Assembly (NCBI GenBank): GCA_019348555.1
Contig: JAHWJH010000006.1
Span: 1-42,120, forward strand
DNA: 42,120 bases
Direction: 5' to 3'
From: Actinomycetota bacterium
GTDB lineage: Bacteria > Actinomycetota > Acidimicrobiia > Acidimicrobiales > CADCSY01
Shown here: positions 1 through 42,120 of the stretch, in pieces
Numbering within the stretch: the first letter of the stretch is position 1
Layout: every line of letters starts with the position of its first letter
Notes under the pieces: model-generated
The model's database searches: none
What the model was told of the DNA's origin: nothing
The model's input: the letters and a program-made list of their open reading frames with translations, nothing else
Translations under genes and position numbers: made by a program

Positions 1-1
1 C

Positions 2-508
2 TTCCGCCACGGCGGGTGGTCCATGCCGTACTTCGACCCCGAGGTCATGGGGTCGAGCATCGACGAGATGGCCCAGCGGACCGACGCCCTGCTCTATGGC
101 CGGCGCACCTGGCAGGTCATGGCCGGTGCCTGGCCGGAGCGGACCGGTGACCCCTTCGCCGACTGGATCAACGGCGTCGACAAGCACGTCGTCTCCGACA
201 CGCTGTCCGAAGCGGACCTCACGTGGGGGCCGACCTCGCTGATCCGCGGCGCCGACCTGGGCGCGGCGGTGACGGCTCTGCGCGAGCGACCGGGTGGCGA
301 CGTGAACGTCATGGGCAGCGCCCAGCTCGCTCGGTCGTTGCTGGAGGCCGACCTTGTCGACGACCTGAACCTGATGATCGAGCCGATCGTGCTCGGTGGC
401 GGCAAGGGCATCTTCCCGACCGACGGGACCGCCCGCCGGTTCGAGCTCGTATCGGCCATCACCGCCGCCACCGGCGTGCAGATCTGCCGCTACCAACGGG
501 TGGACTAG
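2..508 (+). CDS. dihydrofolate reductase / RibD C-terminal fold family protein, 5' partial
   Basis: The reading frame is open from the first bases of the window (FRHGGWSMPYFD precedes the first ATG at 23), so the gene starts upstream and 23 is not the true start. The visible part has the layout of small actinobacterial DHFR/RibD-C proteins (YyaP/YwjB type): the DALLYGRRTWQ segment, a central NVMGSAQLARSLLEADLVDDL block and the IEPIVLGGGKGIF motif near the C-terminus. Members are NAD(P)H-dependent reductase folds, but most have no proven substrate, so this should not be called folate metabolism. No neighbour hints at its role; downstream lies a degraded ArsR remnant. Confidence 0.85.
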   Translation, partial: FRHGGWSMPYFDPEVMGSSIDEMAQRTDALLYGRRTWQVMAGAWPERTGDPFADWINGVDKHVVSDTLSEADLTWGPTSLIRGADLGAAVTALRERPGGDVNVMGSAQLARSLLEADLVDDLNLMIEPIVLGGGKGIFPTDGTARRFELVSAITAATGVQICRYQRVD

Positions 509-604
509 GAGCCAGGCTCACGCCATCCGACCCGGCTACCGGCCACCCGTGCTCACGGGCGGAGACCATGGCCGATCCGGCCGCAGAAGCGGTGTCGGTG
601 ATCG

Positions 605-835
605 TCATGCTCCTGTCTGGGGTGGGATGAGGTCGAAGACCTTTGCTTCCAGGTGCGCCGGCCGGCGCTGGGCCTGCCGGGTGCGGCTGACCAGCCGGCT
701 TCCTCCGGACCTTCAGATGCTTGGAGACGGCCTGAACGCTCACGTCGTAGGGTTCGGCGAGCTCGTTGACGGTGGCGTCGCCGACGGCGAGCCGTGCCAC
801 GATGTCGCGTCGAGTGGGACATACGCCCAGCTCCC
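605..835 (-). pseudogene. ArsR-type HTH regulator remnant, frameshifted and truncated
   Basis: On the minus strand one frame reads TRRDIVARLAVGDATVNELAE...SVQAVSKHLKV, the classic ArsR winged-helix segment. Right after SKHLKV the reading continues in another frame as RLVSRTRQAQRRPAHLEAKVFDLI and then stops at 605-607. This matches the usual ArsR continuation (LEEAGLVSRTR...), so small deletions appear to have shifted the frame. No convincing start codon or N-terminus is left. Such regulators often sit beside SRPBCC/AHSA1 genes, but none is present. I infer a dead gene; a sequencing error is the other possibility. Confidence 0.6.
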
Positions 836-891
836 TCGGCCGGTCCTTGCGGACGAAGGCGCACGCATTCCAGAGGAAAGGACGCAGGACC

Positions 892-1395
892 ATGGACTCC
901 AGCATCGAAGTGCGCGAAGAGGGGACGGTGGTGGCGTTCTCGTTCCAGGACATGCTCCGCTACAGCGGGCCCGGCAGCCCCGGAGGGGTCGCCCTGGGCT
1001 ACAAGGTGCTGGAGCGGGCCTTCGCGCTCCTCGAACCTGGTGGCTCGGTGGAGCGGCGCCAGGTCGTCGTCCGCACCGCCTTCCGGGGACCGGGGGCGCG
1101 TGACGCCTGCGAGCTGGTGACGCGGAGCCTGACCGATGGTCGGTACGTCGTCGACCCGGCGCTGGAGCGCCCCGAGCGCGGCGAGACCCTGCAGACCTTC
1201 GCCTTCTCGGTGGGCTACCGCGGCAAATCCGTGGCCCTCTGGTTGCGAGAAGGCTTCGTCAGCGACGAGTTCGTCCGCCTGGCCCGGTCGTCGGACCTCA
1301 CCGACGACGAACAGCAGCGCTTCGCCGAGATGAAGCGGGCGTTGGCCGACCGCCTGATGGCCACGGAGGCCGTCGACATCTTCGAGGTGCAGTAG
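892..1395 (+). CDS. conserved hypothetical protein, weakly FmdE-like
   Basis: This encodes 167 residues. I chose ATG 892 because GAGGAAAGG lies just upstream; the longer ORF from 766 runs back through the ArsR remnant. The core (YSGPGSPGGVALGYKVLERA, then TAFRGPGARDACELVTR and GRYVVD) loosely follows the order of FmdE-type proteins, the formylmethanofuran dehydrogenase subunit E fold. The HGHxCP cysteine/histidine motif of true FmdE is absent and only one Cys is present, so a metal or Fe-S role is not supported. There is no signal peptide or membrane segment. Function unknown; the FmdE resemblance is only a pattern impression. Confidence 0.7.
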   Translation: MDSSIEVREEGTVVAFSFQDMLRYSGPGSPGGVALGYKVLERAFALLEPGGSVERRQVVVRTAFRGPGARDACELVTRSLTDGRYVVDPALERPERGETLQTFAFSVGYRGKSVALWLREGFVSDEFVRLARSSDLTDDEQQRFAEMKRALADRLMATEAVDIFEVQ

Positions 1396-1484
1396 CCCGG
1401 ATCGAGCTGGAAGGTGGCGTTGCAGCTTCTTACCAAGACCGGCGAGGCCAACCCTCGGACCGGACCGGGGATGGAGCGACGCCC

Positions 1485-2111
1485 TCAGCCGCCCGGCGGG
1501 GCGGAGGCGAGGTCACGCTGCGGTTCGCCCTGCACCAGGCTGAGCGGTACGACTCCCGCCCAATGGGGAAGCTCATAGTCGGCGAGCTCGTCGATCGGAC
1601 CACCGGTGCGCACCTTCGCCGACGCCTCCTCGATCGGAAGCCGCAGGACCAGCGTGGACCTCAACTCCTGAGCCGTGGGTGGCCGGGTCGAGCGGCTCCG
1701 ACCCGCCACCATGTGCTCCACGATGGCGAGAAGGGCGGCGCGCTTCTCGTCGTCGTCGGTCACGGCTGCGGCGTGGCCGAACAACAGCACTGACCGGTAG
1801 TTCATCGAGTGATGGAAGGCCGAACGAGCGAGGACCAGGCCATCCACCAGCGTGACGGTGAGGCACGCCTCGGCTCCGCCGGCAAGGGTGCGCAGCGCGA
1901 AGTTGCCGACCGCCCCGTGGAGATAGACATGCTCGCCCACCCGGGCGAAGGCGGTGGGGATGACCCAGGGCCGACGCTCGACCGCGAATCCCACGTGGCA
2001 GACGAGCGCCTCGTCGAGGATCCCGTCGATCGTCTCGCGGTCGTACCGCCCGCGATCGGACTTGCGCCGGAGCTTCGTCCGCGAGGTGGGCGGAACCTGC
2101 GATGCCGTCAT
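1485..2111 (-). CDS. pyridoxamine 5'-phosphate oxidase-fold flavin-binding protein
   Basis: This 208-residue protein has the layout of the Pyridox_ox_2 / nitroimidazole-resistance-like family: VCHVGFAVERRPWVIPTAF near residues 38-56, then YLHGAVGNF and the LVDGLVLARSAFHHSMNYRSV block. These form the split-barrel flavin site. Members bind FMN or related cofactors (F420 or heme in some actinobacteria), and substrates are usually unknown. It is presumably a soluble cytoplasmic redox protein. The ATG at 2111 fits the family N-terminus. It stands alone between the hypothetical at 892 and a small acidic ORF, with no operon context. Confidence 0.88.
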   Translation of the reverse strand: MTASQVPPTSRTKLRRKSDRGRYDRETIDGILDEALVCHVGFAVERRPWVIPTAFARVGEHVYLHGAVGNFALRTLAGGAEACLTVTLVDGLVLARSAFHHSMNYRSVLLFGHAAAVTDDDEKRAALLAIVEHMVAGRSRSTRPPTAQELRSTLVLRLPIEEASAKVRTGGPIDELADYELPHWAGVVPLSLVQGEPQRDLASAPPGG

Positions 2112-2209
2112 CGTTCGATGGTGGCACGCCGGCGTTGACGTCGTGGGAGGTATCGGCCGGTGCTGGTCGCACCGCCGCCGGCACCGGCCGGCTCGTGCTC
2201 CTCGGGGCC

Positions 2210-2407
2210 TCAGGCGAGCGAATCGGGGTCCATGCCCGGTGGGATGTCGGTGGGTCCGACATCCCCGACGATGTTGGGGTCTTCGACGCCCACGCCGGTG
2301 TGGCGCAGCCGGTCGGTGAGGCTGGGGTCGTGTTCCAGCGCCTCGTCGGGCAGGTCCTCGCTCGGGAACGGTTCCTCGGGTGGCAGCTCAGCGGCGATGT
2401 CGGACAT
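2210..2407 (-). CDS. small acidic conserved-type protein, unknown function
   Basis: This encodes 65 residues starting MSDIAAELPPEEPFPSEDLP. The ATG at 2407 is chosen because GGGAAAGGA lies just upstream; the longer track ORF (to 2539) runs into the prfC promoter. The product is rich in Asp, Glu and Pro, with no Cys, no membrane segment and a probably disordered chain. It is divergent from prfC with a gap of about 110 bases. I do not recognise a domain. The good ribosome binding site and the acidic composition, unlike the Arg/Ala shadows around it, argue that it is real. Confidence 0.6.
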   Translation of the reverse strand: MSDIAAELPPEEPFPSEDLPDEALEHDPSLTDRLRHTGVGVEDPNIVGDVGPTDIPPGMDPDSLA

Positions 2408-2508
2408 GGCCGGTCCTTTCCCTCCCCGGGCACCGTCCAACCGACGGTCTGTCGTCGGCGACCCCCGACGACAACCATCGCGTTGGTGCGGAACCATCCT
2501 GGGCGTGG

Positions 2509-2514
2509 TAGGGA
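2509..2514 (+). promoter_or_regulatory. TANNNT -10 box of prfC (leaderless type)
   Basis: TAGGGA lies six bases before the GTG at 2521, and no Shine-Dalgarno sequence is present. The spacing matches the other leaderless-type starts in this window. Confidence 0.5.
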
Positions 2515-2520
2515 ACTGCC

Positions 2521-4098
2521 GTGTCGTCCGTCCCCGCACTCGCCGAGGCCGCCAGACGGCGGACCTTCGCCATCATCAGCCACCCCGACGCCGGCAAGAC
2601 CACCCTGACCGAGAAGCTCCTCCTGTATGCCGGCGCCGTGGCCGAGGCGGGCGCGGTCAAGGCCAGAGCCGGGCGGCGGCGAGCCACCTCCGACTGGATG
2701 GAGCTCGAACAGCAGCGGGGCATCTCCATCACCTCCACCGTGCTGCAGTTCGGCTACCGCGGCCACGTGGTGAACCTGCTCGACACGCCCGGTCACCGTG
2801 ACTTCTCCGAGGACACCTACCGGGTGCTCGCCGCCGCCGATGCCGCCGTGATGGTCCTCGACGCCGCCAAGGGCATCGAGACCCAGACCCGCAAGCTCTT
2901 CGAGGTCTGCCGGGCTCGACGCCTCCCGACGCTCACCTTCTTGAACAAGTGCGACCGCCCCGGGCGCGAGCCCCTGGAGCTCGTCGACGAGCTGCAGGAC
3001 CAGATCGACCTGCGGGCGACGCCGCTCACCTGGCCGGTCGGCATCCCCGGTGACCTCCGGGGCGTGATCGACCGTCGCCACGGCGCGTTCGTCCGCTACA
3101 CCCGCACCGCCCGGGGCGCGGTCGCCGCACCCGAGGAGCTCGTCGAGGCCGCTCGGGCCGAAGCCGAAGAGGGCGACGCCTGGCGTCGGGCCACCGAGGA
3201 GTGCAACCTGCTCGACGCCGTAGGAGCGAACCTCGACGTCAAGTCCTTCCTCGCCGGGGAGACGAGCCCCCTGTTCGTCGGCTCGGCGTTGACCAACTTC
3301 GGGGTGCGTCACCTCCTCGACGCCATCGTCGACCTGGCGCCCCCGCCGGCACCCCGCAACGATGCCGACGGCATCGCTCGAGGGCTCGACGAGCCGTTCT
3401 CGGGCTTCGTGTTCAAGGTGCAGGCCAACATGGACCCGGCGCACCGCGACCGGGTGGCCTTCGTGCGGATCTGCTCGGGTCACTTCGAGCGAGGCATGAC
3501 CGTGACCCATGAGCCGTCGGGGCGGCCCTTCGCCACCAAGTACGCCACCAGCGTCTTCGGCGCCGAGCGCGACACCATCGACGAGGCGTGGCCGGGGGAC
3601 GTGGTCGGCCTGGTCAACGCCGCCGACCTCGGCGTGGGCGACACCCTCTTTGCCGAGGCGCCGGTGACCTATCCGCCCATTCCTCGTTTCGCTCCCGAGC
3701 TCTTCGCCGTCGCCCGGGCTCGCGACTCGTCACGCTCGAAGCAGTTCCGGCGGGGAGTCGAGCAGCTCGAGCAGGAGGGTGTCGTCCAAGTGCTGCGCGA
3801 CGAGGAGGTCGGCGACCCGGCGCCCATCCTCGCCGGCGTCGGCCAGATGCAGTTCGAGGTCTTCGTCCATCGCCTCGAGCACGAGTTCGGGGCTGGCGTC
3901 GAGCTCACCTCGACGCCGTACCGGGTCGCTCGTCGCACCGACTCCCAGACAGCGGCGCGCCTGCGGAGCACCAGTGGCGTGCGGGTCCTGACCCGCACCG
4001 ACGGCGTGCTGCTCGCCCTCTTCGAGAGCCCCAACTGGCTGGCGAGGGTCGAGGCGGACCACCCCGAGTGGACCCTCGACCGCCTGGTCGGCGACTGA
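2521..4098 (+). CDS. prfC: peptide chain release factor 3 (RF3)
   Basis: This 525-residue translational GTPase removes RF1/RF2 from the ribosome after peptide release. The G1 P-loop HPDAGKTT is near residue 22; the switch I/G2 region contains the SDWMELEQQRGISIT block typical of RF3; G3 is DTPGH and G4 is NKCD. Length matches the family (about 525-530). After the G domain come domain II (FSGFVFKVQANMDP) and domain III (EGVVQVLRDEEVGDPAPILAGVGQMQFEV). GTG 2521 is used. It runs convergent to the proline dehydrogenase gene, and the two stops are two bases apart. Confidence 0.95.
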   Translation: MSSVPALAEAARRRTFAIISHPDAGKTTLTEKLLLYAGAVAEAGAVKARAGRRRATSDWMELEQQRGISITSTVLQFGYRGHVVNLLDTPGHRDFSEDTYRVLAAADAAVMVLDAAKGIETQTRKLFEVCRARRLPTLTFLNKCDRPGREPLELVDELQDQIDLRATPLTWPVGIPGDLRGVIDRRHGAFVRYTRTARGAVAAPEELVEAARAEAEEGDAWRRATEECNLLDAVGANLDVKSFLAGETSPLFVGSALTNFGVRHLLDAIVDLAPPPAPRNDADGIARGLDEPFSGFVFKVQANMDPAHRDRVAFVRICSGHFERGMTVTHEPSGRPFATKYATSVFGAERDTIDEAWPGDVVGLVNAADLGVGDTLFAEAPVTYPPIPRFAPELFAVARARDSSRSKQFRRGVEQLEQEGVVQVLRDEEVGDPAPILAGVGQMQFEVFVHRLEHEFGAGVELTSTPYRVARRTDSQTAARLRSTSGVRVLTRTDGVLLALFESPNWLARVEADHPEWTLDRLVGD

Positions 4099-4100
4099 GG

Positions 4101-7082
4101 TCAGCCGTCGCCCGGGGCGAAGCCCTGGCGCATGGTGTTCTCGCTCAGCGCCACGGGGTCGAGGAACTGGAGGAGGTAGTCGGGGCCGCCGGCCTTGGAG
4201 CCCACGCCGGACAACCCCACCCCACCGAAGGGCTGGCGCCCCACCACCGCGCCGGTGATCGGGCGGTTGACGTAGACGTTGCCGGCCCGCAGCTCCCGCA
4301 CCGCTCGATCGATGTGCGAGGGGGATCTCGACACCACACCAGCGGTGAGGCCGTAGTCGGTGTGGTTGGCCACCTCCAGCGCCTGGTCGAAGGTCTCCAC
4401 CCGCATGACCGCGAGCACCGGGCCGAAGATCTCCTCGGTGGCGAGTCGGCTGGTGGGGGCGACGTCGGTCACGATCGTCGGGCCGACGAAGTACCCGCCA
4501 GCGGGCACGTCGCCACCGGCGAGGACCACCGTGCCCTCGGCGCCGGCCATGTCGACGTAGGAGCGCACCCGCTCGTGGGCGTCGGCGTCGATGAGCGGGC
4601 CCATGTCGACGCCCATCTCGCTGGGATGGCCGACGCGCAACCCGGCGGCCCGGCCCACGAGCCGCTCGATCAGCTCCTCGGCCCCACCGGCGCCCCGGTC
4701 GACGACGATCAGGCGGGAGCACGCCGAGCACTTCTGGCCGGAGTACCCGAATGCCGAGGTGATCACGATGGGGACGGCCTGGTCGAGATCGGCGTCGGCG
4801 TCGACGATCACCGCGTTCTTGCCGCCCATCTCGGCCACCACCCGCTTCACGTGACGCTGCCCGGGGCGATGCACGGCCGCTGACGCCACGATCTCGAGGC
4901 CGACGGGCAGCGAGCCGGTGAAGGCCACGAACGACACCGCCGGGTGCTCGACCAGATGGGCGCCGACGTCGCCCATGCCGGGCAGGAAGGCGAGCACCCC
5001 CTCGGGGAGCCCCGAGGCGAGCAGGGCCTCGACCAGCTTGGCGGCGACCGCCGGGGTCTGCTCCGCCGGCTTGAACACCACGGCGTTGCCGGTGACCAGA
5101 GCCGCGACCACCATGCCGGTGGGAATGGCGAGAGGGAAGTTCCACGGCGAGATGACCACGCCCACGCCCCTGCCCCGGTAGTGCATGGCGTTGGCCTCGC
5201 CCGGCGGCGAATCGACCGGGGCGCCGGCGTCGAGGCGCAGCATCTGGCGGCCGTAGTACTCGCAGAAGTCGATCGCCTCGCACACGTCGGCATCGGCGTC
5301 GGGCCAGGGCTTGCCGGCTTCGAACACCTCCAGGGCGGCCAGCTCGCTCCGCCGCTCGCGCATCCACGCCGCCGCCCGGAACACCACGCCGGCGCGCTCC
5401 GCAGCCGAGGTGGCCCGCCACCGTGGCCACGCTGCGAGCGCCGAGTCGATCGCTTCGTCGGCCTCGGTGGGCCCACAGCAGGCGGACACGGCCAGGACCG
5501 TCGAAGGCGCAGCGGGATCGACGGAGGCGATGGTGGCCTCGGTCGTGACCGAGCGCCCGCCGATGACGGCGGGTACGACCTCCGCAGAGCCGCGCTGGCG
5601 AAGCCGTTCGACGGAGCGGGCGAAGTGCAGGCGCGCGGGCGGGTCGCGCCACTCGGCGACCGGTTCGGGGCGGAACCCGCCCGGGGACGACGAGTCGGTC
5701 GCTGAGCTGCGCGGCGGAGGAACCGGATCGGCGCCGAGATCGACCTCAGGTGCTTGGAGCAGCTCGTCGAGGGCCCGGCCCTCGACGAAGCGGCGCCGCA
5801 CGAAGCTCTCGTTGGCGGTGTTCTCGAGCAGCCGGCGCACCAGGTAGGCCATCCCTGGCACCAGGTCGCCGACCGGCGCGTACACCCGCAGACGCAGGCC
5901 GAGGCGCCGGACAGCGGCGTGGACGGGCTCGGCCATGCCGTAGAGGAGCTGGATCTCGTAGCCGTCGTCGGGGATGCCGAGCGAGCGGGCGCACTGCACG
6001 GCGTAGGAGATCGAGCGCAGGTTGTGGGTGCCGAAGGCGGCCCGCACCTCGCCGTGGTGGCGGTGCAGCAGCCGGGTGCAGCGCTCGTAGTTGGCGTCGG
6101 TCTCCTCCTTGCGGGTGTAGACCGGCACCGGCCACCCGGCGGCCCGAGCGGTGATGGTCTCGGTGTCCCAGTAGGCGCCCTTGACCAGGCGAACGGTGAT
6201 CGGACGCGAGCGCTCGGCCGAGAAGGCGATCAGCTCGGTGAGGTCGCGATAGGAGTCGCGGGTGTAGGCCTGCACCACCACGCCGGCCTCGGCGCCGGCC
6301 AGGCCGGGTTCGTCGAGCAGCTCCCGGAACAGCCGGAGCGTCAGGTCCTTCACGTCGTAGTGCTCGGCGTCGAGGTGGACGAAGGCGCCGGAGGCGAGCG
6401 CTCGGTACAGGATCGGCCGGAGCCGGCGCTTGGCTTGATCGAGCCCTTCCCCCTCGGTCAACGGTGCCAACCGGGACGCGAGGGCCGTGGGCTTGACGCT
6501 GACGTTGACCCTCGCCAGCGGCCCCAGGTCGTCGTGCTCGAGGCGCTCGACGGCCGGCCAGGCGGAGCTGCGCTCGCCGAGCACGGCGAGGAGCTCCTGC
6601 ACCCTGGCGGCGTAGCGGTCGGCCTCCTCCTCGGTGAGCGTCTTCTCGCCCAGCAGGTCGACCGTGGAGGCGCTGCCGGCCCGCCACAGCCGCTCCAGCC
6701 GCTCGACGGCGGCGTGCGGATCGGCCCCCACGATGAACTGCTGGGCCACCCGTTTGATGTTCCGGCGAGCCAGGGAGGCCGCCGCCGCCCGCCCGAGCGG
6801 CAGGTGCTCGGCGGCGCCGAGGCCGAGGTCGAGGAGCCGGGGGGCGTCGGTGCCCTCGAAGTACTCCACCAGGTGGGCGAGGACGTCGGCGTCGTCGACC
6901 GTGGCCGGGAACACGTCGACGAACCGGAAGAGCTGGGTCTTGAACGAGGGGTGCGACATCGCCCACTCGAGCATCTGCTCGGTCCACCACGAGGAGTCGA
7001 CCACCTTGGAGGCAGCACCCTCGCCGGCCTCCGCCAGGTGGCGCGCCAGCGCCGTCACCTCGGCGTCGAGCGACGCGACCAT
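4101..7082 (-). CDS. putA: bifunctional proline dehydrogenase / L-glutamate gamma-semialdehyde dehydrogenase
   Basis: This 993-residue fusion oxidises proline to P5C with FAD, passing electrons to quinone, and then converts the semialdehyde to glutamate with NAD+. The N-terminal half (about 100-430) is the PRODH barrel, with the conserved VRLVKGAYWDTE and YEIQLLYGMAEP segments. The second half (about 510-985) is an aldehyde dehydrogenase with VISPWNFPLAI, catalytic Glu in VAEMGGKNAVIV and catalytic Cys785 in YSGQKCSACSR. It lacks the ribbon-helix-helix DNA-binding domain of E. coli PutA, so it should not be its own repressor. ATG 7082 is preceded by TACGAT. It is divergent from the arginine/ornithine genes with a 32-base gap. 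Confidence 0.94.
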   Translation of the reverse strand: MVASLDAEVTALARHLAEAGEGAASKVVDSSWWTEQMLEWAMSHPSFKTQLFRFVDVFPATVDDADVLAHLVEYFEGTDAPRLLDLGLGAAEHLPLGRAAAASLARRNIKRVAQQFIVGADPHAAVERLERLWRAGSASTVDLLGEKTLTEEEADRYAARVQELLAVLGERSSAWPAVERLEHDDLGPLARVNVSVKPTALASRLAPLTEGEGLDQAKRRLRPILYRALASGAFVHLDAEHYDVKDLTLRLFRELLDEPGLAGAEAGVVVQAYTRDSYRDLTELIAFSAERSRPITVRLVKGAYWDTETITARAAGWPVPVYTRKEETDANYERCTRLLHRHHGEVRAAFGTHNLRSISYAVQCARSLGIPDDGYEIQLLYGMAEPVHAAVRRLGLRLRVYAPVGDLVPGMAYLVRRLLENTANESFVRRRFVEGRALDELLQAPEVDLGADPVPPPRSSATDSSSPGGFRPEPVAEWRDPPARLHFARSVERLRQRGSAEVVPAVIGGRSVTTEATIASVDPAAPSTVLAVSACCGPTEADEAIDSALAAWPRWRATSAAERAGVVFRAAAWMRERRSELAALEVFEAGKPWPDADADVCEAIDFCEYYGRQMLRLDAGAPVDSPPGEANAMHYRGRGVGVVISPWNFPLAIPTGMVVAALVTGNAVVFKPAEQTPAVAAKLVEALLASGLPEGVLAFLPGMGDVGAHLVEHPAVSFVAFTGSLPVGLEIVASAAVHRPGQRHVKRVVAEMGGKNAVIVDADADLDQAVPIVITSAFGYSGQKCSACSRLIVVDRGAGGAEELIERLVGRAAGLRVGHPSEMGVDMGPLIDADAHERVRSYVDMAGAEGTVVLAGGDVPAGGYFVGPTIVTDVAPTSRLATEEIFGPVLAVMRVETFDQALEVANHTDYGLTAGVVSRSPSHIDRAVRELRAGNVYVNRPITGAVVGRQPFGGVGLSGVGSKAGGPDYLLQFLDPVALSENTMRQGFAPGDG

Positions 7083-7090
7083 CGGCTTCG

Positions 7091-7107
7091 ATCGTACGCC
7101 GTAGGGT
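7091..7107. promoter_or_regulatory. back-to-back -10 boxes between putA and the LOR/SDH gene
   Basis: The 32-base divergent gap holds TACGAT on the minus strand (7096-7091, eight bases before the putA ATG) and TAGGGT on the plus strand (7102-7107, seven bases before GTG 7115). Neither gene has a Shine-Dalgarno sequence. The two promoters are so close that one bound regulator or polymerase would affect both, which suggests co-regulation. Confidence 0.55.
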
Positions 7108-7114
7108 CGCTTCG

Positions 7115-8338
7115 GTGACCGCCAGCGAAACCGTCGAGGTGCGGGGCCACATCGTCGACTCCCTCATCCTGGCCAAGATCCTCGACCTGATCGTCGACGC
7201 CGGTGCCGACTACCGGATGATCGATCTCGACCTCGGCACGTCGCATGTCGACCCCTCGACCGCCCGGATCTCGATCACCGCCGCCGACGCGTCCGACCTG
7301 GCGGCTCTGCTCGCGGAGCTGCACCCTCACGGCGCCCACCCCGTCGAGACCGGGGACCTCGTGGTGAAACCCGCCGAAGCCGGCGGCGTCTTGCCCGACG
7401 GGTTCTACGCCACGACCAACCTCCCCACCGAGGTGCGCGTCGACGGCCATTGGATCGAGGTCGACCGACCGGAGATGGACTGCGCCCTGGTGGTGGACGA
7501 CGACGGCCCGGCGGCCCGGGCCCGGGCCGTCCCCATGCACCGGGTGGCGGCCGGCGACCAGGTGGCGGTCGGTCTCGCCGGGATCCGGGTCCGGCCCCTC
7601 GAGAAGCCCCGCGGCGCCAGTCCCTTCGAGTTCATGACCTCGGAGGTGTCGGCCGAGAAGCCGAAGGCGCTGTTGGTGGCCCGGGTCGCCGAGCGGCTCC
7701 GGGCCGCCAAGGCCGGCGGTGGTCGGCTCCTCGCCGTGCCCGGGCCAGCCGTGGTCCACACCGGGGCCGGACCCCACCTGGCCGCCCTGGTGCGCGAGGG
7801 CTGGGTCGACGTCGTGTTCTCGGGCAACGGGTTCGCCGTGCACGACATCGAGTCGTGCCTCCTCGGGACCTCGCTCGGCATCTCGGTGGGAGAAGGCACC
7901 GCAGCCGAAGGCAGCCACGCCAACCACCTGCGGGTCATCAACCAGGTGCGGCGCTGGGGTTCCGTCCGCCGAGGCGTCGAGGACGGCGCCTTGTGTGGGG
8001 GGGTTCTGTACGAGTGCGTCCGCCGAGGCGTGCCCGTGGTGCTGGGCGGGTCCGTGCGCGACGACGGACCGCTGCCCGACGTTCTCACCGACGTGGTGGC
8101 GGCCCAGGACGCCATGCGCCGGCACCTCGACGGGGTGGCCGTGGCGCTGGTGCTGGCGTCGACCCTCCACGCCGTGGCCGTCGGCAACCTCCTGCCCGCC
8201 TCGGTGGAGGTCTACTGCGTCGACATCAACCAGGCGGTGGTCACCAAGCTCACCGACCGGGGGAGCCAGCAGGCGCTCGGCATCGTGACCGACGTGGGGC
8301 TGTTCCTGAGCGAGCTGTCTCGGCAGCTGATCGGGTGA
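7115..8338 (+). CDS. LOR/SDH (TIGR00300) family protein, probable ornithine cyclodeaminase
   Basis: This 407-residue protein belongs to the family labelled 'LOR/SDH bifunctional enzyme' (TIGR00300), seen in archaea and as the C-terminal half of cyanobacterial AgrE/ArgZ. In those systems the domain converts ornithine to proline and ammonia with bound NAD. Visible hallmarks are VEVRGHIVDSLILAKILD at the N-terminus, the HWIEVDRPEMDCALVV block, VFSGNGFAVHDIE and GEGTAAEGSHANHL. It is unrelated to classical mu-crystallin-type OCD. The gene overlaps the downstream amidinohydrolase by GTGA, and putA is divergent. This supports an arginine-ornithine-proline-glutamate route. The family label from sequence is firm; the activity is inferred. 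Confidence 0.85.
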   Translation: MTASETVEVRGHIVDSLILAKILDLIVDAGADYRMIDLDLGTSHVDPSTARISITAADASDLAALLAELHPHGAHPVETGDLVVKPAEAGGVLPDGFYATTNLPTEVRVDGHWIEVDRPEMDCALVVDDDGPAARARAVPMHRVAAGDQVAVGLAGIRVRPLEKPRGASPFEFMTSEVSAEKPKALLVARVAERLRAAKAGGGRLLAVPGPAVVHTGAGPHLAALVREGWVDVVFSGNGFAVHDIESCLLGTSLGISVGEGTAAEGSHANHLRVINQVRRWGSVRRGVEDGALCGGVLYECVRRGVPVVLGGSVRDDGPLPDVLTDVVAAQDAMRRHLDGVAVALVLASTLHAVAVGNLLPASVEVYCVDINQAVVTKLTDRGSQQALGIVTDVGLFLSELSRQLIG

Positions 8339-9177
8339 GCGGCCTGGCCTGGGGCCGGCGCTTCCTCGTGTGCCCCCCTGAGCACTTCAGCGTGCTGTAC
8401 GAGATCAACCCGTGGATGCACAAGGAGGTGCCCGTCGACGCCGACCGCGCCCGGGCTCAGTGGGAGGGCCTGGTCGACGTGCTGCGCCGAGCCGGCGCCG
8501 AGGTCGACGTCATCTCCCCGGTGCCCGGACTCCCCGACATGGTCTTCACCGCCAACGGCGGCGTGGTCAGCGGAAGGCGCCTCATGGAGAGCCGCTTCCG
8601 CCACCCCGAGCGCACCGGCGAGGCTGCGTTGTTCTCGGCATGGTTCCGCGCCCGCGGCTACGAGATCGCCGAGGTCCCTCCCGGCCTGCACCTCGAGGGA
8701 GCGGGCGACGCCCTGCCGTTCGGGAACCGGATGCTCGGGGGGTACCGGTCGAGGTCCGACATCGGCGCCCACGCCGCCTTGTCGGCTGCCTTCGGGGTCG
8801 AGGTCCTGCCGATCGAGCTGATCGACCCCCGCTTCTACCACCTCGACCTGACCTTCTGCCCGCTCGACGACCGCCGAGCGATGATCGTGCCCGGGGCCTG
8901 GGATCGCTACGGGCGCGAGGTGGTGGCCGGGCTGGTCCCCGAGCCGGTGGTCCTCGACGACGACGAGGCGGCGGCGTTCTGCGCCAACTCGGTGCTCGTG
9001 AACACCACCTTGATCATGCCGTCGTGCACCAAGCGACTCGGACGCCGACTCGAGTCCCTCGGGCTCGATGTCGTGGTCGTCGACGTCGGCGAGTTCCTCC
9101 GGGCCGGCGGCGGGGTCCGGTGCCTGACCTTGGCGCTCGACGTGACGTTGGAGCGACCGTCGCCCGTACGGAGGTAG
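8335..9177 (+). CDS. amidinotransferase/GME-superfamily hydrolase, probable arginine dihydrolase
   Basis: This encodes 280 residues from GTG 8335, overlapping the LOR/SDH stop as GTGA. The guanidine-modifying fold is clear: PDMVFTANGG near residue 68-76, LEGAGDAL near 120, the catalytic His169 in FYHLDLTFC, and the nucleophilic Cys263 in GGGVRCLTL. Length, motif order and Cys position resemble the N-terminal domain of cyanobacterial AgrE/ArgZ, which removes the guanidine group of arginine to give ornithine, CO2 and ammonia. Dimethylarginine dimethylaminohydrolase is the main alternative. The coupled LOR/SDH partner, which uses ornithine in AgrE, favours arginine dihydrolase. Confidence 0.82.
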   Translation: MSGLAWGRRFLVCPPEHFSVLYEINPWMHKEVPVDADRARAQWEGLVDVLRRAGAEVDVISPVPGLPDMVFTANGGVVSGRRLMESRFRHPERTGEAALFSAWFRARGYEIAEVPPGLHLEGAGDALPFGNRMLGGYRSRSDIGAHAALSAAFGVEVLPIELIDPRFYHLDLTFCPLDDRRAMIVPGAWDRYGREVVAGLVPEPVVLDDDEAAAFCANSVLVNTTLIMPSCTKRLGRRLESLGLDVVVVDVGEFLRAGGGVRCLTLALDVTLERPSPVRR

Positions 9178-9225
9178 GGGTCGATCGCCGAGTGCCCTCC
9201 GGCCCCGAGATCGTCGGCATTGTGG

Positions 9226-9237
9226 GAACATGGGTTC
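9226..9237 (+). promoter_or_regulatory. LexA/SOS box immediately before dinB
   Basis: GAACATGGGTTC is a GAAC-N4-GTTC palindrome, the Gram-positive/actinobacterial LexA consensus, and it ends one base before the GTG at 9238. It could also contain the -10 element (GAACAT), so LexA binding would block initiation directly. Confidence 0.75.
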
Positions 9238-10407
9238 GTGTCGACCGAGGCGACGATCCTCCACGCCGACCTCGACGCCTTCTATGCCTCGGTCGAGCAG
9301 CGGGACGACCCGCGGCTGCGGGGCCGGCCGGTCATCGTGGGCACGGGGGTGGTGCTGGCCGCCAGCTACGAAGCCAAGGCCATGGGGGTGCGCACCGCCA
9401 TGGGCGGGACCCAAGCTCGCCGGCTCTGCCCGGGAGCGGCCGTGGTCGAGCCTCGGATGTCGGCCTACGCCGACGCCAGCACGGCGGTGTTCGAGGTGTT
9501 CGCCGCGACGACGCCGCTGGTGGAAGCGCTGTCGATCGACGAGGCGTTCCTGGAGGTCGCCGGGCTGCGCCGCATCGCCGGGTCGCCGGTCGAGATCGCC
9601 CGACGCCTGCGACGCGACGTCGCCGAGCGTGTCGGCCTGCCCATCACCGTGGGGGTGGCGAGGACCAAGTTCCTGGCCAAGGTGGCGAGCGCTGCCGCCA
9701 AGCCCGACGGGCTGCTCGTCGTGGCGCCCGACGCCGAGCTGGCGTTCCTCCATCCCCTGCCCGTCGATCGCCTCTGGGGTGTCGGCTCCGCCACGGCGGC
9801 CAAGCTCCACGCCCGGGGCCTTGCCACCGTCGGCGATGTGGCAGCGCTGAGCCAGGAGGTGCTGGTCTCGCTGCTGGGCGAGGCGGCCGGACGCCACCTC
9901 GAGGCCCTCGCCCACAACCGCGATCCACGCCGGGTGGAGGAGGGCCGTCGTCGTCGGTCGGTCGGAGCACAGCAGGCGCTCGACCGTGCGCCTCGGTCGA
10001 TCGACGACATCGACGCCGTGGTCGTGGCCCTCGTCGACGGCGTCACCCGGCGCCTGCGGGCCGCAGGGCGCGTGGGGCGCACGGTGGTGCTGCGGCTGCG
10101 CTTCGACGACTACTCCCGAGCCTCCCGCTCGCACAGCCTGCCGGCGGCCACGGCGAACACCGCCGAGATCCTCGCCGCCGTCCGGGCCCTGCTGAGCGCC
10201 GTCGCCCCGGTGGTCCAGCGTCGAGGCCTCACCCTCGTCGGCGTGGCCGTGGGCAACCTCGAGGACGACGACGCCGTCCAGCTTGCGCTGTCCCTCGACC
10301 GACACGACGACGGCACCCTCGACCGCGCCCTCGACGAGGTGCTCGACCGCTTCGGCGCCGGAGCGATCACCCGAGCGGTGCTGCTGAGAGGCGATCCACG
10401 GCGTTGA
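9238..10407 (+). CDS. dinB: DNA polymerase IV (Y-family)
   Basis: This 389-residue translesion polymerase begins ILHADLDAFYASVEQ, the catalytic metal-binding motif of Y-family enzymes. The second catalytic block is SIDEAFLEV, followed by the TVGVARTKFLAKVAS palm segment, the helix-hairpin-helix WGVGSATAAKL region and a C-terminal little-finger domain. GTG 9238 is preferred over the upstream TTG (9220) because the conserved N-terminus starts there and an SOS box occupies the preceding 12 bases. It stands as a single gene; the SOS box suggests induction by DNA damage. Confidence 0.93.
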   Translation: MSTEATILHADLDAFYASVEQRDDPRLRGRPVIVGTGVVLAASYEAKAMGVRTAMGGTQARRLCPGAAVVEPRMSAYADASTAVFEVFAATTPLVEALSIDEAFLEVAGLRRIAGSPVEIARRLRRDVAERVGLPITVGVARTKFLAKVASAAAKPDGLLVVAPDAELAFLHPLPVDRLWGVGSATAAKLHARGLATVGDVAALSQEVLVSLLGEAAGRHLEALAHNRDPRRVEEGRRRRSVGAQQALDRAPRSIDDIDAVVVALVDGVTRRLRAAGRVGRTVVLRLRFDDYSRASRSHSLPAATANTAEILAAVRALLSAVAPVVQRRGLTLVGVAVGNLEDDDAVQLALSLDRHDDGTLDRALDEVLDRFGAGAITRAVLLRGDPRR

Positions 10408-10485
10408 CGACCAGCAGGACGACCGACAGCAACGTGGCGGCGAAGGCCCAGAGAAAGGGCCAGCCCGCCCGGGACCCTCGTGCGC

Positions 10486-11043
10486 TCAGGCGGAGGGCAG
10501 GGTGAGGACGATCTGCAGGTCGACCGGGTCCTTGACCTTGAGCGCCCCCATCTTCGAGTAGGGCTTCACGCCGAACTCGGTCTGCACGACCGTGGTCTTG
10601 CCGGTCAACGTGGACTGGTTGCCGGCCTCCTCGACGGCGACGTCGAGCGTCGTCGGCCGGGTGTTGCCCACGATCGTGAGGTCGCCCTGGACCGTCACCT
10701 TGGGGGGGCTGCCGGAGACAGCGGTGGAACGGAAGCTGATGTCGGGGAACTTCGCGACCTGGAGCGTCTTCTCCAGGTTCTGGGCGATCTCCTTCTTGTC
10801 CTTGTCGCTCAGCGCCTTGACGCCGCCGCTCGCCTGGATGATCTCGAGCGAGCGCGGGTCGATGGTGACCTCGACGCTCGAAGCCGCCGGGTTGTCGGCA
10901 TCGAGGTTGACGGTGCCGCTCCAACGCCGGGCCTCGAGCACGAGGTCGTGGCCCATCTTCGCGCCCATCCCCCCGACGTAGGTGTTGACGGTGAGCTGCC
11001 CGTTGTCGGGGCCGATGTCGTGGGTGCCGCTTTTCGGTGTCAT
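10486..11043 (-). CDS. YceI family protein (lipocalin-like)
   Basis: This 185-residue YceI-domain protein shows the usual sequence of an early VNTYVGGMGAKMGHDLVLEARRWSGT segment, a middle SVEVTIDPRSLEI, then FPDISFRSTAV and VQGDLTIVGNTRP. YceI proteins form a beta-barrel that binds long isoprenoids; their physiological role is often unclear. There is no signal peptide, so it is probably cytoplasmic. ATG 11043 has TAGGAT six bases upstream. It is divergent from the DtxR-family regulator. A second, only distantly similar YceI gene occurs at 19558. Confidence 0.9.
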   Translation of the reverse strand: MTPKSGTHDIGPDNGQLTVNTYVGGMGAKMGHDLVLEARRWSGTVNLDADNPAASSVEVTIDPRSLEIIQASGGVKALSDKDKKEIAQNLEKTLQVAKFPDISFRSTAVSGSPPKVTVQGDLTIVGNTRPTTLDVAVEEAGNQSTLTGKTTVVQTEFGVKPYSKMGALKVKDPVDLQIVLTLPSA

Positions 11044-11049
11044 TTCCGG

Positions 11050-11055
11050 ATCCTA
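11050..11055 (-). promoter_or_regulatory. TANNNT -10 box of the first yceI-like gene
   Basis: TAGGAT on the minus strand lies six bases before the ATG at 11043, a leaderless-type arrangement with no Shine-Dalgarno sequence. Confidence 0.45.
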
Positions 11056-11142
11056 ACGACGGTCTCCGAGGGGCCGAGAATCCGGGGTAGGAGGCCACCG
11101 GTCGACTCCCCGGCGGAGAGGGCCGGACGATTCCGGCGTGGC

Positions 11143-11148
11143 TACGCT
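11143..11148 (+). promoter_or_regulatory. TANNNT -10 box of the DtxR-family gene
   Basis: TACGCT lies seven bases before ATG 11156. It argues for that start rather than the upstream GTG at 11138. Confidence 0.5.
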
Positions 11149-11155
11149 CTTGGCC

Positions 11156-11833
11156 ATGCCACCCTCGGATTCTCGCACCGCCTTCGCCGAGTACTGCGAG
11201 GCCATCTTCGAGTTGCAGGAGGACGACCTCGACGTCATCCAGGCCCGGATCGCCGAGCGACTCGACATCTCCCGTCCCGCCGTGTCGGAGATGATCCGCC
11301 GCATGGCCGCCGAGGGGCTGGTGACCGTCGAGGGCAAGGCCATCCGCCTCACCCCCGAAGGGGTGGTGCTGGCCGAGCGGGTGGTGCGTCGCCACCGCCT
11401 GGCCGAGCGCTTCCTCACCGACGTCCTCGGGCTCAACTGGGCCGAGGCGCATCACGAGGCAGGCCGGTGGGAACACGTGCTCAACGACAAGGTGGAGATG
11501 GCCATGGACCGCCTCCTGGGTGGCCCCACCACGTGCCCCCACGGCAACCCCATCCCGGGGTCCGCCTACACCGAACCCGACGTCGTACCCCTCACCGAGC
11601 TCGAGGTCGGCGGCAGCTTCGTGGTGACCCGCATTCCCGAGGAGCTGGAGTTCGCCCCGGGGGTGCTCGAGTTCCTCGAGGAGAACCTGGTCAAGCCGGG
11701 CATGGCCGGCCAGCTGACCGCCGCATCGCCCGACGGCACCGTGACCGTCAGCATCGAGGGGCGACACGTCGGCATCGGGCCCTTCGCCGCCCAGCGGATC
11801 CTGGTCTCGCTTCCGGTGGCCGCCAACGCCTGA
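11156..11833 (+). CDS. DtxR/IdeR/MntR-family metal-dependent repressor
   Basis: This 225-residue regulator has three parts. The winged helix at residues 1-65 includes IAERLDISRPAVSEMIRRM. The metal-binding dimerisation domain follows, with HHEAGRWEHVLND and TTCPHGNPIP, the Cys and His/Glu ligand positions of DtxR. An SH3-like FeoA domain forms the C-terminus. Such proteins bind DNA when loaded with Fe2+ or Mn2+ and repress metal uptake. The next genes downstream encode a ferric-type ABC transporter with a possible iron box in front, so iron control is the likeliest job. The choice between Fe and Mn cannot be made from sequence alone. Confidence 0.92.
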   Translation: MPPSDSRTAFAEYCEAIFELQEDDLDVIQARIAERLDISRPAVSEMIRRMAAEGLVTVEGKAIRLTPEGVVLAERVVRRHRLAERFLTDVLGLNWAEAHHEAGRWEHVLNDKVEMAMDRLLGGPTTCPHGNPIPGSAYTEPDVVPLTELEVGGSFVVTRIPEELEFAPGVLEFLEENLVKPGMAGQLTAASPDGTVTVSIEGRHVGIGPFAAQRILVSLPVAANA

Positions 11834-11871
11834 CCGAACCCTGGCGCGTTGACGGCGGGAACGCCGGCGCC

Positions 11872-11890
11872 ATAGGTTAAGCCTCCTTAC
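11872..11890 (+). promoter_or_regulatory. possible IdeR/DtxR iron box upstream of the Fe-binding lipoprotein gene
   Basis: ATAGGTTAAGCCTCCTTAC matches about 12 of 19 positions of the IdeR/DtxR consensus, including an intact left arm TAGGTTA. GGTTAAG and CCTTACC also form an imperfect inverted repeat. It lies 40-60 bases before the TTG start of the transporter gene and downstream of a DtxR-family gene. Confidence 0.4.
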
Positions 11891-11930
11891 CGGTGGGGCA
11901 ACGCTGTTCCGCCCGATGCGAGGAGGCTCC

Positions 11931-12959
11931 TTGAACCTACGACGATGGGTGACGTTGCTGTCTGTGCTCGCCCTGGCGGTGGGCGCCTGCGGCTCCGACG
12001 ACCAGCCGGAAGGCGGCGCCGACGAGGCGGCGGCCACGGGGCTCACGGTCTACTCCGGGCGCAACGAGAACCTGGTCGCGCCCATCATCGCCCAGTTCGA
12101 GGGCGCCACCGGCATCGACGTCGAGGTCCGCTACGGCGACACCGCCCAGCTCGCCGGGGCCATCTTGGAGGAGGGCGACAACTCCCCTGCCGACGTCTTC
12201 TTCGGCCAGGACGCCGGAGCCCTCGGAGCGCTCTCCGACGCCGGCAGGTTCCGCCCTCTCGACCCCGAGCTCCTCGAGCGCGTCGACCCCCAGTACCGCT
12301 CCGTCGACGGGGAGTGGGTGGGCATCTCAGGGCGGGTCCGCGTCGCCGTCTACAACACCGAGGCAGTTCCCGAGAGCTCCTTGCCGGCGTCGGTCCTGGA
12401 CCTCACCGACTCAAAGTGGAAGGGCAGGGTGGGTTGGGCACCCACCAACGGCTCCTTCCAGGCGTTCGTCACCGCCATGCGGGTGGCCCTCGGCGACGAC
12501 GGCGCCCGAGCATGGCTGGAGGGGATGAAGGCCAACGACACCAAGGTGTACGAGAACAACATCGCCATCGTGGAAGCGGCGGCGGCGGGAGAGATCGATG
12601 CCGGGTTGGCCAACCACTACTACCTGCACCGGTTCCTGGCCGAGGACCCCGCGTACCCCGCCGCCAACCACGTGTTCCCCAACGGTGACCTCGGCTCCCT
12701 GGTGAACGTCGCCGGCGTGGGGATCCTCGACAGCGCCGACCACACCGATGCTGGGAAGCAATTCGTCGAGTTCCTCCTGAGCGAGGACGCCCAGCAATAC
12801 TTCACGGAGGAAACCTTCGAGATCCCCCTGGTGGAGGGTGTCGAAGCGGGCGAGGGCCTGCCCGACCTGTCGTCGTTGCAACAGCCCGACATCAACCTCA
12901 ACGGCCTGGCCGACCTCCAGGGCACGCTCGACCTGCTCACGCAGGTCGGGGTCATCTGA
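11931..12959 (+). CDS. iron(III) ABC transporter substrate-binding lipoprotein
   Basis: This encodes 342 residues. TTG 11931 is preferred because AGGAGG sits four bases upstream and it gives a clean lipoprotein signal (LLSVLALAVGAC) with the lipobox Cys near residue 20; the ATG at 11916 has no such support. The mature part, from LTVYSGRNENLVAPIIAQFE onward, has the order of FbpA/FutA-type ferric-binding proteins: VRYGDTAQLA, DVFFGQDAGALGAL, and DAGLANHYYLHRF, which holds the conserved tyrosine pair for iron. It captures Fe3+ outside the membrane and hands it to the downstream permease. Being a lipoprotein, it would be a substrate for the lipoprotein-modification pathway. Confidence 0.9.
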   Translation: MNLRRWVTLLSVLALAVGACGSDDQPEGGADEAAATGLTVYSGRNENLVAPIIAQFEGATGIDVEVRYGDTAQLAGAILEEGDNSPADVFFGQDAGALGALSDAGRFRPLDPELLERVDPQYRSVDGEWVGISGRVRVAVYNTEAVPESSLPASVLDLTDSKWKGRVGWAPTNGSFQAFVTAMRVALGDDGARAWLEGMKANDTKVYENNIAIVEAAAAGEIDAGLANHYYLHRFLAEDPAYPAANHVFPNGDLGSLVNVAGVGILDSADHTDAGKQFVEFLLSEDAQQYFTEETFEIPLVEGVEAGEGLPDLSSLQQPDINLNGLADLQGTLDLLTQVGVI

Positions 12960-12987
12960 GGCCGGCGGCGCCCGCCTGCCGGTCCCG

Positions 12988-14676
12988 GTGAGCGGGGGGC
13001 CCCGCACCCGTCGGGCTCGTCGGGTGTTCCCCGGCACGGCCGTCGCCGGAGTGGTCGTGGCGTTGGCCGCCCTGTTGCCGGCGGCCTACCTGGTCGTGCG
13101 GGCCAGCGAGGCGGGAGCAGCGGGGGTGGCCGAGGTGCTCACCGCCGGGCGCACGGCGCAGCTGCTCGTCCGCACCACGCTGCTGGCCGTGGCCGTGACC
13201 GCCTCGGCGGTGGCCATCGCCGTGCCGCTGGCGTGGCTCACCGTGTGCAGTGACCTTCCGGGCCGGCGGGTGTGGGTGGTGCTCACCGCGCTGCCCCTGG
13301 CCATCCCGACCTACGTGGGAGGGTTCGCGTTCGTGGCCGCCCTCGGCCCCCGCGGCCTCGTCCAGGGGTGGCTGCAACCGCTGGGCGTCGAGCGTCTTCC
13401 TTCGATCTACGGCTTCACCGGGGCGTGGCTGGTGCTGACCCTGTTCACCTATCCCTACGTGCTGCTCACGGTTCGCGCCGCCCTACGCCGGCTCGACCCG
13501 TCGCTCGAGGAGGCCAGCCGCACGCTCGGCCGCAGCCGGCGCTCGACGTTCCGCCGTGTCACCTTGCCGCAGCTGCGCCCCGCCATCACCGCCGGAGCCC
13601 TGTTGGTGGCCCTGTACTCGCTGAGCGACTTCGGTGCGGTGTCGCTGCTGCGCTTCGACTCGTTCACCAGGGTCATCTTCGTGCAGTACCGCGCCTCGCT
13701 CGACCGCACGACGGCGGCGGTGCTCGGCCTGGTGCTGATCTGCCTCACCGCCCTGGTCCTCGCCGCCGAGCACCGCACCCGCGGCCGGGCGTCGTACCAC
13801 CGCCTGCACGCCGGGGGCCTGCGGCGGGCGGCGCCGGTGGCGCTCGGCCGCTGGCGCTGGCCGTCGTTGCTGGCCTGCGGCACCCTCGTCGGCATCGCCC
13901 TGGTACTGCCTCTGGGCGTCGTCGTCTACTGGCTGGTGCGCGGTCTGGCCGCCGGTGAGCCGATGAGCCTGACCTCCGCCCTGGCCGCCAACAGCCTGTC
14001 GGTCTCGGCGCTCGGCGCGGTGGCGGCGACGGTGGCCGCCTGGCCGGTGGCCGCCTCGGCGGTCCGCCACCCCGGGCGGCTGTCGTCGTTGGTGGAGAAG
14101 GCGTCGTTCACCGGCTATGCCCTGCCGGGCGTGGTGGTCGCGCTGTCGCTGGTGTTCTTCGGCGCCCGGGTGGTGACGCCGATCTACCAGACCCGCACCC
14201 TGTTGGTGTTCGCCTACGTGGTGCTGTTCCTGCCCCAGGCGGTCGGCGCCATCCGGTCCTCGCTGCTCCAGGTGAACCCGTCGCTCGAGGACGCCTCTCG
14301 CCTGCTGGGACGCTCGCGCCCGGCCACCACCCGGGCGGTGGTGCTGCCACTGGTGCGCCCCGGCGTGGCGGCGGGGGTGGCGCTGGTGTTCCTGACCTGC
14401 ATGAAGGAGCTCCCCGCCACCTTGCTCCTGGCGCCCACCGGCTTCGACACGCTGGCCACCCGGGTGTGGAGCGCCACCAGCGAGGCGTTCTTCGGGCGGG
14501 CGGCGGCACCGGCGCTGGCGCTGGTGCTGCTCTCCGCCCTTCCCATGGGCCTGCTGGTGATCCACGAAGCCGACCGGGAACCAGCCGTTGCTCCGCCGCA
14601 ACCTCCTGGCGGGCCCGATGCTCCGCGAGCTAGGGAACCGACTGATGCGTCGCCGCTGCTGGCACCGGCGTCGTGA
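12988..14676 (+). CDS. iron(III) ABC transporter permease, two fused membrane domains
   Basis: This encodes 562 residues from GTG 12988; the track ORF from 12838 runs back through the binding-protein gene. The protein is very hydrophobic, with about 12 membrane helices and two EAA-type coupling loops (EEASRTLGRSRRSTFRR and EDASRLLGRSRPATTRA). It is therefore a tandem fusion of two permease domains as in FbpB. It forms the membrane channel for Fe3+ with the lipoprotein encoded 28 bases upstream. Its last 47 bases overlap the 3' end of the convergent ATPase gene. The C-terminal tail after the last helix is Pro/Ala-rich and probably disordered. Confidence 0.9.
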   Translation: MSGGPRTRRARRVFPGTAVAGVVVALAALLPAAYLVVRASEAGAAGVAEVLTAGRTAQLLVRTTLLAVAVTASAVAIAVPLAWLTVCSDLPGRRVWVVLTALPLAIPTYVGGFAFVAALGPRGLVQGWLQPLGVERLPSIYGFTGAWLVLTLFTYPYVLLTVRAALRRLDPSLEEASRTLGRSRRSTFRRVTLPQLRPAITAGALLVALYSLSDFGAVSLLRFDSFTRVIFVQYRASLDRTTAAVLGLVLICLTALVLAAEHRTRGRASYHRLHAGGLRRAAPVALGRWRWPSLLACGTLVGIALVLPLGVVVYWLVRGLAAGEPMSLTSALAANSLSVSALGAVAATVAAWPVAASAVRHPGRLSSLVEKASFTGYALPGVVVALSLVFFGARVVTPIYQTRTLLVFAYVVLFLPQAVGAIRSSLLQVNPSLEDASRLLGRSRPATTRAVVLPLVRPGVAAGVALVFLTCMKELPATLLLAPTGFDTLATRVWSATSEAFFGRAAAPALALVLLSALPMGLLVIHEADREPAVAPPQPPGGPDAPRAREPTDASPLLAPAS

Positions 14677-15691
14677 CGGGCCATGCCGAGGTGGGTGAGC
14701 CGGCGTAGCGCACATCGACCCGGTCGCCCCGCACCAGGGCCAACGAGGCCGGAACCCGGGCCCGGAGCCGCAGCCCGGCGTCGAGGGCGACCTCATAGAC
14801 GCTGTCGTGGCCGTAGAACTCCACCAGCTCGACCACGCCGCTGTCGCCCGGTCCGAGCGACAGCGACTCGGGGCGCACCAGCACCTGGACCGGCCCGTGG
14901 GCGCGTGCGGCCAGGGCCACGGCGCCCACCGCGGTGCGGGCCGAGTTGCCCTCGGCGAGTCCGGGCACCAGGTTGGCATCGCCGACGAAGCCCGCCACCC
15001 AGGGCGACACCGGGGTGGCGTACAGGGCAACCGGTTCCGCCCGCTGCTCGATCTCCCCGCCCCGCATGACGGCCACCTCGTCACCGAGGACGAACGCCTC
15101 CTCCTGGTCGTGGGTCACGAAGACCGTGGTGATGCCCAGCTCGACCAGGAGGCGGTGCACTTCGGTGCGCACCTCCACCCGCAGGGAGGTGTCGAGGTTC
15201 GAGAAGGGCTCGTCGAGCAGCAACACCGACGGGCGGGGGGCCAGGGCCCGGGCCAGCGCCACCCGCTGCTGCTGGCCACCGGAGAGCGTCCCCGGGGCTC
15301 GCTCGGCCAGCCCCCGCAGGCCCACCATGGCCAGGGCGGCCTCCACCCGCTCGGCGCTGCGCTCCGCCCGCGGCAGTCCATAGCCCACGTTGCCGCCGAC
15401 GCTCAGGTGCGGGAACAGCGCCCAGTCCTGGAACACCATCCCGATCCGGCGACGTTCGGGCGGCACCACCTCCCGCGCCGAGGTCAGCGTCCGGTCACCG
15501 ACCCGGATCTCGCCGGCGTCGGGCACTTCCAGGCCGGCGATGCTGCGCAACAGCGTGGTCTTGCCGCATCCGCTGGGGCCGAGGAGCGCCAGCACCGTGC
15601 CGGGCTCCACCCGCAGGGAGACCTCACGGAGCACCGGCGTCGCCCCGAACGCCTTGCTGAGGCCGTCGACCTCCACGCTGGCGCCGCTCAT
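14630..15691 (-). CDS. iron(III) ABC transporter ATP-binding protein
   Basis: This 353-residue ATPase has Walker A GPSGCGKTT, a Q-loop followed by LFPHLSVGGNVGYGL, signature LSGGQQQRVALARAL, Walker B LLLDEPFSNLD and the H-loop VFVTHDQEEA. A C-terminal TOBE-like region (VLVRPESLSLGPGDSG) follows, as in FbpC/PotA-type importers. ATG 15691 (MSGASVEV) is supported by TAGTCT seven bases upstream; the longer track ORF is not. It should energise the adjacent two-domain permease. Unusually, it is transcribed from the opposite strand and overlaps the permease gene tail to tail by 47 bases. Confidence 0.9.
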   Translation of the reverse strand: MSGASVEVDGLSKAFGATPVLREVSLRVEPGTVLALLGPSGCGKTTLLRSIAGLEVPDAGEIRVGDRTLTSAREVVPPERRRIGMVFQDWALFPHLSVGGNVGYGLPRAERSAERVEAALAMVGLRGLAERAPGTLSGGQQQRVALARALAPRPSVLLLDEPFSNLDTSLRVEVRTEVHRLLVELGITTVFVTHDQEEAFVLGDEVAVMRGGEIEQRAEPVALYATPVSPWVAGFVGDANLVPGLAEGNSARTAVGAVALAARAHGPVQVLVRPESLSLGPGDSGVVELVEFYGHDSVYEVALDAGLRLRARVPASLALVRGDRVDVRYAGSPTSAWPVTTPVPAAATHQSVP

Positions 15692-15698
15692 GGCCGCC

Positions 15699-15704
15699 AG
15701 ACTA
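15699..15704 (-). promoter_or_regulatory. TANNNT -10 box of the ABC ATPase gene
   Basis: TAGTCT on the minus strand lies seven bases before ATG 15691 and decides that start over the upstream in-frame candidates. Confidence 0.5.
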
Positions 15705-15783
15705 CGGGCCACCTCCACGGGTAACCGCTCGCCCGCCGCCGCGGTCACAGTGCGCAGTTCATCACCGCGACGAAAGGCCTGCC

Positions 15784-16377
15784 GTGACCACCGTTGTCGC
15801 CGAACCACTCACCCTGGCCGACCTGCTGCCCCGTCACCGGGCCCGCACGGTGGCGCTGGTCGTGGGCTTCGCCCTGCTCACCGCCCTGGCCGCCCAGATC
15901 AGCTTCCTGCTGCCCTGGACGCCGGTACCCGTGACGGGGCAGACCTTCGCCGTGCTGCTGGCCGGGGCCACCCTGGGCTGGCGGGCCGGCAGTGCCAGCC
16001 AGCTGCTCTACCTGGTGCTCGGGGCGGTGGGCCTGCCGTTCTACGCCGACGGCCTCAGCGGATGGAAGGTCCTGTCGGGTCCCACCGCCGGCTACCTGGT
16101 GGGATTCGTCGTGGCCGCCGCCCTCGTGGGTCGACTCGCCGAGCGCCGCCAGGATCGCAGCCTCCTCACGTCGGTGCCGGCCATGCTCGCCGGCACGGCG
16201 GTGATCTACCTGTTCGGAGTCACCTGGCTGGCCCACGTGCTCGACGTGGGCGCCGCCACCGCGGTGGAGAAGGGCCTGGCTCCGTTCGTGATCGGCGACG
16301 TGCTCAAGCTGGCGGCAGCCGGGGCCCTGTTGCCGGCGGCGTGGAGGCTGGCCGGCCACCGCCACGACCCTCGCTGA
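15784..16377 (+). CDS. bioY: BioY-family biotin transporter (ECF S component)
   Basis: This 197-residue membrane protein has about six helices. It shows the BioY hallmarks VPVTGQTFAVLLAGATLGWRAG in the first third, GAVGLPFYA and the GPTAGYLVGF motif in the middle, and a late KGLAPFVIGDVLKL segment. It captures biotin at the membrane, either alone or with EcfA/EcfT, neither of which is in the window. GTG 15784 follows a GAAAGG ribosome site. It is divergent from the iron ABC ATPase gene; I see no biotin operator. Confidence 0.92.
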   Translation: MTTVVAEPLTLADLLPRHRARTVALVVGFALLTALAAQISFLLPWTPVPVTGQTFAVLLAGATLGWRAGSASQLLYLVLGAVGLPFYADGLSGWKVLSGPTAGYLVGFVVAAALVGRLAERRQDRSLLTSVPAMLAGTAVIYLFGVTWLAHVLDVGAATAVEKGLAPFVIGDVLKLAAAGALLPAAWRLAGHRHDPR

Positions 16378-16458
16378 TCGCCTGCCGCCCGAGGCCGGCG
16401 TCGCCGTCGGCGTAGGAGTCGGGCACGTGAACGGTCGATGGCAACTCGGGAAAGCGCC

Positions 16459-16486
16459 TTGTGAAAGTTTGCACATGCGCTAGGGT
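16459..16486 (+). promoter_or_regulatory. sigma70-like promoter of the 16604 gene
   Basis: TTGTGA (16459-16464) and TAGGGT (16481-16486) are separated by 16 bases. The expected transcript start near 16493 leaves a leader of about 110 bases before ATG 16604. I see no clear riboswitch or hairpin in that leader. Confidence 0.5.
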
Positions 16487-16603
16487 GGTTGCACCGGGCC
16501 CCCGACGAGGGCCCCTCGGATGCAGCGGTCCGCTCGGCCCCCCGTGGCGCCTCGGCCAAGCATCCCGTCCCCTGACTTCCCACCCCCCTTCAGGAGACCA
16601 CCG

Positions 16604-17194
16604 ATGACCTTCCAGCAATCCACACGCACGCGCCCGTCCATGCCCGGCTTGTGGTCCAGACTTCGCGACCGGAGGCAGGCGCCGCACCGCAAGAGCACCC
16701 GATTCGCCAGCACCGACCCCGAGAGCTTGCAGCGGCGCCTCGCCGACAGCGACTGCTTCTGCCGCGACACCGCCGTGGGAAAGCTCTACCACCGCAGGCA
16801 GGCATCGTTCCGCGAGATCTCGCCGACCGACAGCCTGCACGTGACGGTGAGCGAGGACGGGCTGGTCACGAGCCACGTCGACCGCCACTCGCCGCTCGCC
16901 CGCCGCCAGCCCGGCGGCACCTGCCGGTACTCCATCCTCCGGGTGGCGGCGCACAACGTCACCGGCATGGCCGGCGACCTCCTACGCCTGGCAGTCGGCC
17001 CCCGAGCACCCGGCGACCATCACGATGGCGAGCAGGGGCTGACCGACGATGTCGCCGTCGCCCAGACGGTTGCTTCCCGCGAGCAGGCGACGGCCGCACG
17101 GGCGCCTGGCCCTCGGCCGGACCCGCCCGAGGAGGCCGCGGTCGCAGCCGAGCTCGATGATGACGCCGCCAGCCCCGGCGGCTACGAGGAGTGA
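16604..17194 (+). CDS. conserved hypothetical protein with CFC and Arg-rich segments
   Basis: This encodes 196 residues from ATG 16604, which follows CAGGAGA. The N-terminus is Arg/Ser-rich. The central block (SDCFCRDTAVGKLYHRRQ, then SLHVTVSEDG and VTSHVDRHSPL) looks like a folded domain. The C-terminal 70 residues are Ala/Glu-rich and probably disordered. There is no signal peptide and no membrane helix. I do not recognise a named family, although the conserved-looking core differs from the Arg/Ala shadow ORFs around it. It overlaps the convergent CDGSH gene by 13 bases. Function unknown. Confidence 0.6.
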   Translation: MTFQQSTRTRPSMPGLWSRLRDRRQAPHRKSTRFASTDPESLQRRLADSDCFCRDTAVGKLYHRRQASFREISPTDSLHVTVSEDGLVTSHVDRHSPLARRQPGGTCRYSILRVAAHNVTGMAGDLLRLAVGPRAPGDHHDGEQGLTDDVAVAQTVASREQATAARAPGPRPDPPEEAAVAAELDDDAASPGGYEE

Positions 17195-17409
17195 GGGCAG
17201 GCCGAGGTTCCGTCGAAGCCGAGGCGGTGGCTGCCGTCGCAGAAGGGCTTCACGGCCGACCGCCCGCACCGGCACAGCACCAGCTCGTCGCCGGCGGCGG
17301 AGATGACGAGACCGTCGTGGTCGACCAGGCGGACGGGGCCGCTCACCTTCAGAGGCCCGTCGCGGCGCACCTTGATGGTGACCTCCGGTGGAGCATCGCC
17401 GGCACTCAC
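17182..17409 (-). CDS. CDGSH-type [2Fe-2S] iron-sulfur protein
   Basis: This 75-residue protein carries LCRCGRSAVKPFCDGSH, the exact C-x-C...C-D-G-S-H pattern whose three Cys and one His bind a labile [2Fe-2S] cluster. The first half is a short beta-rich segment (VTIKVRRDGPLKVSGPVRLVDHDG) usual in bacterial single-CDGSH proteins. Its role may be electron or cluster transfer or redox sensing. The GTG start overlaps the stop of the HelD gene (GTGA), so the two are translationally coupled. Its 3' end overlaps the convergent 16604 gene by 13 bases. Confidence 0.9.
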   Translation of the reverse strand: MSAGDAPPEVTIKVRRDGPLKVSGPVRLVDHDGLVISAAGDELVLCRCGRSAVKPFCDGSHRLGFDGTSACPHSS

Positions 17410-19487
17410 GACGTCGCCGCCTCGGCGACCAGGGCGGGCGGGAGCTCCCGGGCGTGGACCACGGTGAGGCGACGGGTGGCCCGGGTGAGGGCCACGTAGA
17501 GCGCCCGCAGGCCCTGGGGCTCCTCGGCCACGATGGCCGCCGGCTCGACCACGATCACCGAGTCGAGCTCCAGGCCCTTGACCAGGTGCACCGGCACCAC
17601 CGTGACCTGAGCGTCGAGGCCCCCGACCTCTGCCCGCTCGTGGTCGACGCCTGCCGCCACCAGCGCCGCCGCCACGCCGTCGACCAGCGACGCCGGTGCG
17701 ACGACCGCCACGTTGCCCTCGCCCACGGCCACCCGCTCGGCGGTGGCCCGCCGCGCCACCTCGTCAGCCAGATCGGCAACGTCGGTGGCGACCACCACCG
17801 GGTCCTCGCCGTCCTCCCGCACCGACGTCGGCGCGGCAACGCCGGGCGCCGCAGCGGGGAGCAGCCGAGCCGCCAGGCGTAGCAGCGGTGCGGGCGTGCG
17901 GTAGGCGACGGTGAGCTCGTGCACCCGGGGCTCGTGGCGGGAAGGCAGCTGGGCCATCACCGCCGACCAGCTGGGTGCCGCCCACGCCCCCGTGGCCTGG
18001 GCGATGTCGCCGACCACGGTCATGGAGCCGCCGAGCGACCTCCGGGCCAGCATGCGCAGCTCCATCGGTGAGAGGTCCTGGGCCTCGTCGACCACCAGGT
18101 GCCCGTAGGTGCGCACGTCCCCGTCGGCTCCCGACCTCCCGGGCCCGAGCAGCCAGCGGGCCTCGTCGAGCAGAGCGACGTCGGCGTCGGTCCAGCCCGA
18201 CCCGCCGGTGGGGCCCCGCTCCCGGTAGAGGGAACGCTGCTCGTCGTCGTCGAGGCGACCGGAGGCGGCGAGGCGGATCAGAGCTCGGGACCCGAACAGG
18301 TCACGCAGCAGCTCGGCGGGCTCGAGCACCGGCCACATCCACTCCAGGGCCGCCCGGACGTCGTCATGGCGCCGAAGCTGCTCGCGCACCGCCTCGGGCT
18401 CGACCTCGACCCGTGCGCTGCGGGCCAGCCCCTGCCACAGGCCGGCTTCCACGGAGCGCCGGGCGGCGTTGTGACGGTCGCTCCGGCGCCGGGCCCGCTC
18501 GATCAGCCGCCGGCTGGACGCCACGTCGAAGCGGAGCCATTGCAGGCCGAACCCCACGACGAGGTCGCGCCGCAGCGGTCGCTCCCGGTCGGCCACGGCC
18601 TTGGCCAGGACGTCGACCATCCGCTGGTCACCCTTGATGCGGGCGGTCGCCGGGTCCTCCCGTGGGCCGGCCACCGTCTCGGGAACCAGGTCGGCCAGCA
18701 CGGCGAGCTGTACACCGGCCTCGCCCAGCGACGGGAGCACCCGTTCGATGTAGCCGAGGTAGAGCCGGTTGGGGCCCACCACCAGCACGCCCTGGCCCTC
18801 GAGCGGGAAACGGTGGGTGTAGAGCAGGTAGGCGGCGCGGTGCAGGGCCACCACCGTCTTTCCCGTGCCCGGGCCCCCCTGGACGACGACCACGCCCCCC
18901 AGGTCGGAGCGGATGATCTCGTCCTGTTCGGCCTGGATGGTGCCCACGATGTCGCCGAGGTGGCCGGTACGTGGCCGGTCGAGGGCCTCACGCAGGACCC
19001 GACCGCCGGCGAGGCCCTCGACGCCTCCGGCATGGCCCTCACCATCGCCGGCGCTGGCGAAGAGCTCGTCCTCGTAGTCGAGGAGCCGCCGCCCGCGGCT
19101 GGCGAAATGGCGGCGGAGCGAGAGGCCCATCGGGTGGCGTCCGGTGGCCCGGTAGAACGGCTCCGCCACGGGGGCCCGCCAGTCGACCACCACCGGCTCC
19201 TGGGCGTCGTCGGCAACCGCCACGCGGCCGATGTAGAAGCGCTCGGTCCCGCCTTCAGGGTCGATGCGGCCGAAGACCAGCGCGCCCTCGCCGACCTCGA
19301 GTTGCGCCATGCGGGCCCGGATGGTGTCCTCGACGACCTCGCTCTCCAACCGCGCCTGATGGGTCCCGCCCGGGCCCACCTCGCTCAGCCGGCGGAGCCG
19401 CAAAGCCCGGCGCCGAGCCTCCTCGAGGCAGTCGTAGGCGTGGTCGACCCAGGCCTGTTCGGCCTCCAATTCGGAGCTTCGGGCCAT
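17406..19487 (-). CDS. helD: HelD-like RNA polymerase-recycling ATPase (superfamily 1 helicase fold)
   Basis: This encodes 693 residues. The N-terminal charged helical hairpin (EQAWVDHAYDCLEEARRRALRL) is typical of HelD, which pushes it into the RNA polymerase secondary channel. It is followed by FGRIDPEGGTERFYIGRV and PVVVDWRAPVAEPFYRA, HelD/UvrD-like landmarks. Walker A is GGPGTGKT with Lys near 210, and a later motif is VVDEAQDLSP. Actinobacterial HelD frees stalled RNA polymerase using ATP, and some homologues (HelR) protect against rifamycins. Length fits the class. It is translationally coupled to the downstream CDGSH gene. No Rif-associated element was seen upstream. Confidence 0.88.
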   Translation of the reverse strand: MARSSELEAEQAWVDHAYDCLEEARRRALRLRRLSEVGPGGTHQARLESEVVEDTIRARMAQLEVGEGALVFGRIDPEGGTERFYIGRVAVADDAQEPVVVDWRAPVAEPFYRATGRHPMGLSLRRHFASRGRRLLDYEDELFASAGDGEGHAGGVEGLAGGRVLREALDRPRTGHLGDIVGTIQAEQDEIIRSDLGGVVVVQGGPGTGKTVVALHRAAYLLYTHRFPLEGQGVLVVGPNRLYLGYIERVLPSLGEAGVQLAVLADLVPETVAGPREDPATARIKGDQRMVDVLAKAVADRERPLRRDLVVGFGLQWLRFDVASSRRLIERARRRSDRHNAARRSVEAGLWQGLARSARVEVEPEAVREQLRRHDDVRAALEWMWPVLEPAELLRDLFGSRALIRLAASGRLDDDEQRSLYRERGPTGGSGWTDADVALLDEARWLLGPGRSGADGDVRTYGHLVVDEAQDLSPMELRMLARRSLGGSMTVVGDIAQATGAWAAPSWSAVMAQLPSRHEPRVHELTVAYRTPAPLLRLAARLLPAAAPGVAAPTSVREDGEDPVVVATDVADLADEVARRATAERVAVGEGNVAVVAPASLVDGVAAALVAAGVDHERAEVGGLDAQVTVVPVHLVKGLELDSVIVVEPAAIVAEEPQGLRALYVALTRATRRLTVVHARELPPALVAEAATS

Positions 19488-19557
19488 GACACGCTCGACG
19501 GGCTCGGCGACGGGGGACCGGCCATGCTACTGCCGGGCCCCCGCACGCCGGGACCGC

Positions 19558-20127
19558 TCAGCTCTGGTCGAGCACGGTCTGGATCTCGAGGTGGATGGAG
19601 ATCTTCTTGCCGACGAGCACGCCGCCGGTGTCCAGGGCCTGGTTCCAGTTCAGGCCGAAGTTCCCACGGTCGATCTCGGTGTGGCCGCTGAAGGCCAGCC
19701 GGGAGTTGCCGAACGGGTCGGTCGCGAGCCCCTCGACCTCGGCCTGCAGCACGACGGGGCGGGTGACGCCGTGGAGGGTGAGCTCGCCCTCCACCGTCCA
19801 GTGGTCGCCGTCGGGGCGCACCGCGGTGCTGTGGAACTCGATCGTGGGGTACTGCTCGACATCGAGGAAGTCGGCGTTGCGGAGGTGCGCGTCGCGCCCG
19901 GCGTCGCCGGTGGTGATGCTGGAAGCCTGGATGACGGCCTCCACCCGAGCGTCGGACGGCTCGGGGCCGACGGTGACGGCCCCGGAGAAGTCTTCGAAGC
20001 CGCCTCGCACCTTGGACAGGCCGAGGTAGCGCACCGAGAACCCCACGTGGGAGTGCGAGGGGTCGATGCGCCAGGTGCCGGCGGGGATGTCGACGCCGGT
20101 GACAGTGACGGTCTGGATGGCGGTCAT
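19558..20127 (-). CDS. YceI family protein (second copy)
   Basis: This 189-residue protein is a textbook YceI: GTWRIDPSHSHVGFSVRYLGLSKVRG, IQASSITTGDAGRDAHLRNADFLDVEQYP, then GELTLHGVTRPV. ATG 20127 is fixed by an AGGAGG site four bases upstream (20132-20137). There is no signal peptide, so it is probably cytoplasmic. It likely binds an isoprenoid-type lipid. It is divergent from a MarR-family gene across a 70-base gap holding a perfect palindrome, so regulation by that MarR protein is likely. It differs clearly in sequence from the copy at 10486. Confidence 0.93.
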   Translation of the reverse strand: MTAIQTVTVTGVDIPAGTWRIDPSHSHVGFSVRYLGLSKVRGGFEDFSGAVTVGPEPSDARVEAVIQASSITTGDAGRDAHLRNADFLDVEQYPTIEFHSTAVRPDGDHWTVEGELTLHGVTRPVVLQAEVEGLATDPFGNSRLAFSGHTEIDRGNFGLNWNQALDTGGVLVGKKISIHLEIQTVLDQS

Positions 20128-20158
20128 GGTTCCTCCTGAGATTGTTGCATCGGGGATA

Positions 20159-20172
20159 GTTGTACGTACAAC
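20159..20172. promoter_or_regulatory. palindromic operator between yceI and marR-type genes
   Basis: GTTGTACGTACAAC is a perfect 14-base palindrome in the 70-base divergent region, and a further ACAACT repeats one arm. It lies just upstream of the -10 box TAGTCT (20186-20191) of the MarR gene, where a bound repressor could block both promoters. Confidence 0.65.
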
Positions 20173-20197
20173 AACTTCTCGGGCGTAGTCTGTTCCC

Positions 20198-20671
20198 GTG
20201 CACCTCGATGTCCACGACGGGCGCATCACCGCCTTCGGGATGCTCCTGGAGGCCCACGCCGGCCTGGTGGCGGTCGTGGGCCGGGAGCTCGAGGCCGCCA
20301 CCGAGCTGTCGATCGGGTGGTTCGAAATCCTGATCCGCCTGGCCCGCAGCCCCGGGCAGCGGCTGCGCATGAGCGAGCTGGCCTCCCAGGCCGCCCTCAG
20401 CACCAGCGGGCTGACCCGCCTGGTCGACCGCATGGAAGAGGCGAAGCTGATCTCGCGGGCCGCCTGCTCCTCGGATCGCCGAGGGGCGTTCGCCGTGCTC
20501 ACCCACGCCGGCCTCGCAGCCCTGGAGGCGGCCCTGCCGGCCCACCTCGACAGCCTCGAACGCCATATGGTGGCTCCCCTGGGAGCCGAGGGAGTGGAGC
20601 GGCTCACGGCCATGCTCGAGGTGCTGCGCGACCACGCCGGGGGGTGCCCGCGGTCGGTGGGCGACCGCTGA
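20198..20671 (+). CDS. MarR-family transcriptional regulator
   Basis: This 157-residue regulator has the MarR winged helix in the middle: LRMSELASQAALSTSGLTRLVDRME, then LISRAACSSDRRGAFAVLT, the DxR wing motif. Flanking helices give the dimer interface. GTG 20198 is preceded by TAGTCT six bases upstream. It sits divergent to a YceI gene with a palindrome in between, which suggests autoregulation and control of that gene, with an unknown ligand. A patatin gene follows with an overlap, and heme genes come after it. Confidence 0.93.
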   Translation: MHLDVHDGRITAFGMLLEAHAGLVAVVGRELEAATELSIGWFEILIRLARSPGQRLRMSELASQAALSTSGLTRLVDRMEEAKLISRAACSSDRRGAFAVLTHAGLAALEAALPAHLDSLERHMVAPLGAEGVERLTAMLEVLRDHAGGCPRSVGDR

Positions 20672-21645
20672 ATCCGGCGGCTCGCATCGCCCTGGTGCTC
20701 GGGGGCGGTGGCCTCGTGGGCCACGCCTGGCACGTGGGCGCGCTGTCGGGCCTGGCCGAAGCCACGGGGTGGGACCCCCGTAGCGCCGAGCTGATCGTCG
20801 GGACGTCGGCGGGAGCGGTGCTCGGCGCCGAGCTCCGGGCCGGGCACCACCCCAGCGACCTGGTGCATCCCGGTGTCGGCGCCGCCCCCACCGAGGCTCC
20901 CCGACCGGTGCTGGCTCGGCGGTCGTACCGCCCGGCGGCGCCGGGCATGGTGCTACGCCGGCTCCGCCGTCGACCGTCGGCGTCGCTGGGTCTGGTCGCC
21001 GCCGGGCTGGTGCCGAGGGGTCGCCGTTCCCCGGCGATGGTGGCAGAGGCGATCGAGCGCCTGATCCCGGCATGGCCGCCGGGGCTGTGGGTCTGTACCA
21101 CCCGCCTCGCCGACGGAGCCCGCGTGGTGCTCACCGGCGACGAGGGGGTCGACCTGGCCACGGCCGTGGCGGCGTCGTGCGCCATGGCCGGCTTCTTCAC
21201 GCCCGTGCCCATCGAGGGGGTCGACCACGTCGACGGCGGCTCGGACTCGGTCACCAACGCCGACGTCGTGGCCGACGTCGGCCTCGACGTGGTGGTGGTG
21301 TCGTCTCCCATGTCGCTCGACGACTCCCGGGGGGGCGACGGGTCCGGCATCGCCGCCCGGGTGGTCCGCCGCCGGCGCCTCGCGCACCGGGCACGGCTCC
21401 TCGCCGAGGTGGCGCCGTTGCGATCCCGGGGAGCCCACGTGGTGGTGCTCGAACCCGGAGCCGACGACGTGGCCGCCCTCGGGGGCATCGGCGCCGCCAT
21501 GGACTTCGGCCGGCGGGCGGCGGCGGCGGAGCAGGCGAGGACCAGCACGCTGCGCCGGCTGGCCACCGCCCCGTACGCGGAGGCGACGACGGTCCTGTCC
21601 ACCACGGCGGCGCGCCTCTCCTCCGGGCCGCCGGGGATACCGTGA
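20644..21645 (+). CDS. patatin-like phospholipase family protein
   Basis: This encodes about 333 residues. The oxyanion-hole segment LVLGGGGLVGHAWHVG is near the N-terminus. The nucleophile elbow G-T-S-A-G and a late DGG (VDHVDGGSDS) supply the Ser-Asp dyad of patatin lipases. Substrate would be an acyl ester or phospholipid, unproven here. The start GTG 20644 is chosen because the patatin core begins within 15 residues of it; it overlaps the MarR gene by 28 bases. Its stop overlaps a candidate GTG of hemE. No signal peptide is visible. Confidence 0.88.
   Translation: MPAVGGRPLNPAARIALVLGGGGLVGHAWHVGALSGLAEATGWDPRSAELIVGTSAGAVLGAELRAGHHPSDLVHPGVGAAPTEAPRPVLARRSYRPAAPGMVLRRLRRRPSASLGLVAAGLVPRGRRSPAMVAEAIERLIPAWPPGLWVCTTRLADGARVVLTGDEGVDLATAVAASCAMAGFFTPVPIEGVDHVDGGSDSVTNADVVADVGLDVVVVSSPMSLDDSRGGDGSGIAARVVRRRRLAHRARLLAEVAPLRSRGAHVVVLEPGADDVAALGGIGAAMDFGRRAAAAEQARTSTLRRLATAPYAEATTVLSTTAARLSSGPPGIP
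21638..21643 (+). promoter_or_regulatory. possible TANNNT -10 box inside the patatin stop region for hemE
   Basis: TACCGT lies seven bases before ATG 21651. It may give hemE its own leaderless transcript in addition to read-through from the patatin gene. Confidence 0.35.
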
Positions 21646-21650
21646 CCGCC

Positions 21651-22724
21651 ATGCCTCCCGCCGGCGCGGCGTCGCCGTTCATCGCCGCGTGCCGGGGACA
21701 GCCCGCCAGCCGCGTCCCGGTGTGGTTCATGCGCCAGGCCGGCAGGTCGCTTCCGGAGTACCGGGCGGTGCGCGAACGCCACAGCTTTGCCGAGGTCGTC
21801 GCCGACCCGGAGCTGGCCGCCGAGGTCACCCTGCAGCCGGTGCGACGGCTGGGCGTCGATGCCGCCATCCTCTTCAGCGACATCGTCACGCCGGTGCAGG
21901 CCATCGTCGACGGCATCCACATCGAGGCCGAGCGGGGCCCGGTCGTGGTGGCGCCGTTCCGGACCAAGGCCGATCTCGCCCGGCTCCGCCCGCTCGAGCC
22001 CGAGCTCGACGTGCCCTACGTGCTCGACACCGTGCGCCTGGTGCGCAGCCGCCTCCCCGCCGGGGTGCCCCTCATCGGCTTCGCCGGCGCCCCCTTCACC
22101 GTGGCCAGCTACCTGGTGGAGGGAGGCAGGTCGCGCGATCACCGTCGCACCAAGGCCCTCATGTACGGCGAACCCGACGTGTGGGCCGACCTGGTCGACC
22201 GCCTGGCCGGCGTCGCCCTGGCCAGCCTGCGGGCCCAGGTCGAGGCGGGGGCGCAGGCCGTGCAGCTGTTCGACTCCTGGGTGGGCACGCTGTCGGAGGC
22301 CGACTACCGGCGCTATGTCCTGCCGGCGTCGGCCCGGGTGCTCGACGGGCTGGCCGACCTCGACGTGCCCCGCATCCACTTCGGAGTCGGCGCCGGCCAC
22401 CTGCTGTCGGCCATGGCCGACGCCGGGGCCGACGTCGTGGGCGTCGACTGGCGCATCTCCCTCGACGAGGCTCGGCGGCGTCTGGGCGCCGGCGTCGCCG
22501 TGCAGGGCAACCTCGACCCAGCGGCGTTGTTCTGCCCTCCGGCCGTGCTCGCCGCCCGGGTGCGCGCCGTGCTCGCCGCCAACGGCGGTCGTCCCGGGCA
22601 CGTGTTCAACCTGGGGTGGGGGGTGCTTCCCGACACCGACCCCGCTGCCTTGCGCACCGTGGTGGAGATCGTGCACGGCCACGGCCAGGGCTCCGGCGGC
22701 GCCGAGCAACCCCCTTCTGGATGA
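21651..22724 (+). CDS. hemE: uroporphyrinogen III decarboxylase
   Basis: This 357-residue enzyme removes four carboxyl groups from uroporphyrinogen III to give coproporphyrinogen III. Signature one, VPVWFMRQAGRSLPEYR, holds the conserved Arg residues; signature two is GFAGAPFTVASYLVEG; ILFSDIVTP holds the catalytic Asp. Length is typical. ATG 21651 is favoured by TACCGT upstream, but GTG 21642, overlapping the patatin stop as GTGA, is also possible and adds three residues. It is followed directly by hemH (ATGA overlap) and hemY, so these three steps of heme synthesis form one unit. Confidence 0.95.
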   Translation: MPPAGAASPFIAACRGQPASRVPVWFMRQAGRSLPEYRAVRERHSFAEVVADPELAAEVTLQPVRRLGVDAAILFSDIVTPVQAIVDGIHIEAERGPVVVAPFRTKADLARLRPLEPELDVPYVLDTVRLVRSRLPAGVPLIGFAGAPFTVASYLVEGGRSRDHRRTKALMYGEPDVWADLVDRLAGVALASLRAQVEAGAQAVQLFDSWVGTLSEADYRRYVLPASARVLDGLADLDVPRIHFGVGAGHLLSAMADAGADVVGVDWRISLDEARRRLGAGVAVQGNLDPAALFCPPAVLAARVRAVLAANGGRPGHVFNLGWGVLPDTDPAALRTVVEIVHGHGQGSGGAEQPPSG

Positions 22725-23674
22725 GCTCGGTGCCCGACGCACCGGTGGCGCCCGTGGGCGTGGTGGTCATGGCCTACGGCACGCCCGCCGGGCCCGACGA
22801 CATCGAGGCCTACTACACCCACGTCCGCCGGGGGCGACCGCCTCCCCGGGACCTGCTCGACGACCTGCAGCGCCGCTACCGCGCCATCGGCGGCGTCTCC
22901 CCACTGGCCGAGCGCACCCGCGCCCAGGCCGGAGCCCTCGCCGACGCCCTCGAGCGCCGGGCACCGGGGAGCTACGTGGTGGAGGTCGGCTACAAGCACA
23001 CCACCCCCTTCGTGGAGGACGCCGTCGAGCGACTCGTCGCCGCCGGCGCCCGCCGGCTCGTCGGCCTGGTGCTGGCCCCCCACTACAGCCGGGGCTCGGT
23101 GGGCGAGTACCTCGGCCGCCTGCGGGCACGGGCCTCGGCCCTCGACCCCGCCGTCGACGTCGTCGCCGTCGACGACTGGCACCTCGAGCCGGCCTACGTG
23201 AGCTTCCTCGCCGACGAGCTGCGCCGGTGCCTCGTGGGGATGCCGGCGGCCACCCAGGTCCTCTTCAGCGCCCACTCACTGCCGGTGCGGGTGGTCGTCG
23301 ACGGCGACCCCTACGCCACCCAGGTGGCCGAGACCGCTGCGGCGGTGGCGTCGGCCGTGGGGTTGTCGAGGCCCACCGGCTGGTCGGTGGCGTGGCAGAG
23401 CGCCGGGCGGACCTCCGAGGCGTGGATCGGACCGGACGTGCTGGAGGTCTTCGCCACGCTTGCCGCATCCGGCCGGGCCGCCGGCGTGGTGGTGTGCCCC
23501 TGTGGGTTCGTGTCGGACCATCTGGAGGTCCTCTACGACCTCGACCATGAAGCCGCCGGCAGGGCCGCCGAGCTGGGTCTGGCCTTCGCCCGCACGGCCG
23601 TGCCCAACGACGATCCCGCCGTGCTCGGCGCCCTGGCCGACCGGGTGGTCGCCGCCAGCACCGACGCCGCCTGA
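22721..23674 (+). CDS. hemH: ferrochelatase (protoporphyrin or coproporphyrin type)
   Basis: This 317-residue enzyme inserts Fe2+ into the porphyrin. The catalytic His is in LFSAHSLPVRV and the conserved acidic stretch is SDHLEVLYDLD; early YGTPAGPDDIEAYYTHVRRGRPP is the family N-terminus. In actinobacteria the homologue usually acts on coproporphyrin III (CpfC) in the coproporphyrin-dependent pathway, so that is the likelier substrate. It lacks a long Cys-rich C-terminal tail, though CPCG is present near residue 255. ATG 22721 overlaps the hemE stop. No chdC (HemQ), the last step of that route, is in the window. Confidence 0.94.
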   Translation: MSSVPDAPVAPVGVVVMAYGTPAGPDDIEAYYTHVRRGRPPPRDLLDDLQRRYRAIGGVSPLAERTRAQAGALADALERRAPGSYVVEVGYKHTTPFVEDAVERLVAAGARRLVGLVLAPHYSRGSVGEYLGRLRARASALDPAVDVVAVDDWHLEPAYVSFLADELRRCLVGMPAATQVLFSAHSLPVRVVVDGDPYATQVAETAAAVASAVGLSRPTGWSVAWQSAGRTSEAWIGPDVLEVFATLAASGRAAGVVVCPCGFVSDHLEVLYDLDHEAAGRAAELGLAFARTAVPNDDPAVLGALADRVVAASTDAA

Positions 23675-23680
23675 GCAGGG

Positions 23681-25090
23681 TTGACCCCACCGGCACGCGT
23701 CGTCGTCGTCGGCGGCGGCATCGCCGGGTTGGCCGCCGCCCACGAGCTGGCCGGCCACGGGCTCGACGTGGCCGTGCGGGAGGCCGGCGACGCCCTGGGG
23801 GGCAAGATCCGCACCAAAGCCTTCGCCGGGGCGACCCTCGATGTGGGCCCCGACGCCTTCCTCAGCCGCCGACCGGAAGCGGTCGAGCTGTGCCGAGCGC
23901 TCGGCCTGGGCGACGAGCTGGTCGCCCCATCCGCCGGAGCCGCGTACGTGTGGGTGGGCCGGCACCTCCGGCGCCTGCCGGCGGCGATGGTGCTGGGCAT
24001 CCCCACCCGGCTAGGACCACTGGTTCGGTCACGGGTGCTGTCACCCCCTGGCGTGGTCCGCGCCGCCGTCGAGCCGCTGCTTCCCGGACGCCCGTTGGCC
24101 GACGACGACGCTGCCCTCGGCGCCCTGGTCCGGCGCCGGTTCGGCACCGAGGTCCACCAGCGGCTGGTCGACCCGTTGGTGGGGGGCATCACCGCCGGCG
24201 ACACCGACCGGCTCAGCGTCGAGGTGGTCGCCCCTCAGCTGGCCGCCGCCGCCCGCCGGCATCGGAGCCTCGGCATCGGTGCCCGGAAGGCCGGCACCGG
24301 TGGCGACCCTTTGCCTGGAGCGACGCCACCGTTCCTCACCCTGCCCGGCGGGCTGGGTCGCCTGGTCGAGGTCCTCGGCGAGCACCTGGCCGGCGCCGGG
24401 GTCGACGTGCGAACCGCCGACGCGGTCAGCTCCCTGCGGCTCGGGCCCCACGGTGGCTACGTGGTCGAGGGTCGGTCGGGCCCGACGGTCGCCGACGCGG
24501 TGGTGCTCGCCGCTCCGGCGCCGGTCGCCGCCCGGTTGGTCGGGCCCCACGCCCCCGACAGCGCCGCCACGCTGGCGGCGATCGAGTACGCCTCGGTGAC
24601 CCTGGTCGCCTTCGCCTTCCCCACCGCCGCCGTGGGCCGGCGCCTCGACGGCAGTGGGTTCCTGGTGGCTCGTGGACAGGGGCGGCTCATGACGGCGTGC
24701 TCGTGGACGTCGAGCAAGTGGGCCCACGTCGCCTCCGACGACCGGGTGGTGCTGCGGGTGTCTGCGGGGCGCTCGGGTGACGACCGGGCTGACCGCCTCA
24801 GCGACGAGGCGTTGGTCGTGACCCTGCGCCTCGAGCTGGCCGAGGCCCTGGGGATCGTCGGCCCGCCGCTCGAGGTGGGCGTGACCCGCTGGCGCCGGGC
24901 CTTCCCCCAGCACGCCCCCGGCCACCGCCGGCGGATCGCCGCCGTCGAGTCCGAGCTCGCCCACCGCCTCCCGGGCGTGACCCTTGCCGGCGCCGCCCTC
25001 GACGGCGTGGGCCTGCCCGCCTGCATCGCCTCGGGCCAGGCGGCAGCGCGCACGGCCCTCGCCCACGCGCTGGGCAGGGGCAGCGGCTGA
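23681..25090 (+). CDS. hemY: protoporphyrinogen / coproporphyrinogen III oxidase (FAD)
   Basis: This 469-residue flavoprotein begins VVVVGGGIAGLAAAHELA, the dinucleotide-binding motif for FAD, followed by GGKIRT and DVGPDAFLSRRPE, the HemY/CgoX hallmarks. A C-terminal ALDGVGLPACIASGQAAA is the usual second FAD segment. It oxidises the porphyrinogen to porphyrin; in actinobacteria the physiological substrate is probably coproporphyrinogen III. TTG 23681 is the start, six bases after the hemH stop. It ends the hemE-hemH-hemY run and is convergent to the nitrate reductase gene. Confidence 0.93.
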   Translation: MTPPARVVVVGGGIAGLAAAHELAGHGLDVAVREAGDALGGKIRTKAFAGATLDVGPDAFLSRRPEAVELCRALGLGDELVAPSAGAAYVWVGRHLRRLPAAMVLGIPTRLGPLVRSRVLSPPGVVRAAVEPLLPGRPLADDDAALGALVRRRFGTEVHQRLVDPLVGGITAGDTDRLSVEVVAPQLAAAARRHRSLGIGARKAGTGGDPLPGATPPFLTLPGGLGRLVEVLGEHLAGAGVDVRTADAVSSLRLGPHGGYVVEGRSGPTVADAVVLAAPAPVAARLVGPHAPDSAATLAAIEYASVTLVAFAFPTAAVGRRLDGSGFLVARGQGRLMTACSWTSSKWAHVASDDRVVLRVSAGRSGDDRADRLSDEALVVTLRLELAEALGIVGPPLEVGVTRWRRAFPQHAPGHRRRIAAVESELAHRLPGVTLAGAALDGVGLPACIASGQAAARTALAHALGRGSG

Positions 25091-25096
25091 TCCGAC

Positions 25097-25113
25097 GCCC
25101 CCTCCTGCGGGGC
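25097..25113. terminator. weak GC hairpin between hemY and the nitrate reductase gene
   Basis: GCCCC and GGGGC pair around a seven-base loop between the two convergent stops, with extra C and G runs that could extend the stem. No T tract follows on either strand, so a role as terminator is only suggested by position. Confidence 0.35.
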
Positions 25114-25123
25114 GGGGGAGCGG

Positions 25124-27346
25124 TCAGGACTCCCAGGTCTCCAAGCGGCGCACGGCCACCGCGCAGTGCTTGTAGGAGGGCTGGCGCGACTGGGGGTCGA
25201 CGCTGGGAAAGGTCAGGCGGTTGACGTCGGGGTGGTGCATGGCCACGAACACCTGGCCTCGGCGCACGGTCGGCGTCACCAGCACCCGGGCCCGCATCGT
25301 GCCGCGGGCCGACGCCACCTCCACCCACTCGTCGGGCGCCAACCCCAGCGCCTCCGCCTCGCTCGGCGCCATCTCCACGTGCGGGTCGGCGGGGTACAGC
25401 GTGCGCAGCAGGGCCGACTTGGAGGTGCGGGTCTGGGTGTGCCACTGGCTCGAGGTGCCCCGGCCGGTGAGGAGCACCAAGGGGTAGCGCCGGCTCGTGG
25501 CCTCGCGCACCGGCCGCGGCTCGCCGAAGCAGAACCGGGCCCGCCCGTCGAGGTGGAAGAACCTCCCGTCGCCGAAGAGCCGTCGCTCGGCGCCGGCGGT
25601 GGTGGTCGTCCCCGCCGGGAGGGGCCACTGCACGCCGCCGAGCTCGTCGATCATCCGGTAGCCGTCCACCCCGCTCACGTCGCAGGGCCGCCCGGCCGAG
25701 AGCCGCCCGAGCAGGCCGAACACCGCCTCGGGCGACGACCACGCCGAGAACAGGTCGCCGCAGCCCCAGGCCTCGGCCACCAGCTTGAAGATGGCGAAGT
25801 CGTCGAGCGCCTGGCCGGGCGCCCGGGCCACCCGCTTGACCAGCCCGATGCGCCGCTCGGAGTTGATGAACGTGCCCTCCTTCTCGCCCCATCCCGCCGC
25901 CGGGAGCACGAGGTCGGCCCGTTGGGCGGTCTCGGTGGTGCCGTACATGTCCTGGACCACCAGGAAGTCGAGGCGACCCAGCAGGTCGTGGAGCTCGGAG
26001 TGGTTGATCCAGGAGTGGGCGGCGTTGGTGGCCACCACCCACAGGCCGCGGATGTCGCCCGTGGCGATGCCCTCCACGATCTGGTCGTAGGCCAGGCTCG
26101 GCTGGTCGGGGATGCGGCCGACGTCGATGCCGAGGGCGTCGGCCACCTCCTGGCGGTCGGCCGCCTCGGTGAAGCTCCGGCCACCGAAGAGGTTGGTGGT
26201 GTTGGAGAACAGGCGCGAGCCCATGGCGTTGCACTGGCCGGTGATCGAGTTGGCGCCGGTTCCCGGTCGGCCGATGTTGCCGGTCAGCAGGGCGACGTCG
26301 ATGATCGCCTGGGCCACCAGCACGCCCTCGTGGCTCTGGTTGACCCCCATGGTCCACCACAGCGACACCCGCTTCCCGCCGGCGATGCTGGCCGCCAGCC
26401 GCTCCAGCTCCTCGGCGGCGACGCCGGTGGCGTCGGCCACCACGTCGACGGTGTAGGGCGCCACATGGGCGGCGAACTCGTCGAAGCCGGAGGTGTGGGC
26501 CTCGACAAAGGCGTGGTCGACCGCTCCCCGCTCGATGAGCAGGCGGGCCAGCCCGTAGAGCAGCACCAGGTCGGACTTCGGGGCCAGCGCCAGGTGCTGG
26601 GTCGCCGCTCGGGCGGTCTCGGTCGCTCGGGGGTCGACGACGACCACCTCCGGGCGGTGGGGGTTCCGGCACACCCGCTCCCAGAGGATGGGGTGCGCCA
26701 CGCACGGGTTGGAGCCGAAGAAGACGATGACATCCGACTCCTCCAGGTCGGCATAGGTGTAGGGCGGGGCGTCGAAGCCGAACGCCTGCTTGTAGGCGAC
26801 GACGGCGGTGGCCATGCACTGACGGGTGTTGCCGTCGCCGTGGAGCATCCCCATGCCGAATTTGGCCACCGCCCCGAGCAGGGCCATCTCCTCGGTGACG
26901 ATCTGACCGGTGCTGAGGAACGCCACCGACGCCGGTCCGTGCTGCGCCTGCACGGCCTTGAACCGGCTGACGAACGCCTCCAGGGCGGTGTCCCAGCCCA
27001 CGGGCGCCAGCCGCCCCCGCTCGTCGCGCAACAGCGGCTGGGTTGCCCGGTCGTCGGCCGCCAGCGGCGCCAGCGCCTCCCATCCCTTCGGGCACGCCCG
27101 CCCCTGGTTGACCGGGTAGTGCACGGTCGGTGACAGGTTGACCGCCTCGCCGTCCCGCAGGTGCACGTCGAGCGAGCACCCCACCGAGCAGTAGCCGCAC
27201 ACCATGGACGTGACCGCGTCGGGGGCCAGGCGGGAGGGAACCTGCCCGAGGCCGAATCCCCCTGGCAGGCGGGCGACGTCGTCGCCGAGGCGGCCGTGGC
27301 GAGCCACCAGCAGGTCGGTCAGCGATCGCCGGCGCCCCGCCTCCAT
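25124..27346 (-). CDS. NasA-type assimilatory nitrate reductase catalytic subunit (molybdopterin)
   Basis: This encodes 740 residues. The N-terminal [4Fe-4S] site has Cys50, 53, 57 and 85 ([10 protein letters not shown]...RACPKG). Cys177 in [16 protein letters not shown] fits the molybdenum-ligand position of the NapA/NasA group. [20 protein letters not shown] and the C-terminal [18 protein letters not shown] block are typical of nitrate reductases. The Arg-rich start is not followed by a hydrophobic stretch, so Tat export is unlikely and the enzyme should face the cytoplasm. ATG 27346 overlaps the upstream Fe-S/membrane gene (TGATG). The 1481-residue track ORF is an artefact of open frame. 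A formate dehydrogenase-like role is the alternative, but the nitrite reductase nearby favours nitrate. Confidence 0.85.
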
Positions 27347-28998
27347 CACCGCCCGTCCGGCATGCGCGCCGGAGCGGCAGCGGTGAAGAACTGCCAGCGT
27401 TCGAGCAGCTCGCCACCGACCAGGGCGACAAAGCCGGCGCCGGCGAGCACCAGAGCCACCGTTCCGGAGGCCCCGGCCACGCCCAGCGCCGAGGTGAGGA
27501 CGGCTGCGGCCACACCGGCGGCGAAGCGTCGGCGGGTCCCCGCCCGCAGGGGGCCGACGAGCAGCAGGGCGCTCCGGCGCAACTCGGCCGGCGCGCCGGC
27601 TCGCCGGTGGCGCAGCAGGAAGAACGCCTCGGCCGCCAGCTTGACGGTGATGACGCCGGCCACCACCAGGGCGAGCGGGCGCCCGAGCACCGCCTGGGTG
27701 CGGGCGCCGTCCGCACCGCCGATCACCGCTGCCGAGGCCAGCGTGGCGACGAGCATGGCGGCGCTGCCCAGCGCCAGCGAGCTCAACGCGAACTTGGTGA
27801 CGGTGCGAGGAAGCGCCCACCATGCCCGTCGGGTCACGGCGTAGACCAGCGCCGAGCAGCCCACGCCGACCACGCCCACCAGCACCGCCGACGTGGCGAG
27901 GACCGGCTCCACCGGGCGTCCGGCATCGACCAGCAGCGCCCACCCATGGCCGGCGGTGAGCACGGCGAAGGCGACGAAGGCCGCGATCTCCCGGCTCAAC
28001 CACGAGCACCGCAGCCCGAGCAGGGCCCGGAAGGCATAGAGCGGCCGCCCCAGGTGGCACACGCTGGCGGCCAGCGCCACGATCCCCGCCGCCAGGGCCA
28101 CCGCCGCCGTGGCCGGGCGCAGTGCGTCGACGAGGACCGGTGGGGCCAGGGCCCGGCCGGCGAGGCCCACCAGGGCCACGCCCACCGCCAGCTGGGTGAG
28201 CACCAGCATCACCGCGAGCGGCGGGTGTGACTGGCCGGGGGCGATGGAGCGAGTGCTCGAAGCCGACGGCGCCGCCTCGGGGAGCGCCCGGGCACTGCGG
28301 TAGAGCGTCGTCGGCACGGTGATGGTCGATGCCGGGGCGCCCGGCACCAGAGGTCCGGCCGCCGCCGCCGACACCGCCGACGCCACGTCGACCAGGCTCA
28401 CCCGGATGGCGGCGTTGGGGCACGACTGGACGCACGCCGGCGCCTCCCCCGCCGCCAGCCGCCCGGCGCACAGGTCGCACTTGCGCACGATGCCGAGGTC
28501 GGCGTTGTACCGGGGCACCTCGTAGGGGCACGTCAGCACGCAGTACCGACAGCCGATGCACTGGTCGTCGAGGTGGACGACGATGCCGGTGACCGGATCC
28601 TTCTCGTAGGCGTTGACCGGGCAGCCCTTCATGCATGCGGGATCGACGCAGTGGTGGCAACCGGTGGTGACCGACTGCTGGCGGGGAGCGGCCTCCGATC
28701 CCGCGTGCATCAGGCCCACCGACCGCCACGACTCGCCGGAGCCCAGCCCGTTGAGGTTGTGGCAGGCCGTGACGCACGCCTTGCAGCCGGTGCAGGCGTC
28801 GAGGTCGACCTCGAAGCCGTACTGCTGACCGGGCGACGGACGCTCGACGGGCACGACGTCGCGGTAGTAGCGGGCCTGGTCGGGCAGCGTGGCGGCGTGG
28901 CGTTGCGCGAACCGCTCGACCACGGTCATGTCGGCCTGGCCGGCGAGATAGCGGTCGATCGGGGTCAGGAGATCGACGTCGAGGGTGTCGACGGTCAC
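27346..28998 (-). CDS. fused DmsB-type Fe-S subunit and DmsC/NrfD-like membrane anchor
   Basis: This encodes 550 residues. Residues 65-225 carry four ferredoxin-type Cys clusters ([38 protein letters not shown], and CDLCAGR with ACVQSCP), as in DmsB. Residues 260-540 are about eight hydrophobic helices like DmsC, the quinol-binding anchor of DMSO reductase. The fusion would take electrons from the quinone pool and pass them through the four clusters to the molybdenum enzyme encoded next. There is no Tat signal, so the Fe-S part should be cytoplasmic, opposite to classical DmsABC. The first 60 residues are extra and of unknown role. It is translationally coupled to the nitrate reductase gene. 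Confidence 0.86.
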
Positions 28999-29197
28999 GA
29001 GAGCGCCCGGTCGTCGCCGGGTGGCCAGGTGCCGCCCGGGCGAGCTTCCACGCCCGGAACCTACGGTCGGGTGGTTTCACCGCCGTTGTTGCCGGGTCAC
29101 CGCTGCGTGAACGGGATCTCTCAGCTCCGACGACGCCCGTGCGCGACACGTCGCCGACCGGAAACACGGGGGGAAGATGCCGGCAACACGCCCTTCG

Positions 29198-29203
29198 TAG
29201 GGT
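29198..29203 (+). promoter_or_regulatory. TANNNT -10 box of the nitrite reductase gene
   Basis: TAGGGT lies six bases before GTG 29210. The divergent gap (28999-29209, about 210 bases) is the longest promoter region of this cluster. No clear GlnR or other nitrogen-regulator site could be fixed by eye. Confidence 0.5.
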
Positions 29204-29209
29204 CGCCGG

Positions 29210-31162
29210 GTGGCCGCGCCCGACATCCCCACCGTCAAGCGGGCCGGGCTCCCCATCGACCTGGCACGCCTCGAAGCCGAAGGCGACAGCTGGCTGACGC
29301 CCGAGGACCGCTACGCCCTCAAGACGTGGGGCGTGTGCAACCAGGAGCAGGACCACGTGTTCATGGTGCGGGTGCGCAACCCCGGCGGCGCCCTGCCCAC
29401 CATCCAGGCCCGAGGCCTCGCCCGGGTGGCGCGGGCCTTCGGTCCCGACTGGCTGCACCTCACGACCCGCCAGAACGTCGAGCTGCACTGGGTCGAGGCG
29501 AGGCGCATCCCGGCGCTGCTCGACGCCGTCACCGAGATCGGGTTGACCACCCGCTCGGGATGCGGCCACACCATGCGCAACGTGATGTCGTCCGAGGACG
29601 CCGGGTTGAGCCTCGACGAGCCGTTCGACTGCCTGGCCGACGCCAGGGCGGTGAGCGATGCCATCCTGGCCCGATCGGCCCAGCTCAACTGCGAGCTGCC
29701 GAGCCGCATCAACATCGCCTTCGGCGGCTCACCCCGGTGCCGGGCCGACGCCTTGCTCAACGACGCCGGCTTCGTCTCGGTGGTGTGCGACGGCGAGGCC
29801 GGCTACGAGCTGTGGGGCGGCGGCAGCCTGGGCAAGGCCCCGTTCCTGGCGGTGAAGCTGGCCGACTTCGTCCCCCGCACCGAAGCCCTGGCCGCCGCCG
29901 AGGCCCTGGTGGAGGTGTTCGTCGAGCACGGCAACTTCGACAAGCCCACCAAGGGCCGCATGAAGTTCGTCGTCGAGCGCCTGGGCGAGGCCGCCTTCCG
30001 CGCCGCATGGGACCAGGCCTTCGCCGCCGCCCGCGCTCGTCCCCACCCTCGGCCGGCTCCGGTCGAGATCCTTCCCGAGGCCGACCGGGTCGCCATGCTC
30101 TCGCACAACCCGCCGGGAGGGTGGTCGACGGGCGTTCGTCCCCAGCGCACGCCGGGGCTGTGCACCCTCACCGTCGACATCCCCCTGGGTGACACCAACG
30201 GTTCGGAGCTCGAGCTGCTGTGCGACCTGGCCGACCGCCACGCCGACGGCGCCCTCAACCTCAGCCGCGACCAGAACGTCGTGCTGCGCAACGTGGCCGT
30301 CACCGACGTGACCCTGGTCCGCGACGCGCTGCGGACCCGCGGGTTGTTCCTCGCCGGCGAAGCCCACACCGCGTCGGTGCGGGCGTGCACGGGCTCGGCG
30401 GTGTGCGCTCTCGGCATCACCACCGCTCCCGACGCCGGCAAGGCCCTGCTCACCAGCGCCGGGCTCGGGCGCAACTCCGCCCTGCGGGTGCACGTGTCGG
30501 GATGCCCCAACTCCTGCGCGCAGCACCAGGCCGGTGACATCGGCCTGGCCGGCTCCAAGGTGCGCATCGCCGGCGCGAGCCGCGACGGCTACCACGTCTT
30601 CCTCGGTGCCGACCTCGGCGTCCGGCGGGTCGGCGAGGTGGTGGGCAGGGTGGCGGCCGAGGACGTGCCGGCCGCCGTGGAGGCGGTGGTCGGCGCCTGG
30701 GAGTCGATGCGCCACGACGGTGAAGGGCTCGGCGCCACCGTGGCCCGCATCGGCCACGACGCCTTCGCCCGTCACCTCGAGGCCGTCATGGACGAGCGAT
30801 GGGCCACCGGACCCGAGCCCGGCAGCGAGCTGGCGCCGCCGACGTCCGCACCGGTCGAGACCGCGGCCAGCGTCCGGGAGCTGGCGCCGGGGTCGGTCAC
30901 CTCCGTCAGCATCGGCACCACCCGCCTCGCGGTCGCCAACGTCGACGGCACCTACTGCGCCGTCGCCGACGAGTGTCCCCACGCCGGGGCCTCGCTCGGG
31001 GCGGGGACGCTCGACGGCACGTCACTGCGCTGCCCCCGCCACGGCGGCACCTTCGACGTGCGCACCGGAGAGGTGCTCGCCGGTCCCCCGGAGGAACCGG
31101 CGGCATGCCACCCGATCGAGGTGGTCGACGGCGTGGTCCGCCTACCCACCCCGGTCCGCTAG
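29210..31162 (+). CDS. siroheme nitrite reductase with C-terminal Rieske domain
   Basis: This encodes 650 residues. Two ferrodoxin-like/siroheme repeats form residues 1-530; the coupled [4Fe-4S]-siroheme centre is bound by Cys393 and Cys399 (ACTGSAVC) and Cys432 and Cys436 (SGCPNSC). A Rieske domain at about 550-645 has intact ligands C589-x-H591 and C608-x2-H611. The core reduces nitrite to ammonia with six electrons; sulfite reductase is the main alternative. In NirBD systems a NirD partner has a Rieske fold without ligands, whereas here the cluster ligands are kept and fused, so the domain could be the electron entry. It is divergent from the nitrate reductase/electron donor pair, which supports nitrite. 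Confidence 0.85.
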
Positions 31163-31383
31163 CGGGTCCAGCGAAACGAAGCTCCTCCTCTCAGCTAGTC
31201 CGGTCGCGAGGTCGTTGCGAGAACTGCGGCATCACCGAGCCCTCCTTGTTGCAGACGGCCTACATCATGAGCCGCCGCTTCGCCGCCACCCGCACCGACG
31301 GTTATTTCTTCCCTGGCGGTCTCGCCTGGTTGGGTGGTACCGCTTCGTGGGGCGGGGTACTCGGCGCGGTAGTCACAAGCTAG
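31163..31383. other. gene-free stretch with a possible coding remnant
   Basis: These 221 bases separate two genes that point toward each other. A perfect palindrome CCGCTAGCGG covers the stop of the nitrite reductase gene (31156-31165). The plus frame from about 31217 to the stop at 31381 reads CENCGITEPSLLQTAYIMSR and then a Gly/Trp-rich tail ending VVTS. It looks protein-like but has no usable start, so it may be a gene fragment. No tRNA or clear terminator is seen. Confidence 0.3.
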
Positions 31384-33192
31384 CTAGCAACCGACTCGGT
31401 GAAGCTCGGCGTCCAGCGGGTCGAGGTCCACACCTGCCGCTTCGGTGCCCTTGTAGTAGGTGTGCAGCCGGCTGTGCAGCGTCTGGCAGCGCAGGAGCTG
31501 GCGCGACGTGTACCCAGTAGTGGTGTCTGGCCCCTCGGTCGTCGCCGACGTGGTGCCGCCGCAGCCCTTGTTGTGGAGCGCAGCCTCGGTGTCGTTGATA
31601 ACGGTGTTGCTCACGCCGACCTGGATTGCGTCGTAGTCCCGCTTGTGCTGCTCGGTGTGGTACGTCTTGCACCCCGCCGTCGGACCGCTCGATGTCGGCG
31701 CCGTGGTGGTCGTGGTGCTGGAGGTCGTGCTGGTCGTCGACGTGGTCGTCGTGGTCGTCGGCTCGCCGGTACCGCAACCCACACGGTGCAGCTCGCTTTC
31801 GAGCACGTCGAGGATCGACGCGCTGGCCCCGCTGGATTCGGCGCCGGCCCGGAGGGCGTGCAGCGAGTCATGCAGCGTCTGGCAACCCGTGAACTCCTCG
31901 GTCGTGTACCCGCTGGTCGAGTCCGCCGGGTTCGTGGTCGGGTCGCCCGTCCCACAGCCCACCCGGTGAAGCTCGGCCTGGGCGTTGTCGACGCTCGTGT
32001 TCGTGATGCCGACCTGGATGGCGTCGTAGTCCCACTTGTGGATCTCCGACTCCAGCTTCACGCAGTCCGCCGACGGGTCACCCGAGGGCGCCGTGGTCGT
32101 GGTCGTGTCGCCGGTCGGCGCCGTCGTCGTGGTGCTCGAGGTCGTGGTCGTGCTATCGGTCGGGCAAGGCTTGTCGGGGTCGAACTGCGACCCGTAGGTC
32201 CCGACCGCTGAGCCGCGCTGGGCGCCGTAGTTGCCGCAGATCTCGCCCTGCGGCGTGGCCATGAACTTGATGCCGCCTACGCCGTTTCCGTAGAGCTCGT
32301 TGCGTCGGACGTTGTTGTTCGTGCCGTCCGAGGACGTGTCACCTCCCAGACGGACTCCAGCCCCCACATTGTTGAACGACCGGTTGTCGTCGAAAGTGTT
32401 GCCAGAGCCCCGGCTGTCGAGGCCCGCTGAGTTCGGGTCCTTCTGGCCCGTACACGAGTTTCCCGAGACCACATTGGCGGTCGAGCCCTCCTTGATGTCG
32501 ACGCACTCGTTGCCCTGCGTGTCGAATGTGTTGTTGCGCACGACGTTGTTCTTACTGACGTCCCGCACGTTCGACGGATTGAGGCTTGTCTGCTCCGGGG
32601 CGGTGCCGATGTAGATGCCCTCCCCATTCTTGCCGGTGCCGCCGAACTTGAAGTCGTACACGCCGCAGTTGGTGATGGTGCTGTTCTCGACCACGTTGTT
32701 CTCAGCGAGGTACTTGATACGGACGCACTCACCCCCCGCGTTCTTGAGGAGCATGTTGTTGATACGGAGGTTCTTCACCCCGTCGCCCGCCACTTTGCCG
32801 ATGGCGTAGATCAGCTTGTCCCGGTAGCCCGAGGCGCTGGTGCTGGAACCGTGCAGCCCGTCGATGGTGAAGCCGTCGAGCGTGATGAAGTCGTGGTGGA
32901 CCTGGGCGATCCTGGAGCTTCCGGCGCCCTTGAGGACGGCGTCCCGGGGACCTGTGATGCGGATCGGGGCCGAGCTGGACCCGTTGCGGACGGTGTAAAA
33001 GTCCCGCTTGTAGGTGCCCGAGACGAGCACGATGGTGTCACCGGGGTTGGCCTTGTTGATGGCGGCCTGGATGTCCCCGCCGGCCGAGACGCTGATAGTG
33101 GCAGCCTGCGCCGGGGCAATGGCGGCGACCGACAGGCCGAGCACCAACATCACCGACACGAAGATGGCTGTAAGTCTTTCTCTAGGATTCAC
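31384..33192 (-). CDS. secreted parallel beta-helix protein with four Cys/His repeats
   Basis: This encodes 602 residues from GTG 33192, with AGAGGA just upstream. Residues 1-30 are a Sec signal peptide ending APAQA. Residues 31-343 form a right-handed parallel beta-helix (ISVSAGGDIQAAINKANPGDT, then many NNVV/NNTF turns) as in pectate-lyase-like or polysaccharide-binding proteins; no catalytic residues could be assigned. Thr-rich linkers at 346-368 and 477-500 join four C-terminal units of 34-37 residues at 377-413, 437-473, 508-544 and 569-602. Each opens with Cys plus His and ends LHxxGC. Base composition is lower in GC than the neighbours, suggesting transfer. There is no LPXTG signal. 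Confidence 0.85.
   Translation of the reverse strand: MNPRERLTAIFVSVMLVLGLSVAAIAPAQAATISVSAGGDIQAAINKANPGDTIVLVSGTYKRDFYTVRNGSSSAPIRITGPRDAVLKGAGSSRIAQVHHDFITLDGFTIDGLHGSSTSASGYRDKLIYAIGKVAGDGVKNLRINNMLLKNAGGECVRIKYLAENNVVENSTITNCGVYDFKFGGTGKNGEGIYIGTAPEQTSLNPSNVRDVSKNNVVRNNTFDTQGNECVDIKEGSTANVVSGNSCTGQKDPNSAGLDSRGSGNTFDDNRSFNNVGAGVRLGGDTSSDGTNNNVRRNELYGNGVGGIKFMATPQGEICGNYGAQRGSAVGTYGSQFDPDKPCPTDSTTTTSSTTTTAPTGDTTTTTAPSGDPSADCVKLESEIHKWDYDAIQVGITNTSVDNAQAELHRVGCGTGDPTTNPADSTSGYTTEEFTGCQTLHDSLHALRAGAESSGASASILDVLESELHRVGCGTGEPTTTTTTSTTSTTSSTTTTTAPTSSGPTAGCKTYHTEQHKRDYDAIQVGVSNTVINDTEAALHNKGCGGTTSATTEGPDTTTGYTSRQLLRCQTLHSRLHTYYKGTEAAGVDLDPLDAELHRVGC
31387..32064 (-). repeat. four coding repeats (A-B-A'-B'), Cys/His-bracketed units
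   Basis: Units lie at 31954-32064 (A), 31774-31884 (B), 31561-31671 (A') and 31387-31488 (B'). A and A' share DYDAIQVG; B and B' share CQTLH. The order suggests an A-B pair duplicated once around a Thr-rich linker. The consensus is C-x3-[HE]-x3-H, about 22 residues, L-H-x3-C. Confidence 0.75.
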
Positions 33193-33716
33193 AGTATTCC
33201 TCTCGATCAGTGAGAGCGGTGTTGGAGGCCGGCCGTGGACTCCAGTTATCGTCGGTCCGGTAGCCGCCCTTGAGTAAGGGGGACCCGGCCCACATGAACG
33301 AGCACTCCTGCCCGGCGTGACCTCGGTTCGGGCCGGCGTTGTAGCCCCTGACCCGACCGTTCCAGTCCGCCTCGATCACTCGGCGTGGCCCGCTTCATGC
33401 AGGTGGGCCACCAAGGGCTCCCGGTCGGGACCGAACACGTCGCAGAGCCAACGGCTGGACGCCCCGTCACCGATTCCGATCGTCGACTGGTGGCCCTTCC
33501 GGGTCCGAACGACCAACTCGCCATCCCGGTCGGCGAGCCAGTTGGCGGTGAGCTCAGCCGCCTCGTGGCCCTCGGCCGACGCGTTGCGACCGAAGATCTC
33601 CGGCGTGTCGATCCCGGCCACGCGGAAGCGAAACGACGCGGTCAGACCGAAACCCAGGGCGACGCGCAGGTCCAACGTGTCCGTCCACGACCCGCACGAC
33701 CTCGCGCACTAGACGT
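33182..33716 (-). pseudogene. staphylococcal nuclease-like (SNase) gene with frameshifts
   Basis: Three frames together give an SNase-type protein. VREVVRVVDG ends near 33690. After an apparent two-base loss the next frame gives the DLRVALGFGLTASFRFRVAGIDTPEI core and WLCDVFG, to the stop near 33376. A third frame starts at GTG 33379 (GTGA overlap) with EADWNGRVRGYNAGPNRG and ends at 33182, overlapping the beta-helix gene by 11 bases. The core carries IDTPEI, typical of the family, but the catalytic Asp of VDGDT is lost at the first shift. I infer a decayed nuclease. The last piece could still be expressed as a coupled small ORF. Confidence 0.6.
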
Positions 33717-33731
33717 ACGGCTCGGGCGCGC

Positions 33732-33908
33732 TCACTGCCACCCACCGGCCTCGCGCTCACCGGAGCGGAACTGGGATACGGCGTTAACGACTCGCTCGAC
33801 CTTGAAGTAGCGCTGGTCGATCCGACGACCCTGGGCGACGGTCTCCTTGGTGTTGCGCTTGAAGCCTCGGACAAGTTCTCGATGCGGGAGGAGAGGGTGC
33901 ACACGCAC
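33732..33908 (-). CDS. orphan small ORF, unknown function
   Basis: This encodes 58 residues from GTG 33908, with GFKRNTKETVAQGRRIDQRYFKVERVV in the middle. Lys/Asn content is higher than in nearby shadows, which suggests true or former coding. The frame is open upstream, past an LPDTG and a hydrophobic stretch, but runs into the hemD gene without a supported start. It may be the tail of a larger lost gene in the lower-GC patch. The rest of the 33717-34012 stretch shows nothing recognisable. Confidence 0.25.
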   Translation of the reverse strand: MRVHPLLPHRELVRGFKRNTKETVAQGRRIDQRYFKVERVVNAVSQFRSGEREAGGWQ

Positions 33909-34012
33909 GAGCAGGATGAGGTAGGCGATGAAGCTGCTAGAAGACCTTTTCGACGTTCCGGTGTCCGGTAGCTTGCGGAAATCGGAACCCTCTGACGCCA
34001 GAACACCTTCGC

Positions 34013-35155
34013 TCAGCCGGGCGACAGCCGGTAGCCACGGCGGGGAACGGTGACGAGGCCCGGCCCCGCAGCGCCGAGCCGACGCCGGAGACGGCCGACC
34101 GCCACCTCGACGGCGTGGCCGTCGACGCCGTCGACCCCGTTGGAGCACCACACCCGACGGAGAAGCTCCGCCTTGGTCACCACCACGCCGGGGCGCCGGG
34201 CGAGCGTCGCCAACACGCCGCGCTCGCGCTCGGTGAGCCACACCTCCTCACCGCCCACCAGCGCGAGCAGGCCTCGGATCTCCACGTCGACGCCGTTCAA
34301 GGCCACCCGCACCACGGCAGCACCGAGCCGCTCGGTGAGCGCCTCGAGCATCGCCCCGGTGCGGTACGACGCCGCCTGCACCACGTCTCGCATCCCCGCA
34401 GCTTCGGCAGCGGCCGTGCACCGCAGTCCCATGCAGGCGACCACGACGCCGTCGTCGAGGGCCTCCAGCAGCGCTTCGTTCCGGGCATCCGAAGCGGCGA
34501 TGGCCACGAGGTTGCGCACCTGGGCGGTCTCGGTGAAGGTCACGGCGTCGACCCGCCGCTCGATCACCGCCTCCACCAGCGCGAGGCCGGGCCGGAGGTC
34601 CTCGGGCAGGTCCCGGGGACACGGGGGGACTCCGACGACGTCGCACCCGTCGGCCCGCAGCCCGGCAGCAAGCTCGTCGGCCGACGGGTGTCCCAGCTGC
34701 ACGGCGATGCGCCGCTCGCCTCCGGCCTCGACCCGCAGCTGGCCGCACACCCCTGCGCCGGGTGCCTCCCTGAGCTCGGCGACAGTGTCGAGGCCCGCCT
34801 CCCGCGCGGCGGATGCCGCCCCCCCACCGACCACGACACGGGCGTCATCGGTCAGCTGCCCCAACGCCTGGACGCGGTCGAGGTACTCCGCGGCGGCGAG
34901 CCAGCTGTCGAGGGCCTCCGCCGTCGGGAGCACCACCGCCGACGGAGGGCGCTGAAGCAGGTCGTCGACCACCGACTCGAGCGCCTCGCGCTGGATCGGT
35001 GGGAGTGCTGCCACGACCGGCGCGTGCACGACGCGGGCGCCCAGGCGCCCCAGGATCTCGGCCTGGTCCTGCCAGCTCCGCTCGGCCGCCACGCCGACGG
35101 TGAAGCCGCTCAGCGCGGCGAAGGCGTCCGTCGGAGGACCGGGAGCAGGCGCCAT
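34013..35155 (-). CDS. hemD: uroporphyrinogen-III synthase fused to OmpR-type winged helix
   Basis: This encodes 380 residues. Residues 10-270 match the HEM4 fold: FTVGVAAERSWQDQAEILGRLGARVVHAP at the start and DAVTFTETAQVRNLVAIA near the middle. This domain cyclises hydroxymethylbilane to uroporphyrinogen III, the branch point for heme, siroheme and cobalamin. Residues 285-378 are a Trans_reg_C winged helix (LTERERGVLATLARRPGVVVTKAELLRRVW, ending VPRRGYRLSPG), as in response regulators but with no receiver domain. This fusion is known in actinobacteria. ATG 35155 gives the family-like N-terminus; the track start 35248 adds 31 weakly supported residues. It is divergent from the sortase gene. 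Confidence 0.88.
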   Translation of the reverse strand: MAPAPGPPTDAFAALSGFTVGVAAERSWQDQAEILGRLGARVVHAPVVAALPPIQREALESVVDDLLQRPPSAVVLPTAEALDSWLAAAEYLDRVQALGQLTDDARVVVGGGAASAAREAGLDTVAELREAPGAGVCGQLRVEAGGERRIAVQLGHPSADELAAGLRADGCDVVGVPPCPRDLPEDLRPGLALVEAVIERRVDAVTFTETAQVRNLVAIAASDARNEALLEALDDGVVVACMGLRCTAAAEAAGMRDVVQAASYRTGAMLEALTERLGAAVVRVALNGVDVEIRGLLALVGGEEVWLTERERGVLATLARRPGVVVTKAELLRRVWCSNGVDGVDGHAVEVAVGRLRRRLGAAGPGLVTVPRRGYRLSPG

Positions 35156-35242
35156 GTCGACCAGTGTCGCCAGGGCAGGTTTCGCCCAGGTTGCCGGATC
35201 CTTCCGTTGTGCTGGCGCCCCCTTTCGACCGACGTGCGGCAG

Positions 35243-35248
35243 TAGCAT
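35243..35248 (+). promoter_or_regulatory. TANNNT -10 box of the sortase gene
   Basis: TAGCAT lies seven bases before ATG 35256. It overlaps an earlier in-frame ATG at 35247 and so argues for the second ATG. Confidence 0.45.
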
Positions 35249-35255
35249 GCGCGGA

Positions 35256-35957
35256 ATGCCCGGCCGACCTGATCACCCCATGCGCCGGGTCCTGCCCTTC
35301 GCCTGTGTCCTGCTGGTCATGACCTTCGTCGGCTCCGGCGTGGGCCTGGCAACCTTGGCGCTCCCCCCGCCACCGCCGGCGCCGCCGGTGCAGCTGCCCA
35401 CCGAGGCCACCCTTCCACTCGACCAGCCCTTCACCCTCGACGATCTCCGGCCTCCCACCACCCCGGCACCCGCCCCGAGCGGCGTTCCGGTCAGGCCACC
35501 GGACAACGAGTACGCAGCCGAGCCCCACATCGTGATCGGCAGCATCGAGATCCCCCGCCTGGGGTTGGCCGCACCGCTGAACCAGGGCATCTCACTCACG
35601 TCGATCGACCGGGGCCCGTCCCACTGGCCCGGGACCGCCCTCCCCGGCGACGCCGGGAACGTCGTGATCGCCGGGCACCGGGTCACCCACAGCGCCCCGT
35701 TCCGCCACATCGACCAGCTGCAGCCGAGCGACGAGGTCATCTTCACCACCGAGGGTCGCCGCTCGATCTACCGGGTGACCGGCAGCGAGGTGGTCACCCC
35801 CGACGCCATGCGCATCGTCGATCAGACCGCCGAGCCCACCGGGACCCTCTTCGCCTGCCACCCCCCGGGATCGGACAAGTACCGCTACGTCGTGAAGCTG
35901 GCCCTCTCGTCGGTCACCAGCACCGCGCCGGGCAAGCCCATCCTCCTCGGGTCCTGA
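35256..35957 (+). CDS. class E sortase
   Basis: This 233-residue transpeptidase has an N-terminal membrane anchor (VLPFACVLLVMTFVGSGVGLATLAL), a Pro-rich spacer to about residue 85, then the sortase barrel. The catalytic His is in VIAGHRVTH, the Cys is C201 in GTLFACHPPGS, and the Arg is in KYRYVV. The HPPGS following the Cys is the class E pattern of high-GC actinobacteria, which usually cleave LAXTG signals to attach proteins to the wall. No clear substrate protein with a sorting signal is present here. The stop overlaps the likely CTG start of the acyltransferase gene. Confidence 0.9.
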   Translation: MPGRPDHPMRRVLPFACVLLVMTFVGSGVGLATLALPPPPPAPPVQLPTEATLPLDQPFTLDDLRPPTTPAPAPSGVPVRPPDNEYAAEPHIVIGSIEIPRLGLAAPLNQGISLTSIDRGPSHWPGTALPGDAGNVVIAGHRVTHSAPFRHIDQLQPSDEVIFTTEGRRSIYRVTGSEVVTPDAMRIVDQTAEPTGTLFACHPPGSDKYRYVVKLALSSVTSTAPGKPILLGS

Positions 35958-37414
35958 GCACCGCGCCGCGCCTCGCCCTGGCCGGTGTCGCCGGGGCACT
36001 CCTCAGCAGCGGCCTTCCCCCCTTCGGCTGGTGGCCGCTCGCCGTGCTGGGCGCAGGCCTGTTCGCCGGGCTGCTCGACGAGGTGGCGCTGAAGCCTCGA
36101 CTGGCGGTCGGGGCGGCCACCGCCGTCGGCTTCCTCGGGCCCGGTCTGTGGTGGATGACCGAGTTCCACGTCGGCGGGTTCGTCCTGGCCGTCGCCGTGG
36201 AGGCTGCGCTGTTCACCCTGGCGCCGGCATCCACCCCCCCGGGGCGGGCCCTGTGGGTCGGTCTGCCGGCGGCCCTGGTCGGGGTCGAGGCACTGCGGAG
36301 CGCGTGGCCCTTCGGCGGGGTGCCGGTCGCCACCCTGGCCCAGACCCAGATCGGGGGACCGCTGGCCCTTGCCTCGCGCCTCGGAGGCGGGCTGCTGGTG
36401 GCCGGCATGGTGGGGGTTGCCGGCGTCGCCCTGGCCGCCGCCGCCCGCCGGCGTTGGCGAGGGGCACTCGCCGCCGGTGCCACCGTGGGCTTGGTGACCC
36501 TGGCCGGTGCCCTCGCCCCGCACGGCCACGCCGTCGCCGACATCGGCGTCGTCGCCGCCCAGAGCGGAGGGCCCCGTGGCCTGCGAGCGGTGGACAATCC
36601 GGGGGACGGGCGCCTGGATGCCGCCATCGGGGCCGCCCGGCGACTGCAGGGCGACGCCGACCTGGTGGTGTTGCCCGAGAACGCCATCACCATCGACGGT
36701 GAGGTTGCCGCCAGCGACGCCGGTCGCCAGGTGGCGGCACTGGCCGACGATCTCGACGCCACCGTCGTGGCCGGGGTGGTGGAGCGAGCCGGTGACCGCT
36801 TCCGCAACCTCGCCGTGGCCTGGGGGCCCGACGGGGCGATCCTCGGCCGCTACGAGAAGCGCCAACGGGTGCCCTTCGGCGAGTACATCCCGTGGCGCTC
36901 CGTCGTGGAGCGGGTGGCCGACGTCCGCTTCGTACCCCGCGACGCCTTCGTCGGCGAGGGCCCCGGCCTGCTGACCACGCCGGCGGGCGACCTCGGGGTC
37001 GCCATCTCCTACGAGGTCTTCTTCGCCTCGCGGGCGCGGGCGGCGGTGCGGGCAGGCGGCGAGGTGCTGCTCGTGCCCACCAACGCGTCGTCGTACCCGA
37101 CGACCCAGATGCCCGCCCTCGAGCTCGGCGCGGCCCGCCTGCGGGCCATCGAGACCGGCCGTGCGGTGGTCCAGGCCGCTCCCACGGGTTTCAGCGCCAT
37201 CATCGGCCCGGACGGGACCGTGCGCCGCCAGAGCGACCTCGGCCAGCCCGCCACCCTCGTCGCCGAAGTCGAGCGGCGTCGAGGCTCGACGCTCTACACC
37301 CGGCTCGGCGATGCGCCGGTGCTGGCGCTGGCCGCAGCGGCCGGGGTCGGGGCGTGGCTCATCGCCCGCCGCCGTCGGACCCATGAGACGTCCCGACCTC
37401 GAGCAGGAGGGTGA
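35954..37414 (+). CDS. apolipoprotein N-acyltransferase-like protein, Ser at the catalytic Cys
   Basis: This encodes about 486 residues if it starts at CTG 35954 (CTGA overlap with the sortase stop), or 456 from GTG 36044. The longer form is preferred because [14 protein letters not shown], a conserved Lnt N-terminal helix segment, precedes the GTG, and no ATG/GTG/TTG exists upstream in frame. Hydrophobic helices fill residues 1-195, followed by a nitrilase domain with Glu in LVVLPENAI and Lys in [13 protein letters not shown]. The third triad position reads AISYEVFF: Ser352 instead of the usual Cys. Classical Lnt adds the third acyl chain to lipoproteins. This version may use Ser or have another role. 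The 3' end overlaps dtd. Confidence 0.82.
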
Positions 37415-37829
37415 CCGGACCGTCGTTCTCGAGGGCCAGGCGCATGTGGGCGCCGAATCGACCGGTGGCCACGTCGGCCCCTAGCCCACCCAACCGCTCG
37501 ACCACGGCTGCCACCAGCGGCTCGGCGTGGTCGGGGCGGGCGGCTGCCACCCACGACGGTCGCCTGCCCCGGCGGGTGTCGCCGTAGAGGGTGAACTGGC
37601 TGACGACCAGCACCGATCGGGTCGTGTCGGCCACCGAGCGCTGCGCCGCCCCGGTGCCGTCGTCGAAGATCCTGAGGTGCCAGACCTTGTCGGCCACCAA
37701 CCGTGCCGTGGCGACGTCGTCGGTGGGGGCCACGCCGACCAGCACGCACAGCCCGGGTCCGATCTCGCCCACGACCTCGTCGGCCACGCGCACGCGGGCC
37801 CACGCCACCCGCTGCACCAATGCCCGCAT
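37359..37829 (-). CDS. dtd: D-aminoacyl-tRNA deacylase
   Basis: This 156-residue enzyme hydrolyses D-amino acids (and Gly from tRNA-Ala) off mischarged tRNA. Family hallmarks are [15 protein letters not shown] at the start, [17 protein letters not shown], the catalytic-site motif, and [11 protein letters not shown] near the end, the Gly-cisPro region being read as GPVT. Length is near the usual 145-150 plus a short Gly-rich tail. ATG 37829 has TAGGGT eight bases upstream. It overlaps the convergent acyltransferase gene by 56 bases. Confidence 0.95.
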
Positions 37830-37837
37830 TCCGGCCG

Positions 37838-37843
37838 ACCCTA
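37838..37843 (-). promoter_or_regulatory. TANNNT -10 box of dtd
   Basis: TAGGGT on the minus strand lies eight bases before ATG 37829. Confidence 0.45.
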
Positions 37844-37907
37844 GGTGGTCGTCAGGCCATGGCAGCGAGGCGAGCGCCGGACCGCCACCGGCCCGGCGCA
37901 GGGGGGT

Positions 37908-38357
37908 TCAGGAGGTGATGAGCTCCGAGTCGTCGCCAGGCAGGGCGAACAGGAGCGAATCGAGGAGGAGGTACTTGACCACCCAGAGGATGCCGAAGGC
38001 GGTGAGGTTGGCGGCGCTGACCACCAGGGTGCTGTCGTTCCAGCCGGCGGCGAAGTGCACGAGCAGGGTCGAGAACGCCAGACCGAGCAGGGCGAGGGCC
38101 CAGAAGGGCGCCACCTCCCGCCACAGGTGGTTGGGCCCCCGCTTGCCCCAGACCCACGACCGGTTGAGGGTGTAGGAGGGGATGCACCCGATCGACACGG
38201 CGGCGAGGTTGGAGGCCACCGGCGACCAGTCGAGCAACCCGTTGCACACGATGAGGACCAGCTGGGAGACCCCCACGGCCACCACCGACACGAGCGAGTA
38301 ACGGACCGGCTTGCGGTCGAACTGGGCGCGGGTGAACGCACCCAGCGATGTGGCCAT
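37908..38357 (-). CDS. GtrA-family membrane protein
   Basis: This 149-residue protein has four membrane helices. RYSLVSVVAVGVSQLVLIVCNGLL is first, and CIPSYTLNRSWVWG, the GtrA hallmark with conserved NRxWVW, follows helix two. Two more helices precede WVVKYLLLDSLLF. GtrA-type proteins help move polyprenyl-linked sugars across the membrane during wall or polysaccharide modification. No glycosyltransferase partner is adjacent, so the pathway is unknown. ATG 38357 has TAGCCT six bases upstream. Confidence 0.88.
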   Translation of the reverse strand: MATSLGAFTRAQFDRKPVRYSLVSVVAVGVSQLVLIVCNGLLDWSPVASNLAAVSIGCIPSYTLNRSWVWGKRGPNHLWREVAPFWALALLGLAFSTLLVHFAAGWNDSTLVVSAANLTAFGILWVVKYLLLDSLLFALPGDDSELITS

Positions 38358-38363
38358 CGACCC

Positions 38364-38369
38364 AGGCTA
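38364..38369 (-). promoter_or_regulatory. TANNNT -10 box of the GtrA-family gene
   Basis: TAGCCT on the minus strand lies six bases before ATG 38357. Confidence 0.45.
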
Positions 38370-38458
38370 CTGGTGGTCTCTCCCGCGGCGCACTTCGCGA
38401 CCCGCGGCGACAATTGTGCCATTTGGTCGACGCCACCCGACCGTGCCACCATCACCGC

Positions 38459-39685
38459 GTGAAAAGGGTGCTTCACATCTTTGGTAGTGTTGCGATACTG
38501 CTGGTGACGGCGTGCACGGGTGGCACCCAGCAGTCGGGCGGGGCCCGGACCACCGAACAGCCGTCGGTGACCGTTCCGACGCCGGTCGTCCCGGCGTTCG
38601 CCGCTGGGCGTGGCTCGGCGTCGCTGGCCGAGCTCGCCGGCGTCGGTGTCGTGCTCACCGAGGTGGCCACCTTCGATGGCCCCGTCGCCATGGCCGCCCG
38701 CCCCGGCCACGACGGGGTGCTGTTCGTGGGCGAGCGGGCCGGTGCCGTGCGGGTGCTCGACAACGGGCGGGCCGCCACCGAGCCACTGTTGACGGTGGAG
38801 ACCACCACCGACGGAGAGCGGGGCCTGCTCGGCCTGGCGTTCTCTCCGGACGGGCGCCACCTCTACGTGAGCTCCACCGATGCCAACGGTGACAGCCGCC
38901 TCGACGAGTACTCCATGGGTGCCGGCGCCACCGACGTCGACGTGGCGTCGCGGCGCACGGTGCTGCGGGTGGCGCAACCCTTCGACAACCACAACGGCGG
39001 CCACGTGACCTTCGGGCCCGACGGCCTTCTCTACTACGGGCTCGGCGACGGCGGCGGCATCGGCGATCCCGAGGGGAACGCCCAGGACACCTCCACGTTG
39101 CTCGGCTCCATCCTGCGCATCGACCCCCGCCCGCACGGTGACGCCTCCTACGCCATCCCTGCCGACAACCCGTTCGTCGCAGGCGGCGGCCGGGCCGAGA
39201 TCTTGGTCTTCGGGCTCCGCAACCCGTGGCGCTTCTCGTTCGACGCCGTCACCGGCGACCTGTGGATCGCCGACGTCGGCCAGGGCGAAGTCGAGGAGAT
39301 CAACCGCCTGGCGCCGGCGTCGGCCAGGGGGGCCAACCTCGGCTGGCCGGCCCTCGAGGGCAGCCGCCCCTATGCCGGCACGGCGCCGCCTGGCGCCGTC
39401 GCCCCGGTGTACGAGTACGGCCACGACGAGGGCCAGTCGGTCACCGGCGGATTCGTCTACCGGGGGGCACGGGTGCCCGGGTTGACGGGCGCCTACGTCT
39501 TCGCCGACCTGGTGACGGCGCGGCTGTGGGCGCTGGCCGTCGACGACGACGGGACGGTCGGTGGCCGCACCGACCTAGGGGTCGGCGTGGACCCCGGCAC
39601 CCTTGTGTCCTTTGCCGAAGACGGGAGCGGCGAGCTCTACGTCGTCTCGATCGCCGGTCCGGTCCTGCGCGTCGATCCCGCCTGA
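38459..39685 (+). CDS. PQQ-dependent sugar dehydrogenase-like lipoprotein
   Basis: This encodes 408 residues from GTG 38459, which gives a lipoprotein signal (GSVAILLVTAC, lipobox Cys near 19); the longer track ORF has no such start. The rest is a six-bladed propeller of the soluble glucose/aldose sugar dehydrogenase family: GLLGLAFSPDGRHLYV, FDNHNGGHVTFGPDGLLYYGLGDGG, LRNPWRFSFDAVTGDLWIADVGQ and NLGWPALEGSRPY. The catalytic His is in the NHNGGH segment. It would oxidise an aldose outside the membrane with PQQ. No PQQ biosynthesis genes are in the window, so cofactor supply is unknown. Confidence 0.88.
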   Translation: MKRVLHIFGSVAILLVTACTGGTQQSGGARTTEQPSVTVPTPVVPAFAAGRGSASLAELAGVGVVLTEVATFDGPVAMAARPGHDGVLFVGERAGAVRVLDNGRAATEPLLTVETTTDGERGLLGLAFSPDGRHLYVSSTDANGDSRLDEYSMGAGATDVDVASRRTVLRVAQPFDNHNGGHVTFGPDGLLYYGLGDGGGIGDPEGNAQDTSTLLGSILRIDPRPHGDASYAIPADNPFVAGGGRAEILVFGLRNPWRFSFDAVTGDLWIADVGQGEVEEINRLAPASARGANLGWPALEGSRPYAGTAPPGAVAPVYEYGHDEGQSVTGGFVYRGARVPGLTGAYVFADLVTARLWALAVDDDGTVGGRTDLGVGVDPGTLVSFAEDGSGELYVVSIAGPVLRVDPA

Positions 39686-39746
39686 GCGGGCGTCGGCGAA
39701 CGGAGCTGAGCTACGGGTGCCGCCGGGGGGCTGCGGCGTCGCCGCC

Positions 39747-39752
39747 TAAGCT
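39747..39752 (+). promoter_or_regulatory. TANNNT -10 box of the alpha/beta hydrolase gene
   Basis: TAAGCT lies eight bases before GTG 39761. Confidence 0.45.
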
Positions 39753-39760
39753 CGACCGGC

Positions 39761-40579
39761 GTGCCCACCGTCACCCTCGACGGCGTGCGGACCCACTGGC
39801 TCGAAGCCGGCGTCGGTGAGCCGGTGCTGGTGTTGCTGCACGCCTTTCCGCTACACGCCGCCATGTGGGAGCCCCAGCTGACCGGGCTGTCCGACCGCTG
39901 CCGGGTGCTCGCCCCCGACCTCCTCGGCTTCGGCGGCTCCGACGCCCCCGCCGACCCCTCCGCCTACTCGGTGGAGCGTTGGGCCGACGGAGTGGCCGCT
40001 CTGCTCGACCACCTCGGCTTCGACCAGTTCGTGCTCGGGGGACTGTCGATGGGCGGCTACGTGGCGTTCGCCTTCCTCCGTCGCCATCGCCGGCGCGTGA
40101 GGGGCCTGCTGCTCGCCGACACCCGCGCCGGGCCCGACACCCCCGAGATCGCCCAGCGGCGCACCGACCAGGCCGCCCGGGTGGCGGCCGAAGGTCCGGC
40201 AGCGCTGGTCGACACCCTGCTGGAAGGGCTGCTCGGCGAGCGCACCCGAGCCCAGCGCCCGGCAGTGGTCGAGGCCACCCGCCGGCTGATGGACAACCCC
40301 GCGACTGGCGTCATCGGCGCGCTGGAAGCGATGAAGCGCCGGCCCGACTCCACACCGGAGCTGGCGTCCATCGACGTCCCCACGCTGGTGGCCGTCGGTG
40401 CCGACGACGTCCTGTCGCCCCCCGATGTCGCCAGGGATCTCGCCGGAGCCATTCCCGGAGCCACGTTGGCGGTCCTGCCCGACGCCGGTCACCTGTCCAG
40501 CTTCGAGGCCCCCGACGCCTTCAATGAGGCGGTCATGTCACTGCTGGGGCGATGCCAGGCTCGGGGGGACGCTCACTAG
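39761..40579 (+). CDS. alpha/beta-fold hydrolase
   Basis: This 272-residue hydrolase has the complete triad: nucleophile in GGLSMGGYVA (near residue 95), Asp in VAVGADDVLSP and His in LPDAGHLSSFE. The HAFPLHAAMWEPQL segment supplies the oxyanion hole. It resembles enol-lactone hydrolase/BioH-type esterases, but the substrate cannot be told and no pathway genes adjoin it. There is no signal peptide. The stop is 11 bases before the transglycosylase GTG, and a separate -10 box lies in its last codons. Confidence 0.92.
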   Translation: MPTVTLDGVRTHWLEAGVGEPVLVLLHAFPLHAAMWEPQLTGLSDRCRVLAPDLLGFGGSDAPADPSAYSVERWADGVAALLDHLGFDQFVLGGLSMGGYVAFAFLRRHRRRVRGLLLADTRAGPDTPEIAQRRTDQAARVAAEGPAALVDTLLEGLLGERTRAQRPAVVEATRRLMDNPATGVIGALEAMKRRPDSTPELASIDVPTLVAVGADDVLSPPDVARDLAGAIPGATLAVLPDAGHLSSFEAPDAFNEAVMSLLGRCQARGDAH

Positions 40580-40582
40580 CCT
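40577..40582 (+). promoter_or_regulatory. TANNNT -10 box of the transglycosylase gene
   Basis: TAGCCT, overlapping the hydrolase stop, lies eight bases before GTG 40591 and selects that start over the ORF-track start at 40552. Confidence 0.45.
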
Positions 40583-40590
40583 GGTCCGCC

Positions 40591-41568
40591 GTGCCTGGAC
40601 GCCTGCTGGTACTCGCCGTCGTGGTCGCCGTCGCCGCCGGGGCGGCCGTCGAGCGCAACACCGACGATGCCGTCCTCAGCTCGGCCGAGCCGGGCGGTCT
40701 GTCGCGGGCGCCGGCCCGGATGGGCTCGCCGCCGATCGCCGACGCACCGGTCGCCGAACCGAGCACCGCCGAGCCGGCGCCGGCGCCGGTGACGCCTCCC
40801 GAGCCGGACGCCCCACGGGTGCCCGACGTCGAGCTCGCCGTGGCCCCCGTGGCCGCCGACGACCCCGCCGGGCTCGCCGAGCAGATCGTGGTGGCCGAGC
40901 GGGCCATCCGCGCCGACGACGCCACTCCCGAGTCCCTGGCCCGCTTCGGGCACCTCCAGCAGGTGGCGTACCGGGCGCTGGTGGTCCACCCCGAGTGGGA
41001 CGCCGAGGTGGCCGCCGCCCTTCCCGACGACCTGCGGCCGGTCATGGCCGCGAACGTGCTCGCCGGCCGGGAGCTTCGACGACCCCTGCGCACCCCCCAG
41101 ACCAAGCTGCCTGCGTGGCGCATCGTGCAGCCGGCGCCGGCCGAGGAGCTACGGGCCTATTACGAAGAGGGTGAGGCCACCTACGGCGTGCCGTGGGAGT
41201 ACCTCGCCGCCGTCAACCTCACCGAGACCCGCATGGGTCGGATCCGTGGCCTGAGCACGGCCGGCGCCCGTGGGCCGATGCAGTTCATCCCCAGCACCTG
41301 GGCCCGCTACGGCCAGGGCGACATCGACGACCCCCACGACGCCATCCTCGCCGCCGCCCGTTACCTGGCGGCCAACGGTGGGGGGTCCGGCAACATGGCC
41401 AACGCCCTCTACCGCTACAACCCGGTGTCGTGGTACGTGAAGGCGGTGACCGCCTACGCCGAGCTCCTGCAGGCCGACCCTCGCGCCTACCGCGGCTACT
41501 ACCACTGGCAGGTCTATTACGTGACCCGCGACGGCGACGTGCACCTGCCCGAGGGCTACGGCAAGTAG
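40591..41568 (+). CDS. secreted lytic transglycosylase (SLT-type)
   Basis: This encodes 325 residues from GTG 40591. An N-terminal signal or anchor (RLLVLAVVVAVAAGAAVE) is followed by a Pro/Ala-rich linker to about 90, a helical domain, and the SLT domain from about 185: VPWEYLAAVNLTETRMGR holds the catalytic Glu, then STAGARGPMQFIPSTWARYG, and ANALYRYNPVSWYVKAV. The layout matches transglycosylases that cut peptidoglycan to anhydro-muropeptides outside the membrane. It is near envelope genes (sortase, Lnt-like, GtrA). A hairpin follows the stop. Confidence 0.92.
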   Translation: MPGRLLVLAVVVAVAAGAAVERNTDDAVLSSAEPGGLSRAPARMGSPPIADAPVAEPSTAEPAPAPVTPPEPDAPRVPDVELAVAPVAADDPAGLAEQIVVAERAIRADDATPESLARFGHLQQVAYRALVVHPEWDAEVAAALPDDLRPVMAANVLAGRELRRPLRTPQTKLPAWRIVQPAPAEELRAYYEEGEATYGVPWEYLAAVNLTETRMGRIRGLSTAGARGPMQFIPSTWARYGQGDIDDPHDAILAAARYLAANGGGSGNMANALYRYNPVSWYVKAVTAYAELLQADPRAYRGYYHWQVYYVTRDGDVHLPEGYGK

Positions 41569-41581
41569 GCGTTTCGCGGCG

Positions 41582-41601
41582 GTGCCCCCCGGGGACGGCA
41601 C
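41582..41601 (+). terminator. hairpin after the transglycosylase gene
   Basis: GTGCC and GGCAC pair around a ten-base loop that itself contains CCCCGGGG. It sits 14 bases after the stop, with no T tract behind it, so termination is only likely by position. Confidence 0.4.
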
Positions 41602-41678
41602 TGGAGAAGACGAAAGGATCAACCGATGACGAAGCCACAGTCACCGGAACTGCGACGTTCCGGCCTCGGCTCCACCGA

Positions 41679-42035
41679 TCAGGACAGCGCGAAGATCAAC
41701 GCCGACGAGAGCATCAGCCCCAAGGCGCCGAAGGCCCGGGCCGTGTCACCCAGCCACTCCACGTCAGCCGGCAGCGACAGCACCGTGGCCACCTCGGCGA
41801 CGAACAGCAGAGCCAGGGCGGGACCGACCGGGCGACGGGGTGGGGCGTCACCCGAGCGCAGCGACCCGGCCCCGAGCAGGCCCAGGCCGACGAGGCGGGT
41901 GACGAGGACGCTGGGAGCGGCCGCATCGGGTTGCAGGAGCGAGCCGTGGAGGAAGGCGGCCACGCCCACGGCGATGAAGCCGAGGGCGAGGAGGAGCTGG
42001 CCCCGGCGCTCCCCCGTCAGCATCTTGGCCCGCAC
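41679..42035 (-). CDS. small multi-pass membrane protein, unknown function
   Basis: This encodes 118 residues with about four hydrophobic helices: QLLLALGFIAVGVAAFLHGSLL, LVTRLVGLGLLGAGSL, GPALALLFVAEVATVL and the tail FGALGLMLSSALIFALS. No domain is recognised. The start is uncertain: GTG 42035 or ATG 42023, and the frame stays open upstream to the window edge. The plus-strand ORF 41626-42105 overlaps it completely and is Ser/Arg/Ala-rich, a shadow composition, although it has an ATG after GAAAGGA. I prefer the minus-strand gene because of its clean membrane pattern. Confidence 0.6.
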   Translation of the reverse strand: MRAKMLTGERRGQLLLALGFIAVGVAAFLHGSLLQPDAAAPSVLVTRLVGLGLLGAGSLRSGDAPPRRPVGPALALLFVAEVATVLSLPADVEWLGDTARAFGALGLMLSSALIFALS

Positions 42036-42120
42036 GACGACGCCGAGGTGGCCGGCTCCAACTCCCGTGTCTCCGAGGCGCTGGCCGCCCTGCTCGGTCC
42101 GGTGACGGCGACGGACGAGG

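Follow-up and report, generated by a model that had tools for sequence, protein, structure and literature searches.

Organization of the locus

The window, by which we mean the whole stretch of 42,120 nucleotides that was analysed, carries a putA gene on the reverse strand (4101..7082, 993 residues) and, divergent from it on the forward strand, two overlapping genes. The putA product combines PRODH and P5CDH domains on a single chain and belongs to the PutA family by its Pfam matches (PutA_N 95, Pro_dh 300.6 and Aldedh 470.7 bits). The first forward gene (7115..8338, GTG at 7115 to TGA at 8338, 407 residues) encodes a TIGR00300 predicted ornithine cyclodeaminase (OCD), and the second (8335..9177, GTG at 8335 to TAG at 9177, 280 residues) a predicted arginine dihydrolase of the guanidine-modifying enzymes. 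The two share four bases, GTGA, and the unit is probably translationally coupled, with a divergent gap of 32 bases (7083..7114, from ORF coordinates) between putA and OCD. The genes, the overlap, the gap and the domains were given in a preliminary description of this DNA, and ORF coordinates and Pfam agree with it. The back-to-back promoter that it also placed here is not supported: a promoter scan found no sigma-70-like site in 6950-7250, and two non-overlapping promoters do not fit into 32 bases outside the coding sequences.

The OCD scores 485.8 bits against TIGR00300, above the cut-off of 410.8, and displays the full Pfam architecture of this family, with an N-terminal LOR/SDH (Saccharop_dh_N) domain (PF04455, 101.5 bits; residues 5-102, 7127..7420) followed by a catalytic region (residues 104-401, 7424..8317) composed of PF21571 (ArgZ-like_C_1st) and the Rossmann PF21570 (ArgZ-like_C_2nd). 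The catalytic domain is the one found in archaeal MMP1218, to which the OCD is 46% identical and whose structure, 3c2q, comprises the catalytic part only; the LOR domain is of the family represented by archaeal MJ1480, where 3mgj covers that domain. Identity to the C-terminal part of AgrE is 43%, the AlphaFold model matches 6juy (TM 0.85) as well as 3c2q, and residues H215, H268, H271, H352, D244 and E246 are invariant or nearly so in 89 sequences that include AgrE and MMP1218.

The hydrolase and its relatives

The hydrolase is 42.6% identical to the dihydrolase domain of AgrE and 40.3% identical to ArgZ, and its best PDB matches, 6lrf and 6juy, are AgrE/ArgZ structures; for the OCD, too, AgrE and ArgZ are the nearest relatives with a solved structure. 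Cys263, His169 and the FTANGG motif (residues 71-76) lie where the preliminary description had them, counted from the GTG at 8335; the forward-strand codons of N74, E121, H169 and C263 are found at 8554-8556, 8695-8697, 8839-8841 and 9121-9123, respectively. In the alignment, Y22, N25, D68, N74, R93, E121, D125, R140, H169, D171, N218 and C263 are identical to the AgrE/ArgZ residues, and the active-site columns differ only in R/K beside the Cys and in G75 for A beside N74. The hydrolase thus has the catalytic Cys and His and the dihydrolase-specific Asn (N71 in AgrE) of an ArgZ/AgrE-type enzyme, and it is best read, from its sequence, as a predicted arginine dihydrolase converting Arg to Orn, CO2 and 2 NH3.

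A firm position within the dimethylargininases (DDAH) had been named beforehand as an outcome that would speak against such a reading. Alignment and tree gave another result: the hydrolase family and the DDAH rows stand 2.1 changes per site apart, along a branch that has 100/100 support. Within the family, the tree provisionally places the hydrolase with ArgZ/AgrE and not with the M. tuberculosis (Mtb) type (97/95), although an AU test also allows it to join the Mtb-type clade (p 0.508). Among 141 hydrolase-family rows, 66 have an OCD neighbour and 29 an ornithine aminotransferase (OAT) neighbour. A single origin of the OAT linkage is rejected (p-AU 5e-68), and pairing with OAT by related hydrolases arose independently at least two times. 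Since the partners of this one family are two enzymes that both consume ornithine but are not related to each other, the product of the hydrolase is probably ornithine, and the name 'dimethylargininase' given to the Mtb-type family NF045659 is therefore probably wrong. If so, this would correct an annotation in use at NCBI.

NF045659-type hydrolases share the enzyme family, the active site and the arginine-catabolic context of the window hydrolase, to which they are about 37% identical, but their partner is a downstream OAT: rows of this type mostly adjoin rocD, and all of the dihydrolase residues are present in them. Rv2323c of M. tuberculosis is probably a member. This protein, annotated as DDAH, is required for the conversion of arginine to proline in an organism that lacks arginase, and is the closest actinobacterial precedent for the window system (PMC4569260), one that the preliminary description passed over. 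Our reading, if true, would explain how M. tuberculosis, lacking arginase, can still turn arginine into ornithine and proline.

Two other identities should be considered for the hydrolase, both of which were set aside on HMM scores, active-site columns and trees. A dimethylargininase would convert methylated arginines to citrulline and dimethylamine, and this finds some backing in the database scores, as NF045659 is marginally the best NCBIfam match (257.4 bits) and DDAH_eukar the sole Pfam match. However, the former score falls below its cut-off of 300 and the latter, at 35 bits, is far below the AgrE/ArgZ matches in the PDB. The families of true DDAH (Pseudomonas/Streptomyces/eukaryote type), NF045658 and NF045660, give only 41 and 70 bits (cut-offs 450 and 340), and one true-DDAH row is about 26% identical, with the DDAH rows carrying Asp in place of Asn74 and lacking N25. 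Moreover, the neighbours of the hydrolase family consume ornithine rather than citrulline, and both the residues and rocD linkage of the NF045659 rows and the requirement for Rv2323c argue against this activity, which we thus consider very unlikely. The arginine dihydrolase family NF052232 is itself not reached (242.9 bits, cut-off 450); nonetheless, a split homologue in Nitrospira also remains below this value, at 290 bits, so that the cut-off appears to be fitted to the cyanobacterial form. A one-step arginine deiminase yielding citrulline would have the superfamily and the Cys/His catalytic pair in common with our protein. Asn74, as in the dihydrolases AgrE and ArgZ, and partner enzymes that use ornithine both contradict this, the window genes covered by the Pfam scan include no carbamoyltransferase or carbamate kinase, and such an activity is hardly credible.

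Distribution of the split pair and of the putA linkage

The pair carries the same two enzymes as the arginine dihydrolase/ornithine cyclodeaminases AgrE (Alr4995, Anabaena) and ArgZ (Sll1336, Synechocystis), with about 40-43% identity in each part. While AgrE/ArgZ is one chain with the hydrolase first, in the window there are two genes, OCD first, with a 4-base overlap and a divergent putA 32 bases away. The preliminary description was aware of no account of this arrangement in actinobacteria and took it for a fused chain that had been split, and both points need revision. OCD-hydrolase adjacency recurs at 71 loci, and so is not due to chance; OCD precedes the hydrolase in 71/71 same-strand cases, 67 of them with a spacing of 150 bases or less. 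With the split pair present in at least seven phyla, the two-gene form is a widespread bacterial arrangement, neither unique to this genome nor peculiar to actinobacteria, and in the tree it is the cyanobacterial fusion, of reverse order, that looks derived. If true, the 'special' arginine enzyme of cyanobacteria would be one fused case of a two-gene unit that is common in bacteria and found in nitrifiers, planctomycetes and actinobacteria.

The linkage to putA, also pointed out earlier, is real but occasional. Unrelated lineages have putA near the pair, in divergent orientation in Omnitrophota (L118), convergent in Nitrospirota (L091) and on the same strand in G022 (L043) and G053 (L046), which exceeds the approximately 0.3 cases expected by chance in 85 loci (a rough estimate). 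Most relatives carrying the pair have no putA nearby, however, and the linkage is a minority trait.

Genomic context and cofactor

The route was originally said to dispense with arginase, urease and OAT. In the window genome (G000), which is 85.75% complete, we found neither an arginase-type gene nor an OAT above the cut-off; urease, however, is encoded, adjoining a GdmH-like guanidine hydrolase. The only ureohydrolase, considered as a candidate arginase, best matches guanidine-hydrolase-type 'agmatinase 2' structures (9fek, 7esr/7oi1) and scores far below the arginase cut-off. As proB is present, ordinary proline synthesis exists, and the notion of the OCD as a substitute for proB was rejected, proB being found in nearly all relatives.

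NCBIfam now names TIGR00300 nickel-pincer-nucleotide (NPN)-dependent, a point absent from the preliminary description. The window genome has the complete larB/larC/larE set, with LarB and LarC (L047) and LarE (G000:C215), and also contains a LarA-like gene. LarC occurs in 40/42 genomes with TIGR00300 and in 134/255 without it (p 1.5e-8, a statistic that ignores shared ancestry). Among genomes lacking a clear LarA the corresponding values are 18/20 and 51/166, and in the order-level sample alone the co-occurrence is marginal (19/21 versus 25/38, p 0.06). This co-occurrence supports the new NCBI label, and the cofactor of the OCD is probably NPN. If true, many genomes whose nickel-pincer cofactor genes are orphans would gain a client enzyme for them.

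Proposed pathway

The earlier proposal of an AgrE/ArgZ-like pair that is split and reversed relative to the fused protein, with a predicted flow from arginine through ornithine to proline and then PutA, is retained. We assign a probability of about 0.78 to the reading that hydrolase, OCD and PutA together form an arginase-free route from arginine to glutamate. Cys263 would attack the guanidinium carbon of arginine, and as Asn74 replaces the Asp of DDAH, both nitrogens would be removed to give ornithine, CO2 and 2 NH3. The TIGR00300 enzyme would then cyclise ornithine to proline by internal redox with loss of NH3, using probably NPN or possibly NAD+; the case for both steps is strong. Oxidation of proline to P5C and on to glutamate by PutA is nearly certain from its family. 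The OCD-hydrolase unit would represent the widespread form, AgrE/ArgZ its fused and reordered derivative, and putA a third, sporadically linked partner. In cyanobacteria, where the route likewise continues via PutA, the AgrE-then-PutA pathway is established (PMC8262935).

Two alternatives concern the OCD. That it uses NAD+ only, with the nickel-pincer label being wrong, is suggested by PDB 6lrg, in which AgrE is bound to ornithine and NAD+ and not to NPN, and by the fold, which beyond AgrE/ArgZ/MMP1218 resembles NAD-dependent deoxyhypusine synthase and not LarA. Against this stand the NCBIfam name, the larC co-occurrence and the genomes, many cyanobacteria among them, with larBCE and without larA, which imply a non-LarA NPN protein of a different fold (PMC11796402), and we consider an NAD+-only enzyme unlikely, if still a serious candidate. 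The OCD might also serve mainly for proline supply, in biosynthesis or as an osmolyte, with the adjacency of putA being incidental. Most pair-bearing relatives indeed lack a nearby putA, and methanogens, M. maripaludis among them, have OCD homologues that serve proline synthesis. With proB present, however, no extra proline source is needed, and the linkage to putA recurs across several unrelated lineages, more often than chance predicts; this role is rather improbable.

A broader reading than the arginine-to-glutamate route can be offered tentatively, at somewhat less than even odds. The whole hydrolase clade, including the many members that presumably bear the name 'dimethylargininase' in mycobacteria and further actinobacteria (the NF045659 or Rv2323c type), may consist of arginine dihydrolases feeding a swappable ornithine-consuming partner, either nickel-pincer OCD or OAT, with the small LOR domain acting as a subunit that can be transferred and that serves the dihydrolase in docking or regulation. 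The latter role is suggested as LOR also accompanies the hydrolase where no OCD is present; other genomes carry the domain by itself or in fusion with the hydrolase. A more distant member of the guanidine-modifying enzyme superfamily, the 2-nitroimidazole nitrohydrolase NnhA of Mycobacterium sp. JS330, is a marginal match (E 0.81) and acts on a different substrate.

Gene arrangement in the window

The gene calls bear out the three genes and positions of the preliminary description: putA (4101-7082, minus strand), encoding PutA_N, proline dehydrogenase and aldehyde dehydrogenase domains; a TIGR00300 ornithine cyclodeaminase (OCD) gene (7115-8338, plus strand; 485.8 bits against a cut-off of 410.8); and a 280-aa guanidine-modifying hydrolase (8335-9177, plus strand), which has GTGA in common with the preceding OCD gene. 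Cys263, His169 and FTANGG of the hydrolase were likewise found where expected, as was the 32-base gap between putA and the OCD gene. The 'back-to-back promoter' was inference only, as a promoter scan gave no promoter-like site in or near this gap. The other neighbours (an RF3-like factor, DNA polymerase IV, YceI, an iron-dependent-repressor-type regulator and ABC transporter parts) have no evident link to arginine. Positions 27346-31162 hold one gene for an Fe-S/DmsC-like subunit and one for a nitrite/sulfite reductase that carries a fused Rieske domain; these suggest nitrogen or sulfur redox functions.

Identity of the hydrolase

Among solved structures, the hydrolase is closest to AgrE and ArgZ, the cyanobacterial fusions of arginine dihydrolase and OCD (E ~1e-60, versus ~1e-7 for true dimethylargininase, DDAH). 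At 42.6%, its identity is higher with the dihydrolase domain of AgrE than with an Mtb-type 'dimethylargininase' (37%) or a DDAH (26%). Its Y22, N25, D68, N74, R93, E121, D125, R140, H169, D171, N218 and C263 are the AgrE/ArgZ residues, and the compared positions differ only in R for K before the Cys and G for A after N74. DDAH outgroup rows carry Asp in place of N74, whose AgrE counterpart, Asn71, is essential for dihydrolase activity. An 86-protein tree sets the whole family apart from the DDAH outgroup with 100/100 support; alignment and tree thus keep the window hydrolase out of DDAH, the assignment named earlier as the refutation of an AgrE/ArgZ-like enzyme. The hydrolase falls within a 32-row actinobacterial clade (99/99), and the tree joins this clade to ArgZ/AgrE and to rows from Nitrospirota and Planctomycetota (97/95); as joining the Mtb-type clade instead gives an AU p of 0.508, this apparent position is not secure. 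The hydrolase also scores below the NCBIfam cut-offs of both candidate families.

The strongest argument that the enzyme is a dihydrolase, and not a DDAH or an arginine deiminase, comes from a census of neighbours within the fetched flanks of 141 hydrolase rows. OCD lies beside the hydrolase in 66 rows, ornithine aminotransferase (OAT) in 29, and two cyanobacterial rows carry a fused OCD; 38 have neither OCD nor OAT within these flanks, including many Gemmataceae and other planctomycetes (L076, L078, L096, L098, L113, L120 and similar loci). A single clade of OAT-linked rows is rejected (AU p 5e-68), and the actinobacterial clade with OCD neighbours contains one group of OAT-linked rows, from Solirubrobacteraceae, Thermoleophilaceae and their relatives (100/96). 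As the common substrate of these two unrelated partners is ornithine, they point to ornithine as the probable product of the hydrolase. Within the window's order, an Mtb-type hydrolase adjoins OAT in place of OCD in G014 (L131:660-2670). TIGR00300 genes also occur without a nearby hydrolase in G010 (L027), G049 (L039) and G043 (L045); both ureohydrolase and urease are carried by the latter two genomes, where the ornithine may therefore have another source.

Distribution of the split pair and linkage to putA

Both genes lie on one strand in 71 of 102 loci, with OCD first and the hydrolase second in all 71 and a spacing within 150 bases in 67. Carriers include Acidimicrobiia, Nitrospirota (e.g. 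Ca. Nitrospira defluvii), Planctomycetota, Chloroflexota, Verrucomicrobiota, Armatimonadota and Omnitrophota; of 59 genomes from the window's order, 21 have a TIGR00300 gene above the cut-off, and in 17 of these the hydrolase is nearby. The pair is thus neither rare, as had been supposed, nor specific to actinobacteria, and while it does comprise two separate AgrE/ArgZ-like genes in reverse order, the two-gene form is the common one, and the splitting of a chain is not supported. Since the cyanobacterial fusion has the opposite domain order and is placed among Melainabacteria rows in the hydrolase tree, it is most likely a derived state, which would have needed rearrangement beyond loss of a stop codon. 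Beside the OCD of G019, the hydrolase gene (L037:9317-10161) is broken over two reading frames and is either a pseudogene or an assembly error.

A full PutA gene is divergent in Omnitrophota (L118), as in the window, lies on the same strand as the pair in G022 (L043) and G053 (L046), and in Nitrospirota (L091) is convergent at a distance of ~1.5 kb; G057 (L033) has a PutA-like gene (35% identical) upstream. The proposed putA link therefore recurs in unrelated lineages above the ~0.3 cases expected by chance in 85 loci (rough Poisson estimate), yet in a minority of loci only. The route of AgrE followed by PutA is established in cyanobacteria (PMC8262935), and the present system is a split, reordered, sometimes putA-linked variant of that known enzyme system. 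The interpretation put forward earlier was incomplete, but its mechanism (arginine to ornithine, proline and glutamate) appears largely right, all of its reactions being predicted from the observed gene identities, residues, order, distribution and co-occurrence.

ALTERNATIVES in the same genome

The window's genome is a 2.76-Mb draft that is 85.75% complete, and absences are limited by the missing contigs. A profile search of this draft gave no OAT above cut-off. Its single ureohydrolase, on contig C122, was rejected as an arginase: at 86 bits it falls short of the 228 bits required for arginase, and its closest structures are the 'agmatinase 2' entries 9fek and 7esr/7oi1, of which 7esr/7oi1 is the Synechocystis guanidine hydrolase GdmH. 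A route without arginase or OAT is thus upheld within this draft; 'without urease' is true of the route and false for the genome, as urease adjoins this ureohydrolase, together with an ABC transporter. The row of ABC transporter, GdmH-like ureohydrolase and urease (L137:230-7780) is probably a guanidine-use cluster.

Cofactor of the OCD

NCBIfam (2026) names TIGR00300 as nickel-pincer-nucleotide (NPN)-dependent, and a 2024 study predicted a non-LarA NPN protein of different fold in larBCE-positive, larA-negative genomes, including many cyanobacteria (PMC11796402). Across 297 genomes of the phylum, the NPN synthesis gene larC occurs in 40/42 TIGR00300 carriers (partial and variant matches counted) and in 134/255 others (p 1.5e-8), and, among genomes without a clear LarA, in 18/20 carriers and 51/166 others (p 3.5e-7); as kinship among genomes is uncorrected in both comparisons, this co-occurrence is support for an NPN-dependent OCD and not proof. 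The control archaea M. jannaschii and H. volcanii have both TIGR00300 and LarC, and the window's genome carries LarB, LarC and LarE, as well as a LarA-like gene. Counting against the NPN reading, PDB 6lrg is AgrE complexed with ornithine and NAD+. The fold that AlphaFold predicts for the window OCD (pLDDT 88) is matched first by ArgZ and MMP1218 and next by NAD-dependent deoxyhypusine synthase; the 50 structure matches listed include no LarA.

By-products of the analysis

Two by-products concern the Mtb-type family (NF045659), which is probably misnamed as dimethylargininase, and the LOR domain, the N-terminal domain of OCD, which is mobile. From the family name and the hydrolase-rocD gene order, we infer that NF045659 is the family of Rv2323c. 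The argument from ornithine-consuming partners extends to this gene: Rv2323c is required for proline formation from arginine in M. tuberculosis, which lacks an arginase homologue (PMC4569260). A later review names Rv2323c DDAH with that paper as its source (PMC11008464); the accessible text of the source reports the annotation and no assay. As for the LOR domain, a small standalone LOR/SDH gene without the OCD catalytic part directly precedes the hydrolase both in G051 (L050:6540-6849, hydrolase 6854-7657), where a TIGR00300 search found no other OCD, and in Gastranaerophilales (L112:6663-6968). In Vampirovibrionales (L108:6617-7792), LOR/SDH, again without the catalytic part, is fused ahead of the hydrolase in one 392-aa frame.
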